From an uncultured Acidimicrobiales bacterium (GTDB lineage Bacteria > Actinomycetota > Acidimicrobiia > Acidimicrobiales > Aldehydirespiratoraceae): DNA of 64,000 nucleotides. The stretch spans positions 1 through 64,000 of the forward strand of contig CAJQPN010000003.1 in the NCBI GenBank assembly GCA_905480195.1, written 5' to 3'. The position numbers and the translations under genes are program-made. The notes below the pieces were generated by a model that did not search any database, was not told where the DNA came from, and worked only from the letters and a program-made list of their open reading frames with translations. Below are positions 1-64,000 of this stretch, piece by piece (position 1 is the stretch's first letter; every line of letters begins with the position of its first letter).

Positions 1-1
1 G

Positions 2-85
2 TGTCGGAGGGGGGACTTGAACCCCCACGCCCTTGCGGGCACAGGCACCTTAAGCCTGCGTGTCTGCCAATTCCACCACTCCGAC
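2..85 (-). tRNA. tRNA-Leu, anticodon UAA
   Basis: Read on the minus strand this is a class II tRNA. The acceptor stem GTCGGAG pairs with CTCCGAC at the far end, followed by discriminator A at base 2. The D-arm contains TGGCAGACACG. The anticodon loop CTTAAGG carries UAA between GCAGG and CCTGT. A variable arm closed by GCCC and GGGC follows, then a TTCAAGT T-loop. The long variable arm and A73 are leucine-tRNA features. No CCA is encoded. Confidence 0.95.
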
Positions 86-367
86 GTGGGCATCCACCGG
101 GGCAGATGCGGACCGTAATTCTATCTCCTCCGGGTTGAACCGCCACCTGGGTTCGGCGATCGAAAAAAGCGTCGAGGTGAAGTATCGGTTGCGTTCCCGC
201 GCCATCGGGGAGGGGACGTTCAGGCATCGGCCTCGCAGCCGGAGCCGTCCGGCCCCTGGCGTCGCGATCAGATGCCTACTGGCTCAACAGGAGCCGGTCC
301 GATCGACCCACGCAACAACCCTCAGCACCGACCTCTCCGCTGCACAACCCAACGCACATGGGGCCGA
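86..367. other. Intergenic, no gene recognised
   Basis: A 282-base gap between the tRNA-Leu 5' end and the stop codon of the solute-binding protein. It should hold the tRNA promoter. Long open frames cross it on the plus strand, but they run antisense through the neighbouring lipoprotein gene and have low-complexity Ser/Arg/Ala translations typical of shadow frames. I see no convincing coding or structured element. Confidence 0.5.
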
Positions 368-1873
368 TCAACCCGTGAACAAGCTCAAGTCGAGCGTGCC
401 GTCGGCCCGCACTCGGAGTGCATCCATGTCCTCACCCAAGCCAACCCGAACCTCAAACGTCGCAACCGGCAAAAGGAGACCTTCCTCGAGCAACAGACGC
501 TCCAACGCGCTCACCAGCGACGCCCGCTCGGCAGGATCGGCCTCGGCACGGATTGCGGCCACGAGCGCGCCGCGAGCACCAGCGCTGACACCGAAGAGAT
601 CATCAGGGCCACCTGGATCCGCTAAGGCGAGCCCTGCGCTCTGCGACCAAGAACCGCCCGCAGAGACTATTGGGAACAGCGTCGCGTCACCGTTGGCGAT
701 CGCCGCAGCGAAATCTGACGGTGCCAGGACAATCAACGAAACCTCGATCCCTGCGGCCCTCAACTGGGCCGCAACTTCTGCACCGAGCGGCTCCAGCTCT
801 CCGGTCGGGACATGCACCGTCACAGCTGCAGGCAGCGACGCAGGCGAAGGCTCGAGCGTTCCACTCACATCGAGGCTCCCGTTCGCAACGGTGACAACCA
901 GTTCTTCTGCCCGCAGCGCTGCCAGCGTCGCAACTCGAGACGCTGGCTCGGCGAATCGAGCCGCGATGCCCACGCGAAGGTCGAGTGGCTGCCGGAGGAC
1001 ATCACCAGGCACCTCTGTACCACCGTCGTCGGCTGCCAGCACGGCGAAATCGACGCGACGTGACGCAAGAAGCGCTCCCCCGTTCCCGTCGCTGCGGACG
1101 AGCTCTATCCGATCGATCACAGCAGCAGGATCGACAGCTTCGAGCCAGTTCGGGTCGCTGGTCGCTCGATACGAACCGGTGGTTCTGATCTCGCCGTCGA
1201 CGCTCGTTCCCGTGACGCCGTATCCCGGTGCGGCCAGAAGCTCCAAGAGTGGTTCGTAGGGTGCCTTGAGCGTGATCACCAACGTCTTATCGTCCGGGGC
1301 ATCAAGGCCTACTGCGCTGATGGCCTCGCCTCTCGCGAACTCGGTCCAGCCGTCGATCACCGCCAGCGCGATTACGAGCTGGTCGTACGGTCCTCGATCA
1401 GCGAGCCGCTCGAAACTTGCCTTGACATCACCAGCCGTCAACGCCTCGCCGAGCCCGTCGGCCAGTCCTTCGGGCAGCACGAACGTCCACTCCAGCCGGT
1501 CGTCGGACACAAACCAACGCTCCGCCAATCCTGGCTTCGGCGTTCCATCAGCTGCAATTGCGGTCAAGCCTTCGTGCAAGAGTCCGGCGATGAGACGTGC
1601 ACCCACGGATGCCGGCCCCGCGTCCGCAGGATCGCCCGACCAATTTGTGCCGATTGCCAACCGCAACGTCCGAGTAGTCGTTTCCGACCCGCCGTCTGAC
1701 GCGGTGTCGTCCACCGCTTCCTCAATATCAGCATCTCCGCCAGAGTCCGCACCGAGCGCAGCGGAATCACCAGCTGGCGCTGCAGGCTGATCGCCGAGGG
1801 CCGGTGCGTCCGTCGCACAAGCGGCTGCGAGCACCGACAGCGCAAACACAGCGAAGAGACGGCGCAGACGCAT
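368..1873 (-). CDS. ABC transporter substrate-binding lipoprotein (SBP family 5-like)
   Basis: An extracytoplasmic lipoprotein of about 501 residues. From the chosen ATG it begins MRLRRLFAVFALSVLAAACA, a signal peptide with an LAAAC lipobox; a start five codons upstream would only add an atypical MTCYL. The region after the lipobox is Ala/Gly/Asp rich, then motifs such as LLHEGLTAI, GLAERW and WTFVLPEGL resemble the peptide/nickel-binding SBP_bac_5 fold. The body is shorter than usual for that family (about 520-600). No permease or ATPase gene lies nearby, so it is an orphan and its ligand is unknown. Peptides are the default guess for the family, not a conclusion. Confidence 0.75.
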   Translation of the reverse strand: MRLRRLFAVFALSVLAAACATDAPALGDQPAAPAGDSAALGADSGGDADIEEAVDDTASDGGSETTTRTLRLAIGTNWSGDPADAGPASVGARLIAGLLHEGLTAIAADGTPKPGLAERWFVSDDRLEWTFVLPEGLADGLGEALTAGDVKASFERLADRGPYDQLVIALAVIDGWTEFARGEAISAVGLDAPDDKTLVITLKAPYEPLLELLAAPGYGVTGTSVDGEIRTTGSYRATSDPNWLEAVDPAAVIDRIELVRSDGNGGALLASRRVDFAVLAADDGGTEVPGDVLRQPLDLRVGIAARFAEPASRVATLAALRAEELVVTVANGSLDVSGTLEPSPASLPAAVTVHVPTGELEPLGAEVAAQLRAAGIEVSLIVLAPSDFAAAIANGDATLFPIVSAGGSWSQSAGLALADPGGPDDLFGVSAGARGALVAAIRAEADPAERASLVSALERLLLEEGLLLPVATFEVRVGLGEDMDALRVRADGTLDLSLFTG

Positions 1874-1946
1874 CAGGTAGCAGGTCACGTCTCTTCCATC
1901 GGCTCAATCCAGATTTTTTGCAGTGCGAAGACCACGAATGCTTCGT

Positions 1947-2171
1947 TCAGAAGATCAGACCGTAGGCGACAGAGCTGAAACCGAAGATCAGTGCAGCAAT
2001 CACGGTGATGCGGTCGAGGTTTCGCTCCACAACGGTCGAACCGGCGGCTGCGGCTCCGGCCCCACCACCGAACATGTCGGAGAGGCCTCCGCCCTTCCCG
2101 CTGTGCAGCAGCACGAGAAAAACGAGGACAAGTGCCGAGATCAGATGCAAGGGAGCCACGAGCCAAATCAC
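1947..2171 (-). CDS. secG: Preprotein translocase subunit SecG
   Basis: A 74-residue inner-membrane protein with two hydrophobic segments (about residues 2-21 and 54-73). They are separated by a Gly-rich loop containing GKGGGLSDMFGGG, the SecG signature. SecG stimulates SecYEA-mediated export. It lies 45 bases after tpiA, the conserved tpiA-secG order of many bacteria. The start is GTG (MIWLVAPLH). A TATCCT box lies 7 bases upstream with no Shine-Dalgarno, so it may also be transcribed as a leaderless message from inside the tpiA-secG gap. Confidence 0.93.
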   Translation of the reverse strand: MIWLVAPLHLISALVLVFLVLLHSGKGGGLSDMFGGGAGAAAAGSTVVERNLDRITVIAALIFGFSSVAYGLIF

Positions 2172-2216
2172 AGCCGTGAGGATACCAACTGCGGCGATCC
2201 CTCCGGCAACGCAACT

Positions 2217-3002
2217 TCAGACCTGATAGAGCCGGTACTTCACAATACGGGCGAAGTCATCAGCATCGAGAGAGGCTCCGCCGACGAGCGCGCCATCGAT
2301 GTCGGGCTGCGCCATCAATTCCGGCGTGTTCCCAGGTTTGACCGAACCGCCGTACTGGATCCGAACCGCAGCGGCTGCTTCCGCCCCAAATGTTGCCCCG
2401 ATGCAGGACCGGATATGAGAGCACATCTGCTGCGCGTCGGCCGGCATAGCGGTTTCACCCGTACCGATAGCCCAGACCGGCTCGTAAGCGATCACGAGAT
2501 CGGCGATGGCATCGGCCTTCAGGCCAGAAAGACTGCCCGTCAACTGCTGAGTCACCCGTGCCTCCGCCCGGCCACCAGCCCGCTCGTCAAGCGTCTCACC
2601 GACGCAGACGATAGGGGTCATCCCAGCCCCCAGAACCGCACGAGCCTTGGCATTGACGTCGGCGTCGCTCTCGGCGAACAGTTCGCGACGCTCGGAGTGC
2701 CCGACGATCACATAAGAGACATCCAGCTTCGCGAGCATCGAGGCAGACACCTCACCGGTAAATGCCCCCCGCTCAGCCTCCTGAGTCGTCTGTGCACCGA
2801 GGAAGATCGGAACCTGATCCGCCTGCAAGACCGTCTGCACCGACCGCAGGTCGGTGAACGGTGGATGCACCGAGACATCCACTGCGGCGTAGTCGTCTCG
2901 GTCGATGGCATACGCAAGCTTCTGCACCAACTGGATTGCTTCCAGGTGGTTGTGGTTCATCTTCCAGTTGCCGCTGATTAGCGGGCGTCTGTCAGCCGAC
3001 AT
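2217..3002 (-). CDS. tpiA: Triosephosphate isomerase
   Basis: A 261-residue TIM barrel interconverting dihydroxyacetone phosphate and glyceraldehyde 3-phosphate in the cytoplasm. Visible signatures are the N-terminal SGNWKMN with substrate-binding Asn and Lys, the electrophilic His in VGHSERRE, the catalytic Glu in YEPVWAIGTG, and the phosphate-binding YGGSV and GALVGGASL near the C-terminus. Length is normal. The ATG overlaps the last codons of pgk by 11 bases, so it is probably translationally coupled within a pgk-tpiA-secG glycolytic operon. Confidence 0.97.
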   Translation of the reverse strand: MSADRRPLISGNWKMNHNHLEAIQLVQKLAYAIDRDDYAAVDVSVHPPFTDLRSVQTVLQADQVPIFLGAQTTQEAERGAFTGEVSASMLAKLDVSYVIVGHSERRELFAESDADVNAKARAVLGAGMTPIVCVGETLDERAGGRAEARVTQQLTGSLSGLKADAIADLVIAYEPVWAIGTGETAMPADAQQMCSHIRSCIGATFGAEAAAAVRIQYGGSVKPGNTPELMAQPDIDGALVGGASLDADDFARIVKYRLYQV

Positions 3003-4122
3003 TTGGGGCTCCTCTCAGGGCGGCGAGTCCGGGCAGGTCGCCCTTTTCGATCAATTCGAGCGACGCCCCACCACCGGTGGACACATGGTCCATATCGCGA
3101 TCGACCTTGAACTGTTTGGCGGCCGCAGCGGTGTCGCCGCCACCGACGATGGTAAACGCTCGGGCATCAGCAAGCGCTGCGGCGACAGCCCCTGTGCCGC
3201 CGGAAAAGCGTGGATCTTCAAATACGCCCATCGGTCCGTTCCACAGCACTGTGCCCGCCTCGTGAATGATGTCTCCAAAGAGGGCAGCCGAACCGGGACC
3301 GATATCGACGCCCATCCAACCGTCAGGGATCTCGACCCCGATCTGGCGAACATCACCGCCCGCCTCAGGCTCGAAAAGTTTGCCTCCCGGCCCCATCGCA
3401 GTGACGTCGTAGGGCAGATGAATCGGCTTCGATCCCCCGAGCAAGTCTCGACACGTATCGACCATGTCGTCCTCACAGAGACTCGAGCCGATCGAGTGGC
3501 CCTTCGCCTTTAGAAAAGTGAAACACATGCCGCCACCCACGATCAGAGAGTCGACCGTCTCGAGTAGGACTTCGATAACGGCAAGCTTGTCGCTGACCTT
3601 TGAACCCCCCATGATCGCAACGAATGGGCGACGAGGATTGTTCTTCAAATTTCCCAGCACCTCAACCTCACGGTGCAACAGGCGTCCTGCGGCCGATGGC
3701 AGAAACTGCGGCGGGCCAACGATCGAAGCATGGGCTCGGTGCGAGGCACCGAACGCATCGTTGACGTAGGCGTCGTGGCCTTCGATCAACCGCTGCACGA
3801 AGACCGGATCGTTGACGGTCTCACCCGGATCGAATCGCAGATTCTCCAGCAGCTCCACCTCCGGAACAACGTCGCGAAGCCACTCGCGGACCGGTGCAAC
3901 GCTGAACGCAGGGTCGGGCAAGCTCTGGGGTCGTCCGAGGTGAGTGCAGGCCGTAACCGACGCGCCGGCATCGAGCAGATAGCGAATCGTCGGCAACGCT
4001 GCCCGAATCCGAAGATCATCGGCGATCACACCATTCGAAATGGGTACGTTGAAGTCGGCCCGCATCAGAACCGACTTGCCCTCGAGATCACCAAGATCTT
4101 CCAGGCTCGCTACGTCGCTCAT
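2992..4122 (-). CDS. pgk: Phosphoglycerate kinase
   Basis: A 376-residue glycolytic kinase transferring phosphate from 1,3-bisphosphoglycerate to ADP. I chose the ATG at MSDVASLEDL because VLMRADFNVPI, the canonical N-terminal phosphoglycerate-binding motif, follows about 17 residues later. The frame stays open for 41 more codons upstream without family similarity. Other signatures are HLGRP, GGSKVSDK (hinge/nucleotide site), GPMGVFE and the C-terminal GGGDTAAA followed by STGGGASLE. The gene follows yvcK directly, with a gap of about 120 bases. The gap gene (GAPDH) that usually precedes pgk is absent here. Confidence 0.96.
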   Translation of the reverse strand: MSDVASLEDLGDLEGKSVLMRADFNVPISNGVIADDLRIRAALPTIRYLLDAGASVTACTHLGRPQSLPDPAFSVAPVREWLRDVVPEVELLENLRFDPGETVNDPVFVQRLIEGHDAYVNDAFGASHRAHASIVGPPQFLPSAAGRLLHREVEVLGNLKNNPRRPFVAIMGGSKVSDKLAVIEVLLETVDSLIVGGGMCFTFLKAKGHSIGSSLCEDDMVDTCRDLLGGSKPIHLPYDVTAMGPGGKLFEPEAGGDVRQIGVEIPDGWMGVDIGPGSAALFGDIIHEAGTVLWNGPMGVFEDPRFSGGTGAVAAALADARAFTIVGGGDTAAAAKQFKVDRDMDHVSTGGGASLELIEKGDLPGLAALRGAPNVG

Positions 4123-4241
4123 TGCGCTTTGGTAGCAGCCTGGCAGGCCGTACTCACGGTCCGGGATCGCGTTCTGAAGAAGCGGGTAAAGCCGTTGATT
4201 CCGACACCGACCACTATGGGGCTCTCCTGGGATTGGGGGGC

Positions 4242-5105
4242 TCAACCCGCTGCGATGATGGACACAAGCGCTGCACCAAGCCGTTGCGGGTCATGCACAT
4301 CGGGATCATCACCCGTCAACTCGAACGTCTGGACCTTATCCAGCCAGGCGTCGGGCACAACGACCGAACGGTCGCATACCACCGTGTCAGGCACAATGCC
4401 GTGCCGCACGACCGCTTCGACATGGTCGCTGAGGTCGTAGCCGGCGGTCTCTGCCGTCTCATCGGCGAGGTTGGCGACGTAGATCACCGTGGCCTCCGTA
4501 GCTGCGATCGCGGCAGCGACGCCGGGAACAACCGGCGCCAACACGCTGGTGTACAGCGAACCTGGACCGACGATGATCGCATCAGCTGCAGTGATCGATT
4601 CGACTACCGCCGCCGGGACGGCTGGAGTGCGCGGCGAATACCGGATCGAGTCGATGGCACCGCTCTCACTCACCGCCACCTGCCCCTTCACCGTGCCTCG
4701 TGAGGTGGTGGCGATCAGGTCAACGGGCTCGGCCGTAGCCGGCAACACGCGCCCTCGAGCCCCAACCATCACGCCGAGCAGGTCCATCACGACAACCGGA
4801 TCGGCTTCAAGCTCGAGCATTGCGGCGAGCAGCACGTTGCCGGCCGGATGACCAGCGAGCACACCTGCGCTGAAGCGGTGCTCCAGCGCATCGCTCGCCA
4901 ATCCGTCGGGGGTGAGCGTTGCCAAGCAGCGCCGCATATCGCCGGGCGCAACAATGCCGAGATCGCGCCGGAGCCTCCCGCTCGAACCACCGTCATCAGC
5001 GACTGACACGACACCGGTCAGTGCCCCACAGCGATCGACCAGCGCCTCCAACACCACCGACAGGCCGTGCCCTCCCCCGATCGCAACCACCGTAGGTTCG
5101 GTCAC
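4242..5105 (-). CDS. yvcK: YvcK/CofD-family gluconeogenesis factor
   Basis: A 287-residue protein of the CofD/YvcK fold. Bacillus YvcK binds UDP-sugars and affects cell-wall precursor flux, gluconeogenic growth and morphology. The sequence shows AIGGGHGLSVVLEAL at the N-terminus, SVADDGGSSGRLR, APGDMRRCLATL and later GPGSLYTSVLAP, all YvcK hallmarks. The GTG start forms a GTGA overlap with the rapZ stop, indicating coupling; the 35 codons open upstream lie over rapZ and are not conserved. In many Gram-positives yvcK is followed by whiA, which is missing here. Confidence 0.92.
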   Translation of the reverse strand: MTEPTVVAIGGGHGLSVVLEALVDRCGALTGVVSVADDGGSSGRLRRDLGIVAPGDMRRCLATLTPDGLASDALEHRFSAGVLAGHPAGNVLLAAMLELEADPVVVMDLLGVMVGARGRVLPATAEPVDLIATTSRGTVKGQVAVSESGAIDSIRYSPRTPAVPAAVVESITAADAIIVGPGSLYTSVLAPVVPGVAAAIAATEATVIYVANLADETAETAGYDLSDHVEAVVRHGIVPDTVVCDRSVVVPDAWLDKVQTFELTGDDPDVHDPQRLGAALVSIIAAG

Positions 5106-5965
5106 TTTTCGATATCTCGATGAACGATCGCCGGGGCATGTCCAAGCTTGTCGAGCGATTGTGCCATTTTCTCCGCAATCGCCACGGAACGATGCCGGCC
5201 GCCCGTGCATCCGAAAGCGACCGTGAGATAGGACTTCCCCTCCTGCACATAGAACGGCAGGATCAATGCCAAGAGCCGTTCGAGCCGGGCGAGGAACGCC
5301 CCTGTAACCGGCTGCTCGAGCACATACTCGGCGACGGCGGGGTCGAGGCCGTTTTGAGACCGCAGCTCCTCAACCCAGTGAGGATTAGGAAGGAAACGGC
5401 AGTCGAAGACGAGATCGACGTCGAGTGGAAGGCCGTGCTTGTAGCCAAACGACGTGACCATTGTGCGCATCGCAGTCTCACTGCCGATCGACCCGAAGGC
5501 CTCGTGCATTCGAGCGCGCAACTGGTGGACATTCAGCTCGGTGGTTTCGATCAACAGATCTGCTTCTGCCCGAAGAGGCTCGAGTGCGACACGTTCGGCC
5601 TCGATGACGGCACTGAGGGTCTCGCCCGAGCTGTTGTCAACATCAAAGGGGTGCCGTCGTCGGGTCGACTCGTAGCGGCGGACCAACACCTCCGTCGACG
5701 CATCGAGGAATACGAGCTGGAGCCGCTCGACCTGATGGCGGAGCGCACCAATCAGGGGTACGACTTCGTCGTGGTAGCGGCCTGAGCCGACCACCAACGC
5801 CAGACGGTCGCCGCCGCTGCTCGAGCCGTCGGCCAACTCCGCCACCTTCGGGATGAGTTGCGGTGGAAGGTTGTCCATCACGAACCAACCGAGATCCTCA
5901 AGATTGTCGGCGGCCACGCTGCGACCTGCGCCTGACATCCCTGCGATGACCACTACTTCGCTCAC
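5102..5965 (-). CDS. rapZ: RapZ/YvcJ-family RNase adapter, nucleotide-binding protein
   Basis: A 287-residue P-loop protein. N-terminal GMSGAGRS (residues 9-16) is the Walker A motif, and MDNLPP follows. The C-terminal GCTGGRHRSVAIAE is the RapZ signature. E. coli RapZ directs RNase E to the GlmZ sRNA in amino-sugar control; actinobacterial homologues bind nucleotides but their RNA role is less defined. I chose a GTG start that overlaps the upstream methyltransferase stop as GTGA, which removes an 88-residue Arg-rich extension. The RapZ-YvcK pairing is strongly conserved. Confidence 0.93.
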   Translation of the reverse strand: MSEVVVIAGMSGAGRSVAADNLEDLGWFVMDNLPPQLIPKVAELADGSSSGGDRLALVVGSGRYHDEVVPLIGALRHQVERLQLVFLDASTEVLVRRYESTRRRHPFDVDNSSGETLSAVIEAERVALEPLRAEADLLIETTELNVHQLRARMHEAFGSIGSETAMRTMVTSFGYKHGLPLDVDLVFDCRFLPNPHWVEELRSQNGLDPAVAEYVLEQPVTGAFLARLERLLALILPFYVQEGKSYLTVAFGCTGGRHRSVAIAEKMAQSLDKLGHAPAIVHRDIEK

Positions 5966-6711
5966 GTCATGTCCGATCGTAGTGTCGGTTTCTCTGCGAC
6001 CAGAAGGAGCAAACGCGGTGTGGTCTGCACCACGTCGTGCTCGTACTCCCCTGCTTTGGCGATGAAACCGGGAGGTGGAGCGGGCTCCTCCATGCGAACA
6101 AGCTGAAGGCCTGCGTCGATCAAACCGTTGACGTACCGACCGAGTGGGCGATGCACGAACCGCACGCGGACGTCTTTTTGGACCTCTTCGACCGTAACCG
6201 CCTCGCGCAGGTATGGCCCGATCCGCCAATAGGTCTCAGGCGGATCGATCATGTGGTCGATGATCATGCCGCTCTCAGGTGTCTGGAGGAGCGGGTGATT
6301 CAGAAAGAGCAGTAACCGCCCGCCCGGGCGCAAGACACGAGCGACCTCTTCGAGCGAGGCCTCGAACGCATCGACGTGCTCAAAGACCAGGCACACCACC
6401 ACTGCGTCGAATGACCGATCAAGAACGGGAAGCCCGTCGCTCCTGCCCTGAACGTAGACCGGGCCACCACCACGCTCGACGGCAACCTTGATCTGCGACG
6501 CTGTCGGGTCAAGCCCGATGACGATCGCCCCCTCGGCAGCCGCAGCGCGAGCGATCTGGCCTTCGCCTGCGCCAACGTCGAGGACATCTCGGCGTTTGCC
6601 GAGGTACTTGAGCGCAAGCGGGATGATCTGCTCGACGTATTCAGGGTCGATACCGTCGGTGAACTCCCGCTGCCACCAATCGGCGTGGTCGTCCCAGTGC
6701 GGTTCACTCAT
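5962..6711 (-). CDS. Class I SAM-dependent methyltransferase
   Basis: A 249-residue methyltransferase with motif I DVGAGEGQIARAAAAEG, the acidic end of beta-2 in GLDPTAS, and a motif IV-like FDAVVVCLVFEHVD followed by LRPGGRLLLFLNHPL. This is the Methyltransf_11 pattern. The substrate cannot be read from the sequence. It heads a run of GTGA-coupled genes (methyltransferase, rapZ, yvcK), an unusual first gene for that set; a link to cell-envelope metabolism is only suggested by this context. The ATG start fits, with GAACCGCAC immediately downstream. Confidence 0.85.
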   Translation of the reverse strand: MSEPHWDDHADWWQREFTDGIDPEYVEQIIPLALKYLGKRRDVLDVGAGEGQIARAAAAEGAIVIGLDPTASQIKVAVERGGGPVYVQGRSDGLPVLDRSFDAVVVCLVFEHVDAFEASLEEVARVLRPGGRLLLFLNHPLLQTPESGMIIDHMIDPPETYWRIGPYLREAVTVEEVQKDVRVRFVHRPLGRYVNGLIDAGLQLVRMEEPAPPPGFIAKAGEYEHDVVQTTPRLLLLVAEKPTLRSDMT

Positions 6712-6759
6712 GGTGCAACGATGCCGGAAGGCAGCGGATTTGCGACAAACCCGACGGCA

Positions 6760-8103
6760 TCAGTCATCGAGCGTGATTCGCACGACGGACCGCTCGCCCT
6801 GCATGGCGATCCATAAAGAGCCCGAGCCGACGGCCATCCCCATTGGGCCGCCACGACTCGTACTTCCGAGCGGCGTGCGGCTGAGTACCGTGCCGGTGAC
6901 TCGATCGAGCCGGAGTAGTTCGCCAGCGCTGGTAACCGACACCCAAAGGTCGTCTCGATACACCGCACTCGCTGTCGGGCTCCCTCCGACAAAGAAAGAT
7001 GAACGAACCGCACCCGTTTCCATATCGATGCCGACGACGGTCTGTTCGATGTTGTTGGTCACCCACAAGACGCCAGCATCACCGTAAAGATCAACCGGAC
7101 CGGCACCGACCGTGACCCGATCGATGACAACGAACGTCTCGGAATCGATCTTCACGACCTCGCCGGTATCGACCAGCCCAACCCAGATCCACCGCTCATC
7201 AACTGAGATCCAGACATCGCCCGGGTTGCCGGGCACATCGACCTCGTTGAGAATCTGACCGCTGGCTGGATCGACCTGGGCGACGAACATGTCGTCGGAT
7301 GAGGCGACCACCAACGTATCGCCGAGCTTGGCGACGCCGTCCGGGGCGGGAAAATCAAAGACGCTGACAACAGCATTGGCCACTGCATCGACGCGGACGA
7401 TCTGATCGTCGCTGTAGTTCGTGATCCATACCGCTGAAGGAGTGCGCATGACCCGCGTTGCCCCACTTGCCGCCTTGGTGGCGGCAGTGACTGCATTGGT
7501 GGCGGGATCGACTGCGGCGTAGCCGCCGAACGGCCCGATCACCGCCAGCCCCTGGTTCCCGAGGCTGACGAAGCGGGCATCAGCGGGGACGACGATACGC
7601 CGCATGGCTGAGCCTGCCAGGGCGGGGGGCTGCATGCCGACAAGTTCGGCTTCGAGTTCGCCAATCCGTCGCTCGAGCACTTCGAGTTCGCCCCCGCGTC
7701 TTTCCGGGTCGGTTCCCGCAGGTGTCGAGTTGGCGTCGCCTGCTTCGGCGTCGCGATCACCCGGTGGAGTTGAGAACGCGTCATTGGTGCCGGCAGAACG
7801 CCAGAGAAAGAACAACACGATGATCAACACACCGGCCGTGACAAGACCGCTGATGAACCCGTTTCTCGGCAACGTCACCGTGGACGTGACTTTCGACGGT
7901 TCATGAGCGTCGAAGATCAGTTGGCCAACTTCGGCATCGGTCGAAACGAAGGCTTCGGCGACGGGCGGGCCGGGTGGCGTTGCCGCTGCCGGAACGTCGG
8001 GGTCAAGATCGTCCGAGACGCGGAAGCCATCGGCGACGGTGGCCATCCGCGAATCCGACGCCACTCCCGGTTCGTCCTCTTGCTCTGGCGGTATCTCGGT
8101 CAC
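6760..8103 (-). CDS. Membrane-anchored YVTN-type beta-propeller protein
   Basis: A 447-residue protein from a GTG start with a good Shine-Dalgarno (AGAGGA about 7 bases upstream); a longer frame runs back into uvrC. The first 90 residues are acidic and Pro-rich, followed by one transmembrane helix (FISGLVTAGVLIIVLFFLW). A short heptad-like stretch (LEVLERRIGELEAEL) comes next. The remaining roughly 270 residues are repeats such as VWITNYSDDQIVRVD, DVWISVDERWIWVGL, VLWVTNNIEQTVVGID and LWVSVTSAGELLRLD, i.e. a YVTN/SMP-30-like propeller placed outside the membrane. Function unknown; such repeats usually bind ligands or proteins. No catalytic motif is visible. Confidence 0.75.
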   Translation of the reverse strand: MTEIPPEQEDEPGVASDSRMATVADGFRVSDDLDPDVPAAATPPGPPVAEAFVSTDAEVGQLIFDAHEPSKVTSTVTLPRNGFISGLVTAGVLIIVLFFLWRSAGTNDAFSTPPGDRDAEAGDANSTPAGTDPERRGGELEVLERRIGELEAELVGMQPPALAGSAMRRIVVPADARFVSLGNQGLAVIGPFGGYAAVDPATNAVTAATKAASGATRVMRTPSAVWITNYSDDQIVRVDAVANAVVSVFDFPAPDGVAKLGDTLVVASSDDMFVAQVDPASGQILNEVDVPGNPGDVWISVDERWIWVGLVDTGEVVKIDSETFVVIDRVTVGAGPVDLYGDAGVLWVTNNIEQTVVGIDMETGAVRSSFFVGGSPTASAVYRDDLWVSVTSAGELLRLDRVTGTVLSRTPLGSTSRGGPMGMAVGSGSLWIAMQGERSVVRITLDD

Positions 8104-8174
8104 CGCAAATCCTCTTTCTCCGAACAACTCTGTGAGCGTAGAACCGGCTCCGATGCACGCCGGGGACGTTCCGT

Positions 8175-10040
8175 TTATCCACCAGCACGATGCAACGCCC
8201 GGTAGACGTTTTCGGCCACCTCGTCGGGAAGCCATGACAACGCCTTGAGGGTCTCCAGATCGCTTCGTTTCACCGCATTCACGCCACCGAGCTCCTTGGT
8301 AAGGCGCTTCTTACGGGTTGGCCCGAGTCCTGCGATTCCGTCGAGCGCCGATTTGGTCATGCGCTTGTCGCGAAGCTGTCGGTGATAGCTGATCGCGAAG
8401 CGATGACTCTCGTCTCGGATCCGCTGCAGCATGAACAATGCCTCAGACTGACGCGGCAGCTTGATCGATTCGCTCTTTCCCGGCACGAACACTTCTTCGA
8501 ACTGCTTGGCAAGCGACACGACCGGAATCTCGTCGCGCAGTCCGAGCTCGTCGAGTACCCGTACCGCTGAGCTGAGCTGTCCTTTGCCGCCATCGACTAC
8601 CAGCAGTTGCGGTGGGTAGGCGAATTTGCCGTCGCGTTCCTCGATCGGTCGTTCTCTATCAGCCAGATAAGCGGTGAACCGTCGTTCGAGGACCTCCTCC
8701 ATCGCGGCGAAGTCGTCGTTCCCGTCGACCGTCTTGATCTTGAAGCGGCGATACTCCGACTTCTTCGGCAAACCGTCCTCGACCACCACCATCGAGCCCA
8801 CGTAGTCGGTGCCCTGGATGTGGCTCATGTCGTAGCACTCGATCCGTAACGGCGCATTGGGAAGGTCGAGGTACTCCTGGAGTTCGTTCAAGGCTCGTGC
8901 CCGACTGTTGTGGTCGGCACTGCGCTTCAGGCGATGACGCGTGAAGGTCTCTTCTGCATTTCTCGTGACCGTCTCGTGCAGCTTTCGCTTGTCGCCGCGT
9001 TGCGGAATCCGAATCGCAACTCTGCTCTCGCGAAGTTCCGATAGCCACTCCTCATAGAGCGCAGGATCCGACGGGAGGTCAGGGACGAGAACCTCCTTGG
9101 GCCACCCGATCGGGTTGTCGTCGAAGTACAGGCGCTCGAGCACCCGGCTCACCAGCTCGGAGCGATCGAGTTCTTCGGCTTTATCGACCACAAAACCGCG
9201 TCGACCCATGACGCGACCCTTTCGCACGAAAAACACCTGCACGGCGGCTTCGAGCTCATCATCGTGAATGCCGATTACGTCGGTGTCCTCGTTCTGCGGG
9301 AAGACCATCTGCTGCTTTTCGATGGCTTTCTGGACGGCCGAGAGTCGGTCTCGAAGGTGGGCAGCCAACTCAAACTCGAGTTCCTCGGCCGCTGCAGCCA
9401 TCTGGACCTCAAGCGCCGTAACAACCTCAGCGGTGTCTCCCTCGAGAAACCGGAGTAACTCGGCCACCAGCTCGTTGTACGCCTCCTTATCGATCTCGCC
9501 GACGCAAGGGCCTGCACACTTCTCGATGTGGAACAGCAAACAAGGTTTGCCGAGCTTCTGGTGATGCCGGAACTTGTTATCGGTGCAGGTCCGGATCGGA
9601 AAGGTCCGCAACAACAGGTCGAGGGTGTCGCGGATCGCATAGGCCTGGCCGTACGGGCCGAAGTACCGGTTGCCCTTCTTGCGCTTCCCGCGCATCACCA
9701 TTGCGCGCGGCCAGTCGTCGAGCGTCGTGACAGCCAGGAACGGGTAGGACTTGTCGTCCATGTAACGCACGTTGAACCGCGGCTTGTGGCGTTGGATCAA
9801 CGTGTACTCGAGCATCAGCGCCTCGACCTCGTTGCCGACCTGCATCCATTCGACCGTCTCGGCCGCCTCCACCATCTGACGGGTGCGGCTGTGCAGATTG
9901 CGCGGATTCTGGAAGTAGTTCGACAGGCGTGACCGCAGACTCTTCGCCTTACCAACATAAATCACGCGCCCGTCGCCGTCCTTGAACTGGTAGGACCCGG
10001 GTGTGTCGGGAATCGATCCTGCGGGCGGTCGCTGCACCAT
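8175..10040 (-). CDS. uvrC: UvrABC system protein C, excinuclease
   Basis: A 621-residue endonuclease making both incisions in nucleotide excision repair. Residues about 10-90 are the GIY-YIG domain (PGSYQF, VIYVGKAKSLRSRL). A Cys cluster around CLLFHIEKCAGPC follows, then a UVR motif (AAHLRDRLSAV), the RNase H-like domain with ECYDMSH and LLVVDGGKGQL, and a C-terminal helix-hairpin-helix (LDGIAGLGPTRKKRL). Length is normal. The ATG is preceded by a TAGTCT box 6 bases upstream and no Shine-Dalgarno, suggesting a leaderless mRNA. Confidence 0.97.
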   Translation of the reverse strand: MVQRPPAGSIPDTPGSYQFKDGDGRVIYVGKAKSLRSRLSNYFQNPRNLHSRTRQMVEAAETVEWMQVGNEVEALMLEYTLIQRHKPRFNVRYMDDKSYPFLAVTTLDDWPRAMVMRGKRKKGNRYFGPYGQAYAIRDTLDLLLRTFPIRTCTDNKFRHHQKLGKPCLLFHIEKCAGPCVGEIDKEAYNELVAELLRFLEGDTAEVVTALEVQMAAAAEELEFELAAHLRDRLSAVQKAIEKQQMVFPQNEDTDVIGIHDDELEAAVQVFFVRKGRVMGRRGFVVDKAEELDRSELVSRVLERLYFDDNPIGWPKEVLVPDLPSDPALYEEWLSELRESRVAIRIPQRGDKRKLHETVTRNAEETFTRHRLKRSADHNSRARALNELQEYLDLPNAPLRIECYDMSHIQGTDYVGSMVVVEDGLPKKSEYRRFKIKTVDGNDDFAAMEEVLERRFTAYLADRERPIEERDGKFAYPPQLLVVDGGKGQLSSAVRVLDELGLRDEIPVVSLAKQFEEVFVPGKSESIKLPRQSEALFMLQRIRDESHRFAISYHRQLRDKRMTKSALDGIAGLGPTRKKRLTKELGGVNAVKRSDLETLKALSWLPDEVAENVYRALHRAGG

Positions 10041-10049
10041 GCGCCGAGA

Positions 10050-10247
10050 CTAGATCGCCGATACGTCAGGAGAGTCGGTCCCTGAACGCGGACGCCGAAC
10101 CACAGGTCGTTGTGTGGCGCTCACTTCCAAGGCTGCTGCGCCGGTTAGGAACATTGCGCCGACAGTTCCCAGGGCGAAGCCGGCATGGCGATCAGCGAAG
10201 CGGGTCCGTGCATTGTCTAAGCCGCCGTAACTCTTTTCCTGTTCCAT
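10050..10247 (-). CDS. Small putative membrane protein (65 aa)
   Basis: A 65-residue frame just upstream of uvrC. It starts MEQEKSYGGL, has one hydrophobic stretch (FALGTVGAMFLTGAAALEV) after a charged segment, and ends in an Arg/Ser-rich tail. No family is recognised. No Shine-Dalgarno is obvious. It overlaps the proposed uvrC -10 box at its 3' end. It could be a genuine single-pass membrane peptide or a chance frame in a 281-base gap; the clean hydrophobic/charged partition favours the former only weakly. Confidence 0.35.
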   Translation of the reverse strand: MEQEKSYGGLDNARTRFADRHAGFALGTVGAMFLTGAAALEVSATQRPVVRRPRSGTDSPDVSAI

Positions 10248-10321
10248 GCGGGGGTCGCTTCGGTATCGCGCATCGTGAAACGCTCGCAGGACTCACAGAC
10301 GCTACGACCAAACGAGAATTC

Positions 10322-13159
10322 TCAACTCAGCAATGGCGCCAAGAACCGCCCCGTGTGACTTTCGGGAACCCGTGCTACTTCTTCCGGCGTACCCTCGGCC
10401 ACAATCGCACCACCCCCCGAACCACCCTCGGGCCCCAGATCAATCAGCCAGTCGGCCGTCTTGATGACTTCGAGGTTGTGCTCGATCACCAGCACCGAAT
10501 TTCCCTGATCGACCAGCCGCCCAAGCACGCCAAGCAGCTTGCGGATGTCTTCGAAATGGAGCCCCGTGGTTGGTTCATCGAGGATGTAGATCGTGTGGCC
10601 GGTTGACCGCTTGGCGAGCTCCGACGCCAGCTTCACCCGCTGCGCCTCACCGCCCGACAATGTGGGCGCTGGCTGCCCAAGCCGTACATAGCCGAGTCCG
10701 ACGTCGACCAGCGTCTGCATGTGCCGCGCAATCGGTGGCTGATTGGCAAAAAACTCGAGTGCCTCTTCGATCGGCATCGCCAAGACCTCAGAAATGTTCT
10801 TGCCCTTGAAAGTGATCTCGAGCGTGTCGCGGTTGTAGCGCCTGCCTTTGCAGACCTCACATGGCACGTAGACGTCGGGCAGGAAATGCATCTCGATCTT
10901 GATCGTGCCGTCTCCCTGGCATGCCTCGCAGCGACCACCCTTGACATTGAAGCTGAACCGGCCGGGCTGATACCCACGAATATTGGCCTCGGTGGTTTGC
11001 GCGAACAGTTTCCGGATGTGATCGAACACTCCGGTGTAGGTGGCCGGATTTGAGCGCGGAGTGCGGCCGATCGGCGACTGATCGATGGCGATGACCTTGT
11101 CGAGATGATCGATCCCGTCGATCCGCTTGTGCAGCCCGGGCGGGACCTTCGAGCTGTAAATCCGTTGCATCAGCGAGCGCAGCAGGATGTCGTTGACGAG
11201 AGTGGATTTCCCCGAGCCCGAAACGCCGGTGACACAAACAAATTTGCCGAGCGGAACATCGACAGTGACGTTCTTGAGATTGTTCTCTTCGGCACCCAAG
11301 ACCGTGACGACGTTGCCGTTGCCGAGCCGGCGGATACCGGGCACTGGGATCGAGCGTTTACCCGACAGGTATTGACCGGTCAGCGAGTCCTTGTTCTTGA
11401 GCAGGTTTTTATAGGTACCGCTGTGCACGATCTTGCCACCGTGCTCACCGGCACCCGGGCCGATGTCGACGATGTGATCGGCGACTTTCATCGTGTCCTC
11501 GTCGTGCTCGACGACGAGGACCGTGTTGCCGAGATCACGCATCCGAACGAGGGTTTCGATGAGACGTTGGTTGTCTCGCTGATGTAAACCGATCGATGGC
11601 TCATCCAGCACGTACAGCACCCCGACCAAGCCAGAACCGACCTGGGAAGCGAGCCGGATCCGCTGAGCCTCACCACCCGCAAGGGTGGCCGCGTTGCGTG
11701 ACAGCGAGAGGTAGTCGAGGCCGACGTCAAGCAGGAACCCGAGACGAGCGTTGATCTCCTTGAGTACCTGCTCGGCGATAATCGCGTCGCGATCGTTGAG
11801 CTCGAGCTCGCCGAGCGTCTTCGCTGCTTCGGCGATCGACATCGAACAGAGATCGCTGATGCTGTGGACGTCGATTGTGACAGCCAGCGACAACGGGTTC
11901 AGGCGAGCCCCAGCGCAGACCTGGCAGGGCACCTGCCGCATGTACCCCTCGATCTGTTCACGAGTGGCGTCACTCTCGGCTTCGGTGTGCCGGCGCATCA
12001 GGTACGGGATCACCCCCTCGTACCGAGCCTGATACGTTCGGGTGCGCCCGTATCGATTCTTGTACCGAACCTCAACGCGGCCCTTGACTCCTTTGCCATG
12101 AAGGAGGAGGTCACGGTGCTTCGCAGTGAGCTCCTCCCAGGGACGATCATCCGGGATGTCGTATTCCTCGCAGATCGACTCGACGAGCCGTGAAAAATAG
12201 CGGCTACGACCGCCCGCCCACGGCTGGATCGCCCCGTTGGCGATCGTCTGCTCCTGATCGGGGATGACCAAGCGAGCATCCACCTCGAACACGGTGCCGA
12301 GCCCGTCGCAGTGCGAGCAGGCGCCGTAGGGCGAGTTGAACGAGAAGTTGCGCGGCGCAAGCTCATCGAAAGACTTCCCGTCGCTCGGGCGCGACAAATG
12401 CTGACTAAAGACGACTGTCTCGGACTCGCCAGCCTTGGGAACGATCTGCAGCTCGGCGACCCCTCCGGTGAGGTTGAGCGCCGTCTCGATCGAATCGGTG
12501 AGCCGACGCTCGATCCCATCGCGCAGCACGAGACGGTCCACCACGATGGAGATGTCGTGGGTCTCGTAGCGCTCAAGGTCGAGCTCGAACTCCTCGTTGA
12601 GGTCGATGAGTTCACCATCGACGATCGCCCGAACGAAGCCCTGCCCGGCGAAATCGGCGAGCAGGGTGTCGTACGTTCCCTTCCTGCCCCTAACCACCGG
12701 GGCCAGCACCTGGAACCGCAAACCCTCCTCCATGGCGAGGATCTTGTCGACGATCTGCTGTGGAGTCTGACGAACGAGCTCTTCACCTGTCTCGGGATCA
12801 TGGGCGACGCCGATACGAGCGAACAACAGGCGGAGGTAGTCGTAGACCTCGGTTACCGTGCCAACGGTCGAGCGCGGGTTGCGGCTGGCAGACTTCTGAT
12901 CAATCGAGATCGCCGGCGACAGACCCTCGATGAAATCAACGTCAGGTTTGTCCATCTGGCCAAGGAACTGGCGTGCGTACGCGCTCAGCGACTCGACGTA
13001 GCGGCGCTGACCTTCGGCGTAGATCGTGTCGAAGGCCAGGCTTGACTTGCCGGAACCGGAGAGCCCCGTGAAAACGATGAGCTTGTCGCGCGGCAGGTCG
13101 AGATCGACGTCGCACAGATTGTGCTCGCGAGCGCCCTGAATGACGAGACGATCAGCCAC
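10322..13159 (-). CDS. uvrA: UvrABC system protein A, excision-repair ATPase
   Basis: A 945-residue dimeric ABC-type ATPase that finds bulky DNA lesions and loads UvrB. Both nucleotide-binding halves are intact. The first Walker A is GLSGSGKSS near residue 31, with signature [12 protein letters not shown]. The second Walker A is [10 protein letters not shown], with signature [12 protein letters not shown] and Walker [12 protein letters not shown]. Zinc modules are visible at [10 protein letters not shown] and at [20 protein letters not shown], where further Cys pairs follow. The GTG start has a TAGAGT box exactly 6 bases upstream and no Shine-Dalgarno, another leaderless candidate. Confidence 0.98.
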
Positions 13160-13213
13160 GGCGGCACTCTAGCGGCCGAGAGACGTCCGAACGCCTGTTC
13201 GGCCGTCAATCAA

Positions 13214-13570
13214 TCAGTCGCTGACCGGAACCTGCGTCGTCAACCAGAGATCGACACCCTTAAAAAGCGGGATGGGCTCATCGATGCCTACCTCCCAGCC
13301 GAGAAGGGCGCCAACATCGTCGTCACGGAACGGCTGCACAAAACCAAGTTCCCGTCTTCCGAGTTTGAGCAGGACCTCAGGAGCTTCGCTCCGGTCGGCG
13401 TTGTCGGTTAAGGCAGCCCTCGGCTCGTCGAGCGCCAGAACCCGCCAGCACGAGACACGAAGGGCTTGGCAAAACCAGAGCCCGGTCATCACGATCAGCA
13501 CGAGGCAGTTGATAACGGCAAGCGCCAAAACCACAGCTCCCGTTCGCAGGAACGGCGGGTCGGAGGTCAC
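13214..13570 (-). CDS. Hypothetical single-pass membrane protein (118 aa)
   Basis: From a GTG start with a very strong ribosome site (GAGGAGG six bases upstream) this reads 118 residues. A short N-terminus (MTSDPPFLRTG) is followed by one transmembrane helix (AVVLALAVINCLVLIVMTGL) and a soluble tail of about 80 residues ending WLTTQVPVSD. The frame stays open for 79 codons upstream, but that part is Arg/Cys-rich and non-conserved looking, so I excluded it. No family recognised. It lies between uvrB and uvrA on the same strand; nothing ties it to repair. Confidence 0.6.
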   Translation of the reverse strand: MTSDPPFLRTGAVVLALAVINCLVLIVMTGLWFCQALRVSCWRVLALDEPRAALTDNADRSEAPEVLLKLGRRELGFVQPFRDDDVGALLGWEVGIDEPIPLFKGVDLWLTTQVPVSD

Positions 13571-13879
13571 GATCGCCTCCTCAGAACGCAAGTGCTCTTC
13601 AGAACCGATACGAGCGCTTCTGGGCACATCAAGTCCGCAGGGCCGAAGCACAAGCCTTCGCCGTGCACCAACCACCACTGCGCAAGGCATTACGCACCCA
13701 GACAACCAGCGCAACCCTACGTGAGTGTTCCCAGCTGTCGAGGGCGTAGATGGTGAGCAGCGAGGCGATCGGCACCAGAAGGCTGAGCCCCAGCACCGGG
13801 GGCGCACCTCGCGCGCACCAGCGTTAGAACCCGCTCGTGTCGATCAGCAACAGATCACCGAGCTTCTCTTCCCCACTTC
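13571..13879. other. Gap downstream of uvrB with possible gene remnants
   Basis: Read on the minus strand, the uvrB stop overlaps an ATG (ATGA) that opens a 19-codon frame ending LLLIDTSGF. After its TAA, another frame without a good start encodes a hydrophobic run (LGLSLLVPIASLLTIYALDSW), then basic residues and a stop near base 13628. This could be one short membrane-protein gene broken by mutation, or just chance. It also holds the ribosome-binding site of the 118-residue downstream gene. Confidence 0.35.
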
Positions 13880-15928
13880 TCATCTACGCATCTCGCGCAG
13901 TTCGCGTTTGAGCTCCTTGACCTCATCGCGCAGACGGGCGGCGTACTCGAATCGAAGATCAACCGCAGCGTCACGCATCTCCTGCTCCAGTGTTCGGATC
14001 AGGCGCTCCAGCTCGTCTTCGGGAAGATCGCTGAGATCATCGGTAGCGCGCCGTCGATCACGGATGCCGGAGAGTTTCTCAGGCACCGGCGCTCGGTCTT
14101 CGGCCGGGCGGATCATCGACAAGATGTCGGTGATCTCCTTACGAATCGACTCTGGACTGATGCCGTGTTCTTCGTTGTAGGCCTGCTGGAGGCCGCGTCT
14201 GCGCATCGTCTCACTGATAGCACGCTGCATGGAGTTGGTCATCTGATCGGCGTACATCACGACCTCACCCGCCACATTTCGAGCGGCGCGACCGATCATC
14301 TGGATCAGCGACGTCTCGCTGCGAAGGAAGCCCTCCTTGTCAGCGTCGAGAATCGCGACCAAGGACACCTCTGGAAGATCGAGACCCTCACGAAGCAGGT
14401 TGATGCCGACCAAGACATCAAACTCTCCGAGCCGAAGGTCGCGCAGAATCTCGATTCGCTGGATGGTGTCGACCTCACTGTGCAGGTAGCGGACACGGAT
14501 ACCGAGTTCGAGCAGGTATTCGGTGAGGTCCTCGGCCATCTTTTTGGTGAGCGTGGTCACCAAAACACGCTCGTTTTTGTCGACCCGGTCCTTGATCAGC
14601 TCATGGAGGTCGTCGATCTGGCCCTTCGTGGGCTTGACGATGACCTCGGGATCGATCAGGCCGGTCGGACGCACGATCTGTTCGACGACCTGCGACGACA
14701 CCTGCAACTCGAAGTCGCTCGGTGTGGCCGACAAGAACACCACCTGGTTGAGCCGCTCCATGACCTCCTCGAACCGCAATGGCCGATTGTCCGCTGCGGA
14801 CGGCAGGCGAAAGCCGTGCTCGATCAGCGTCGCCTTGCGGGACCGGTCACCTTCGTATTGGCCGTGCAATTGAGGAACAGCGACGTGACTCTCATCGATC
14901 ACCATCAGGAAGTCTCTCGGGAAGTAGTCGAGCAGCGTGTATGGCGGCTCGCCGCAGCCCCGACCGTCGATCGGCCCGGAATAGTTCTCGATGCCGTTGC
15001 AGTACCCGACCTCCTGCATCATCTCGAGGTCGTACTCGGTTCGCATTCGAAGGCGTTGTGCTTCGAGAAGCTTTCCCTCATCCTCGAACGTCTTGAGGCG
15101 TTCCTGTAGCTCGACCTGGATCCGTTCGATTGCCGCCTGCATACGCTGCTCGGACGTGGCGTAGTGCGTCGCCGGAAAGATCACAAGCTCCTCAAGTTGC
15201 TCGATGCGCTCCCCGGTAAGCGGATCGACAACGGTGATCTGCTCGACCTCATCACCGAAAAGCTCAACCCGCACGGCTGTCTCGTCATAGGCGGGGTGGA
15301 CTTCGATCGTGTCGCCCCGAACACGAAAATTGCCCCGCACGAGATTCATATCGTTGCGCTCATATTGAAGTTCGACCAAGCGCTTCAGGATTGAACGCTG
15401 GTCGTGCTCCTCACCGACCCGAAGGACCAGCAGTTGCGTCTCATACTCTTCGGGTGACCCGAGCCCATAGATCGCTGACACCGACGCCACCACGATCGTG
15501 TCGCGTCGGGTAAGAAGCGAAGAAGTAGCCGAGTGACGCAGTCGGTCGATCTCGTCGTTCACCGACGAGTCTTTCTCGATGTAGGTATCGCTCGAGGGCA
15601 TGTAAGCCTCGGGCTGGTAGTAGTCGTAGTACGAGACGAAGTACTCGACTCGATTGTCAGGAAAAAACTCTTTGAGTTCGTTAGCCAACTGAGCGGCCAA
15701 CGATTTGTTGGGAGCGAGCACCAGCGTCGGTCGCTGCACCTGTTCGATTGTCCACGCAATGGTGGCGCTCTTGCCCGAACCAGTGATGCCGAGCAGCGTC
15801 TGGAACCGATCGCCCCGCTCAATCCCTTCCGACAGCGCTGCGATCGCACTCGGCTGGTCGCCAGCCGGTTCGAAATCAGAACGAACCCTCAGAGCTGTCT
15901 TCGCCGAAGGGGCCGTGACCGGAGGCAT
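13880..15928 (-). CDS. uvrB: UvrABC system protein B, excision-repair helicase
   Basis: A 682-residue DNA-damage-verification helicase. Helicase motif [14 protein letters not shown] lies near residue 45. The beta-hairpin region contains [16 protein letters not shown], the Tyr-rich UvrB hallmark for clamping damaged [11 protein letters not shown] is motif [16 protein letters not shown] and [13 protein letters not shown] are later helicase motifs, and QMIGRAARN is motif VI. A C-terminal UVR motif ([22 protein letters not shown]) contacts UvrC. TAGGTT sits 6 bases before the ATG with no Shine-Dalgarno. It follows coaE, as in other actinobacteria. Confidence 0.98.
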
Positions 15929-16056
15929 CTCGTCAACCTATCCAAACCCTGTGAGGGAGTCGGGCCGGTCGCCGGGAGAAACTCCCAACGGCAAGGAAAC
16001 AGCAACCATTCGAGCCGTATCGATTGCCTGTGAGCGCAGAACGCTCGCGATGACGA

Positions 16057-16704
16057 TCAGGTCCGTCGGCTCGGATCAGAGCTGGCGCAACGTGACAAGC
16101 CGAGCGCCCAAGACCAGACCTCGTCGACCTGCGGACCCAATTCAGCGAGCGATCCCGAGTTGTCGATGACGAAATCAGCAACCGCTCTGCGTTGCTCCCG
16201 GGTCGCCTGATTGGCAACCCGCGCACGGGCGTCGTGCTCGTCGAATCCCCGCAAAGCCACTAGGCGCGCTACCGCAAGATCAGAGTCGACGTCCACGACA
16301 ATAACCCCTGCCAGATTCGCATAACGATCCTTGTCCGACGTGCCGTCAGCTCTCACCAGCAGCGGGATGTCGAGCACGACGATCGCATCGAGGCCTTGTA
16401 CCGCTTCACGTTGTGCCTTCATCTCCTCGGCGACCGCTGGATGAACGATGCCGTTGAGCGCCTCGAGTTCGTCCGCATCGCTGAACACGATCGATGCGAC
16501 CGCCGGCCGGTTGAGCGTTCCGTCGTCAGCGATGATCTCATCACCCCAGCGCTCCACCATGGCTGCGAAAACTGTCGCACCCGGAGCTTGCAGGCCTCGG
16601 ACGATACGGTCTGCATCAAGCAGGACCGCTCCGCGATCTACAAGCATGTCCGCAACCGTCGATTTCCCCGAACCGATTCCCCCGGTCAACCCGATCTCGA
16701 TCAC
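16057..16704 (-). CDS. coaE: Dephospho-CoA kinase
   Basis: A 215-residue enzyme phosphorylating the 3'-hydroxyl of dephospho-CoA, the last step of CoA synthesis. The P-loop is GGIGSGKSTVADML at residues 8-21, followed by LLDADRIVR and the conserved VVLDIPLLVRA, with the lid-region Arg-rich ARVANQATREQR further on. It lacks the extra C-terminal GrpB-like domain seen in mycobacterial CoaE, so it is the short form. The GTG start has TAGTCT exactly 6 bases upstream (leaderless candidate). Confidence 0.95.
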   Translation of the reverse strand: MIEIGLTGGIGSGKSTVADMLVDRGAVLLDADRIVRGLQAPGATVFAAMVERWGDEIIADDGTLNRPAVASIVFSDADELEALNGIVHPAVAEEMKAQREAVQGLDAIVVLDIPLLVRADGTSDKDRYANLAGVIVVDVDSDLAVARLVALRGFDEHDARARVANQATREQRRAVADFVIDNSGSLAELGPQVDEVWSWALGLSRCASSDPSRRT

Positions 16705-16732
16705 CGCGGCAGACTAACCGTCGACAACAGCT

Positions 16733-16921
16733 TCAGCCTCCGGAGGAACTCACGGAATCAGAAACCACACTCGCCGTTACGCTGAGGCTGTCGCTGACGT
16801 CTCCACCAATCGCTGTCAGAGCAGCGAGGCAAGCGATCGCAATAAGCGCGACCAAGAGGAGATACTCGATGAGAGCAGCTCCACGATCCCTGCATTTGGC
16901 TTGCCTTGCATAAAGGCGCAC
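16733..16921 (-). CDS. flp: Flp/Fap-type pilin, Tad pilus major subunit
   Basis: A 62-residue prepilin. A basic leader (VRLYARQAKCRDRG) precedes AALIEYLLLVALIAIACLAA, the Flp signature with the Glu-Tyr pair five and six residues into the mature protein. Cleavage by a prepilin peptidase is expected after the Gly. A short Ser-rich tail ends the protein. Size matches Flp pilins (50-65 residues). I chose GTG with AGAGG seven bases upstream; the longer 99-residue reading passes through a tandem repeat. No prepilin peptidase (TadV/CpaA) gene is in the window. It lies downstream of the two-component pair and close to the Tad export genes. Confidence 0.85.
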   Translation of the reverse strand: MRLYARQAKCRDRGAALIEYLLLVALIAIACLAALTAIGGDVSDSLSVTASVVSDSVSSSGG

Positions 16922-16939
16922 TGCTGAACCTCTGGAACA

Positions 16940-16961
16940 AACAAACGAACAAACGAACAAA
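16940..16961. repeat. 8-bp tandem repeat upstream of the pilin gene
   Basis: AACAAACG occurs twice in full plus a third near-complete copy (AACAAAG), with a partial copy on the other side. It lies about 20 bases 5' of the flp start codon, immediately before its ribosome-binding site (on the coding strand it reads as TTCGTTTG units). Repeats in this position can alter spacing by slipped-strand mispairing, but with fewer than three units this is only suggestive. Confidence 0.7.
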
Positions 16962-17102
16962 GTGACCGGTAACTTTACTAGTCGAGGCCCGTGAAGTGGA
17001 TGACCAGCGACATGCCAATCCCAAGAACCCACATGCCAATCGGCTGACGTCGGGATTCTCTCGGCTTACCTCCCCACCCACGGATGGGGCCAGCGGTGGT
17101 CG

Positions 17103-17747
17103 TTACTCCAGCGAAACGATGCCGAGACGCACCGCCTGAAGTACCGCCTGGGTCCGGTCACGAGCTTCGAGCTTTTGATAGATCGACGCCAAATGGTTCT
17201 TCACGGTTTTTTGGGAGATGTACATCTGATCAGCAACTTCAGCAGTCGAGCAGCCGTCTGCGATCAGCTGTAGCACCTCCTCTTCACGTCGTGTCACCAC
17301 TCGCTCCTCACGACTCGGCGCAATGTGGAGCTTTCGCACCTCGTCGAGCATCGATGCTGCCAGCTGAGGTGAAAGCGCAGTCTCACCCGACGCCGCCATC
17401 CGCACTGCACTGGAGATCTCCTGCGTCGAGCAGTCTTTGACCAAATAGCCGCACGCACCTGCCCGGATGGCGTTGGCAAGCACGTTCTGGTCGGCGTGCA
17501 TCGTGAGCATGACGACCTTGGTATCTGGGAGTGCGGCGCGAAGCTGGCGGCACGCTTCGACACCATCCATCTCCGGCATCGACACGTCCATCAGAACCAC
17601 CTCGGGGTTGAGACTGCGGGCCATCTCGACAGCCTCTACGCCGTTCTGCGCCTCACCAACGACGTCAAACCCACTCTCACGCATGGAACGACTGAGCCCC
17701 TCGCGCAACAGGCGGTGGTCATCAGCCAGCATCAGTCGAATAGTCAT
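17103..17747 (-). CDS. NarL/LuxR-family response regulator
   Basis: A 214-residue transcription regulator. The N-terminal receiver has the acidic pair ADDH (residues 8-11), the phospho-acceptor Asp54 in VVLMDVSMPEMDG, Thr in VVMLTMHAD and Lys in GYLVKDCS. The C-terminal GerE helix-turn-helix reads VTRREEEVLQLIADGCSTAEVA with the recognition helix near KTVKNHLASIYQKL. A GAGGAA ribosome site precedes the ATG. The cognate histidine kinase lies directly upstream on the same strand, and the Flp pilin gene directly downstream, making pilus control the obvious hypothesis. Confidence 0.93.
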   Translation of the reverse strand: MTIRLMLADDHRLLREGLSRSMRESGFDVVGEAQNGVEAVEMARSLNPEVVLMDVSMPEMDGVEACRQLRAALPDTKVVMLTMHADQNVLANAIRAGACGYLVKDCSTQEISSAVRMAASGETALSPQLAASMLDEVRKLHIAPSREERVVTRREEEVLQLIADGCSTAEVADQMYISQKTVKNHLASIYQKLEARDRTQAVLQAVRLGIVSLE

Positions 17748-17887
17748 CGTGCGAGTTCCTCGGACGTCAGGATTTCGTAGAGGGAACTCGTTCCTTCGTC
17801 CGGTAGCCCATCGGACGACCGCGCCACTTCCTTAGGAGTTGAGAACGACGTCCCTCTATCGAAGGTACCTCTTTATCTCGCGCGCCG

Positions 17888-19594
17888 TCAGACATTTCGA
17901 TCAGCCGACAAAAAGCAACGGAGCTCGGTTCCCCGCCCTTGTTCAGAGTCGATCACGAACGTGGCCCCAATGCTCGAAGCGCGCTCACGCATCCCCAAGA
18001 TGCCATAGCTGTCGATACGTCCAGCTTCTGCCTTGTGAAAGCCCTTGCCATCGTCAGTGACTTCGAGCGCCGCTGAGTCACCATCACAGCGCCAGCGCAC
18101 CACCACAGTGCGTGCGGAGGCGTGCCGTTCGACGTTCACGAGTGCTTCCTGTGCAATTCGCCACATCTCACGCTCCTGAAGCAGCGGAAGACGAGCCTCT
18201 GCATTGGCGTAGACCTGGATCTCGAGGTCGGATCGTTCCATCAAGCGCGAAGCGAACTGCTCGAGGACATCGCTGATCTCCTGGGTATCCGAAACATCAG
18301 TACGCAGGTCGTACAGGGTGTCTCGTACCTCGCTGATCACACTGCGCAGATCACGACGCAACTGTGTGAGCGGGGCTGCGAGCGACTCGCCAGTCTGCTC
18401 CTTGGTCACGATGCGGTCGAGTTCAAAGCCAAGATAGGCAAGCGATTGCCCGATGTTGTCGTGAAGGTCACGAGCGATCCGGGTTCGTTCTTCATCTGCA
18501 CCAACGGTTCGAAGCCGCGAGAACAGGCGGGCGTTGTCGATCGCGAGTGCAACTGGCTCGACGAACCCGTCCATAAGCTCGAACTCGCGCGACCCGAATG
18601 CCTCGGCTCGCTTCGCCTCGACTGCGAGCAAACCGATCACATGCCCTCGAGCCCTGAGCGTCATGTACAAACCAGACGAAGATGTTGGCGAGAGCCCAGG
18701 CCCAGAGGGTCCGCTCAGGTCATCTCTCTGCACGATCTTGTCGGTGGACAAGGTATCCAAGAGCACCTTCGGGAGCTCAGTCGGCCCGAGCCGGTTCGAC
18801 ACAACAGCCCCTTCCCGACGGACGACCTCCCACGAGTGATCGGTGTCGTCGAAGAGAAGGATCACCACAGCGTCGACGTTCACGAGACTGCGGAGTCGCA
18901 CAACGGTCGTATCGATCACATCACCAAGGTCGAGCGATGCCGGCAGTGTCTGCGCAACCCGGTGGAGCGAGTAGAGCAAGGCGTTCGCATCAGACAGTTG
19001 CGCGAGCCGATCTAAGGCCAGAGAGTGCTCACGGTCCGCCTCTCCACTGATCCGGCGCGCATAACCAGCAACAACACCGACGAGGGCGAGTACCACGGTC
19101 CACTGAATCGCAATGCGAGTGTCCTGCCCGTCGTAGCTGCGCCGCCAGGCGTCAGCAAGGCTGACCGCAAGCGCCGCGGTCATCGCTAAGCGCACCGCAA
19201 AGCCGAACCCACGGGCAAATCCAGCGACCACGATCGCTGTCAAAAGTGAGAGGACGAACGGAGACCCCCAAAAGCCGGTAGCGACGACGGCAGCGACATG
19301 AAACCCGATCTCGGCAACGACCTCGAAGAGTGATCGAAGACCGCCGACGTACCTGATCGGTGTGATCGTTCGGATCGCGGTATAACCGATCACGCCCACA
19401 CACCAGGCGACGATGTTCCAGTCCTGGTCGACAAACGCTCCTGCTGCGAGCGCCAACGAGATGGTGGTCATGCACCAGCGGATAGTGAGCACTGCAGGAG
19501 CAAATGCCGCTATCCGGTCGCCGTGCTCAATCAGGCCGGGGCTACGAGCGTCGTAACCGTTGCCGACTCGAGCAATACGAGCCAAAGGACGCAT
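17888..19594 (-). CDS. Membrane histidine kinase with GAF domain (NarL-type partner)
   Basis: A 568-residue sensor kinase. Residues about 30-180 contain roughly five or six hydrophobic segments. A GAF domain occupies about 210-355 (DAVVILLFDD, GHVIGLLAVEAKR). The HisKA_3 dimerisation box RIARDLHDNIGQSLAY has the phospho-acceptor His378. The HATPase_c domain closes the protein with AQEALVNVERHASA (N-box), LEVTDDGKGF (G1) and YGILGMRERASSIGA (G2). It is upstream of the LuxR-type regulator by about 140 bases. The signal is unknown; a membrane or soluble small ligand sensed by the GAF or the membrane bundle are alternatives. Confidence 0.92.
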   Translation of the reverse strand: MRPLARIARVGNGYDARSPGLIEHGDRIAAFAPAVLTIRWCMTTISLALAAGAFVDQDWNIVAWCVGVIGYTAIRTITPIRYVGGLRSLFEVVAEIGFHVAAVVATGFWGSPFVLSLLTAIVVAGFARGFGFAVRLAMTAALAVSLADAWRRSYDGQDTRIAIQWTVVLALVGVVAGYARRISGEADREHSLALDRLAQLSDANALLYSLHRVAQTLPASLDLGDVIDTTVVRLRSLVNVDAVVILLFDDTDHSWEVVRREGAVVSNRLGPTELPKVLLDTLSTDKIVQRDDLSGPSGPGLSPTSSSGLYMTLRARGHVIGLLAVEAKRAEAFGSREFELMDGFVEPVALAIDNARLFSRLRTVGADEERTRIARDLHDNIGQSLAYLGFELDRIVTKEQTGESLAAPLTQLRRDLRSVISEVRDTLYDLRTDVSDTQEISDVLEQFASRLMERSDLEIQVYANAEARLPLLQEREMWRIAQEALVNVERHASARTVVVRWRCDGDSAALEVTDDGKGFHKAEAGRIDSYGILGMRERASSIGATFVIDSEQGRGTELRCFLSADRNV

Positions 19595-19789
19595 CCACCA
19601 TGTCAGCGAAGAACGGATGCCCGCATTCTCGGCAACGTTAACTACTGAAGTCTCATTCGCCTGGATCTCACTCTGCGATTCGATGACACCGACCTCCTAC
19701 ACCTAGAGACCCATCGGCAACTCGTGCCGCTTCGGAAGAGATACCTGCGGCGAAAGGGAAAGAAAAGTGACGACCGCTCATCGACCGCA

Positions 19790-21187
19790 TCACGCAGGTG
19801 TGAGCACAACCCATTTGTCGTCGGCCCACACCACCGACCAACCATCGGTTATGAGCAAGTCGACAAGCGCTCGATCGCGTTCCCAGAGCACGGCGTCGGG
19901 CTGATTCTGTTCGATCACGTCGCGCCAGCGGGGTCTCGCGCGCAGAAGCACAACGTAATCGGCGACTAGGGCGGGGTCGTGAAGTTCAAACCGGTCGTCG
20001 ATCCAGACCGCTCCGACCCCTCCGAAGCGAAAACCCAGATAGTTGCCCACGAAGTCCTGATGGAGGACATGGTGCCCTGCTGGCGAGAGGTCGAGCTTCT
20101 CCATCGCATCGACCGCAGCAACGGGATACTGCTCAAGGCTGGTATGGGGTGGCAAAACTGCAAGGACGGCCAGCATGGCCACCATCGCCACAAACCCGAC
20201 GGTCCCAAGGCGAATAGCAGTCGAGTCACGATTGGCGTCGGGGCCATGAAGGTCCGGCAGTCCTTCCGCCAACAGCGGCAGCAGCACAATCACTGCGATC
20301 GGGATGTTCCGGACGCTCAGGAGTGCTGCGATGACGAACAACACCCCGGGAGCCACGAGGCGCAAGGGCGCACGTCGCGAAGCAAAAATCGTTGCGGCGA
20401 GCAACACGAGAAAAAGCCGAGTCCACGTCGACTCGAAACTCGAGGCCTGCCACTCCGAGATCTGGCGAAGCGTGTCGTGCCTGCCGAGCAACTCAAACGG
20501 AAACCACAACATCGCTGGCCCGTACGGATTGGCGATACCGCCAGCGAGCATGCCTCCCGCCAGCCAAACAGCCCGGCGTGCGTCCTGGCCCGCATCAAGA
20601 TCACGATCGAGACGCGCACCGAACCATCGGGCAAACAGGAGCACAATGCCGAGTGGCCAACTGCCATGAATGTTCACCCAGAGAAAGCCGAGCGCAGCAA
20701 GCCACCGAGGATCACGGTTACGTTCTGCAGCCAGCATCACCGTTGCAAAAAACACGAAGGCCAGCAGCAACGGCCGTTCGTTCCACGTGTGAACTCCGAT
20801 GACCAGCACAGGAGCGATCACGACTACCCGACTGATAACCGACGGCGCCCTATCCGTGAGTTGCCAGGCCAACCAACCGAGGACACAAGCGCTCGCAGCC
20901 ATAAGGAGCCGTAGCCCAGCAAACCCAAAAGAATTATCGATAATGCCGTAAAGCAGCGACGCTAACCACGACTGAACGACGAGTGGCTCGCCGCCAGAAG
21001 TCCACGTGAACGCATCCTTTCTGACGATGCCTTCATCAAGCATCAGCCGACCCGTCGCAAGGTGGGTCAGAAAGCTATTGTCGCCCAATTTCTGAGCGCC
21101 GATACCAAACGAAACGACTGCGCACGCACAACCAAGAAGGGTGGAGAGGGTGAGTCGGGATTGAGCCGGGACCTCAACGGCCTTCAT
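19790..21187 (-). CDS. Polytopic membrane protein, GT-C glycosyltransferase-like
   Basis: A 465-residue integral membrane protein with about ten to eleven hydrophobic helices and a C-terminal soluble domain of about 110 residues. Near the N-terminus it has GDNSFLTHLATGRLMLDEG and DAFTWTSGGEPLVVQSWLA, in the first extracytoplasmic loop. This layout (Asp/His loop, then a multi-helix bundle) resembles GT-C-type proteins that use lipid-linked sugars, but I cannot place it in a named family. The gene is 6 bases after tadC, so it belongs to the Tad operon. A role in modifying the pilus or its surface is inference. Confidence 0.6.
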   Translation of the reverse strand: MKAVEVPAQSRLTLSTLLGCACAVVSFGIGAQKLGDNSFLTHLATGRLMLDEGIVRKDAFTWTSGGEPLVVQSWLASLLYGIIDNSFGFAGLRLLMAASACVLGWLAWQLTDRAPSVISRVVVIAPVLVIGVHTWNERPLLLAFVFFATVMLAAERNRDPRWLAALGFLWVNIHGSWPLGIVLLFARWFGARLDRDLDAGQDARRAVWLAGGMLAGGIANPYGPAMLWFPFELLGRHDTLRQISEWQASSFESTWTRLFLVLLAATIFASRRAPLRLVAPGVLFVIAALLSVRNIPIAVIVLLPLLAEGLPDLHGPDANRDSTAIRLGTVGFVAMVAMLAVLAVLPPHTSLEQYPVAAVDAMEKLDLSPAGHHVLHQDFVGNYLGFRFGGVGAVWIDDRFELHDPALVADYVVLLRARPRWRDVIEQNQPDAVLWERDRALVDLLITDGWSVVWADDKWVVLTPA

Positions 21188-21193
21188 GGCAGA

Positions 21194-22126
21194 TCATCCG
21201 AAGTTTTCAACGATGCGGAGGACCGCCGGGCCGAGGATGACCGTGAACAGCGATGGAAAAATACAGAAAACCATCGGGACCAGCATCTTGACTGGTGCCT
21301 TTTGTGCCTTCTCCTCAGCTATCTGCCGCCGCTTGATTCGCATATCTTCCGCCTGGCTTCGCAGCACACGGCCGATCGACACACCGAAGGTGTCAGCCTG
21401 AATGATTGCGAGCACGAAGCTGCGCACTTCGGCCACCTCGATCCGGGCATCCATGGCCCGCATCGCTTCCGCTCGCGTCGAGCCGGCCTGAACCTCGCCG
21501 AGCATACGATTGAATTCCTCTGACAACGGTCCTTCGATCGCCGAGACCACTCGTAGAAGCGCCTGTTCGAAACCGAGACCCGCCTCGACCGAGATGACGA
21601 GCAAGTCGATGATGTCGGGCAGGCCGCGGAGTATCTCGACCTGACGCTCCTCGACAGCTCGGTTGAGTTGGGCATCGGGACCAAGGAGCAGTGCCAGCAC
21701 CACTAAGGCGGTGACACCGAGCTGGGGGTTTCCGGTCAGGCCGACTGGATTCCAGAAAAGAAAGAACCAGATGGAGATCGGTGCTGCAACAACGGTGACG
21801 ACTCGGATTGCGAGGAACCGATCGATCATCTGTGCCGAAGGTCGACCAGAAAGCACGAATTTCAGTCGAACACCTTCGACATACCCGACTGGTGTCAGAC
21901 GGCGACCCAGATTGGTCAACCCAAGGAGCACCGGTTTGAACGCACGCTGAGCAAGTGGGACCAAAAGATCCTGATCTCGGACATTGTCGACCTGATAGTC
22001 GTCAAGGGCGCGAAGTGATTCGCGCACGGCCGCTTTCTCAACAGACTGAGAGCCAATAGCCCAAAGGACAAGAGCAATCACTCCTCCGAGGAGGGCAGCT
22101 GCGATCTGGGGATCGAGTTCCGGCAT
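21194..22126 (-). CDS. tadC: TadC-like Tad pilus inner-membrane platform protein
   Basis: A 310-residue type II secretion F-domain protein. An N-terminal helix (IAAALLGGVIALVLWAIGS) is followed by a cytoplasmic stretch, a central pair of hydrophobic segments, and the T2SSF domain. The T2SSF domain has DIIDLLVISVEAGLGFEQALLRV, typical of TadB/TadC, and a C-terminal helix pair ending KMLVPMVFCIFPSLFTVIL. With TadB it forms the platform that couples the TadA motor to Flp assembly. It starts 7 bases after tadB and is followed within 6 bases by the GT-C-like gene. Confidence 0.88.
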   Translation of the reverse strand: MPELDPQIAAALLGGVIALVLWAIGSQSVEKAAVRESLRALDDYQVDNVRDQDLLVPLAQRAFKPVLLGLTNLGRRLTPVGYVEGVRLKFVLSGRPSAQMIDRFLAIRVVTVVAAPISIWFFLFWNPVGLTGNPQLGVTALVVLALLLGPDAQLNRAVEERQVEILRGLPDIIDLLVISVEAGLGFEQALLRVVSAIEGPLSEEFNRMLGEVQAGSTRAEAMRAMDARIEVAEVRSFVLAIIQADTFGVSIGRVLRSQAEDMRIKRRQIAEEKAQKAPVKMLVPMVFCIFPSLFTVILGPAVLRIVENFG

Positions 22127-22133
22127 GGTGTCG

Positions 22134-24077
22134 TCAGATCTCGATATCGATCATCTTCTTCATCCAGGCAAATCCGATGATCACGGCCACGAGCGACGTG
22201 CCGAGCAGGATGTTCCCGAGGGTGTCGTTGAAGAGAACACCGATGTAGTCCGGATTCATAACCCACATCACCGCTCCAAGAATGGGCGGCAGTCCACCGA
22301 GCAAGATTGCGCTCATCTTGCCTTCAGCGGTGAGCGACGCGATATCGCGGCGCATACGCTCTCGGGCGGTCATCGTGTTCCCAACAGTCGTCAGCAACTC
22401 CGAGAGGTTACCGCCAACTTCACGCTGGATCTTCACCGCCATGACCGCCCAAGCGAAGTCATCGGAGTCCATCCGAACAGCCGCTGCATCCATCGCGTCC
22501 TCCAAAGGGCGTCCAAGTTGGGCTTCAGTGACGATTCGGCGAAGCTCAACGCCCATGGGGTCCTCAATCTCTTGCGAGACGGCCTCGACCCCTTGCATGA
22601 ACGAATAACCGGCCTTGAGGGTCGACGACAGCAAAAAGAGGGTGTCGGGCAGCTGCGCTGCGAACTTCTTCTTTCGCTGCGTGGCACGGAAATTGAGAAC
22701 CGCAGGTGGGGCGAGCACACCGAGGAGACCCATTACGAGAAGGCCACTGATGCCGCCAACCAAAAGAAGGCCGAGTACTAGCGAGCTCAACACAATTCCG
22801 ATGTACGCAGTGAATGCCTCACCAGCCCGCAACGGCACCTCAGCACGCTCGAGCATCGCTTCTGCCCGCTCAAATCCTCCCTGTTGCTTTGCAATGCCCT
22901 CGGTGAGCTCAACCGCCCGCTTGACAAACAGATTCTTGGCAAACGACCGCTTCTCACTATCGGCCTCTGCGGCTTGCGCTCCGAGTGGGCTGCCATACGC
23001 CTGAAGCACGTCGTCGAGTTCCGAAGTGTCCTTGCCGAAGAGGCTCGCTGTCGAATACGCCCCGAGTGCCGCGGCTAACGCGCCCAGTCCCAATCCGACG
23101 CGTCGACCCATTTCGCCATCAAGAAACCCGAGGCCCGGGAGCGTGGTCGATGCCGGTGGCGTAACGACAGCCAGCGCGCTACCAGCCGCAACCGACCCGG
23201 AAACATACGAACCGCGGATGAGGTAGCCATCGACATCAGCTGCGATCGAGGTACTCATCGGCACAGCATCGCCGTTGAAGTAGACCGCCCACGTCGACTG
23301 GATGGCGTTGCTGAGACGCAAGCCAAACCCAGCAAGCACCGCACGGTCCGTTTCGAGCGCATAACTGCCGCCTGCGCTTACGCTCACGAGCAGGCTTTCA
23401 GCACTCGACGTCGTCTGACCCGCATGAACCATGAACACGCCGGCCCCACTGCCAAGTACCGAGCCGCGAGCCAAGGCCTCAGAGTTTTCTGATCCGCCGT
23501 CAACATTGGCCGTTAGCACGATGATATTGGTTGCGCCAGGCACGGGTTCGTCGAACCTGAGACTGACACCGCGAACCGCGTCCCACAGGCGATTCGAACC
23601 TGCCGCGGGGACGAGGCTATCGATGACTCGGAGAGTCCGCGTCTCGGGGCTTCCGAACCCGACGCGGATCCGACCCTCGCCGCCGGTCGTCCAGACCTCA
23701 ATCCGTTCGTCGGGCGGCGCCTCTCGGACATAGTCACGTGCGATCGTCTTGAACGTGTCGAGGAAATCCGATGATTCAGCACTGTTGTCGATCACGATCG
23801 CCGTCTGGACTTGCAGTGATGCGTCGCTCAAGGCGACCGGCGAAGCCGTGTCTGCGGGCACACCACCGGTGGTGATAGCCACCCGTCCTGGCTCGGTCGC
23901 AGTACGAATGACAACGAAGGGCTCACCAGTTGCATCGACCAGAAGCAACTCGGGCACCGCAGCGCCGTTCTCCCCTTGCGTCAGCGCAGGGCTTGCGCCC
24001 ACAGTGAGCAGAAGTATCAGCGCTGCGAGCAGTGCGGCAACGCCTGTCCGGACACCTTTTTTCCAGCCTTCGGTCAC
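22134..24077 (-). CDS. tadB: TadB-like platform protein with N-terminal VWA-like domain
   Basis: A 647-residue protein, roughly twice the usual TadB size. A signal/anchor helix (residues about 12-33) leads to an extracytoplasmic VWA-like domain of about 250 residues: LQVQTAIVIDNSAES at 88-102, IIVLTANVDGG, then a beta-rich segment. The metal-ion site is degenerate. The expected DxSxS reads DNSAE and the third-loop Asp is not in its usual context. A second transmembrane region (LGLGALAAALGAYSTASLF) precedes the cytoplasmic linker and T2SSF domain (FLLSSTLKAGYSFMQGVEAVS, AVMAVKIQREVGGNLSELL). GTG overlaps the tadA stop (GTGA). The VWA part may contact pilin or peptidoglycan; this is inferred. 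Confidence 0.87.
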   Translation of the reverse strand: MTEGWKKGVRTGVAALLAALILLLTVGASPALTQGENGAAVPELLLVDATGEPFVVIRTATEPGRVAITTGGVPADTASPVALSDASLQVQTAIVIDNSAESSDFLDTFKTIARDYVREAPPDERIEVWTTGGEGRIRVGFGSPETRTLRVIDSLVPAAGSNRLWDAVRGVSLRFDEPVPGATNIIVLTANVDGGSENSEALARGSVLGSGAGVFMVHAGQTTSSAESLLVSVSAGGSYALETDRAVLAGFGLRLSNAIQSTWAVYFNGDAVPMSTSIAADVDGYLIRGSYVSGSVAAGSALAVVTPPASTTLPGLGFLDGEMGRRVGLGLGALAAALGAYSTASLFGKDTSELDDVLQAYGSPLGAQAAEADSEKRSFAKNLFVKRAVELTEGIAKQQGGFERAEAMLERAEVPLRAGEAFTAYIGIVLSSLVLGLLLVGGISGLLVMGLLGVLAPPAVLNFRATQRKKKFAAQLPDTLFLLSSTLKAGYSFMQGVEAVSQEIEDPMGVELRRIVTEAQLGRPLEDAMDAAAVRMDSDDFAWAVMAVKIQREVGGNLSELLTTVGNTMTARERMRRDIASLTAEGKMSAILLGGLPPILGAVMWVMNPDYIGVLFNDTLGNILLGTSLVAVIIGFAWMKKMIDIEI

Positions 24078-25552
24078 GACGCCCCCATGGCTCCACCGGA
24101 GGCCCGAAACGTCTCTGGGCCGAGTTTGATCCCTTCAGACGTCAATTTCTCCGCAAACTTCGGGCGAATGCCAGTCGGCTTCAGGGTGCCGCGATAACGG
24201 CCACTGTCGTCGACACCAGCGCTGTAATCGAAGAGGAATACGTCCTGGAGCGTGATCACATCACCCTCCATACCTTGCACCTCAGTGATATGGGTGACAC
24301 GGCGGGAGCCATCGCGCAGACGAGCGATTTGGATGATTACGTCAATTGCCGAGGCCATCTGCTCACGAATTGCCCGTACGGGAAGGTCGAAGCCCGCCAT
24401 CAGGGTCAGCGTCTCGAGACGCGAGAGCGTATCTCGGGGTGTGTTGGCGTGGACCGTCGTGAGGGAGCCGTCGTGGCCTGTGTTCATGGCTTGGAGCATG
24501 TCCAGCGCTTCACCCGCTCGACACTCCCCCACCACGATGCGGTCGGGGCGCATACGCAGCGAGTTCTTCACGAGATCGCGAATGGTGACAGCGCCACGGC
24601 CCTCAATGTTGGCTGGACGGGTTTCCAAGCAAAGCACATGATCCTGATGGAGTTGGAGCTCCTTGGCGTCCTCAACGGTGACGACGCGCTCGTCAGACGG
24701 GATGAACGAGGAGAGCACGTTCAGCGTGGTGGTCTTGCCAGTGCCAGTACCGCCGGAGACGATCATGTTGAGGCGCCCAACGACGCAGGCTTGCAAGAAA
24801 CGAGCTGCGTTTGCGTCGAACGTGCCGAATCGGATCAGATCATCAACCTGAAGCGGGTCAGCCTTGAACTTTCGGATCGTGAGGAACGGGCCACCGATTG
24901 TCAACGGCGAAATGATCGCATTTACACGAGACCCATCGGGAAGACGGGCGTCACACATCGGTGACGCCTCATCAATGCGACGACCCACCTGGCCGACGAT
25001 CTTGTCAATAATTCGTCGCAGATGAGCCTCGTCGACGAACGTGATGGGATCCTTGGTGAGCTTGCCCGAACGCTCCACGTAAATTGAGTCAGGACCATTG
25101 ACCATGATCTCCGATACGTCGTCATCGCGCAGCAGTGGATCGATTGGTCCGTAACCCAAGATGTCGTCGGTGACTTCTTCGATCAACTGGGCCCGGTCGG
25201 CCGCCGACAACGGGGTGCGCTCTTTTGCGAGCGCTGCGAGCAACTGCTCTTGGACTTTCGCTCGCAACTCTTCTTGATCAGGTTGCGACTCGTAGAGCGT
25301 GGGGCCAATTTCCGCAATCAAGCTCTGATGGATCCGCTTGCGAAGCTCGTCGCGGATCGGGTCGCGTCTGCCGGGGGAATCCCCCGCCGAAGCCGCCTTG
25401 AGCCTCTGTGCGGCAGCAAGCCCAGTTAGCGCACTCTGCTTGTTACCGGCCCCTCCACTGTCACCGGCACCTCCAGCTTTGTTGCCAGTATCCGGCGACG
25501 GCTCGGTTTCGGCCCCAGGCTCGGACTCTTGGAGACGCTTGTAGAGACTCAT
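24074..25552 (-). CDS. tadA: TadA/CpaF-family pilus secretion ATPase
   Basis: A 492-residue type II/IV secretion ATPase that powers pilus assembly and retraction. A Gly/Ser-rich N-terminal region of about 60 residues precedes an alpha-helical domain and ILGYGPIDPLLRDDDVSEIMVNG, the TadA/CpaF signature. Walker A is SGGTGTGKTTTLNVL, the Asp box RVVTVEDAKELQL, Walker B MRPDRIVVGECRAGEALDML, and the His box contains GSLTTVHANTP. It sits between tadZ and tadB, coupled by GTGA overlap to the latter. Family length is normal (about 430-490). Confidence 0.95.
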   Translation of the reverse strand: MSLYKRLQESEPGAETEPSPDTGNKAGGAGDSGGAGNKQSALTGLAAAQRLKAASAGDSPGRRDPIRDELRKRIHQSLIAEIGPTLYESQPDQEELRAKVQEQLLAALAKERTPLSAADRAQLIEEVTDDILGYGPIDPLLRDDDVSEIMVNGPDSIYVERSGKLTKDPITFVDEAHLRRIIDKIVGQVGRRIDEASPMCDARLPDGSRVNAIISPLTIGGPFLTIRKFKADPLQVDDLIRFGTFDANAARFLQACVVGRLNMIVSGGTGTGKTTTLNVLSSFIPSDERVVTVEDAKELQLHQDHVLCLETRPANIEGRGAVTIRDLVKNSLRMRPDRIVVGECRAGEALDMLQAMNTGHDGSLTTVHANTPRDTLSRLETLTLMAGFDLPVRAIREQMASAIDVIIQIARLRDGSRRVTHITEVQGMEGDVITLQDVFLFDYSAGVDDSGRYRGTLKPTGIRPKFAEKLTSEGIKLGPETFRASGGAMGAS

Positions 25553-25597
25553 GGGTGTTCCTCATACTGAAGATACGGGTTCGGTGGGCGGCAAGGC

Positions 25598-26845
25598 TTA
25601 CTTTCGTCTTTTCTTGCCGCCAGGAGCGGGCTGCGGAAGAAACAGATCGGCGAGTTGCTCGAGCGCCTTCGCAACACCTGAGCGCGGCGAGCTCAGCACG
25701 ACAGGCACCCCTCGGTTGACCGCCTGTGGTACCACGATGTCACTCGGAATAAGGGCATCAGCACTCACCTGAAGATTCCGCTCAACCTCGTTCACATCGA
25801 GCATCACCTTGGAGTTCGAGCGGTTCAGGACCAGTCGTAGCTTCTCCATCGGCGTGTTGAGGAGGCGCAACGTCTGCAAGCCAATCTTCACGTTCTTGAT
25901 GTTCGGGATGTCCATCCCAGCCACGAGGAGAACATCGTCGCTTATCTCGATCATCCCCAGGACGACGTCGTTGAAGTACGCCGGCGTATCGATTACTACA
26001 TGTGAGCAAAAGCTGCGCAGAAGCTCAATGATCTGAATCATCTCCGCTGCGCCGATCTGGTCGGCGAACGCCGGCTCGAGCGGAGCGGGGAGAATGAGTA
26101 GCCCCGACGGTTCGTGGGAAACGAGCAGGCTTTGGATAAGGCTCGCGTCGAGCCGATCGAGAGAACTGACGGCATCGACAACCGTGTGCTGTGGCGAGAG
26201 TTTCAGCATCACCGCGATGTCGCCGAACTGAAGGTCTGCATCAACCAGACAAACCGGCTTGTCGCTGCGAGCGGCGAGCACGACCGCAAGGTTGGTAGCG
26301 ATGACCGACTTGCCTGCACCGCCCTTGGTGCTGAACACGGTGATGACTTGGCCGAGCTCACCGTCGGCCTCGAACACTTGATCCGGCCCGGCAGTGCCGG
26401 ACGTGTCAGCAATCGACGGCGTGGCTCGCTTGATCGATTCGGAAAGTTGCTGTTGATCGATCGGTGAGGCGATCACGTCGTTCACACCAGCCCGAAGCGC
26501 CTGTTGGAGAATGCTCGTGGTGAGTTCTTCAGCAACGAGGATGGCACCGACCTCGCTATTGGTCCGCAGGACTTGTTCGATGTCAGCGAGCGAACCGTCG
26601 GTCACGCAGGTTGGACCGAGCACGAGGACAATCACCTCGCCGTTGAGGTACGGCACGAGATCGGCAATGGTTGCGAAGCTGCTGACATCGGAGCCCAGTT
26701 GCGCGATCAGGAAGTCGCGAGCGCTCTCGTCGGCATCGATAACAACCAGATTCACCGGCGCTCGATCCGCGCCTAGGCCTGCGTCGGCGGCAGCACCTGT
26801 GCCAGGCGAGGAAATCCCTGTGTCATCGATGAAAGAACCCGACAT
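25598..26845 (-). CDS. tadZ: TadZ/CpaE-like MinD-family localisation ATPase
   Basis: A 415-residue protein. Residues about 30-140 form a receiver-like domain (VVIDADESARDFL, IVLVLGPTC, DVIASPI) without a full set of phospho-acceptor residues. The C-terminal half is a ParA/MinD ATPase with deviant Walker A STKGGAGKSVIATNLA, VCLVDADLQFGD and HVVIDTPAYF. TadZ/CpaE places the Tad machine at its site, often a pole. A basic tail GGKKRRK ends the protein. It lies between cpaB and tadA in the operon. Confidence 0.9.
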   Translation of the reverse strand: MSGSFIDDTGISSPGTGAAADAGLGADRAPVNLVVIDADESARDFLIAQLGSDVSSFATIADLVPYLNGEVIVLVLGPTCVTDGSLADIEQVLRTNSEVGAILVAEELTTSILQQALRAGVNDVIASPIDQQQLSESIKRATPSIADTSGTAGPDQVFEADGELGQVITVFSTKGGAGKSVIATNLAVVLAARSDKPVCLVDADLQFGDIAVMLKLSPQHTVVDAVSSLDRLDASLIQSLLVSHEPSGLLILPAPLEPAFADQIGAAEMIQIIELLRSFCSHVVIDTPAYFNDVVLGMIEISDDVLLVAGMDIPNIKNVKIGLQTLRLLNTPMEKLRLVLNRSNSKVMLDVNEVERNLQVSADALIPSDIVVPQAVNRGVPVVLSSPRSGVAKALEQLADLFLPQPAPGGKKRRK

Positions 26846-26853
26846 CTCCAGGT

Positions 26854-27864
26854 CTACTCCTCGTTGTCCTCGACCCAGAGCGGATCGCAGCTGAAATACC
26901 CCGTCGCACCCACGCTCTCATCGCCATCGACAGCCTCCGAGTCGTCCACCAGATCACCTTCGATGAAGCCGTTCGGACCGTATGGTGTGAGACATTCAGC
27001 GATCTCTGCCGGGGTCTGCCCCTGCAACAGGTCGAGCGTGAGGGCGCGCAGCGGCTCGGCTTCATAGTCCTCGGGCAAAAGCGTCAAGTACATCTTCGAT
27101 TCTGAGATCGACGCAAGAAGTTGGGCTGCCTCGTTCGGCACCGCAAAGGTCACTGCACCGCCCTGCGGGATGATCGCACCGGTATCCGCCTGGCCAGGAG
27201 CCAACGCCTGCCGAGCGCCGATCGCAAGGATCTCAAGTCGCTGGAATACATACCGGGCTGGCTGGTCGTAGGTGCAGTACAGCTCCTCAATCGGTACGTC
27301 CTCCAAGGCGGTTGGAATAGCGCTGTCGAGGGTCGCGTCCGTTTCGCCATCGACTGTTGTCTCGTCGTTCTCTTCGGTTTCGTCGGTCACACAAAAGGAG
27401 TCATGGCGAACCATCAAGTTGACCTCATCGCCGGGCTGAAGATAGCCCCCGACAGCACTGATCTGCCCGATCTGCAACGTGATCGCCACCTGGCCTGACG
27501 GGATCTGGTCGACAAAGCTTCGCCGAACGATCTCGGGCCTCACCCACTGACCGCTGGCCAAAATGACCTGGTTTTTCGCAATGATGCCGCCAGCGACCAG
27601 CCCTGCGATTTGCTCTTCGCCATCGATTGGCAGGAAGGTGCTCGGCCGCAACTCGAGCGGGATTTGCGCCACCTCGAACAGCAACAGCGCCTCCGCAGCC
27701 GGCGTGCCGACTGGGATGTCCTGCGCTGCGATGTAGACGTCGACAGACTGCTTCTGGGCTGCGATGTCGTCCTCGATTCCTCGGATGTAGTTGAGGAGCG
27801 CGACGGCGGAAAAAATTCCGACAAAGATTGCAACAACGAGGAGAAGCGTCTTTCGGGAACTCAC
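26854..27864 (-). CDS. cpaB: CpaB/RcpC-family Flp pilus assembly protein
   Basis: A 336-residue envelope protein. One N-terminal anchor helix (LLLVVAIFVGIFSAVALL) is followed by a SAF domain (DVYIAAQDIPVGTPA, IAKNQVILASGQW) and the RcpC/CpaB core (VAITLQIGQISAVGGYLQPGDEVNLMV). An acidic insert about residues 160-195 is unusual for the family. The last 60 residues are Cys-containing and acidic, ending LWVEDNEE. CpaB proteins sit in the periplasmic space and are needed for Flp assembly. It is the promoter-proximal gene of the Tad operon; GTG start with CGAGG upstream. Confidence 0.86.
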   Translation of the reverse strand: MSSRKTLLLVVAIFVGIFSAVALLNYIRGIEDDIAAQKQSVDVYIAAQDIPVGTPAAEALLLFEVAQIPLELRPSTFLPIDGEEQIAGLVAGGIIAKNQVILASGQWVRPEIVRRSFVDQIPSGQVAITLQIGQISAVGGYLQPGDEVNLMVRHDSFCVTDETEENDETTVDGETDATLDSAIPTALEDVPIEELYCTYDQPARYVFQRLEILAIGARQALAPGQADTGAIIPQGGAVTFAVPNEAAQLLASISESKMYLTLLPEDYEAEPLRALTLDLLQGQTPAEIAECLTPYGPNGFIEGDLVDDSEAVDGDESVGATGYFSCDPLWVEDNEE

Positions 27865-28079
27865 GAAGACCTCGGGATCGGGGTGGGGAACTTGTGCGAA
27901 TTAGGGCGAGCGAAGATTGGGCACGGCTGTGAAAGCCAACCGAATGCAGCCTCCATACCCTACATATAAATCTGCTTAGCTCTCGTCACCAACAGGCTTC
28001 TCCTTTACGAATTATTCACTGAAGGAATGCAAGAAGTACCCGTTCATCGGACTGCATGCCCGAGACGTGACCTACCGGT

Positions 28080-29447
28080 TCACTCGCTCTCGGCGTCGAC
28101 CGCGACTTCCTCCTCGACGTACTCGTACTCGTACTCGACGTCTTCGCCATCCTCGCCCTGAGGCACAACCTCGCCGACGGCAGAATCGCCCTGCTCCGCG
28201 AAGTACTCCTCCCAGGCAGCCTGACCCTCGGAGGCCTCGTTCCCTCCGATGTAATTGCCGTCAGAATCGTAGGCGTGCTCTCCGAAGTGTTCTTGGTACT
28301 CGGCGGCAACATCGCCACCTTCGGCCGCCTGCTTGATCGACAAGCTGATGCGGCGACGTTGCAAGTCGAGATCAATGATCTTGACCCAGAGCTCTTCACC
28401 CGGAGTGACGACCTGCTCCGGCAAATCAACGTGGTGGGCCGACATCTCAGAAATATGCACCAAGCCCTCGATGCCATCGCCGACCTGAACAAACGAACCG
28501 AATGGAACGAGCTTCGTAACGCGGCCGTAAACGAGTTCACCAACGCGGTGCCCTGAAGCAAACTCCTGCCACGGGTCCTGTTGCGTGGCCTTCAGTGAGA
28601 GACTGATGCGTTCGCGGTCAAGATCGACTTCGAGAACTTCAACGTCAATCTCGTCGCCGACCGCCACGACCGACGATGGGTGGTCCACGTGCTTCCAGCT
28701 GAGTTCCGAAACGTGAATGAGCCCGTCCATCCCCCCAAGGTCAACGAACGCACCGAAGTTGACGACACTCGACACGACACCCTGGCGACGCTCGCCCGGC
28801 TTGAGATTGTCGAGGAAGGCACCACGTTGTTCTTTTTGGGTCTCCTCGAGCCAGCCTCGCCGGCTGAGCACCACATTGTTGCGATTCTTGTCGAGTTCGA
28901 TGATCTTGGCCTCAACCTCCTTGCCGATGTAGGGCTGAAGGTCGCGCACTCGACGCAACTCGACGAGCGACGCCGGAAGGAAACCGCGCAGGCCGATGTC
29001 GACGATCAGGCCGCCCTTGACAACCTCGATGACCTGGCCCTTGACGATGCCGTCGGCTTCCTTGAGCTCTTCGATCTTGCCCCACGCTCGCTCGTACTGG
29101 GCACGCTTCTTCGACAGGACAAGGCGGCCTTCCTTGTCTTCTTTCGTGACAACGAGCGCCTCGATCTTCTCGCCCATCGAGACGACCTCGGACGGGTCGA
29201 TGTCGTTGCGGATGCTCAGCTCGCGCGAGGGAATGACGCCCTCGCTCTTGTAGCCGATGTCGAGAAGGACCTCGTCCTGGTCCACTCGGACGACGGTGCC
29301 CTCGACGAGCTGACCGTCCTCGACGAGGACCATGGTGGAGGTGTAGGCCTCTTCGATGTCGACACCACCAAGGTCGGTGTCGATGATCTGGCGAGGGGTG
29401 TAGTTGCCGTCGGAATCAAAGGTTCCGAATTCGGTCGTATCAGTCAT
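28080..29447 (-). CDS. rpsA: 30S ribosomal protein S1
   Basis: A 455-residue protein with four S1 (OB-fold) repeats. They begin near VEGTVVRVDQDEVLLDIGYK, VKGQVIEVVKGGLIVDIG, RQGVVSSVVNFGAFVDLG and VYGRVTKLVPFGSFVQVG, the actinobacterial four-repeat arrangement. S1 helps mRNA bind the ribosome and associates with the 30S subunit. After the repeats comes an acidic Tyr-rich tail (VEYEYEYVEEEVAVDAESE). If leaderless mRNAs are common here, S1 may be needed for only part of the transcriptome; that is inference. The ATG lacks a strong Shine-Dalgarno. Confidence 0.96.
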   Translation of the reverse strand: MTDTTEFGTFDSDGNYTPRQIIDTDLGGVDIEEAYTSTMVLVEDGQLVEGTVVRVDQDEVLLDIGYKSEGVIPSRELSIRNDIDPSEVVSMGEKIEALVVTKEDKEGRLVLSKKRAQYERAWGKIEELKEADGIVKGQVIEVVKGGLIVDIGLRGFLPASLVELRRVRDLQPYIGKEVEAKIIELDKNRNNVVLSRRGWLEETQKEQRGAFLDNLKPGERRQGVVSSVVNFGAFVDLGGMDGLIHVSELSWKHVDHPSSVVAVGDEIDVEVLEVDLDRERISLSLKATQQDPWQEFASGHRVGELVYGRVTKLVPFGSFVQVGDGIEGLVHISEMSAHHVDLPEQVVTPGEELWVKIIDLDLQRRRISLSIKQAAEGGDVAAEYQEHFGEHAYDSDGNYIGGNEASEGQAAWEEYFAEQGDSAVGEVVPQGEDGEDVEYEYEYVEEEVAVDAESE

Positions 29448-29535
29448 TGTATTTTTCTCGGCGAATCGAGGTGCCCGGGCAGTATCGGACTGCGTAGGCC
29501 TGTCAGGCAGACAGCGCCGTCAGGCTACCGCCGCT

Positions 29536-31065
29536 TCAACCGATGTCCTCGAGGCCGATCTCGCGCTTGCGACGGCCGACGAAGTCGGCCAACTCTGCGT
29601 GGCGTGCATCGTCGAGCGGGGGCGGCACGTAGGCCTCGAGCAACTCCTTCCACGCACCGGTGGCGCGATCGATGACCCGGGTGGAGCCGGCTTCCTCCCA
29701 GGCTTCGTAGTTGCTCCAGTCCGACAACTTCGGCGTGTGGAACTCCGACTGGTAGCGCTTCAACGTATGCGGTGAGCCAAGAAAGTGGCCGCCCGCACCC
29801 ACTTCCTTAATGGCGTCGATTACCTCATCAGCATCACTCAAGTCGATTCGGGGCTTGATTGCGTCGTACATCTCGATGAGGTCGGCGTCGAGCATCGTCT
29901 TCTCGAAGCCAGTGGTGAGACCGCCCTGCATCCAGCCATGGCCATGATGGACAAAGTGCGCTCCACCCATGTGCGCAGCCATGATCGACATCATCGACTC
30001 GTACGTCGCTTGCGAATCGACCGTGTTAGCGGTACTCCCAAGCCATGTGCGATAGGGCATGTCGTAAAACCGCGCCATCTGACCGGCTGCGATTGCACCG
30101 GTGACTGCCTCAGGAACACCCATCGCCGGCGCACCGCTTCGCATGTCGACCGCAGCGACCAGTGAACCGTAGAAGAGGTGACACCCCGGAACCTCCATCT
30201 GCAGGTAGGCCGAGACCCCGACGCTCTCGGCGTTGTGTTGGATGAGGCTCCCCGAGGCGGTGATCGGCGACATCGCCCCCGACATCGCCACCGGAGAAAC
30301 CACCGTCGCCTGACCCCGTTTGGCTAACGCGATCGAGCCGAGGAGGAGAGGCTCGTCGACCAGCAGTGGCGAGTTGACGTTCAGGATCGACATGGTGTGC
30401 GGCGTGGCACAGAGTTGAGCCTCGTCGATCCCGTAGCCGAGCTTGATCATCTCGAGACCATCGTCGACCCGGGTCGTGCCGATGCCATACACCCGCAGTG
30501 CTTTGTCGGAGAGCGTGATCCAGTCGAATACGGAGTCCAGGTGCCGAGTGTTTGGCGGTCGGTCGATCGGTTCGACCGAGTGGCCGCCGAAAAGGTGGCA
30601 GCTCGGAAGCATGTGACCGAGCTTGATCAGTTCCTGAAGCGCCTCGCCGGTGCCGGGCCGACGACCCCGCTCGGCATCGACCACGTTCGGGGCGCTTGAT
30701 GCCGACCCCCACGCGATCGAGTCGCCCCCGAAGTGAACCGTCTTGGACGGATCGCGTGCTGCAATGTCGAAACTCGACGGGGCAAGCCCGACGAAGTGCT
30801 CCACGACAGTGGGGTCGAAGCGGACGTTGCCGGTGCCACGGTCGACCAAGCACCCGTTGGCCTCAAGCGTCTCCCATGCCGACTCGGCATGAAAGGTCAA
30901 GCCAACCTCGGAAAGGATCCGCATTGACAGACGGTGAACGTCTCGGACCTCCTCCTCGGTAAGCACGGTTGACGGGGCGAACTTCCGCCGCATCGGTACG
31001 AAGGTCGGCGGCCGCACCGACTCACGCTCGGCGGCACCTCGACGACGTTCCCCGCGGCGAACCAT
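29536..31065 (-). CDS. MttB-family (trimethylamine methyltransferase-like) protein, non-pyrrolysine
   Basis: A 509-residue TIM-barrel corrinoid-type methyltransferase of the MttB superfamily. Typical stretches are LSMRILSEVGLTFHAESAWE, GGHSVEPIDRPP and a C-terminal GSPHTLKRYQSEFHTPKLSD. The archaeal MttB uses a pyrrolysine encoded by an in-frame amber codon. Here the frame is uninterrupted, so this is a non-Pyl member, whose known relatives demethylate betaine-type or other quaternary amines. No cognate corrinoid protein or reductive activase is adjacent, so substrate and partner are open. A TAATTT box lies 8 bases before the ATG. A downstream ATG at residue 26 is possible. Confidence 0.87.
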   Translation of the reverse strand: MVRRGERRRGAAERESVRPPTFVPMRRKFAPSTVLTEEEVRDVHRLSMRILSEVGLTFHAESAWETLEANGCLVDRGTGNVRFDPTVVEHFVGLAPSSFDIAARDPSKTVHFGGDSIAWGSASSAPNVVDAERGRRPGTGEALQELIKLGHMLPSCHLFGGHSVEPIDRPPNTRHLDSVFDWITLSDKALRVYGIGTTRVDDGLEMIKLGYGIDEAQLCATPHTMSILNVNSPLLVDEPLLLGSIALAKRGQATVVSPVAMSGAMSPITASGSLIQHNAESVGVSAYLQMEVPGCHLFYGSLVAAVDMRSGAPAMGVPEAVTGAIAAGQMARFYDMPYRTWLGSTANTVDSQATYESMMSIMAAHMGGAHFVHHGHGWMQGGLTTGFEKTMLDADLIEMYDAIKPRIDLSDADEVIDAIKEVGAGGHFLGSPHTLKRYQSEFHTPKLSDWSNYEAWEEAGSTRVIDRATGAWKELLEAYVPPPLDDARHAELADFVGRRKREIGLEDIG

Positions 31066-31076
31066 GCGAGATGAAA

Positions 31077-31820
31077 TTACCCCTGACGTCGGGCGATCAC
31101 GAGCAGTTCCGGGAAGTTCCCGTCAGGCGGGAAATCCGTCCAGTTGCCCGGCTCAGCCGCAGTCATCGACTCGATGGCAAGACCCGCCATCTCGCACATC
31201 AGGCGGAGTTCGCGCGGCGTGAAACAGGTCGTCCAAAGATCACACTCCTTCGCCACACCGGCCGGGTCACGCACCTCGGTGGTCTCGCGATGGACGCCCC
31301 GGACGGCGTCGAACTCGTTGCCGTCGAGCAGATTGGCGACTTGGAGGTAGGCGTTGAAGGAAGTGAACACGACATGGCCACCCGGCCTCACCGCCCGTGC
31401 CATCCGTTCGAGAACCTCGCGATCTGGGTCGACTGCCCCGCCCGCTGCGGGTCCACCGCTCATTCCGAACGCCCCTTGGCAGACCGAGAGGACAAGATCG
31501 AACTCGGCATCAAAGCCCATCGCGCGAGCATCCATCGGCTCGAACGTCACCCCTACTGGCGCGTCGACGCTGGCGACGGCGATGAAGGTCTCACTGATAT
31601 CGACGCCATGGACGGCGAAACCCCGTCGCCCGAGCGCGTGGGCGTGGCGACCAGGACCGCATCCGACGTCGAGGACCCGAGCCCCTGCATCGAGCGGAAC
31701 ACGCCGAAGTAGTTGGTCGATCTCCTTTTCGGTTCCCTTCGTGAACGAGTAGCGAAGGTAGGCCGGCCCCATATGGTCGGCGAGATCTTCGAACCAGTGA
31801 CGTTTCGTACCTCCTGCCAT
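31077..31820 (-). CDS. SAM-dependent methyltransferase
   Basis: A 247-residue class I methyltransferase. Motif I is VLDVGCGPGRHAHALGRRGF, motif II ends AVHGVDIS, and FDLVLSVCQGAFGM is the motif IV region, followed by VRPGGHVVFTSFNA. Substrate unknown. It lies upstream of the MttB-family gene, 11 bases away. The pairing with a methylamine-type methyltransferase may be functional or incidental. Confidence 0.85.
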   Translation of the reverse strand: MAGGTKRHWFEDLADHMGPAYLRYSFTKGTEKEIDQLLRRVPLDAGARVLDVGCGPGRHAHALGRRGFAVHGVDISETFIAVASVDAPVGVTFEPMDARAMGFDAEFDLVLSVCQGAFGMSGGPAAGGAVDPDREVLERMARAVRPGGHVVFTSFNAYLQVANLLDGNEFDAVRGVHRETTEVRDPAGVAKECDLWTTCFTPRELRLMCEMAGLAIESMTAAEPGNWTDFPPDGNFPELLVIARRQG

Positions 31821-31999
31821 GCGGCAATCATTGCCGCTGTGAGACGGCCGGCCTTGTCAAGCGCCAGCAATTGAAGGATTCAGCCGCACAGGGGCAAGAC
31901 ACAACGACTCCCGCCACGGCAGGCGATCACCTGCAAGCCTTCGGAAGTGGAGCGTTCCCCTGTTTCCCGTGCTTCTCGGTTGCGACGGTCCAGTTCCTT

Positions 32000-32458
32000 T
32001 TACAACCGTTCCCATTCTTCGGACGAGATTCGGGTCTCTGCGGACACGGTGTCCAAATCCAACACGCAACGAAGACCACTACCGGCGCACGGCTCCGTCG
32101 TCGATGTCGTCGGTAGAGAGGCATCGCCCCCGATCTCGATGTTGACCTGATCGAACTTGTCAACCGTAGAACCCGCCCCAAATACGAAAGCGGCGCCGAC
32201 CAACAAGAGCACCATGAACAACGTAAACACGACGTGGAAGAACAACCAGCCGAGCCAGACCTTCGCTGAGAACCGAAAAACGCGGGATATCCGTCCCTGC
32301 TGCTTCGTCTCGCTGCGTTGCTCCAGCAGCACCAGCTTGTGCTCGGCTAACTCGGCACGTTGACGCATCGCCTCCAGCTCGGCGATCTCGGCACGCTGAC
32401 GCAACGCAGCCAACTCGGCTTGGTGATCTGATTTCGCTTCGTTGAACGGGTTCGTCAT
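32000..32458 (-). CDS. Hypothetical protein: coiled coil plus one membrane helix
   Basis: 152 residues: an N-terminal charged helix rich in Ala/Glu/Arg heptads (AELAALRQRAEIAELEAMRQ, residues 14-33), then a basic region, one hydrophobic segment (LFFHVVFTLFMVLLLVGAAFVF) and a short extracytoplasmic tail with two Cys (CAGSGLRC) that could form a disulfide. No domain recognised. It lies on the minus strand between polA and the methyltransferase; nothing indicates its job. Confidence 0.7.
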   Translation of the reverse strand: MTNPFNEAKSDHQAELAALRQRAEIAELEAMRQRAELAEHKLVLLEQRSETKQQGRISRVFRFSAKVWLGWLFFHVVFTLFMVLLLVGAAFVFGAGSTVDKFDQVNIEIGGDASLPTTSTTEPCAGSGLRCVLDLDTVSAETRISSEEWERL

Positions 32459-32602
32459 CAGTTGGATTCTGTCATCTTCAGCGGACTCCCAACCAGCTTC
32501 GTTCGGCTCTGTTCAACCTCGCCGATGGTTGCACCGGCCAGCGCCCGTCATCACGAACGACCATCACTAACACAATCGAGGCAGGCACGACGGGCTGGTC
32601 GC

Positions 32603-35260
32603 TCAACCCTTAGCGTCAGCCCAGGTGTCGACAATCTGGAGATCGATCTCGAGTGGCACTCGCAGCTCGAAGGCTTCGCGCATGATCGACGTCATCAGCT
32701 CGCCTGCACGGTCGATCTCCGACTCGGGGGCCTCGACGATGATCTCGTCGTGGACCTGGAGCACGATCGTACTTTCGAGCCCCTCCTGCTCGAACGCCCG
32801 GTCGAGGTTGACGAGTGCGACCTTGAAAATGTCGGCCGCAAGGCCCTGGATGCCAGCATTCATCGCCTGGCGTTCGCCGGCCTGTCGGATCTGGCGGTTA
32901 CCGGATGACAGTTCGGGGATCTGGCGACGCCGGCCGAAGAGCGTCTCGGTGTATCCCCGTTCGCGAGCGAGCTCAACGGTGTCGTCCATGTACTGCTTCA
33001 CCGCCGGGAAGGCCTTGAAATAGTTCTCGAGGATCTCTGCAGCTTCTGCAACCGAGATGTTGAGCCGCTGAGCCAGGCCATAGGCCTCCATGCCATAGGC
33101 AAGGCCGTATGAGACCATCTTCGCTTTCGAGCGCTCCTCGACGTGTACATCCTCGGCTGCGATACCGAACACCCGTGCTGCCGTCGCCGTGTGGATGTCG
33201 TTACCGGCCTCGAACTCCTCGATGAGGCCTGGATCATCTGCGAGGTGAGCGATGCAGCGCAGCTCGATCTGGTCGTAATCGGCAATGAGGAGCTTGTGGC
33301 CGACCGGGGCGACGAAAGCAGTGCGGAACACGCGGCCGCGCTCGGAGCGAACGGGAATGTTGTGCAGGTTCGGCTGATCAGAAGACAGCCGACCGGTTCG
33401 GGCGACGGTCTGCTGGAAGGTGGCCCGGATACGGTCCCCCTCCCCCACCTCGGCGAGCAGGCCCTCGCCGTAGGTCGACCGGAGCTTCTCGACCTCGCGG
33501 TACTGCAAGAGATCCTCCACGATCGGATGCTCGTTGCGCATCTTTTCGAGGGACTGCGCATCGGTCGAGAAGCCGGTTTTGGTCTTTTTTTGCGGTGTGA
33601 GCCCCAACTCGTCAAAAAGGACCTCACGCAACTGTTTCGTCGAGTTCACATTGAAGTCGTGGCCGGCGCGCTCGATCACCGCCTCGCGCCGCGCGTCGGT
33701 CTCAGCGACCAGTTCATCACGGATCGTCCGCAACACGGCTGGATCGACACCGATGCCTCGGTGCTCCATCTTGGCGAGCACCCTCACGAGTGGGACCTCA
33801 AGATCGTCGTGCAACGCCAGCAGTCCTTGGCTCGCCATCGCCTCGCGCAGCGGCGTCACGAGGTGATGGACCGCAAGCGCGGCAGTCGCCGCATCCTCAG
33901 ACTCGTCGGCGAACGCACCGGAATCCAGGTTGAGCTGCCCTTCTGGTGGACCCGACTCGCGCAGTTCCATGCCGTAGTGTCTGGACAGCAGCGAGCCGAG
34001 GTCGTAGACGCTGTCGGCCGGGTCCAACAGGTAGGCAGCGAGCCGGGTGTCGACGGCGAGATCTCGAACGTCGACACCGTGGTCGTACAGGCGGCGCATG
34101 CTGGCCTTGGCGCCATGCATGGCGACGGGTCGCCCATCGGGGCCGAAGAGCGAACGCAAGGCACCGAGCAGACCAACGTCGCTGAAAAAGCTGCCCTTGA
34201 CGAAGCCGACCTCGCCATTGTCGCCATCGACCACGAACGCAAACCCGGCATCTATTCCCGCCTCGGACACACCGAGCGCGAGGACGTCGGAGCCCGAGCT
34301 CACAATGGCGAGCGAAGCGGCCGCATCGTCCGGGGTCCCATAGACTGTGACGTTGGCAACCAACACCTCGTCAGGGGCTGAGCCAACTTCACCGAACACC
34401 GGAGCCAGCCGATCCCACAGCGTGCGGAACTCGAGGAAGTCGAACAGCTTCTTGATGATGTCGACGTCGGGAGACCCCTGGACGAGATCATCGAGTGAGA
34501 AGTCCATCGTCACGTCGCGAACGAGTTCCATCATTTCGACGTTGTTGCGGACGTTCACTTCGCTGGCTGCGAGGTTCTCGCGGAGCTTCGGTGTGAGTTC
34601 GTCGAGCGCTGCATAGATCCCGTCGATCCCGCCGCGCTCGTTGATCAGCTTCGCCGCTGTCTTCTCTCCGACCCCCGGCACACCGGGGAGGTTGTCGGAG
34701 TTGTCACCGCGTAACGCCGCGTACTGGACATAGTCAGACGGCTTCACCCCGGTGCGATCAAGGATGCCGGCCTCGTCGTAGAGGGCATAGTCGCTCACAC
34801 CCCGCTTGTTGTAGAGAACCTTGACGTGCGGGTCTTCAACAAGCTGATAACTGTCTCGATCACCGGTGACGATGATGATGTCATCGCCGCGGTCACGTCC
34901 CTGTGTCGCCAGGGTTGCAATGATGTCATCGGCTTCGAAACCAACGACCTCGAGCTGGGGGATGGCCATCGCATCAAGTACTTCGCGAACGAGTCCCATC
35001 TGCTGGCGGAGAATGTCGGGGGCCGACTCCCGCTGGGCCTTGTAGGTCGGCGTCATTTCGTGTCGAAATGTCGGCTCCGGTCGGTCGAACGCAACCGCGA
35101 TGTGGTCCGGTTCGTGATCCTTCATCAGATTGATCAACATCGACGTGAAACCGAACACGGCGTTGGTTACCTGTCCAGAGGCCGTCGCCATATCGGTCGG
35201 GAGTGCGAAGAACGCGCGATAGGTCAGCGAGTTCCCGTCGATCAGCATCACAGTCGGCAT
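32603..35260 (-). CDS. polA: DNA polymerase I
   Basis: An 885-residue family A polymerase. The N-terminal 5' nuclease shows LIDGNSLTYRAFFALP, AVAFDRPEPTFRHE and the DNLPGVPGVGEKTA H3TH region. The middle domain is exonuclease-like but the DxE of motif I is absent (VLALGVSEAG), so proofreading is probably lost, as in many actinobacterial Pol I enzymes. Polymerase motifs are intact: A (LLIADYDQIELRCIAHLADD), B (KAKMVSYGLAYGMEAYGLA) and C (LQVHDEIIVEAPE). It replaces RNA primers and fills repair gaps. It lies 11 bases after pdtaR. Confidence 0.97.
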   Translation of the reverse strand: MPTVMLIDGNSLTYRAFFALPTDMATASGQVTNAVFGFTSMLINLMKDHEPDHIAVAFDRPEPTFRHEMTPTYKAQRESAPDILRQQMGLVREVLDAMAIPQLEVVGFEADDIIATLATQGRDRGDDIIIVTGDRDSYQLVEDPHVKVLYNKRGVSDYALYDEAGILDRTGVKPSDYVQYAALRGDNSDNLPGVPGVGEKTAAKLINERGGIDGIYAALDELTPKLRENLAASEVNVRNNVEMMELVRDVTMDFSLDDLVQGSPDVDIIKKLFDFLEFRTLWDRLAPVFGEVGSAPDEVLVANVTVYGTPDDAAASLAIVSSGSDVLALGVSEAGIDAGFAFVVDGDNGEVGFVKGSFFSDVGLLGALRSLFGPDGRPVAMHGAKASMRRLYDHGVDVRDLAVDTRLAAYLLDPADSVYDLGSLLSRHYGMELRESGPPEGQLNLDSGAFADESEDAATAALAVHHLVTPLREAMASQGLLALHDDLEVPLVRVLAKMEHRGIGVDPAVLRTIRDELVAETDARREAVIERAGHDFNVNSTKQLREVLFDELGLTPQKKTKTGFSTDAQSLEKMRNEHPIVEDLLQYREVEKLRSTYGEGLLAEVGEGDRIRATFQQTVARTGRLSSDQPNLHNIPVRSERGRVFRTAFVAPVGHKLLIADYDQIELRCIAHLADDPGLIEEFEAGNDIHTATAARVFGIAAEDVHVEERSKAKMVSYGLAYGMEAYGLAQRLNISVAEAAEILENYFKAFPAVKQYMDDTVELARERGYTETLFGRRRQIPELSSGNRQIRQAGERQAMNAGIQGLAADIFKVALVNLDRAFEQEGLESTIVLQVHDEIIVEAPESEIDRAGELMTSIMREAFELRVPLEIDLQIVDTWADAKG

Positions 35261-35271
35261 TGCTGCCGACC

Positions 35272-35841
35272 CTACTGCTCCAAAATCTCGCGCGCGATGT
35301 CGATCATCCTGCGACGCCCTGACATCGCACCTCGTTGCAGAAAGCGGAACGCATCGCTTTCCGACAAGTCGTTACGATCCATCAGAACGCCTTTTGCCCG
35401 TTCGATCGTCTTGCGCTCTTCGAACCGTTCCTCGAGAGCAGCCATCTGCCCTGCGAGAGCTTCGGCTTCGCGTCTGCGGGTCACCGCCAGTTCGACCGTC
35501 GCGATCAAATCATCGCGGCGATACGGCTTGATCAGGTACGCCATGGCACCAGCATCACTCGCCTCGTCGATCAGCTCGCGTTGGCTGAACGCCGTGAGTA
35601 GTACGACTGCGGTCGACGACTCGGCAGTGATCACCCGGGCCGCCTCGATGCCGCTCATTCCCGGCATCTTGACGTCGAGCAAGGCGAGATCGGGTTCGTG
35701 CTCGGCAACGAGGCGGAGAGCGTCGTCGCCCCGGCCGCAGGCGGCGACCACGATGTAGCCGGAGTCTTGCAGCGCTTCGATGAGATCAAGCCTGATGATC
35801 GCTTCGTCTTCTGCAACGACAAGCCGCAGTGCATCACTCAC
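35272..35841 (-). CDS. pdtaR: ANTAR-domain response regulator (PdtaR-like)
   Basis: A 189-residue RNA-binding antiterminator. The receiver has AEDE (residues 9-12), the phospho-acceptor Asp in LALLDVKMPGM, TAFSQ and the conserved Lys in YLIKPYRRDD. The C-terminal ANTAR domain shows KTIERAKGVLMDRNDLSESDAFRFLQR. In mycobacteria PdtaR, with kinase PdtaS, controls gene sets by binding terminators; the pdtaR-polA neighbourhood is shared with this window. GTG start overlapping the upstream coiled-coil gene (GTGA). No PdtaS kinase is nearby. Confidence 0.92.
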   Translation of the reverse strand: MSDALRLVVAEDEAIIRLDLIEALQDSGYIVVAACGRGDDALRLVAEHEPDLALLDVKMPGMSGIEAARVITAESSTAVVLLTAFSQRELIDEASDAGAMAYLIKPYRRDDLIATVELAVTRRREAEALAGQMAALEERFEERKTIERAKGVLMDRNDLSESDAFRFLQRGAMSGRRRMIDIAREILEQ

Positions 35842-36125
35842 GGGCCCGTGAGCCGATCGAGTAGCTCATCTTGTTCTGCGTCGAGCGCTGCGACCTCGGC
35901 CTGAAGCCGATCGCGGTGCTTGCGCAGTCGATCGGCATGGCGGCTCGCTTTTCGATGTTCCTTCTCGGCGATGGGTGTTTCCGACACCAGGGAGCGGAGT
36001 CTTGCGTCGTCAGCCTCGTCGGCGAGTTGGACCAACTGTTCCTCGGTGACGCCGAGATCGTCACGCGCCGACCTGAGCCTTTCGCTCACACTCCGAAGCC
36101 GGCGCTCGATCTGGGCCCGAGACAT
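35838..36125 (-). CDS. Small coiled-coil protein upstream of pdtaR
   Basis: 95 residues, nearly all predicted helix with Leu/Arg/Glu heptads (QIERRLRSVSERLRSARDD; RKASRHADRLRKHRDRLQAE). No family recognised. The stop overlaps the pdtaR GTG as GTGA, so the two are translationally linked. I chose the ATG at MSRAQIERR because a TATGCT box sits exactly 7 bases upstream; an ATG four codons further upstream would overlap the box. It is driven by a divergent promoter shared with the lipoprotein gene on the other strand. Confidence 0.65.
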   Translation of the reverse strand: MSRAQIERRLRSVSERLRSARDDLGVTEEQLVQLADEADDARLRSLVSETPIAEKEHRKASRHADRLRKHRDRLQAEVAALDAEQDELLDRLTGP

Positions 36126-36132
36126 GACGCCG

Positions 36133-36142
36133 AGCATAGGCT
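36133..36142. promoter_or_regulatory. Overlapping divergent -10 elements (AGCATAGGCT)
   Basis: AGCATAGGCT carries two back-to-back TAnnnT boxes sharing their central TA: TATGCT on the minus strand for the coiled-coil gene and TAGGCT on the plus strand for the lipoprotein gene. Each box is 7 bases from its start codon, so both mRNAs would be leaderless. The two start codons are only about 25 bases apart. The 11-mer GAGCATAGGCT recurs between the acyl-CoA synthetase and glpD genes. Confidence 0.5.
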
Positions 36143-36149
36143 CGCGACG

Positions 36150-36611
36150 ATGCGCTCCCTGCGATGGATTCTCGCCGCAGTCCTCCTGCTCGCCGGCTGC
36201 GGTTCCGACCTCGATGCGGGCTGTACCGAGCTGCGAGAGCCGGAGGACCCAACCTCGGGGCAGCACGTTTTACCCGATGGCCAGTTCGACTACCTGACCC
36301 ACCCGCCAACATCAGGCGCACACGTGGCGGGGCCGACTCCGAGTGGCATCTCGACCGAGCCACTACCACTCGCTCTCCAAGTGCGACTGCTCGAAGCCGG
36401 CGGTGTGATGGTGCAATACGACCCATCGGTCGACGCCTCAGAACTGATGGTGCTCGCCGGAAAACGGACGGTCATCGCTCCTGGCGATGACTTACCGGCG
36501 CCCGTGATCGCAACGGCCTGGACCTGGAAACTCAGCTGCGCTGGTATCGACGTCGAGCAGATCGAACGCTTCGCGGCCGCACGGCGTACCGCTGCACCGG
36601 GGCTCGATTGA
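36150..36611 (+). CDS. DUF3105-family lipoprotein
   Basis: A 153-residue lipoprotein: signal MRSLRWILAAVLLLAGCGSD with lipobox LAGC at residues 14-17. The mature part has LTHPPTSGAHVAGPTPSGI and LLEAGGVMVQYDPS, the DUF3105 pattern (PP-TSG-H then an LE-G segment leading to Y). Function is unknown for the family. I chose the ATG because it gives the signal peptide and follows the leaderless promoter box; the longer frame upstream is antisense to pdtaR. Confidence 0.85.
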   Translation: MRSLRWILAAVLLLAGCGSDLDAGCTELREPEDPTSGQHVLPDGQFDYLTHPPTSGAHVAGPTPSGISTEPLPLALQVRLLEAGGVMVQYDPSVDASELMVLAGKRTVIAPGDDLPAPVIATAWTWKLSCAGIDVEQIERFAAARRTAAPGLD

Positions 36612-36614
36612 CCA

Positions 36615-37055
36615 TCAGTTCGATCGGCTGGCGACGACCGCCTCGAGTCGCTCGAGCGTTGCCGCCAGATTGGCTTGGTGACGAGTGGGGTATCCCAGCC
36701 GTTCGATGATCCTCGGAGAGATTGCCGTCGACCAGTCGAACGACTCGGTCACGCAGGTACCACCGTCGACCGGTTCGAGTTCATATCGCCAGCGGTGCTT
36801 CCCAAAGTGTGCCCAGGCGATCAAGCGATGCTTTTCGTACTCCACGACGGTCGAACGCAACTGGTAGGGCACTCCGAGCTGCATCTTCATCCGAAAGGTA
36901 GAACCTTGCACGAGTTCGACCGGGCCGGACGCAACCCCCTTCACCGTCCCCGAGCCGTCCATCTCGACATGACCGGCCGGACTTGCGATCACCGACCAGA
37001 CTTCTTCCGGGGAGAACGGCATCGTCCGGGATTCTGAGATCACTCGGGAGGGCAT
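36615..37055 (-). CDS. SRPBCC-fold (polyketide cyclase/START-like) protein
   Basis: About 146 residues from the ATG at MPSRVISESRTMPFSPEEVW. It shows the START/SRPBCC layout: PEEVWSVIASPAGHVEMDGSG at the N-terminus, then an antiparallel sheet with KHRLIAWAHFGKHRWRYEL and CVTESFDWST, then a C-terminal helix NLAATLERLEAVV. Such proteins bind hydrophobic ligands in a cavity. TAGCAT precedes the ATG by about 7 bases (leaderless candidate). Its stop lies 4 bases from the convergent lipoprotein stop. The ligand is unknown. Confidence 0.8.
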   Translation of the reverse strand: MPSRVISESRTMPFSPEEVWSVIASPAGHVEMDGSGTVKGVASGPVELVQGSTFRMKMQLGVPYQLRSTVVEYEKHRLIAWAHFGKHRWRYELEPVDGGTCVTESFDWSTAISPRIIERLGYPTRHQANLAATLERLEAVVASRSN

Positions 37056-37133
37056 GCGACGAATGCTACCAGCGCCACCCGACACCAATCGCTGCGAAAC
37101 TGAGGCGTCGCGTTGCCAGATCACCGTCGACGA

Positions 37134-37703
37134 TCACCTTCCCGCTGTGTTCTCCGCGTCAGTTGATGACCGATGCCGCATCATCGCCAGTCGAAGCAGT
37201 GCAGACGCCGACATGGCCAAGAGCACCACACCCACAATCGTCCGCTCGACGATAGTGAGACTGGCGATGAAGAGCAGGAACGGGAGGGTCGCTCCGATTG
37301 AGCGGACGAGAATCGCATCGGTTCCTTCCGCCCGCACCCAGGCGAGCGCAAACGTCGCTCCCGCCGCCACGATGAGAGGACCGCCGAGCAGAAGACCGAG
37401 ATAGCCAAGGGCGAAGAAGCCCATCAATGCTCCCGCTGCATAGCTCCCCGAGCGGGCAAGAACGGCAGGATCGAATGCGGTCGGAGCCAAACGTGCCAAT
37501 CGACGCTGGGTGTGGACGATCGCTGCAAGAGCCGGCCCGGCGACGACGGCCCAAATGACCGGAAGTAACGTCACCACCTCGCGGGCGTCTACCTGCCACA
37601 AGAACGCCCCGAACAGCACCACGACCGGGAGTGCCACCAACAGCAGCACCTGCGCCCGTCGCAGCGCCCGGCCAACAGAATCGACCTCAATCTGATCACT
37701 CAC
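37134..37703 (-). CDS. Hypothetical polytopic membrane protein
   Basis: 189 residues with four to five hydrophobic segments (for example VLLLVALPVVVLFGAFLW, VVTLLPVIWAVVAGPALAAI, GSYAAGALMGFFALGYLGLL, ATLPFLLFIASLTIV). N- and C-termini are charged and the tail ends MRHRSSTDAENTAGR. The size and layout are ATP-synthase-I- or AtpI-like in a loose way, but there is no signature and no atp operon. GTG start with TACGGT 8 bases upstream. The neighbouring SRPBCC gene is on the same strand. Confidence 0.7.
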   Translation of the reverse strand: MSDQIEVDSVGRALRRAQVLLLVALPVVVLFGAFLWQVDAREVVTLLPVIWAVVAGPALAAIVHTQRRLARLAPTAFDPAVLARSGSYAAGALMGFFALGYLGLLLGGPLIVAAGATFALAWVRAEGTDAILVRSIGATLPFLLFIASLTIVERTIVGVVLLAMSASALLRLAMMRHRSSTDAENTAGR

Positions 37704-37828
37704 AACGCTGGACCGTACCTGGCATCGACACGGTGAGCGGGTGCTGTCTCCGCCGCGGTCATATCGGCATCGCTCGGAAGCGCAACCGGTGTCAGCGTCT
37801 CCGAGGTGGAGCAGGTCGTCTCGGTCGG

Positions 37829-37911
37829 TACCCGGGGCGGGACTTGAACCCGCACGCTCTAGGAGCAGCGGATTTTGAGTCCGCCGTGTCTGCCAATTCC
37901 ACCACCCGGGC
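37829..37911 (-). tRNA. tRNA-Leu, anticodon CAA
   Basis: Minus-strand class II tRNA. The acceptor stem GCCCGGG (bases 37911-37905) pairs with CCCGGGT, discriminator A at 37829. The D-arm contains TGGCAGACACG. The anticodon loop ACTCAAAAT carries CAA inside GCGGA and TCCGC. A long variable arm and T-loop TTCAAGT follow. The terminal pair is G1-U72, a wobble in place of the usual G-C. The CC after A73 is encoded but the final A is not. Confidence 0.95.
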
Positions 37912-38078
37912 CAGGTGATCGTTCGCCAAGGGCGAGAGTTGCAGCGTACCGGCCCAAGGACGTGACAGATTCCACTTGGATCTACTCGCCGGTAATGAAA
38001 CGTTCGGCCACGCTTGGAGGTCTGAGATATCGGGCGGAATTGCGTGCGTCCGCTCCCCTGCTGGAAGGCACTGTTTTC

Positions 38079-39278
38079 ATGATCGTTTTCACCTACCCGG
38101 GGCAGGGTTCACAGGAGCCAGGCATGGGAGCCGCATGGGTCGAACATCCGTCCTGGGAACTCGTCGAAGAGGCGTCCGATGCCACGAGCCGCGACATCGC
38201 AACTCTTTTGCTCGACACCGACCAAGACGAACTCACGAAGACCCGGAACGCCCAACTCGCCACCTTCGTGACGAGCATGGTCGTGCTCGATGCGGTCAGC
38301 CGCACCGGCGCAGAGGCAGCAGGGCACGCCGGTCACTCACTTGGCGAGTACTCGGCGCTGGCAGCCGCCGGTGTCCTTGACTTCGCCGACGCGGTCAAAC
38401 TCGTCAACGAGCGGGGTGATGCTATGCAGGCCGCAGCCGATGAGCAGGACGGCACGATGGCGGCGATCCTTGGTCTCGATGACGATCAGGTCGACGTCGC
38501 TTGTCAAAGAACTGCTGGCGACGCGTGGATCGCCAACTACAACGCGCCGGGCCAGGTCGTCATCGCCGGCTCGCCCGACGATCTCGACCGGGCGTGCGCA
38601 ACTGCGAAGGAGCTTGGCGCCAAACGAGCCATGCGAATTCCGGTCGGTGGTGCGTTTCACTCGCCGCTTATGGCACCCGCTCGTACTCGCCTTCGCAAGG
38701 CGATTGATCAGGTCGAATTTCGCGACGCTGACCAAGCGGTGTACTGCAATGTCGACGCGATGGCGCACATCAACGCCAGCGACTTCCCCAACTTGCTCGG
38801 CGCTCAGCTCACATCACCAGTCCGTTGGCGTCAGACCCTGCGGGCACTCGAGACTGACGGCTTCACGACATTCGTGGAACTCGGGCCCGGCACCGTCCTC
38901 ACCGGTCTCGTCAAGCGAGCGGTGAAGACCGCGGGTCGCTGCAGTGTTCAGACGCCGGCTGACATCGATGGTCTTCTCGAGACCCTGTCGGGCGCCAAGG
39001 AGACGGATCCCATAGCCGGCACAGCCGTCAGCGCCGTTCTCGAAGGTGAACATCTCTTCGCAACCGAACGCATGGTCGTCTCTCCGGCCGCCGGCATCTT
39101 CTCCCTCGGCAACGGATGCGTTGAGGGAGAACTGATTTGCGTCGGTCAAGTCCTCGGCACTGTCAACGGTCAGGATGTCGTCAGCTCGTTCGAAGGCCAG
39201 ATCATGGGCGTGTTAGCCTACGACGGCGAACGAGTGACCTCCCGGCAACCCGTCGCCTGGCTGAGGACACGTACATGA
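38079..39278 (+). CDS. fabD: Malonyl-CoA:ACP transacylase with lipoyl-like C-terminal domain
   Basis: A 399-residue FabD. It transfers malonyl from CoA to ACP. Visible are YPGQGSQ (7-12), the nucleophile Ser88 in GHSLGE, catalytic His194 in GGAFHSPLM, the Arg around 116 region and VELGPGTVLTGLVKR near 267-280. Catalysis ends by about residue 310, the normal FabD length. The extra 85 residues read MVVSPAAGIFSLGNG, VGQVLGTVNGQDVVSSFEGQI and YDGERVTSRQPVAWL, a biotinyl/lipoyl-type barrel pattern without the modified Lys. The start has GGAAGG upstream. It opens the FAS-II operon. Confidence 0.93.
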   Translation: MIVFTYPGQGSQEPGMGAAWVEHPSWELVEEASDATSRDIATLLLDTDQDELTKTRNAQLATFVTSMVVLDAVSRTGAEAAGHAGHSLGEYSALAAAGVLDFADAVKLVNERGDAMQAAADEQDGTMAAILGLDDDQVDVACQRTAGDAWIANYNAPGQVVIAGSPDDLDRACATAKELGAKRAMRIPVGGAFHSPLMAPARTRLRKAIDQVEFRDADQAVYCNVDAMAHINASDFPNLLGAQLTSPVRWRQTLRALETDGFTTFVELGPGTVLTGLVKRAVKTAGRCSVQTPADIDGLLETLSGAKETDPIAGTAVSAVLEGEHLFATERMVVSPAAGIFSLGNGCVEGELICVGQVLGTVNGQDVVSSFEGQIMGVLAYDGERVTSRQPVAWLRTRT

Positions 39279-40195
39279 CGATCCGCATCGCAGGTATCGG
39301 CATATCGCTTCCCGAAAAGGTCGTCACCAACCTCGACCTCGAACAGCACATGGACACATCCGACGAGTGGATCCGTGAGCGCTCCGGCATCGGTGCGCGC
39401 CGCGTCGGCGGAATCACCAGCGAGATGGGCCTCGAAGCAGCCACGAAGGCGATCGAGAACGCTGGCATCACGCCGACCGATATCGAGTTCGTGCTGCTCG
39501 CCACCTGCACGCCAGACCAGATCTTCCCGGCGACCAGTACCCAGATCGCACACGGGCTCGGCATCACGTGCGGGAGTATGGACATCAATGCAGCCTGTGC
39601 TGGTTTCGCGTACGGCTACGCAGCAGCCTTCGGGATGATGCTCTCGCCGGGAGGGCCAGACCGGGTGCTTGTCATCGGTAGCGACGCGATGTCGAAGATC
39701 GTTGACTGGACAGATCGAGGCACTGCGATTCTCTTCGGTGACGGAGCCGGGGCCGCCGTACTCGAACGACACGAGCAAGGTGACCTCCTCGGACAGGATT
39801 TCGGTGTCGCAGGCGACCTCCGCGAGATCCTCTACTGCGACCACGAAGACACGATCGTCATGGAGGGTCGCGAGGTCTTCAAAAGAGCCGTTCGTGCCGT
39901 CACCCAGTCGGTCAAGAATGCGCTCGACCAGGCGGGCCTAACTTCCGCTGACATCGATGTGGTCCTTCCTCACCAAGCAAACATCCGTATTATCGAAGCC
40001 GTCTGTAGCCGCCTCGATATTCCGATGGAGAAGACCCACAACGTGCTCGAACACACCGGCAACACCTCGGCCGCGAGCATCCCACTCGCCATGGCCGCCG
40101 CCCAAGACGCCGGAGCGCTTCAACCAGGAACGATTGTCGTCATGACGGGCTTCGGCGCCGGCATGGCCTGGGGCACTGTGGTGGTGCGCTGGTGA
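39275..40195 (+). CDS. fabH: 3-oxoacyl-ACP synthase III
   Basis: A 306-residue condensing enzyme starting fatty acid elongation from acyl-CoA and malonyl-ACP. The catalytic triad is visible as Cys108 in NAACAGFAYG, His233 in LPHQANIRI and Asn263 in HTGNTSAASIP. The N-terminal SGIGARR and glycine-rich loop GDGAGAAVLE are FabH hallmarks. The ATG overlaps the fabD stop (ATGA), and fabG follows with a GTGA overlap, so fabD-fabH-fabG are translationally coupled. Preference for straight- or branched-chain primers cannot be read here. Confidence 0.96.
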   Translation: MTIRIAGIGISLPEKVVTNLDLEQHMDTSDEWIRERSGIGARRVGGITSEMGLEAATKAIENAGITPTDIEFVLLATCTPDQIFPATSTQIAHGLGITCGSMDINAACAGFAYGYAAAFGMMLSPGGPDRVLVIGSDAMSKIVDWTDRGTAILFGDGAGAAVLERHEQGDLLGQDFGVAGDLREILYCDHEDTIVMEGREVFKRAVRAVTQSVKNALDQAGLTSADIDVVLPHQANIRIIEAVCSRLDIPMEKTHNVLEHTGNTSAASIPLAMAAAQDAGALQPGTIVVMTGFGAGMAWGTVVVRW

Positions 40196-40902
40196 CTGGT
40201 CGCGTGGTTCTCGTCACTGGCGGTAATCGAGGGATCGGACACGCAATCGCCAAGCGGTTCGCCACATCAGGACACCCGGTTGCGATCACTTCGCGATCGG
40301 GACATGCCGACGATGCCGCCAACCTCCTTGTTGTGAAGGCTGACGTCACCGATCCTGCATCCGTCGACCAAGCGGTAAGCGAGGTCGAGGAGAAACTCGG
40401 AAATGTAGAGGTACTCGTCTCCAACGCCGGAATCACCAAGGACGGGCTCATCCTTCGGATGAGTGATGATGAGTTCACGTCGGTCCTCGATGCCAACCTC
40501 ACGGGCAGCTTCCGCGTCGCCAAGCGGGTCTCGAAGGGCATGATGCGCGGGCGCTGGGGGCGGATGATCTTCATCTCATCGATCTCAGGCCTGGGTGGGC
40601 AACCCGGCCAGGCCAACTACTCAGCATCGAAAGCCGGCATGATCGGCATGGCTCGGACCTTCGCGAAGGAATTCTCCTCGCGGGGCATCACCGCCAACGT
40701 CGTGTGTCCCGGGCCGATCGTGACCGACATGTTGATGGAACTCACCGACGAACAGCGCGCTGCGTTCGAAAACGCTGTTCCCGTCGGTCGTCTCGGTCGA
40801 CCCGACGAGATCGCTGCCGCAGTCGAATTCCTCGCCTCCGAATCAGCGGGCTACATCACCGGCACCGTTTTGCCGATTGATGGTGGCCTCTCGATGGGTT
40901 GA
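40192..40902 (+). CDS. fabG: 3-oxoacyl-ACP reductase
   Basis: A 236-residue short-chain dehydrogenase reducing beta-ketoacyl-ACP with NADPH. The Rossmann motif is VTGGNRGIGHAIAKR. The NNAG-type motif is ISNAGITKDG-like (here VSNAGITKDGLI). The catalytic set is Asn in LDANLTGSF, Ser in ISSISGLGG and the YxxxK of QANYSASKAGM. The C-terminal IDGGLSMG closes the fold. It overlaps fabH by GTGA and precedes acpP by about 80 bases, in FAS-II operon order. Confidence 0.95.
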   Translation: MTGRVVLVTGGNRGIGHAIAKRFATSGHPVAITSRSGHADDAANLLVVKADVTDPASVDQAVSEVEEKLGNVEVLVSNAGITKDGLILRMSDDEFTSVLDANLTGSFRVAKRVSKGMMRGRWGRMIFISSISGLGGQPGQANYSASKAGMIGMARTFAKEFSSRGITANVVCPGPIVTDMLMELTDEQRAAFENAVPVGRLGRPDEIAAAVEFLASESAGYITGTVLPIDGGLSMG

Positions 40903-40984
40903 TCAGTAGCCTTCGGGACGCCGATACAGGTCTTTTTCGATCACGCGTCCGCAGCGTGGTCTTCCAAACCAATGGAGGAATGCA

Positions 40985-41215
40985 GTGAGTGACAACTTCG
41001 AGCGATTCAAGAAGTGTGCCGTCGACGTCTTGAGCGTCGACGAAGCTCAGGTCGTTCCCGACGCCACGTTCGAGTCCCTCGACGCCGACAGCCTCGATCT
41101 GGTCGAACTCGTGATGGCGCTCGAGGAAGAGTTCGACGTCAATGTCGAGGAAGAGGAACTCGAGGGCGTCAACACGATCCAGGCTGCTTTCGATCTCGTC
41201 ACCTCGAAGCTCTAA
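40985..41215 (+). CDS. acpP: Acyl carrier protein
   Basis: A 76-residue four-helix carrier protein. The phosphopantetheine attachment Ser is in the DSL motif of FESLDADSLDLVELVMALEE, near residue 38, and it is acidic throughout as expected. GTG start with GGAGGAA upstream. The stop overlaps the fabF ATG (TAATG), so the two are coupled. ACP carries growing chains for the surrounding FAS-II enzymes. Confidence 0.96.
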   Translation: MSDNFERFKKCAVDVLSVDEAQVVPDATFESLDADSLDLVELVMALEEEFDVNVEEEELEGVNTIQAAFDLVTSKL

Positions 41216-42393
41216 TGCAGGGCCGACGGGTCGCGGTCACTGGTATCGGCGTGGTTGCCCGCGCGGGTATCGGTGTAGACGCGTTCTGGGATGGCCTGCT
41301 CGGTGAAGCCCCGGTCGGCTGGCGCCAGATCGAGGACTGGGATCCATCGCCCTACTTCGACAACCCCAAGGATGCTCGACGCAGCGATCCGTGTACACAG
41401 TACGCCCTTGCTGCGGCAGCGCAGGCGCTCGAGATGGCCGGCGACCTGACCGCCGATCCAGCTCGGCGCGCCACACTGATCGGCACGGGAGTGGGCGGCA
41501 TCGGCACGCTCGAAGAGCAGATCGAGGTCCGCCTCAGCAAGGGCGAGCGGCGCGTGTCGCCGTTCCTCGTGCCAATGATGATGGCCAACGCGCCCGCCGC
41601 CGCCATCTCGATGAAGTACGGCTGGCAAGGACCCTGCGAGAACACGGTCACCGCTTGCGCCGCCGGTACCCACGCCATTGGCAACGCTGCCCGCATGGTC
41701 GCCGACGGCCGCGCCGATGTCGTGATCACCGGCGGAACTGAAGCCCCGTTGACGCCCACTGCCATTGCCGGATTCAGCAACATGACCGCCCTGTCCAACA
41801 GCGGCATCTCTCGTCCCTTCGACATCGATCGTGATGGGTTCGCCATCTCCGAGGGCTGCGGAATCCTTGTGCTTGAGGAGTGGCAAATGGCGGTCGAACG
41901 AGGTGCCACGATCTATGCAGAACTCATGGGCTCGGCCTCAACCGCCGACGCACACCACATCACGGCCCCGGCGCCCGACGGCTCAGGTGCAGTCAACTGC
42001 ATGCAGCTCGCAATGGAAGACGCCGGCATCACACCCGATCAGGTGGGCCACATCAATGCGCACGGCACCAGCACCGACAAGAACGACGCGGCCGAAGCCG
42101 CTGCGATTGCCAAGGTGTTCGGTACCGCCAGTCGTCCGCTCGTCACATCGACGAAAGGTGTCACCGGCCATGCGCTCGGCGCAGCGGGTGCGCTCGAAGC
42201 CGTCGCGGTAATCCTCGCCATGCAGAACCGCCAAGTACCGCCCACGGCAGGGCTCGAGAACGTCGATCCCGAACTCCCGGCGCTCAACTTCGTCAAGGGT
42301 CGAGCCGCTGACTGGGAGCCCTCCCCATCACTGTCGAACAGCTTCGGCTTCGGGGGTCACAACGGCACGATCGTGATCGGCCCTGGCGCGTAG
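41215..42393 (+). CDS. fabF: 3-oxoacyl-ACP synthase II
   Basis: A 392-residue elongating condensing enzyme. The active site is Cys148 in VTACAAGTHA, with His in NAHGTSTDKND and GVTGHALGAAG giving the Cys-His-His triad. FGGHN near the C-terminus is another FabF motif. It starts at the ATG overlapping the acpP stop; a longer open frame upstream runs out of frame through acpP. It is the last gene of the fabD-H-G-acpP-F run and converges with fabZ, whose stop is 6 bases away. Confidence 0.95.
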   Translation: MQGRRVAVTGIGVVARAGIGVDAFWDGLLGEAPVGWRQIEDWDPSPYFDNPKDARRSDPCTQYALAAAAQALEMAGDLTADPARRATLIGTGVGGIGTLEEQIEVRLSKGERRVSPFLVPMMMANAPAAAISMKYGWQGPCENTVTACAAGTHAIGNAARMVADGRADVVITGGTEAPLTPTAIAGFSNMTALSNSGISRPFDIDRDGFAISEGCGILVLEEWQMAVERGATIYAELMGSASTADAHHITAPAPDGSGAVNCMQLAMEDAGITPDQVGHINAHGTSTDKNDAAEAAAIAKVFGTASRPLVTSTKGVTGHALGAAGALEAVAVILAMQNRQVPPTAGLENVDPELPALNFVKGRAADWEPSPSLSNSFGFGGHNGTIVIGPGA

Positions 42394-42399
42394 CGCTGG

Positions 42400-42837
42400 T
42401 CAGCTCGCTCCATCAGCGTCGACGATCACAAACATCAAGTCGCAGCTGACGGCCTCATTGCCGTCGAGCAGCGCCCGGCCGGCTCCCTTGCCAGCGCGAG
42501 CCGACAAGCGTGTCATCTCCGCTTCAAGAATCAGGGTGTCGCCCGGACCGACCTGACGACGGAACCGAGCTCCGTCAAGGCCACCAAAGAGCGGCAGCTT
42601 GCCTCGGTAGCGCTCATCAGAGAGCACCGCGATGGCACCGACCTGCGCGATCGCCTCGCACATCAGCACACCGGGCACTGTGGGTCGTCCGGGGAAGTGC
42701 CCTGCGAAAAACGCCTCGTCGCCGGTAAGGGTCCACGTGCCGACAACCCGTTCGCCCGGAACCAGGTCAAGCAATTGGTCGACAAACAGGAACGGAGCGC
42801 GATGCGGGAGGATGTCTTTGGGTTGAGGCAGAGTCAC
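42400..42837 (-). CDS. fabZ: (3R)-hydroxyacyl-ACP dehydratase
   Basis: A 145-residue hot-dog fold dehydratase. The N-terminal LPHRAPFLFVDQLLD and catalytic His in GHFPGRPTVPGVLMCEAIAQ, with the helix Glu in the same stretch, are the FabZ signature. With FabD/H/G/F it completes elongation except for an enoyl reductase, which is not in this window. It is on the opposite strand to the FAS-II run and shares its 3' end region. GTG start without an obvious Shine-Dalgarno. Confidence 0.93.
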   Translation of the reverse strand: MTLPQPKDILPHRAPFLFVDQLLDLVPGERVVGTWTLTGDEAFFAGHFPGRPTVPGVLMCEAIAQVGAIAVLSDERYRGKLPLFGGLDGARFRRQVGPGDTLILEAEMTRLSARAGKGAGRALLDGNEAVSCDLMFVIVDADGAS

Positions 42838-42853
42838 GGGTCAAAGGGGAGCT

Positions 42854-42894
42854 GAAAAAGCCGCAACGGAGGGCGGCAGAAACCGCCCTCCGTT
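42854..42894 (-). terminator. Rho-independent terminator of the HU gene
   Basis: On the minus strand, AACGGAGGGCGG, a six-base loop and CCGCCCTCCGTT form a perfect 12-bp stem, followed after a few bases by CTTTTTC. It sits 26 bases past the HU stop codon and just before the start of fabZ on the same strand, so it should separate the two. Confidence 0.85.
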
Positions 42895-42919
42895 GTGCGA
42901 ACTCCGTTCGGAGAAAGGC

Positions 42920-43195
42920 TCAGGACTTGCCTGCAGCCTTGAGCTTCGAGCCGACGCTCACCTTGGTGCGGGTGCCTGCCGGGATGTGAACCGGCTCGCC
43001 GGTCTGCGGGTTGCGACCCTCCCGAGCGTTGGTGTTGGCCTTCTCGACCTTCATCCAACCAGTAATTGAAACCTCGTTGCCGGCCGAAACCTGACCGGCG
43101 ATGATCTCGAACATCGAGTCGAGGCAGGCGCCTGCGTCCTTCTGGGACACACCAGCCGCTTCGGCCATTGCTGCAACAAGTTCACCCTTGTTCAT
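42920..43195 (-). CDS. hup: HU-family DNA-binding protein
   Basis: A 91-residue histone-like protein: MNKGELVAAMAEAAGVSQKD at the N-terminus, and the DNA-binding arm region with GREGRNPQTGEPVHIPAGTR. It is the short HU form, without the Lys/Ala-rich C-terminal tail typical of mycobacterial HupB. AAGGAGA precedes the ATG. A strong terminator follows, so it is expressed as a single-gene unit. Confidence 0.95.
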   Translation of the reverse strand: MNKGELVAAMAEAAGVSQKDAGACLDSMFEIIAGQVSAGNEVSITGWMKVEKANTNAREGRNPQTGEPVHIPAGTRTKVSVGSKLKAAGKS

Positions 43196-43352
43196 TCTTT
43201 GTCTCCTTGGCTATTCCACGGCGTTCGCGGAGTGGATAAATGACACGCGAGCCGATTTCGCGGCCGGAGTCAAGCATTTCCACCGAATGCAGCCCTTCGC
43301 CTACCTTGAAAAGACAACGATAATGCCGCTACCAGCGCGCAGTCGAGACAAA

Positions 43353-43769
43353 TTACAGCGATGGTTGACCCGTCGGTTCGGGATCAGGAGTGTTGCGCAT
43401 GAAGTCGGCGGAACGCACGAAGTACTCGATCATCGTCGATCGGACCGGCTCGGGTGGTGGGACTTCCTCGAGTGCGTCGAGCATCGCGCGCAGCCACGCA
43501 TCACGGGCGGCGGTGTCGACGACGAACGGATTGTGCCGCATCCGCAGGCGGGGGTGCCCGCGCTGGTCGCTGTAGGCAGTGGGGCCGCCCCAGTACTGCA
43601 CGAGGAAGAGGGTGAGGCGTTCCTTCGCACCCGAGAGATCGTTCGGATACATAGGACGCAGAAGTTCATCTTCTGCGACGCGGGCGTAAAACCGTTCAAC
43701 CAGCCCTGCGAAAAACGGCGTGCCCCCGGCCGCTTCGTACACCGTGACCTGTTCTCCCACGGGAGGCAC
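43353..43769 (-). CDS. Truncated haemoglobin, group II (trHbO-like)
   Basis: A globin of about 138 residues. It shows VERFYARVAEDELLRPMYP with a Tyr at the CD1-like position, and GGPTAYSDQRGHPRLRMRH with the proximal His in RMRHNPFVV. This is the group II truncated globin signature, plus DAWLRAMLDAL with the G8 Trp. Such proteins bind O2/NO and may detoxify NO or peroxide. The start is uncertain: GTG codons occur at 43814, 43769 and 43760, and the long open frame further upstream is antisense to the GHMP kinase. Intergenic space of about 150 bases lies before HU. Confidence 0.88.
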   Translation of the reverse strand: MPPVGEQVTVYEAAGGTPFFAGLVERFYARVAEDELLRPMYPNDLSGAKERLTLFLVQYWGGPTAYSDQRGHPRLRMRHNPFVVDTAARDAWLRAMLDALEEVPPPEPVRSTMIEYFVRSADFMRNTPDPEPTGQPSL

Positions 43770-43921
43770 CGTAGCGCTGCGAAAGCCTGATTCCGGGACC
43801 CCAACGTTTGACACTCTCGGGATCAAACTGGCCTCTCCGTCGCCAAGTTGGCGACTCGTGTGACGTCTGCGCCCTGCCGTCGTTGGCTCATTGCCCTCCC
43901 GTGGATTGATAGGTTTTGCCC

Positions 43922-43996
43922 ATGACGGAGCTGACGATCGAGCCGACGCTGCAATCAGCGGCCCAACGTCGCCCCGTCGGGATCGCTTGGTCGTGA
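43922..43996 (+). CDS. Possible 24-codon leader ORF coupled to the GHMP kinase
   Basis: ATG at 43922 opens MTELTIEPTLQSAAQRRPVG and ends with TGA at 43994-43996. That TGA overlaps the GTG start (43993) of the kinase frame as GTGA. A TAGGTT box lies 6 bases before this ATG, matching the leaderless promoters of other genes here. It may be translated so that ribosomes reinitiate on the kinase. Alternatively the kinase starts at an upstream TTG in its own frame and this ORF is incidental. Confidence 0.4.
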   Translation: MTELTIEPTLQSAAQRRPVGIAWS

Positions 43997-44904
43997 ACGA
44001 CGCCGCAACCGGTCGAGCGCGACCGTGCATCGCCCTACTCGGCAACCCCAGCGATCTCTTCGGCGGCACCGTGCTCGCTGCCACCATCGACACGTTTGAG
44101 ACAGTCGTCGACATCATCCCGACGACGTTCTACGCGCCACCCGCTTTTCTCTCCGACGCCGCCGAGCTGCAACGGCTCGTCTTTGAGCGAGTAGCTGCCG
44201 GACGAGCAGGCTGCGCGATGACCCTTCGCTCGGACGTGCCGAGCCAAGCCGGCCTTGGTGGCTCGAGCGCAATTCTCATTGCCACAGTGCGAGCCATCGA
44301 CTCCTACTACGGCCTCGGCCTCGCTCCACTCGACATCGCTGCAGTGGCATGGGCAGTCGAGCGCGACGATCTTGGGATCGTGGCCGGGCCTCACGATCGG
44401 GTGATCCAAGCGCTCGGCGGCCTCCAACTGATGGACTTCAGTGGGCCTGATCGCATCGGCCGTCACCGCTGCGTCGACGCCACACTCTTGCCACCACTGC
44501 TTATCGCCTGGCCGAACGAACCCGACCAGGCATCGGACGATGGTCACCGCTTGGTCTGGGAACGAATCCAGGCCGGTGACACCATGCTGGGCCGGCAGCT
44601 ACTCGAGTTCGCCTCAATCGCCGAACACGGCACTGCAGCTCTTGAAGGCGGTGATCACGCAACCTTCGCCGATGCAGTCGATACGAACTTTGATCTGCGC
44701 TGCTCTCTCTTCGATGTCGACGCAGACGACCGTCGCCTCGTCGATGTTGCACGAGCGGCCGGCGGCGCAGCGAAACTGAGCGGCAGCGGAGGTTCGATTG
44801 TTGCGGTGCCTCGCCCCGGTGGCAGGCTCGAAGAGATCAGCGAAGCCCTCGTAGCTGCGGGAGCCTCAGTCAGCCGCAGCGTTCGGATCGCGCTCGCCCC
44901 GTAG
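43993..44904 (+). CDS. Glucuronokinase-like GHMP kinase
   Basis: A 303-residue GHMP-superfamily sugar kinase. Motif 1 is IALLGNPSDLFGGTV (residues 13-27), motif 2 VPSQAGLGGSSAILIATV with the Gly-rich phosphate loop, then GIVAGPHDRVIQALGGLQLMDF, and motif 3 AAKLSGSGGSIVAV. The NPSD start, the AG-x-DRV-x-Q-x-x-GGL block and LLPPL are features of plant glucuronokinase, which phosphorylates D-glucuronate at C1. Other GHMP kinases (mevalonate, galactokinase) fit worse. No UDP-sugar pyrophosphorylase is adjacent. Its 3' end overlaps the convergent enoyl-CoA hydratase by 39 bases. Confidence 0.8.
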   Translation: MNDAATGRARPCIALLGNPSDLFGGTVLAATIDTFETVVDIIPTTFYAPPAFLSDAAELQRLVFERVAAGRAGCAMTLRSDVPSQAGLGGSSAILIATVRAIDSYYGLGLAPLDIAAVAWAVERDDLGIVAGPHDRVIQALGGLQLMDFSGPDRIGRHRCVDATLLPPLLIAWPNEPDQASDDGHRLVWERIQAGDTMLGRQLLEFASIAEHGTAALEGGDHATFADAVDTNFDLRCSLFDVDADDRRLVDVARAAGGAAKLSGSGGSIVAVPRPGGRLEEISEALVAAGASVSRSVRIALAP

Positions 44905-45630
44905 GAAGGCGTCGCGTGCCTCGTCGCCGTGGCCCTGCAGGTTCAACTCGTAGGTGAACCCCTGTTCGAAGCGATACGACTCCATCGGTGAGTGATCGAT
45001 GCCGTTCAGCGACACCTTGGCCGCACGAATCACCGGAGCTGACTTTGACGCGATGGTACCGGCCACCACCCGCGCGGTCTCCATGAGCTCATCAAGCGGC
45101 ACCACCCGCAACACGGTGCCCCACTCGAGGAGTTGCTCTGCAACAACCGGCTCACAGCTGTACAGCATCCAGCGAAGATGCTTTTCGGGCACCAGACGGC
45201 GGAGGTGCGTCGCTGCTCCGAGCGCACCATTGTCAACCTCCGGAAGCCCGAAGCGCACACCCTCGGCGGCAACGACGACATCAGCAGACCCGACGAGACC
45301 AATCCCGGTTCCGAGGCAGAAGTCGTTCACCGCACAAACCACAGGAACGGCGCACTCGTAGACAGCCCGGAACGCCTCGGCACATGCACGGTTGACTGCA
45401 AGTATCCCCTCGTGCCCGGGCATCGCCTGCATCTCCTTGATGTCGACACCTGCGCAGAAGCCTCGTCCGGTTGCGGTGATAATCACCGCACTGATCTCGG
45501 ACCGCTGCTTCACTTCGTCAAGAATCTCCGCAACGGCGTACGTGTCGGCGATCGGAAGCGCGTTGACCTTCGGGTTGTCCATCACCAGCTCAAGGACGCC
45601 GGCGTCAGAGACAGACTGGTGGATCGTCAT
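44866..45630 (-). CDS. Enoyl-CoA hydratase/isomerase family protein
   Basis: A 254-residue crotonase-fold enzyme. IITATGRGFCAGVDIKEM is the oxyanion-hole region, and VCAVNDFCLGTGIGLVGSADVVVAA the second one. EVDNGALGAATHLRRLVPE carries an acidic residue where catalytic Glu are found. It hydrates or isomerises acyl-CoA intermediates; the substrate is unknown. ATG overlaps the stop of the thiolase-like gene (ATGA), so it is co-translated with it. The long N-terminal extension of the raw frame is not family-like. Confidence 0.9.
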   Translation of the reverse strand: MTIHQSVSDAGVLELVMDNPKVNALPIADTYAVAEILDEVKQRSEISAVIITATGRGFCAGVDIKEMQAMPGHEGILAVNRACAEAFRAVYECAVPVVCAVNDFCLGTGIGLVGSADVVVAAEGVRFGLPEVDNGALGAATHLRRLVPEKHLRWMLYSCEPVVAEQLLEWGTVLRVVPLDELMETARVVAGTIASKSAPVIRAAKVSLNGIDHSPMESYRFEQGFTYELNLQGHGDEARDAFLRGERDPNAAAD

Positions 45631-46814
45631 CGCCGCACCAAGACCGACGATCCGTGACCGAAGAGGCCCTGATTTGCGGTGATGCCAACTCTGGCTCCCT
45701 CGACCTGGCGGCGTCCAGCTTGGCCACGGAGCTGCCACACCAGCTCGCACACCTGCGCAATCGCCTGTGCAGGCACAGCCTCGCCGAACGCACCCAGACC
45801 GCCCGAAGGGTTGACCGGGAGCCGGCCGCCGATCTCGGTATCGCCGTTCCGCAGCATCTGTTCAGCCTCGCCTTCGGCGCAGAATCCGAGTTGCTCGTAC
45901 CAGTCGAGCTCGAGCGATGACGAGAGGTCATACACCTCGGCGACGTCGACGTCTTCGGGGCCGAGGCCGGCTTCCTCGTAGACCTTGTCGCCGATGGATT
46001 CCTTGAAGCCCCGGAGTGGCTCAGCTGTGGCACCGGCCGAATCGGTGGCGATGTAAGGAAGATCAATCATCGTGTCGGGGTACGTCGGCGTCACCGTCGA
46101 TAGGCCACCAATGCGGACGGGATCGTCGTGACCGAGCGACCTCGCGTAGTCGAGAGAACACACGACCAGCGCCGCACCGCCGTCGGAGGTGGCGCAGATG
46201 TCGAGCAGGCGCAACGGGTCGGAAACGACGGGCGAGTTCAGCACATCATCGACGTCGTACTCTTTGGTGAAACGAGCCCGCTCATTGTGCACCGCATGCC
46301 GCGAGTTCTTGACCTTCACGCGAGCGAAGTCTTCGCTCGTGGCGCCAAAGACGTCCATGCGACGACGGGCGTTCAGACCGAAATACACCGGATTTGTTGC
46401 ACCAACGAGCTTGAACCGTAACCAGTCGAGATCATCTGGCCGGTCGCCTTCGTTGGGCTTCAGGAACCCCTTCGGCGTCGTGTCGGCTCCGACGACGAGT
46501 GCCACCTCGGTCACACCCGAGAAGATCTGGCCACGCGCGACCTGCAACGCAGTCACACCCGACGCACAAGCCGAGTAGCTCGACGACACCTGGGCGCCGT
46601 TGAAGCCAAGCGCCCGCGCGAACGTAGAGCCGGCGACGTACCCGGGGTAGCCGTTGCGGACGGTGATTGCGCCCGAGATGTAGCCGACGTCCCGCCAGTC
46701 GACGCGCGCTTCCGCAAGCGCTTCGCGAGCTGCGAATGTGCCGTACTCGGCGAAGTTGCGGCCCCACTTGCCCCAGGGGTGCATGCCGACACCAATGATT
46801 GCGAGATCGTCCAT
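45627..46814 (-). CDS. Thiolase-superfamily lipid-transfer protein (Ltp/SCP-x type)
   Basis: A 395-residue thiolase-fold protein starting MDDLAIIGVGMHPWGKWG. It has Cys in VSSSYSACASGVTALQ, the position of the thiolase nucleophile. DICATSDGGAALVV, EVYDLSSSLELDWYEQLGF and GGLGAFGEAVPAQAIAQV follow. These are typical of Ltp-type proteins, which in steroid side-chain degradation act as aldolases with a DUF35 partner. The gene encoding a DUF35 protein is directly upstream, 2 bases away. The substrate is unknown; a branched or sterol-derived acyl-CoA is a reasonable inference. Confidence 0.87.
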   Translation of the reverse strand: MDDLAIIGVGMHPWGKWGRNFAEYGTFAAREALAEARVDWRDVGYISGAITVRNGYPGYVAGSTFARALGFNGAQVSSSYSACASGVTALQVARGQIFSGVTEVALVVGADTTPKGFLKPNEGDRPDDLDWLRFKLVGATNPVYFGLNARRRMDVFGATSEDFARVKVKNSRHAVHNERARFTKEYDVDDVLNSPVVSDPLRLLDICATSDGGAALVVCSLDYARSLGHDDPVRIGGLSTVTPTYPDTMIDLPYIATDSAGATAEPLRGFKESIGDKVYEEAGLGPEDVDVAEVYDLSSSLELDWYEQLGFCAEGEAEQMLRNGDTEIGGRLPVNPSGGLGAFGEAVPAQAIAQVCELVWQLRGQAGRRQVEGARVGITANQGLFGHGSSVLVRR

Positions 46815-46816
46815 CG

Positions 46817-47272
46817 TCAGTTCCCCTCTGCGGCGCCGACCGGGCGCCACTTCCACACGGTGTACGCGTGCTCATCGTCTTCGTGGAGCACATCGATGGT
46901 GAGCTCCATCTCCATCCCGATTTCGAGATCGTCAGGGGTGATTCCCTGGGGGCACTGACCGAGCACCACCATCTGCTCTCTTTCGAGTTTGACCGCAGCG
47001 ATCGTGATCGGTTCGTAGGGCTCGGTGTTGGCCACGAACGGCGGAGGAGGGGTGTAGGAGCTGGTCGTGTAACTCCACACCGTCCCCTTGTTCGACAGCA
47101 AGCACTCCTCGAGTTCGGCGCCGATCGCACCAGGATCGCCACCCGCCATACCGGACAGGTGGGCGGGGAAGAAGTAGGACTCTCGATCAGGCACCTTGGC
47201 GCCGATCAGGTGGGCGACACCGTCGACCTCGGTGAAGAGGCCCTCGACGGCGGGTACACGGGTCTTCGTCAC
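46817..47272 (-). CDS. DUF35 OB-fold acyl-CoA-associated protein
   Basis: A 151-residue partner of the adjacent thiolase-like protein. The OB part reads GTVWSYTTSSYTPPPPF, EPITIAAVKLEREQMVVLGQCP and LEIGMEMELTI, the DUF35/ACD pattern. The usual N-terminal rubredoxin-like zinc ribbon (CxxC pairs) is absent: only single Cys residues occur (EECLLSN). Known relatives (ChsH2-type) form complexes with Ltp2. GTG start preceded by a TACCGT box 8 bases away. Transcribed divergently from the lipocalin-like gene. Confidence 0.82.
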   Translation of the reverse strand: MTKTRVPAVEGLFTEVDGVAHLIGAKVPDRESYFFPAHLSGMAGGDPGAIGAELEECLLSNKGTVWSYTTSSYTPPPPFVANTEPYEPITIAAVKLEREQMVVLGQCPQGITPDDLEIGMEMELTIDVLHEDDEHAYTVWKWRPVGAAEGN

Positions 47273-47332
47273 GAAGAGAAACGGTACCGCGGCATGCAGC
47301 CGACGGTGAACCTACGAAGTACGGTCCGCCCC

Positions 47333-48451
47333 ATGACCAGTGAGCGCTCAATCTCCTCCTGGGACGACTTCCCCGTCCACCAGACGTCGGAGTTCATCCG
47401 GCACGCGGCGACGTCGGACCGCAACTTTTACGACCGTTACTACTTCAACATGCACTCGTCGTCGGACGACTTCTTCGCCATCTTCAGCCTCGGGCAGTAC
47501 CCGAACCTCGGAACCACCGATGCCTTCATCGCAGTAACAAAAGACGGCATTCAACGCATCATGCGGGCCAGCAAGCCTCTTCAGGACCGCATGGATGTCT
47601 CGGTCGGACCACTTCGCATCGAAATCATCGAGCCGCTCCACAAACTGCGTGTGATCGTCGAACCGACCGATGCCGACATCTCGATGGATGTCACGTGGAC
47701 TGGCTCAATCCCGGCGATCGAAGAGCCTCGCCAGTACCTCCGCGCCCGGGGCACCGTTGTCTTCGATACCCAGCGGTTCGCGCAACTGGGTCGGTGGGAA
47801 GGCACGCTCACTGTCGGCGGGGAACACATCGCCATCACACCCGACCGTTGCGGCGGCAACCGCGATCGCTCGTGGGGTATTCGTCCCGTCGGCGAGAAGC
47901 AGCCCGACGGTATTCGGCAATCGATCTCGGTCATGCCAGGCATGTGGAACTACATGCCGCACGACTACGGCGATCATTCGATTGTCTACATGTGCCATGA
48001 GAAGCCCGACGGCGAGCGCCCGCTCGAGGAAGCAGTTCGGGTCTGGAACGACCCGTCCCGTCCGATCGAATGGCTCGGCCGCCCCGAGTGGGAGCACGAC
48101 ATGATCAGCGGTAGCCGGTTGCTTAGCGGGAGCCGCATACACCTGCCCGACGCCCCAGAAGGACCGATCACCATCGATGTCAAGCCCCTCATCACCAACT
48201 TCATCTCGATCGGTACCGGCTACGGCATCGACGAAGACTGGCGCCACGGCATGTGGCAGGGTGACACCGAGGTCGTCCAGGCCCTCGAGTACCGTGTTGA
48301 GGAGATCAAGGGACTCGCCCAGTACGGGGTGGTCGACTCGGTTGGAGAGTTCACCTACGCCGGGAACGTCGGTTACGGCCTCTACGAACATGGGTTCTTT
48401 GGCCCGTTCCCCCCAATGAATCTGCACGACCGCGGCGACCTTCACCCGTGA
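47333..48451 (+). CDS. Uncharacterised protein with CrtC/AttH lipocalin-like pattern
   Basis: 372 residues, soluble, beta-rich. The diagnostic-looking stretch is GGNRDRSWGIRPVGEKQPDG around residue 180, similar to the DRSWG-R motif of AttH/CrtC-type double-lipocalin proteins (hydroxyneurosporene synthase family). Its N-terminus (FYDRYYFNMHSSSDDFFAIFSLGQYPN) matches the family's opening strand region. I assign the fold at moderate to low confidence and no reaction. TACGGT lies 7 bases before the ATG, so it is a leaderless candidate. Located beside the Ltp-DUF35 operon, it may act on hydrophobic substrates. Confidence 0.55.
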   Translation: MTSERSISSWDDFPVHQTSEFIRHAATSDRNFYDRYYFNMHSSSDDFFAIFSLGQYPNLGTTDAFIAVTKDGIQRIMRASKPLQDRMDVSVGPLRIEIIEPLHKLRVIVEPTDADISMDVTWTGSIPAIEEPRQYLRARGTVVFDTQRFAQLGRWEGTLTVGGEHIAITPDRCGGNRDRSWGIRPVGEKQPDGIRQSISVMPGMWNYMPHDYGDHSIVYMCHEKPDGERPLEEAVRVWNDPSRPIEWLGRPEWEHDMISGSRLLSGSRIHLPDAPEGPITIDVKPLITNFISIGTGYGIDEDWRHGMWQGDTEVVQALEYRVEEIKGLAQYGVVDSVGEFTYAGNVGYGLYEHGFFGPFPPMNLHDRGDLHP

Positions 48452-48473
48452 TCGACGCCTCCGACCGAGAACG

Positions 48474-49355
48474 ATGACTTCCTCATCGCTGCCGCCGCCT
48501 CCCCCACGGCCTCCATCGTCGAATCCCCCAACACCCTCACCGGTGAGGTACACCCGATCGACCGACTCGACATGGAGAGATGAATCCCGACCACCTTCGG
48601 TGCCTTACCCAGACCGATCTCGGTGGGGGCTCGGTGATGCTGCGGCCGCAACGCTGATCTATTTCCTCGCTGCTGCCGGCTTGGCGTTGTTCGTGGTGAT
48701 CGTCATCGACGCCGACCCTCTGGCTGGCCCGTGGTTTCCGATCACCCTGATTTTGCCGCAGCTGTTACAGCTCGCGTTCGTGGTCTGGACGGCTCGCCAC
48801 CGTGGCAGTGGTGTCGGGATCGATTTTGGTTTCGCGTTTCAGAAGAAAGACCTTGCAATCGGGGCCATGTTGTTCGTCTTCGGCATCGTCGGGGCAGGCG
48901 TCGTCGTTGTCACCATGGACGCCATCGGCTTGGACGCCCCAACCTCGGCGGTCGCAGAGCTGACCGAGGACGCAGTCGGCGGGGGAAACGACGATGGTGA
49001 GCTCGGGGCTGGAACTGCCGAGAACCCCGACGATGGGTCGGGAATAACGGTCTGGATCGTCATCGTGGCGGTTCTCGCTGCTACCGCCGTGCCCCTGATA
49101 GAAGAACTCGGTTACCGGGGCCTCTGGTACAGCGCGCTCGTCAAGCGAGGCCACAGCGAGTGGTGGGCGATCGTCGTGTCGTCCTTCGTCTTTGCGATCG
49201 TGCACCTTGAGCCGACGCGGACGCCGATCATCTTCGTGCTCGGGATGGTCTTGGGCTGGGGTCGCAAGCTCACCAACCGGATCGGCGCAAGTGTCATCGC
49301 CCACGGCATTATCAATGGACTTGCGTTCGTCGCCTTGTTGACCAGCCTCTCGTAG
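48474..49355 (+). CDS. CPBP-family intramembrane protease
   Basis: A 293-residue membrane protein. A Pro-rich cytoplasmic N-terminus (about 50 residues) is followed by several transmembrane helices. The glutamic-type intramembrane protease motifs are present: EELGYRG (EExxxR), VHLEP with upstream Phe (FxxxH), and HGIINGLAF (HxxxN-like). An acidic insert around residues 160-190 (TEDAVGGGNDDGELGAG) separates two helices. CPBP enzymes cleave prenylated proteins or act in bacteriocin immunity. Substrate unknown. Confidence 0.87.
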   Translation: MTSSSLPPPPPRPPSSNPPTPSPVRYTRSTDSTWRDESRPPSVPYPDRSRWGLGDAAAATLIYFLAAAGLALFVVIVIDADPLAGPWFPITLILPQLLQLAFVVWTARHRGSGVGIDFGFAFQKKDLAIGAMLFVFGIVGAGVVVVTMDAIGLDAPTSAVAELTEDAVGGGNDDGELGAGTAENPDDGSGITVWIVIVAVLAATAVPLIEELGYRGLWYSALVKRGHSEWWAIVVSSFVFAIVHLEPTRTPIIFVLGMVLGWGRKLTNRIGASVIAHGIINGLAFVALLTSLS

Positions 49356-49414
49356 TCAGCATGACGAATCAGCCGCCGGCCCACTGGTAGCTTTCCCATT
49401 ACGTCGTCTGTTAC

Positions 49415-49575
49415 GGCGGGAGAGTTCTTACCTCGAGTGAGACGCCGAAGGAGCAACCGTCCCGGAACCTCTCAGGCTCCCCAACCGCCGAAACGTGGGC
49501 GTCTCGGGAGAGTGGTGCTCCGTGCACCCGCCGAAGGGGAAAGCCGGTGACGGTGAAGCTCTCAGGCATCCGGAC
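49415..49575 (+). promoter_or_regulatory. Tandem glycine riboswitch
   Basis: Two aptamers in series upstream of gcvP. The first has CGGGAGAGTT, CGCCGAAGGAGCAA and ACCTCTCAGGC; the second has CGGGAGAGTG, CGCCGAAGGGG and AGCTCTCAGGCA. GGGAGAG pairing with CTCTC and the CGCCGAAGG bulge are the conserved gcvT-motif elements. A linker of about 25 bases separates them. The gcvP ATG follows about 40 bases after the second aptamer, so it likely turns on gcvP when glycine is high. Confidence 0.92.
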
Positions 49576-49612
49576 CGAGCGGGAACTCGCACTTCGCCAC
49601 CCGGGAGTTTCC

Positions 49613-52516
49613 ATGTCTGACAACATCCGTGCCGCAGAGCAAGGGCATTCGCTCGCCGACCCTGACCGCCGCGACCCGTTCGAGACCAGGCACATCGGTC
49701 CAACTGCCGCCGACCGAGACCACATGCTCGCCACCGTCGGTGTGGCCTCGGTCGCCGACCTGATGGAGCAGACCGTGCCAAGCGATATCCGCCTTGACCA
49801 CCCCCTTGACCTGCCCGAACCACTTGGTCAACTCGGAGCTCAGCAGGCGTTGCGGGCCATCGCCAAGGGCAACCGAGAATACGTTTCTCTGATCGGCATG
49901 GGCTACCACGCCACCGTCACACCGCCAGTCATTCGGCGTAACGTGCTCGAAAATCCCGGCTGGTACACGGCGTATACCCCGTACCAGCCAGAGATCTCGC
50001 AAGGCCGCCTGGAAGCGCTGCTGAACTTCCAGACGATGGTGCTCGAACTCTCCGGGATGGAGGTCGCCAACGCATCGCTGCTCGACGAACCGACCGCTGC
50101 GGCCGAAGCCATGACGATGCTGCACCGGGTCAACAAGTCGAAACCCGGCGATCGGTTCCTGATCGATCACGAAGCGCATCCCCAGACCATCGCCGTTGTC
50201 GAGACCCGCGCCGAACCGATCGGCCTCGACACCATCGTCGCCGATCCCCTCACCGCTGACCTTGAGGGCGTGTTCGGCGTGCTCATTCAGTACCCGGGGT
50301 CCACCGGCGGTCTTCCCGACCTTGCGGCGATCATCGAACGAGCGCATGAGGCAGGCGCTCTGGTGGTCGTCGCTGCCGACCCGTTGGCGCTGGTTGTCCT
50401 GACCCCGCCCGGCGAGCTCGACGCAGACGTCGTCGTGGGATCGACGCAGCGGTTCGGCGTCCCGTTGGGCTTCGGCGGGCCCCACGCCGCCTACTTCGCA
50501 ACGAGGGAAGCGTTCCAACGCAGCCTGCCAGGCCGCGTTGTAGGTGTCTCCGTCGACAGCAAGGAGCGTGTTGCCCTTCGCCTTGCGCTGCAGACCCGCG
50601 AGCAGCACATCCGGCGTGAGAAAGCGACGTCCAACATCTGCACATCTCAGGTCCTGCTCGCCGTGATGGCGTCGTTCTTTGCCCTCTATCACGGCCCAAG
50701 TGGCCTTCGCGAGATCGCAGGTCGGACGAACCGCCTGGCCGGTATTCTTGCCCTCGGACTTCGGCGAGCGGGTGTTGAGCTCGTGCACGATCAGTTCTTC
50801 GACACGGTCTGTGCTCGGCTACCGGGCCGAGCCGACAAGGTGATGGCAATGGCGCTCGCTGATGGCATCAACTTGCGGCGGATCGACGGCGACACAGTCG
50901 CCGTCAGCCTCGACCAGACCACCGATCGAGAAATCGTCGAACGGGTGTGGCAGGCGTTTGGCGTGGAAGCCGATCTCGATGCGTTGGAAGCCGAACACCA
51001 CGACCCTCGACCCCGAGAACTCGTGCGAACCTCTCCCCCACTCGTTCATCCAGTTTTTGAGGCGTACCACTCCGAGACCGAGCTCGTCCGCTACATGCGG
51101 ATGCTCGTCAACCGCGATATCGCCCTCGACCGGTCGATGATCCCGCTCGGCTCGTGCACGATGAAGCTCAACGCAGCGACCGAGATGGAGCCGGTGAGTT
51201 GGCCCGAATTCGCGTCGATTCATCCATTCGCCCCCGTCGACCAGACGATTGGCTACCAGCGCATGATCGATCAGCTCGAGCGCTGGCTGGCTGAGATCAC
51301 CGGGTATGACGCCGTGTCACTGCAGCCCAATAGCGGGGCGCAAGGGGAACTCGCAGGCCTGCTCGCAATTCGCAGCTACCACCGAAGTCGCGGAGATGAC
51401 GATCGGCATGTCTGTCTCATTCCCTCATCGGCCCACGGAACCAACGCTGCCTCCGCGGTGATGGCTGGTATGAGCGTTGCGGTCGTCGAATGCGATGGGC
51501 AGGGCAACGTGGACGTCGACCACCTCGCCGAAATGGTCAAACAACATCGCGAGAACCTCGCAGCGTTGATGATCACCTACCCCTCGACCCACGGTGTGTT
51601 CGAGGTCGAGGTTCGCGCGATCTGTGAGATAGTCCATGAGGCAGGCGGCCAGGTGTACCTCGACGGGGCCAACCTCAACGCGATGGTCGGACTCGCCCAG
51701 CCCGGCAGGTTTGGCGCCGATGTCAGCCACCTCAACCTGCACAAGACGTTCTGCATCCCACACGGTGGCGGAGGTCCAGGCGTCGGACCGATCGGTGTAG
51801 GCGCGCATCTTGCGCCGTTCCTTCCCAATCATCCGCTCAACCCGGTCGCTGGCCCACCTACCGGTTCCGGCCCGATTGCAGCAGCGCCGTGGGGGTCGGC
51901 CGGAATCCTTCCGATCCCGTGGATGTACATCCGCATGATGGGCGCCGAAGGGCTACGTCGCGCGACTGAGATGGCGATCCTCAACGCCAACTACATCGCA
52001 GCGCGTCTCGACCCGTACTTTCCCGTGCTCTACCGAGGTGCCAACGGCTTCGTCGCCCACGAATGCATCCTCGACACCCGCGTGCTCAAAGACGACACCG
52101 GCATCACGGTTGACGACATCGCAAAGCGATTGATCGACTTCGGGTTCCACGCACCGACGATGTCGTTTCCCGTGGCCGGGACACTGATGGTCGAGCCGAC
52201 CGAGAGTGAATCCCTCGCCGAGATCAATCGGTTCTGCGAAGCCATGATCGCCATCCACGACGAAGCAATGCGCGTCAAGGCGGGAGAATGGCCAGCCGAC
52301 GACAACCCGTTGGTCAACGCGCCACACCCTGCCGCCGACGTGATCGCCGACGACTGGTCCCATGCGTACCCGCGTCAGGTCGCCGCTCACCCCCGAGGCT
52401 TCGATCGGGCTAACAAATACTGGCCACCCGTCAGTCGCATCGACGGTGCGGCAGGCGATCGCAACCTCGTATGCAGCTGTCCACCTCTCGACACGCTGGC
52501 TCATGTCCCCAACTGA
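49613..52516 (+). CDS. gcvP: Glycine dehydrogenase (decarboxylating), P-protein
   Basis: A 967-residue PLP enzyme of the glycine cleavage system, in the fused P1-P2 homodimer form. FETRHIGPT near the N-terminus, [19 protein letters not shown] and [20 protein letters not shown] are P1 features. The PLP lysine is in [18 protein letters not shown]. It decarboxylates glycine and passes the aminomethyl group to the H-protein. I chose the ATG at [10 protein letters not shown] with GGGAG upstream, after the riboswitch. gcvT and gcvH are not in the window. Confidence 0.97.
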
Positions 52517-52527
52517 CGATAGGGTCA

Positions 52528-52545
52528 ACCAGAACGCGTTCTAGT
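52528..52545. promoter_or_regulatory. KstR-like TetR operator palindrome
   Basis: AGAACGCGTTCT at 52531-52542 is a perfect 12-base palindrome, within ACCAGAACGCGTTCTAGTT. It follows the TnnAACnnGTTnnA pattern of the mycobacterial cholesterol-catabolism repressor KstR at all but one of the outer positions. It lies about 20 bases upstream of the luciferase-like gene. No kstR gene is in the window, so the regulator is unidentified. Confidence 0.5.
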
Positions 52546-52562
52546 TTTAGGGGCATTGGATC

Positions 52563-53768
52563 ATGGAATTTGGACTCTTCTTCAACGGGTATCTCCCCGG
52601 GCCCGCGGCCCACGACCCCGAGTCTGAGCACCTCATGCTCATGCGTGAAGCGCACTACGCGATCCATGCCGACGACTTCAATTGGAAGTACACCTGGTTC
52701 GGCGAGCACCACGGCCTCACCGAGTACAGCCACATGTCCGCCCCGTACCCGTTCATGGGGTACGTGGCCGGTCAGACCAAACGTATCCACATCGGTTCGG
52801 CCATCACTTCGTTTCCCACTACCAAGGAGCACCCGGTTCGCATCGCCGAGCGCGCCGCGATGATGGACCACCTCAGCGAGGGTCGGTTCGAGTTCGGAAC
52901 CGGCCGTGGTGCGGGCAGCCACGAAGTCCGAACCTTCAATGGCACCGAGCTGTCCGAGACCAAGGCCATGTGGGATGAGGTCGTTCACGAGATTCCTCGC
53001 ATGTGGGAGCAGAAGGACTACCAGTACGACGGCACACACTTCTCGGTGCCGACGCCGCACAACATCGTTCCGAAGCCCTACGGCAACGGTCATCCGCCGA
53101 TCTGGGTGGCCTGCGGCAACCCAGCCACCTTCGCCAAGGCCGGCTCGCTCGGCATAGGGGCCATCGCGTTCAATTTCGAGCCGATCCACAACCTCAAGGG
53201 CCGAGTCGAGGCCTACAAGGAAGCCGCCGAGAACGTGACCGATCAAATTGGTCAGTACCAGAACAACAACGTCATGATGACCAACGCCGTTATCTGCCTC
53301 GAAGACCGCGAAGAGGCCCGGGCGATGGCCAAACGAAACCTGCGCGGCTACCGAGTGACCATGGTCAACCTCTATCACGACTCGATGCCGCAGAGCCCCG
53401 ACGCAGTCGTATGGCCGAACCCCCGCGATCGTTTCGAACTCGACGATTCGATGCTCGACTTCGCTATCGAGGGCGGCTACATGCTCTGTGGCAACCCTGA
53501 AGAGGTATGCGAGCAAGTGCAGGCATACCAGGACGTCGGTTGCGACCAGCTCGTGTTCGGAACCCCCGACGAGGGCTACACCCACGACCAGGTCATCGAG
53601 ATGATCGAGTGTTTCGGCAACGGCGTGATCCCCGAGTTCGACACGGATCCGGTCCACCGCACAACTCGGATGCGCGAAGCCGCCGTGCGGCGCTTTCCCG
53701 AGTTCAACGGCGAGATCGACCCGGTCGTCAATCAGGCGGTGCCGCCAGCATTTCCGATCAGCGTCTGA
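52563..53768 (+). CDS. LLM-class flavin-dependent monooxygenase/oxidoreductase
   Basis: A 401-residue bacterial luciferase-like enzyme. The N-terminus MEFGLFFNGYLPG begins the beta-barrel, and TWFGEHHGLTEY, RIHIGSAITSF and GRFEFGTGRGAGSHEV are classic LLM segments. It uses reduced FMN (or F420) with O2; which cofactor applies cannot be decided here. The substrate is unknown, but the KstR-like operator suggests a lipid or sterol pathway. The ATG has AGGGG about 10 bases upstream. The 3' end forms a small hairpin with the convergent VOC gene. Confidence 0.88.
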   Translation: MEFGLFFNGYLPGPAAHDPESEHLMLMREAHYAIHADDFNWKYTWFGEHHGLTEYSHMSAPYPFMGYVAGQTKRIHIGSAITSFPTTKEHPVRIAERAAMMDHLSEGRFEFGTGRGAGSHEVRTFNGTELSETKAMWDEVVHEIPRMWEQKDYQYDGTHFSVPTPHNIVPKPYGNGHPPIWVACGNPATFAKAGSLGIGAIAFNFEPIHNLKGRVEAYKEAAENVTDQIGQYQNNNVMMTNAVICLEDREEARAMAKRNLRGYRVTMVNLYHDSMPQSPDAVVWPNPRDRFELDDSMLDFAIEGGYMLCGNPEEVCEQVQAYQDVGCDQLVFGTPDEGYTHDQVIEMIECFGNGVIPEFDTDPVHRTTRMREAAVRRFPEFNGEIDPVVNQAVPPAFPISV

Positions 53769-53782
53769 GCCTTTGCGCTCAG
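53765..53782. terminator. Short hairpin between convergent genes
   Basis: CTGAGC, a six-base loop and GCTCAG form a 6-bp stem spanning the LLM stop codon and the end of the VOC gene. No U-tract follows on either side, so it is only a candidate bidirectional terminator. Confidence 0.3.
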
Positions 53783-54231
53783 TCGCTCGGGATGTCGAAC
53801 TCCCCGACCAAGACCTGCATGTCGCCGAGTGGCCCGCCCGGCGCGAGGAAATGTTCGTAGTAGCGACTGAACCGTCCCTGCAGCACGTTGTCGATCTTGG
53901 CCTGGTCGTACTCGAGCGTAAAAAAGCTCCGATGGCCGAGCTCAGCGGCGCTGGTCCGGCTGGCGTCGGCGTCCGCAACCGCCCAAACCACGCCGATCAG
54001 TCCCTCTCCCCGCTCGTCGAGGATCTTCTGGACATGGCTTTCAATGCCCTCGATGGGGGCGACGAGCTCGATGCCACCGTCCCACGACATGAGAATCTGC
54101 ACGCCGAACAGCGCCGCCTCGTCGTCATCCGCGCTCTCAAACGCACAGCCGAGCAACTTCTCAAAGTACGCCCGTCCCGCCTCCAGGTCGCGCACCGCCA
54201 TCACAACCCGATTGACGCCTCGTTCTCTCAT
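53779..54231 (-). CDS. VOC (glyoxalase/dioxygenase) superfamily protein
   Basis: A 150-residue two-module vicinal-oxygen-chelate fold. The N-terminal module is NRVVMAVRDLEAGRAYFEKLLG and GIELVAPIEG; the second is GLIGVVWAVADADASRTSAAELGH, ending GDMQVLVGEFDIPSD. Metal ligands cannot be assigned with confidence: the His/Glu positions are only partly conserved. Function unknown, perhaps methylmalonyl-CoA epimerase-like or a degradation-pathway enzyme. Transcribed away from the CitE-like gene. Confidence 0.78.
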   Translation of the reverse strand: MRERGVNRVVMAVRDLEAGRAYFEKLLGCAFESADDDEAALFGVQILMSWDGGIELVAPIEGIESHVQKILDERGEGLIGVVWAVADADASRTSAAELGHRSFFTLEYDQAKIDNVLQGRFSRYYEHFLAPGGPLGDMQVLVGEFDIPSD

Positions 54232-54291
54232 CGGTCCATGATGGGTTCTCGCATGACGACACGCTGCCAGACGGCCGCGTAGGGTGCCAAC

Positions 54292-55128
54292 GTGCTGCCT
54301 CGACGGATTCGCTCATTGCTCTTCGCCCCCGCCGTTCGGCCCGATCTGGTGCGAAAGATGCCGGCCACCGGCGCCGATGCAATAGTGATCGACCTCGAGG
54401 ACGCCACGCCACCCGACGCGAAGGAAACCGGACGCGAAGAACTTCGCGCAGCCGTCGTTGACATAGCGGGGACGATCCCGATCCTCGCTCGGATCAACGA
54501 CGCATCCACACCATGGTTCCACGACGATCTCGACTCGCTCCCCGAGGGACTCGATGCCCTTGTCGTCCCCAAACTCGAAACGGTTGGCGGTCTCGACGCC
54601 CTTCAGCGAGGCCTGGAGGCTCGGGGCCTCGATCTCCCCGTCGTGGGAGGAATCGAGACCGCGCTCGGGGTGGCAGATGCTCGAGCGCTCCTGACGCACC
54701 CTGTCGTCGCCGCGGCCTACTTCGGCGCCGAAGACTTCATCGCTGACATGGGCGGTGTCCGCACGACATCGAACCACGAGGTCACCGTTGCCCGATCTCA
54801 TGTCGCCGTCGCCGGCCGTCTGGCCGAGATCCCCATGCTCGACATGATCACCGCCAACTTTCAAGACGATGAACGCTGCCGCCGAGAATGTGATGAAGCG
54901 CGTGAGCTCGGTTACCACGGAAAGCTCTGCATTCACCCTGCACAAGTGACGATCGCCAACGAAGCGTTCACACCTTCGACCGAGGAGATCGAGCGAGCCC
55001 ACCGGATTCTGGCCGCCTACGAGGACGGCAAGGCAAGAGGAATCGCCTCGATCGCCTTCGAAGGCCGAATGGTCGATGAGCCGGTGGCAGTCCAAGCCCG
55101 TCGGGTGATCTTGCTGGCTGAGGATTAG
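54292..55128 (+). CDS. HpcH/HpaI aldolase, citrate lyase beta (CitE)-like protein
   Basis: A 278-residue TIM-barrel C-C lyase. The motif [20 protein letters not shown] near residue 30 holds the metal-binding acidic residue. [26 protein letters not shown] with the second acidic ligand, and [10 protein letters not shown] complete the CitE signature. Such enzymes cleave malyl-, citramalyl- or methylmalyl-CoA. It converges with a MaoC hydratase (stops overlap by 4 bases), the pair expected for mesaconyl-CoA/methylmalyl-CoA chemistry. TAGGGT is 6 bases before the GTG start. Confidence 0.87.
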
Positions 55129-55601
55129 TCGTCGGCTGGCCTGGCCAACATCAGTGCGTTCCGGACCGCACGACAGACGAGTAGATCATTCTGATTGAAG
55201 GCCCGGTGCTCGAACGTCACGATGCCTTGACCGGGGCGCGAGATCGAAGCACGTCGGCCCAGCACCTCCGACTCGACCCGAATCGTGTCGCCATGGAACA
55301 GCGGTGCAGGGAACGTCGTTTCTTCGAAACCCAGGTTGGCGACCGTCGTGCCCAAGGTTGTCTCGTGCACGGAGATGCCGACCACCAGGCTGAGGGTAAG
55401 CAACGAATTGACGAGCGGCCGGCCGAATTCGGTCTCGTGTTCGCAGTAGTCGGCATCGAGATGCAGCCAGGCAGGGTTCATGGTCATCGTCGTGAACCCG
55501 ACGTTGTCGGCCTCGGTGATCGTGCGACGGATGACGTGGTGAATGACCAAACCCTCGTCAAGCTCCTCCAACCACTTGCCAGACACCGGACGCTCGGTCA
55601 T
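55125..55601 (-). CDS. MaoC-like (hot-dog) acyl-CoA hydratase
   Basis: A 158-residue hot-dog fold protein: [21 protein letters not shown] carries the hydratase Asp/His-type motif (usual form DxxPxH; here DADYCEH), then [18 protein letters not shown] and [10 protein letters not shown]-like segments. Near neighbours hydrate enoyl- or mesaconyl-CoA. The start was set at [13 protein letters not shown]; a TAGTGT box lies 7 bases upstream. Adjacent to the CitE-like gene and divergent from the molybdopterin enzyme. Confidence 0.82.
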
Positions 55602-55616
55602 GGCGCGGACACTACT

Positions 55617-55634
55617 CCCCGGTTCGAACCCGGG
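55617..55634. promoter_or_regulatory. Inverted repeat centred on GGTTCGAACC
   Basis: Between the divergent MaoC and molybdopterin-enzyme starts, CCCCGGTTCGAACCCGGG has a perfect inner palindrome and one mismatch outside it. It can also be drawn as a tRNA T-arm (CCCGG, loop TTCGAAC, CCGGG). No tRNA body flanks it, so an operator is the better reading. Confidence 0.4.
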
Positions 55635-55653
55635 CACTACGGTGACGCCAACT

Positions 55654-57897
55654 ATGAGCACTGTCGAGCGCACCGTTTGTGATCCAAACTGCCATGCCAA
55701 CCCGAAGTGTGGGCTCAGCGCAACGGTCGAGAACGGGCGGATCGTCGAGATCGGCCCCGCTGACTACCCGATCGAGGGTTTCGAGAACCGGATCTGCCTG
55801 CTCGGCCGGGCGCGACTCGAACAGCAGTACCACCCTGGTCGACTGACCAAGCCGCTCAAGCGGGTCGGCACGCGAGGCCGGGGGGAGTGGGAGGAGATCT
55901 CCTGGGCCGAAGCCGCTCGCTTGTTCGTTGAGGCGCAGAAGCGCATCGCTGCCGAATACGGCGAACGAGCGATCTCGTTCCAACAGATCTCTGGCGCCTA
56001 TGGCCTTTTGACGCGCAATTCGCCGGTCCGGTACGCGTCGCTCACCGGCGCCACGGTAATCCGGTCGAGCGGCATCGACTTCGGTGTCGCCAAGGGTCTC
56101 GAGGCGATGTTCGGCATACCGGCCAGCACCTACTTCTCCCCTGGTGGTCACTCCCACGACGACGCCATCAACTCCGAACTCACAATCATCTGGGGTGGAA
56201 ACCCAGCAGTCACCAAGCGCGTCGATCAGACAGCCCTGAGACGTGCCCGAAAGGCTGGCACCACCCTGATCTGTATCGACCCGGTCCGCAGCGAAACGGC
56301 GAAAATGTCCGATGAGTGGATCTCGCTTCGCCCCGGCAGCGATGGTGCGCTCGCCTGGTCACTCGTCCATCAGTTACTCAGCACCGACAGGTTCGACAAC
56401 GATTTCGTGTCGACACACACGAACCTTCCGTTCCTCGTCGACGCCGAGTCCGCCACCCTCCTTCGCAAGGAAGGAGAGCCGGCGGTCTGGTGCGCAGCCA
56501 GCGACAGGGTCGTCCCCCTCTCAGCCGCAGTCGAGCCGGCCCTGCGAGTCGACCACTCCGAGGCAGGACGGAGGGTCATCTCAGTCTTCAGCGAAATCGA
56601 ACGTTTGGCCGCCGAATTCCCCACCGACACGGCCGAGCAACTCACCGGGGTGCCAGCCGACATCATCGAGTCGCTTGCTACCCGCTACATCGATGCCGAT
56701 CCAGCTGCGATCCGAATCGGTTATGGCGTGGACCGCTGGTATAACGCCGATCTGAACGCGCGTGCGATCGCAATGCTGGCGTGCCTCGGCGGCTACATCG
56801 GCCTCCCCGGCGGAGGAGTCAGCCTCGAAGGCGGCAACCAGAGCCTCCCGATCAAGTCGACTCACTTCGCAATGCCTGGCCGAAGGCGCCCGGAGCTCCT
56901 CTCCATGATGGAGGCCGATTCTGCGGTGATCGATGGCGCTCCGTACCCGGTCAAGATGACATGCATCTCACTCGGCAACCCCTTCAACCAGGTGAAGCCC
57001 AACCGCAACAAGGTCCTCGCCGAACACGTCGCTGCGCTCGAGTTCATCTGCGTGATCGATCAGTTCATGACCGACACTGCGAAATGGGCTGATCTCGTGT
57101 TGCCGGCTTGTTCGATCTTCGAAAAGGACGATGTCGTCGTCGACCGGTTCATCCAACTGCAGCAACGCATCGTCGAACCGGTGGGCGAGGCGAAATCTGA
57201 CTTCCAGATCTTCCGCCTGCTTGCCGACGAATACGGCGTCGGCGAACACTTTTCCGAGCCTCAGGACGTCTACCTCGACGAGATGCTTAACGATGACTCA
57301 CCACCGCTTGCCGAGGTGAACATGGAACGGCTCCGTCGCGAGAAGGTCGTATTTCCCTGGCCTACGAACGAGCCTTACGTCGGGTTCCGCGACCGTGTAT
57401 TCCCGACACCGTCAGGGCGAATCGAGTTCTTCACCGAGCACCTCCGTGAGCACGGTGCCGAGCTTCCGTACTTCCGTGAGCCGATCGAAGCATCGCCTCA
57501 GCACCCTCTGTTCGAGCACTTCCCTCTCGTGCTGTTGTCGTCTCACAGCCGCCATCGGATCCACTCGACGTTTGCGAATCTCGAGATGACGAAGCGAAGT
57601 GAGCCGGAGCCGGTAGTGCGCATCAGCCTGGCCGACGCCCGAGCACGCAACGTCCGCGATGGGGAGATCGTCGAGGTCATCAACAACCGTGGTCGCGTCG
57701 TGATCCGATGTGCCATCGACGAAACGATCAGAGAGGGCTGCGTGCTCATCCGGGAAGGCCACTGGATCGACGACTTCATCGAGGGGGACGCATACGGGCT
57801 CACGCATGATCATCACAGTCCGACGACAGAGAATTACGCCCACTACGACGTGCTTGTCGAGCTTCGGCGGATCGTGCAGACCGACACCTACGCCTGA
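55654..57897 (+). CDS. Molybdopterin oxidoreductase, DMSO-reductase family catalytic subunit
   Basis: A 747-residue Mo/W-bisMGD enzyme. The N-terminal [4Fe-4S] site is C9-x3-C13-x5-C19 with the fourth Cys at 48 (NRICLLGRA). MGD-binding segments follow ([48 protein letters not shown], and later [20 protein letters not shown]). The C-terminal domain has [21 protein letters not shown]. No twin-Arg signal is visible, so it is probably cytoplasmic. The region where a Cys/Ser/Sec Mo ligand is expected ([12 protein letters not shown]) has no Cys. Substrate unresolved; no accessory subunit gene is adjacent. Confidence 0.88.
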
Positions 57898-58334
57898 GGT
57901 CGGACCAAATCCTCGGTGATCGGCTCAGCAAGTTCGAGCATGCACACAACCCGTTCGCGCCCTTCGGTCACGACCAGTGCGCTGAGGTCGACTCGGGGTA
58001 GATCGGTCCGCACTGCGAGCGAGCCCAATGCCCGATCAAACATCTCTACACAGGTCTCGGGCCCATCACCGATCGCAAAGACCTGCGCGAGGTGGGCGCG
58101 CTGGCACGGCACACCGTAGAGAGCGTCGACCACATCGGGAATCGGCCCCCGCACGCAGTCGCCAATCCGCAGATGGACCGTGCCGAGTTCACCAGGCTCG
58201 AGAATCGAACCCGAAGGTGATCGCAGGGTCTGATCGGCAACAACCGAACGGCTGCAGCCGCCGAGCACAAGCATCACGACAGCGAGGCGCAGCAGCGACA
58301 AGGGCGGCCCACACCCGCGCCTCAACCTCGGCAC
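57888..58334 (-). CDS. Septum_form-like lipoprotein
   Basis: About 148 residues. A hydrophobic signal (LLRLAVVMLVLGGCSRS) with lipobox LGGC leads to a small domain: LRIGDCVRGP, then VPCQRAHLAQVF with two Cys that could pair, resembling the septum-formation (Septum_form) domain of actinobacterial envelope proteins. The start is uncertain; GTG at 58334 is chosen over upstream TTG or GTG codons. The 3' end overlaps the molybdopterin-enzyme gene by 10 bases, convergently. Confidence 0.65.
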   Translation of the reverse strand: MPRLRRGCGPPLSLLRLAVVMLVLGGCSRSVVADQTLRSPSGSILEPGELGTVHLRIGDCVRGPIPDVVDALYGVPCQRAHLAQVFAIGDGPETCVEMFDRALGSLAVRTDLPRVDLSALVVTEGRERVVCMLELAEPITEDLVRPQA

Positions 58335-58360
58335 ATCCCTCTCACCAGTAGCCTGCACCA

Positions 58361-59716
58361 ATGCCTCTCCATGACCTGATCATCATCGGTGCCGGCAGCG
58401 GCAATTCCATAATTGGTCCCGAACACGATGACATGGATGTGGCGATCGTCGAGCGCGGACTTTTCGGTGGGACGTGCATGAATGTCGGCTGTATTCCTTC
58501 GAAGATGCTGGTGTACACCGCCGAGATCGCCGAGTTGGCCGCCAACATCGGTCCGAAACTCGGGGTTCACACCACGTTTGCAGGGGCCGATTGGCCGGCT
58601 ATCCGCGACCGGGTGTTCAACCGGATCGATCCGATCGCAGCCGATGGCGAGCAGTACCGCAAGGGTCTCGACAACGTGACCGTGTACCAGCACGACGCCG
58701 TGTTCACCGGACCCAAGCAAGTTCAGGTCGGCGACGAAACCATCACCGCCGACAAGATCGTGATTGCGGCCGGAGCGCGGCCCTGGGTACCGCCGATCGA
58801 CGGTCTCGACGCCGTTGGTTTCCACACGTCCGACACGATCATGCGACTCGACACGCTACCGCGACGGCTTGCCGTCCTCGGCGGCGGCTACATCGCCACT
58901 GAACTCGGCAACGTGTTCGGCATGCTCGGCAGCGAGGTGACCTTCATCGTCCGAAGCGATGCCATGCTACGCAACGAGGACGAGGCGATATCTGCTGCGT
59001 TCACCGATGCGTACAAGCAGAAGTTTGACATCCGCTTCATGTCAGGGGTCACCGCAGTACGTCGTGAGGGCGATGAGATCGTCCTTGACCTGTTCCCCTC
59101 TCACGAGGAACTACGAGTCGACGAAGTGCTGGTCGCCACCGGTCGGGTGCCCAACGGCGATCAGCTCAACCTTGCTGCCCACGGTTTCGCCCTCGACGAG
59201 AAGGGTTATCTGATCACCGACTCAAACCTTCTAACCAACATCGACGGAGTGTTCGCGCTGGGTGACGTCACCAACCCGGTGCAGCTCAAACACGTGGCGA
59301 ACCACGAAGCGAAAGTCGTACGCCACAATCTCGCCAACCCCGACTCGATGATCGAGGTCAACCACGAGTTCATCCCCCATGCCGTGTTCGGTCATCCCCA
59401 GGTTGCCTCTGTCGGCATGACTGAGCGTGACGCAATCACTGCCGGCCTCGACGTCACCTGTCACGTCCAGCACTACGGCTCGGCGGCGTACGGCTGGGCC
59501 ATGGAGGACACCACAAGCATCGTGAAGCTCGTGATGGACTCGGGTTCCCGTCGCCTGCTCGGCGCACACATCTGCGGACCTCAAGCCTCGACGCTCATCC
59601 AGCAGTTGATCCAAGGCATGGTCTTCGGCCAGACGGTCGATCAGATGGCAGCAGGTCAGTACTACATCCACCCTGCGTTGCCCGAGGTCATCGAGCAGGC
59701 GCTGCTCGAACTATGA
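58361..59716 (+). CDS. mtr: Mycothione reductase
   Basis: A 451-residue FAD-dependent disulfide reductase keeping mycothiol reduced with NADPH. N-terminal IIIGAGSGNSII is the FAD site. The redox pair Cys39/Cys44 lies in GGTCMNVGCIPSK. The NAD(P) motif is VLGGGYIATELGNVFG, and VFALGDVTNPVQLKHVANHEA and YGWAMEDTTSIVKLV are strongly mycothione reductase-like. The C-terminus HPALPEVIEQALLEL has the catalytic His and ends as this family does. A leaderless box TAGCCT sits 6 bases before the ATG. It is coupled to the downstream SDR by ATGA. Confidence 0.93.
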   Translation: MPLHDLIIIGAGSGNSIIGPEHDDMDVAIVERGLFGGTCMNVGCIPSKMLVYTAEIAELAANIGPKLGVHTTFAGADWPAIRDRVFNRIDPIAADGEQYRKGLDNVTVYQHDAVFTGPKQVQVGDETITADKIVIAAGARPWVPPIDGLDAVGFHTSDTIMRLDTLPRRLAVLGGGYIATELGNVFGMLGSEVTFIVRSDAMLRNEDEAISAAFTDAYKQKFDIRFMSGVTAVRREGDEIVLDLFPSHEELRVDEVLVATGRVPNGDQLNLAAHGFALDEKGYLITDSNLLTNIDGVFALGDVTNPVQLKHVANHEAKVVRHNLANPDSMIEVNHEFIPHAVFGHPQVASVGMTERDAITAGLDVTCHVQHYGSAAYGWAMEDTTSIVKLVMDSGSRRLLGAHICGPQASTLIQQLIQGMVFGQTVDQMAAGQYYIHPALPEVIEQALLEL

Positions 59717-60405
59717 GGGCGCTCGTCACCGGCGTCGGTCGGGGACTCGGTGCTGCCATCGCAACCGAGCTGGCCGGTCGCGGTGTCACGGTCATCGGCA
59801 CCGCACGCCGCAGTGTTGCCCCCGAGGCCGAACGATCGTGTACACAGATCGTGCAACTCGATCTCGCCGACCGCTCATCGATCGCTGCAGCCATCGACGA
59901 AGTGCACACCATGGGCGAACCCATCGATGTGCTCGTGAACAACGCCGGTCTTGACGGTCGGGCGGTCGGTGCCAGCGAACACGACCGCGGACCGCTCGAC
60001 ATCGACCCCGACGTATTCATGCGCCAGATCGAGGTCAACGCCCTCGGCCCGCTCTTGTTGTCTCGCGGTCTCGTCGACCTCCTTTTGGCCGCCAACACCC
60101 CGAAGATCGTCAACATCTCGTCTCAGCTCGGTCACCCCGAGGTTGTCCTTCGCACAGGCCGCGATGTCGGCTACAACGCCTCGAAAGCTGCACTCACGAC
60201 CACGAGTGCCACACTCGCTCGAGAACTTCCAGGGATAATCGTCGTGGCGGTCCATCCCGGTTGGGTTCGGACCGACATGGGAGGGCCCGATGCCGCGCTC
60301 GGTGTCGAGGAGTCCGCCGCACGGCTTGTCGACGCCATGTTGGCGCTTCGCGCCGAACAGACCGGCCGATTCCTCGACGTTGATGGGAACCCGTTCGCGC
60401 CGTAG
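59713..60405 (+). CDS. Short-chain dehydrogenase/reductase
   Basis: 230 residues, classical SDR: VTGVGRGLGAAIATELAGRG nucleotide motif, NNAGLDG, and catalytic Ser in NISSQLGH with YNASKAAL giving the YxxxK. ATG overlaps the mycothione reductase stop (ATGA), so the two are made together; a redox or aldehyde-detoxification role alongside mycothiol is plausible but unproven. It converges with the acyl-CoA synthetase gene with a 9-base gap. Confidence 0.88.
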   Translation: MRALVTGVGRGLGAAIATELAGRGVTVIGTARRSVAPEAERSCTQIVQLDLADRSSIAAAIDEVHTMGEPIDVLVNNAGLDGRAVGASEHDRGPLDIDPDVFMRQIEVNALGPLLLSRGLVDLLLAANTPKIVNISSQLGHPEVVLRTGRDVGYNASKAALTTTSATLARELPGIIVVAVHPGWVRTDMGGPDAALGVEESAARLVDAMLALRAEQTGRFLDVDGNPFAP

Positions 60406-60414
60406 TCCGGGCGG

Positions 60415-62028
60415 TCAGGAGCCCACCGACTCCTCGGCAGTCTTCCGAGCCCACTGATAGTCAGGCTTGCCGTTCGGCCCGCGCAAGATGCTGTCGACCC
60501 GGAAGATTCGTTTCGGTGTCTTGTAGGCAGCGATCTGGGTTCGGGCGTGGGCCACGAGCTCGTCGTCGGTCACACCGGCCCCGGGCTCGAGACTCAGGAC
60601 TGCGTTGACCGTCTGACCCCATCGTTCGTCGGGAAGACCGACCACATTGCAGTCGATGACGTCGGGGTGGGTCTTCAACGCCTCCTCGACCTCCTCCGGG
60701 TAAATCTTCTCCCCGCCAGAGTTGATGCAGACCGAGCCGCGACCAAGCAGCGTGATCGTGCCGTTTGCTTCGACCGTCGCGTAGTCGCCCGGAATCGAAT
60801 AGCGAACTCCATCGATCGTCGGAAACGTCTCCGCCGTCTTCTGTTCGTCCTTGAAATAGCCGAGCGGGACGATGCCTCGGTTCGCAAGACGGCCGATCTC
60901 GCCCGAACCGGGCTCCACGACGCGGCCATCATCGGCGATGACGACCGTCGTCTCACTCAACTGGAACCTTCCCGTGGTCGCCTCGCTTTCGCCCCTGGTG
61001 AGCTGCTGGCCCTGCCCTGGGCTCTCCGACGAACCCAGGCTGTCGAGCAAGGTCAACTGCTTGAATTCGAGGAACCGTGCTTTGGACTCCTTCGACCACA
61101 TCACGCCCGACGACATGATCTGGAACAGGCTCGACAGATCGTGAGGCACACCGGACGCGGCAGCACGGTCGAGTTCTTCGAGCATCGGTCGCGAGAAGGC
61201 CTCACCAACGATCGCCAACATCGTCAGACGGTGATAGGCGACGACTTCCCACAGCTCCTTCGCATCGAATGACCGGCTCGGAAGCGTGGCGACCGCGCCG
61301 CCGCAGCTGAGGACCTGGAGTGACACGATGCCCGATGTGCCGTGCATGAGGGGCGCACCCGCAAGGACCCGAGTTGTCCGACCCCGCCGGTGGAGCTCGA
61401 CTGCTGCGGCGACAGCATCATCGACAGTCTTGGGAACCCCGACGCCGAGCGGACGGTAGAACGCCGCAGAGTTTTTCTGCAGCTCAGCATGCGGCCACAT
61501 GACCGCCTTGGGGTGCCCGGTGGTGCCACCCGTGTAGAGAAACCACAGATCATCGCCTGATCGCTCGATTCGCGGTGCAGGTTCGAACTGTGCCAGGAGA
61601 TCGTCGTAGTGCACCGCACCGTCGAGCAGCGGGCCCCCACCAACCTGCACGAGAAGTTCGAGATCTGGGCACCGATCGTGCACATCGGCGATGCGGTCGG
61701 CGAGCGAGTGGTCGAAGAAAACTGCTTTCGCATCGGCGTTCGTGAGGAGATGGAGCAGCTCGTCGGAGAGGTAGCGATAGTTGACATTGCACGGCACCGC
61801 TCGCTGCTTGAACGCTGCAAACTGAACTTCTTCGTATTCAAAACCGTTGTACAGGTAGAGCCCGACCTTGTCGTCATGGCCAACCCCCGCTGCCCCGAGC
61901 GCTGCCGCTATGCGGGCCGAGCGATCCTCGAATTCGGACCACGTATGGGCGTCGAATCCGTGCGCAGCGGCGGTGGCCCCCGGAACTGCATCGACAATCC
62001 CCTCCCAAATCGACGCGAAGTTCGGCAT
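60415..62028 (-). CDS. Acyl-CoA synthetase, AMP-forming
   Basis: A 537-residue ANL-family ligase. The P-loop is LWFLYTGGTTGHPKAVMWPH, the core motif SSGVMWSKESK region follows, then the hinge GRGSVCINSGGEKIYPEEVEE and the C-terminal catalytic Lys in RGPNGKPDYQW. It activates a fatty or other carboxylic acid to its CoA ester; the chain length is unknown. The ATG is preceded by AGGAGGG, a strong Shine-Dalgarno. Divergent from glpD across a 39-base shared promoter region. Confidence 0.9.
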   Translation of the reverse strand: MPNFASIWEGIVDAVPGATAAAHGFDAHTWSEFEDRSARIAAALGAAGVGHDDKVGLYLYNGFEYEEVQFAAFKQRAVPCNVNYRYLSDELLHLLTNADAKAVFFDHSLADRIADVHDRCPDLELLVQVGGGPLLDGAVHYDDLLAQFEPAPRIERSGDDLWFLYTGGTTGHPKAVMWPHAELQKNSAAFYRPLGVGVPKTVDDAVAAAVELHRRGRTTRVLAGAPLMHGTSGIVSLQVLSCGGAVATLPSRSFDAKELWEVVAYHRLTMLAIVGEAFSRPMLEELDRAAASGVPHDLSSLFQIMSSGVMWSKESKARFLEFKQLTLLDSLGSSESPGQGQQLTRGESEATTGRFQLSETTVVIADDGRVVEPGSGEIGRLANRGIVPLGYFKDEQKTAETFPTIDGVRYSIPGDYATVEANGTITLLGRGSVCINSGGEKIYPEEVEEALKTHPDVIDCNVVGLPDERWGQTVNAVLSLEPGAGVTDDELVAHARTQIAAYKTPKRIFRVDSILRGPNGKPDYQWARKTAEESVGS

Positions 62029-62051
62029 CACGACCCTCCTGAATCTCGGTG

Positions 62052-62061
62052 AGCATAGGCT
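62052..62061. promoter_or_regulatory. Overlapping divergent -10 elements (AGCATAGGCT), second copy
   Basis: The 11-mer GAGCATAGGCT recurs, with TATGCT on the minus strand driving the acyl-CoA synthetase (5' leader of about 18 bases holding its Shine-Dalgarno) and TAGGCT on the plus strand 6 bases before the glpD GTG (leaderless). Confidence 0.5.
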
Positions 62062-62067
62062 TGCCAT

Positions 62068-63780
62068 GTGGCGTCTCCCGAACCCGGATCACTCAGCCCG
62101 GCGCAGCGCACAGCTGCACTGAGTGCCATGGCACAAGCCCCGCTCGATGTCCTCGTCATCGGCGGTGGTGTCACCGGCGTTGGGTGCGCCCTCGATGCCG
62201 TGACTCGGGGCCTACGCGTGGGGCTCGTCGAGCAGCGCGACTTGGCGTCCGGCACCTCGAGTCGCAGCTCCAAGCTGATGCACGGCGGCTTGCGCTACCT
62301 CGAAGCAAAAGACTTCGGCCTTGTCTACGAGGCACTTCAAGAGCGAGGACTCCACACGAACCGGATCGCCCCGCACCTGGTTCGACCGATCTCGTTCCTG
62401 ATCCCATTGACGGGCCGAATTTGGCAACGTTTCTACTACGGCGCCGGCGTGCTGCTCTACGACCTCATGGCATTGGCTCGGGGCAAAAAGTTTCCGGTCC
62501 ATCGGCATCTCTCTCGTCGACAAGCCCTCGAACTCGCACCCGGCCTCAAGAGGTCGTCGCTCATCGGCGGAATCCTCTACCACGACGCTCAGATCGACGA
62601 TGCCCGCCACACCGTCGCCGTCGCGCGCACCGCATCACTCCACGGCGCGCACATCGCAACCTCGACCCAGGTCATCGACCTCCTCAAGCAAGACGGACGG
62701 ATCGTCGGGGCTCGAGTGCTCGACGTCGAGTCCGAGACCGAATACGAACTCCGAGCCGACCGTGTCGTCAACGCCACCGGAGTGTGGATCAACGACATCC
62801 AGGAAATGGCGGGCCCGTCTGCGTTATCGGTGCAAGCCGCAAAGGGAGTACACCTTGTCGTTCCGAAGGCGGCGATCGACAGCAGCACCGGCGTGGTACT
62901 GCGGACGCCCACGAGCGTGCTGTTCATCATTCCGTGGGGTGAGTATTGGCTCCTCGGAACCACCGACACGAAGTGGCACCTCGACCGGGCGCATCCGGCA
63001 GCATCGTCGGCCGACATCGAGTACCTCCTCAGGCAGGCGAACGCTGCGCTCGACCGTCAACTCCAGCGCAACGACGTTGTCGGCGTCTACGCCGGGCTCC
63101 GTCCACTTCTCAGCGGCGAGACTGAAGAGACTGCCCGTTTGAGCCGCGAGCACGCTGTCGCTCAACCCGTGCCCGGGCTCATCTCCATCGCCGGCGGCAA
63201 GTACACGACCTATCGGGTCATGGCTGCCGACGCGATCGACATGGCGGTCGAGGATCTACCCCGCGCCATCGGCCCATCGATCACCGACCGCATCGAACTC
63301 ATCGGTGCCGACAACTGGGACACGGTCAAGGACTCAGGTCCCGAGTTGGCTGCGCGACACGATCTCCCTCTGGCTCTCGTTGAGCGGCTGCTATGGCGGC
63401 ACGGATCAGGCAGCGCAGCCGTTCTTGCGCTCACCGAGGACCAACCAGAACTCCTCGAGGTACTTCCAGGCGCTGGCTACATCGCAGCCGAAGCCATCTA
63501 CGCCGTCCGCTATGAAGGTGCGCTACACCTCGAAGACGTTCTCGCTCGGCGGATGCGAATCTCGATCGAGACGGTCGATCGAGGCACCGAGATCGCCGCA
63601 CGCGTCGCAGCCTTGATCGGCCCCGAGCTCGGCTGGACCGACACCGACATCACGAACGAGGTTGAGCGATGGCACAGCCGGGTCGACGCCGAGTTGGATG
63701 CGAACGCGACACCCGACGACGAGACTGCGCAGTCGGTCCGACGAACCGCGATCGACGGTCGCGGTCTGGTCGGGGCCTGA
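62068..63780 (+). CDS. glpD: Glycerol-3-phosphate dehydrogenase, FAD-dependent (GlpD-type)
   Basis: A 570-residue flavoenzyme oxidising sn-glycerol 3-phosphate to dihydroxyacetone phosphate at the membrane. FAD motif LVIGGGVTGVGCALDAVTRG, RSSKLMHGGLRYLE, and GAHIATSTQVIDLL are visible; IAGGKYTTYRVMA is another GlpD block. The C-terminal domain of about 150 residues is the usual DAO-C region. The GTG start is used because it follows the TAGGCT box by 6 bases; an ATG 20 codons later is the alternative. It links the acyl-CoA/lipid genes to glycerol use. Confidence 0.92.
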   Translation: MASPEPGSLSPAQRTAALSAMAQAPLDVLVIGGGVTGVGCALDAVTRGLRVGLVEQRDLASGTSSRSSKLMHGGLRYLEAKDFGLVYEALQERGLHTNRIAPHLVRPISFLIPLTGRIWQRFYYGAGVLLYDLMALARGKKFPVHRHLSRRQALELAPGLKRSSLIGGILYHDAQIDDARHTVAVARTASLHGAHIATSTQVIDLLKQDGRIVGARVLDVESETEYELRADRVVNATGVWINDIQEMAGPSALSVQAAKGVHLVVPKAAIDSSTGVVLRTPTSVLFIIPWGEYWLLGTTDTKWHLDRAHPAASSADIEYLLRQANAALDRQLQRNDVVGVYAGLRPLLSGETEETARLSREHAVAQPVPGLISIAGGKYTTYRVMAADAIDMAVEDLPRAIGPSITDRIELIGADNWDTVKDSGPELAARHDLPLALVERLLWRHGSGSAAVLALTEDQPELLEVLPGAGYIAAEAIYAVRYEGALHLEDVLARRMRISIETVDRGTEIAARVAALIGPELGWTDTDITNEVERWHSRVDAELDANATPDDETAQSVRRTAIDGRGLVGA

Positions 63781-63810
63781 AACATCATTCGGCGACCGCC
63801 CCGCCGGCCG

Positions 63811-63816
63811 TACACT
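63811..63816 (+). promoter_or_regulatory. -10 box TACACT of a probable leaderless aroC promoter
   Basis: TACACT ends 6 bases before the aroC ATG with no Shine-Dalgarno between. The same geometry is seen at about twenty other start codons here. Confidence 0.4.
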
Positions 63817-63822
63817 CGACCT

Positions 63823-64000
63823 ATGGCCAGCTCGTTCGGAACCCTCTTCCGCGTCTCCACGTTCGGTGAATCGCACGGCGGGGGCGTCGGTGTGGTGATC
63901 GACGGCTGTCCACCCCGCCTCGCCCTTGACGTCAGCACCATCCAATCCGACCTCGACCGACGACGGCCGGGCCAGAGCCGCCTCGTCACACAGCGTGATG
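63823..64000 (+). CDS. aroC: Chorismate synthase, N-terminal part (cut by window end)
   Basis: The first 59 codons of AroC, running off the window. [20 protein letters not shown] matches the conserved N-terminus (STFGESHG), and [26 protein letters not shown] give the FMN- and substrate-binding Arg/Gln-rich segment. It makes chorismate, the branch point of aromatic compounds, from EPSP with reduced FMN. Complete 3' end is outside the window. Confidence 0.95.

Follow-up and report, generated by a model that had tools for sequence, protein, structure and literature searches.

A GHMP kinase related by descent to plant glucuronokinase, with two altered active-site positions, in an uncultured Acidimicrobiales bacterium

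The window, a stretch of 64,000 nucleotides from the genome of an uncultured Acidimicrobiales bacterium, carries a GHMP kinase gene that stands by itself, flanked by a divergent gene for a truncated haemoglobin and a convergent one for an enoyl-CoA hydratase (Table 1). The enclosing open reading frame covers 43891-44904 on the forward strand and closes with TAG. GTG 43993 is the likely start, because an ATG occupies exactly the same place in the nearest congener (L037) and the starts at L039 and L040 lie at most two residues away. The end of the enoyl-CoA hydratase gene overlaps the kinase by 39 bases, an overlap that recurs in L069, L070, and L071. A domain scan of the neighbours recognised no sugar gene adjacent to the kinase, and the genes upstream of the locus, by a reading of their open reading frames alone, are presumably those of fatty-acid synthesis.

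Table 1. Coordinates of the kinase gene, its motifs, and its neighbours in the window
Feature	Position	Strand	Evidence
Glucuronokinase-type GHMP kinase, 303 aa, GTG start (likely)	43993..44904	+	Pfam domains, orthologues, trees
Codon 12, TGC (Cys); Arg in 32/34 family rows; aligns with WcbL Arg13	44026..44028	+	Alignment
GNPSD motif, residues 17-21	44041..44055	+	Family alignment
GLGGSSA, residues 87-93	44251..44271	+	Alignment with WcbL Ser118-120
GPHDR, residues 132-136; Asp135 aligns with WcbL Asp163; His134 in place of Gln	44386..44400	+	Alignment
GSGG, residues 264-267	44782..44793	+	Alignment
Truncated haemoglobin (Bac_globin), divergent neighbour, start not settled; outside the kinase system	43353..43790	-	Pfam scan
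Enoyl-CoA hydratase, convergent neighbour; outside the kinase system	44866..45750	-	ORF list, domain scan

Pfam recognises GHMP_kinases_N (1.5e-14) and GHMP_kinases_C (1.3e-6) in the product, both beyond the cut-off. Full-length orthologues are present in three congeners at 75, 59, and 58% identity, third codon positions change more than either other position in comparisons of the window with the congeners, and the NG86 dN/dS values are 0.16 to the nearest congener and 0.32 and 0.25 to the other two. Since the gene order around the kinase is also common to the congeners, the frame is a real, conserved gene. As counter-evidence, a crude gene caller based on codon-position GC chose an antisense frame, 44035-44547 on the reverse strand, over the kinase frame, the GC content of which is 0.74/0.52/0.69 by codon position. 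The first-pass annotation had proposed a GHMP kinase with three motifs at this place; the frame is indeed open, and the motifs, namely NPSD, the block AGPHDRVIQALGGL (residues 131-144), and SGSGG (residues 263-267), are all present.

A family alignment of 34 rows, which includes the divergent member L008 and excludes L030, was set beside five comparison kinases. Gly17, Asn18, Pro19, and Arg236 occur in every family row and Gln139 in 33, and Asn18, Pro19, Gln139, and Arg236 are absent from all five comparison kinases. The window kinase keeps these family residues, with GNPSD, Gln139, Arg236, and GSGG all in place, and its GLGGSSA segment is taken here to be the ATP-binding loop. The spacing from GNPSD to GLxGSSA is 67-70 residues in the window kinase and its six clade mates, and 100-101 residues in the plant enzyme, the plasmid kinase of Rufibacter tibetensis, and a kinase on an IMG/VR contig. 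In the rest of the family rows the spacing varies between 67 and 134 residues; a short stretch by itself therefore does not set the clade of the window apart.

The Arabidopsis GlcAK reference, both its name (At3g01640) and its sequence, was written out independently of any database record and is assumed to be correct. Searched against a set of 670 sequences, it matched first the Rufibacter kinase (44% over 325 residues), a protein that had no part in drawing up the reference, which supports the reference. The next matches were the congener L003, the window kinase (32% over 339 residues, E 2e-36), L005, and L009; the remaining ones, at 22-29%, were mostly heptokinase-like, with L008 among them. 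Local alignment to the reference put the window kinase at 36% over 284 residues, with a score of 308 compared with a mean of 33 and a maximum of 60 in 200 shuffles, and the Rufibacter kinase at 45% over 316 residues. A profile of 27 bacterial family members, built without the window genus, the plant sequence, L030, and L008, scored the plant sequence at 288 bits and the window kinase at 233 bits. The corresponding scores from 17 heptokinase-like rows, a profile likewise built without L030 and L008, were 71 and 96.5 bits. The window kinase and the Arabidopsis reference share GNPSD, GLxGSSA, AGxxDRV, and GSGG and fall in the same clade. They differ in that the window kinase is bacterial, is 31 residues shorter between GNPSD and GLxGSSA, and carries Cys12 and His134.

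Two trees were calculated. In a 56-row tree that contains ThrB, two IspE-type rows, GalK, and MVK as long outgroups, 33 family rows including L008 lie on one side of a modestly supported branch (83/57). In a 52-row tree, from which ThrB, the IspE rows, L030, and L008 were left out and to which the IMG/VR kinase was added, 33 family rows form a clade with support 100/100, apart from the 17 heptokinase-like rows, MVK, and GalK. That clade consists of the window kinase, the plant reference sequence, the Rufibacter kinase, the IMG/VR kinase, and 29 kinases of the order to which the window belongs. Closest to the window kinase are three congeners (100/100), and L055, L057, and L061 join these four in a clade of seven rows (100/98 in the 52-row tree). 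The plant, Rufibacter, and IMG/VR sequences group together (100/98) and adjoin kinases of nine genomes of the same order (98/98 for the 12), and the branch uniting the group of seven with the group of 12 has support 94/74. The earlier proposal, that the protein resembles plant glucuronokinase more than bacterial GHMP kinases, agrees with both trees as far as the mevalonate, homoserine, galacto-, and heptokinases compared are concerned, and the homology of the window kinase with the plant-type enzyme is well supported.

The distribution of the family was assessed in samples with many incomplete assemblies, to which all genome counts refer. In a sample of the phylum, 28 of 396 genomes have a match at 1e-8, and family-type motifs are found in four of them (G000, G156, G113, and G031), all of the same order as the window. 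Fifteen of the other 24 were placed in the 56-row tree, where 14 fall with the heptokinases and L030 stands apart; the nine weak matches L014, L017, L019, L020, L024, L026, L027, L028, and L031 lie outside the trees. In a sample of the order, 54 of 397 genomes match a five-row profile at 1e-15, and 31 of these matches were read; the other 23 are G710, G742, G643, G447, and G397 (133-177 bits) and 18 genomes at 101 bits or less. GNP[S/G]D is present in all of the best 30 loci, and the 31st genome, G031 (L008), has GNPSE. With the Rufibacter protein at 1e-5, a set of 72,556 plasmid records gave no match beyond the record of that protein itself; the window protein matched 13 of the records, in no case over 80% coverage.

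No linked sugar-1-phosphate nucleotidyltransferase was found at the window locus. Such a gene does accompany the kinase in two of its three closest relatives outside the genus, both inside the seven-row clade: at L072 (G429) and L074 (G454), the loci of kinases L055 and L061, the kinase stop overlaps the ATG of an NTP transferase gene (ATGA) in a two-gene operon. The two NTP transferases have 273 or 251 residues and are 48% identical to each other, and with the six best candidates scored per genome, proteins of this type were matched at 1e-20 in two of 397 genomes, in both at the kinase. At L073, the third relative, none of three NTP-transferase queries gave a match. The window genome has no full match to the L072/L074 protein, its best being partial at 4.7e-11, and weaker matches (1e-10 to 1e-15) occur in seven further genomes of 39, that of the window included. 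On the Rufibacter plasmid (L032), the kinase (WP_062546164.1), which belongs to the same family as the window kinase, has plant-like length and is 32% identical to it, is followed by a galU that scores above the curated cut-off. Linkage to an NTP transferase in relatives is the strongest functional hint that the sequences offer.

Kinase neighbours at 13 loci, picked by the crude gene caller, were mostly genes such as those for RNase HII (L087), GatB (L085), CorA (L075), and an amidase (L079), and 10 of the 30 chosen frames had no Pfam match. At one locus a family kinase is followed on its own strand, after about 110 bases, by a gene for a protein with apiosidase and xylan-binding domains (L082:8727-10784, forward strand), a neighbour that may hint at plant cell-wall sugars.

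Other genes of uronate and UDP-glucuronate metabolism were sought elsewhere. Uronate isomerase was found in none of the 39 genomes searched, the window genome included, and in seven of 14 controls. Myo-inositol oxygenase matched 23 of 397 order genomes, six of them above the cut-off; the match in the window genome lies below it, and none of the six is among the 31 genomes in which a family kinase was read. A search for UDPGP-type pyrophosphorylases returned no match in the genomes and none in the controls either. The window genome does encode a protein with a UDPG_MGDP_dh_N domain (UDP-glucose/GDP-mannose dehydrogenase), which makes UDP-glucose a possible alternative source of UDP-glucuronate. 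It also encodes a GalU-like protein (L067:1267-2298, reverse strand, contig C1) that matches positions 1-174 of the 261 in the GalU model. The unmatched last third, for which other frames gave no further piece, may be either real divergence or an assembly error. With both proteins in the genome, a glucuronokinase route would be an extra one.

For the family as a whole, the best reading is salvage of glucuronate to UDP-glucuronate. The kinase would likely convert ATP and D-glucuronate to ADP and glucuronate-1-phosphate, and a UTP-dependent sugar-1-phosphate nucleotidyltransferase would then convert glucuronate-1-phosphate to UDP-glucuronate; this second enzyme would be the operon partner at L072 and L074 and GalU or another general enzyme elsewhere. 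Substrate, product, and pathway are inferred from the linkage to NTP transferase or galU genes in relatives and from the zebrafish enzyme DrGKUP, a fusion of a glucuronokinase with a bacterial-type nucleotidyltransferase of 260 residues (PMC3938481). The zebrafish kinase is described as highly selective for glucuronate and the second activity, a putative UDP-pyrophosphorylase, as extremely low, and the portion of that report at hand mentions prokaryotic relatives for the pyrophosphorylase domain only (PMC3938481). The operons at L072 and L074 resemble the fish system, as judged by its published description, in pairing a glucuronokinase with a short, bacterial-type nucleotidyltransferase, but the two are fused in the fish and are separate genes in the operons, and the window locus has no such pair. 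More tentatively, the operons may represent a complete bacterial salvage route of two translationally coupled genes, equivalent to the animal fusion enzyme in unfused form, with the plant enzyme arising from the bacterial group and the route decaying in the genus of the window.

Glucuronokinase has been described from plants and lower animals, and no paper on a bacterial one was recognised among the matches listed. A bacterial branch accompanied by an operon partner would have implications for where the plant enzyme came from. It would also supply enzymes on which to test a pathway whose second step could barely be measured in the fish enzyme, and it would give a name to a family for which no NCBIfam model exceeds its cut-off with the window, Rufibacter, or plant reference sequence.

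The window copy itself departs from its family at two active-site positions. At residue 12 it has Cys, against Arg in 32 of 34 family rows and His in L008, and at residue 134 it has His, against Gln in 30 of the 34 rows; Arg12 and Gln134 are kept in the other five full-length copies of the genus. Cys12 and His134 align with Arg13 and Gln162 of the heptokinase WcbL (numbered by chain position, in agreement with Ser118-120), and in WcbL the mutants R13A and Q162L are reported to have lost all activity (PMC4691232). Because these positions are essential in WcbL, activity of the window copy is doubtful, and it is probably weak, altered, or inactive. Lacking the Arg12 and Gln134 of its relatives, the window kinase is classed as a variant by descent rather than as a proven enzyme. 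We regard as probable, without being firm, the combined account of a kinase of the glucuronokinase clade by descent, a family that salvages glucuronate, and a window copy probably impaired or changed. The first-pass reading as a glucuronokinase therefore stands for descent; it had overlooked the two substitutions, the decayed copy described below, and the NTP transferase linkage found in relatives and not here.

It is possible, if rather unlikely, that the gene is non-functional and on its way out, with a product that folds without catalysis. The inactive WcbL mutants fit this, as does the state of the genus, in which seven of nine genomes match the kinase, six with full-length copies and one with a remnant. 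The remnant, in G680 (98% complete; L122:1321-1788, forward strand), is that of an orthologous kinase. A large part of its interior is deleted and the frame changes near the start, and it keeps residues ~12-105 and the last few in one frame around the deletion. The other two genomes, G763 and G766, have no kinase match at 1e-20, but they are 89 and 92% complete. The gene is solitary in the genus and lost or broken in some species. Against decay of the window copy stand its full-length open frame, the dN/dS of 0.16 to the nearest congener, and its intact Asp135 and GLGGSSA loop.

Somewhat less probable is that the window kinase is a working sugar-1-kinase of its clade but acts on another uronate or sugar, its specificity shifted by the altered pocket and the shortened stretch. 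The differences at residues 12 and 134, the 67-70-residue spacing compared with the plant type, the 36% identity to the plant reference sequence, and the dN/dS of 0.16 would all be consistent with such an enzyme, as would the apiosidase neighbour at L082. However, the family motif residues are kept, and the characterised relatives point to glucuronate: the zebrafish enzyme is selective for it, and a glucuronate Km is given for the Arabidopsis enzyme (PMC3938481).

It seems improbable that errors of sequencing or binning produced Cys12 and His134 in what is in truth an ordinary family member. TGC is one transition away from the Arg codon CGC, and the assembly is in 66 contigs and 87% complete, but two point errors would have had to arise separately, with no frameshift, and both at otherwise well conserved sites.

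An identity as a mevalonate, homoserine, galacto-, or D-glycero-D-manno-heptose kinase is very improbable, even though the best single-sequence NCBIfam and PDB matches bear these names, since the NCBIfam scores are far under their cut-offs (57 of 600 and 51 of 403 bits, for example) and the trees reject the unions. The phylogeny that had been suggested as a check, against mevalonate and homoserine kinases, rejected both: joining the genus to MVK gave an AU p of 0.0023 (TIGR00549, 32.5 of 163 bits) and to ThrB 0.0097 (TIGR00191, 27 of 168 bits). Joining it to three heptokinases gave 1.4e-9, with NF049969 at the 57 bits given above. Galactokinase is ruled out by tree position alone, and IspE by the trees. 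All NCBIfam matches of the window kinase, to mevalonate, heptose-7-phosphate, shikimate, galacto-, homoserine, and other kinases, are below cut-off. The WcbL/HddA heptokinases (4usm, 3k85, 4n3o) share the fold and Asp135 with the window kinase, and Arg12 and Gln134 with its relatives, but have Gly-Gly in place of the Asn-Pro of the family and form a separate clade (98/96). The AlphaFold2 model (pLDDT 91.6) has a GHMP fold. VIA-align places WcbL (4usm) closest at Z 32.2, tied with mevalonate kinases, and Foldseek ranks mevalonate kinases first; because WcbL, mevalonate kinases, and galactokinases all lie within Z 30-32, the fold gives no substrate.

Two further family members were noted. A plant-type, full-length glucuronokinase-like gene lies on the viral-collection contig IMGVR_UViG_3300017963_003169 (L093:3722-4738, forward strand) amid tightly packed same-strand frames, where two of the 10 neighbours scanned have a Pfam match (CxxCxxCC and DHHA1); its source may be either a virus or a mislabelled bacterial contig. 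In the single-contig genome G031, the member at L008:1459-2394 (forward strand) departs from the family at several catalytic positions, GNPSE included, and is perhaps a pseudo-enzyme.
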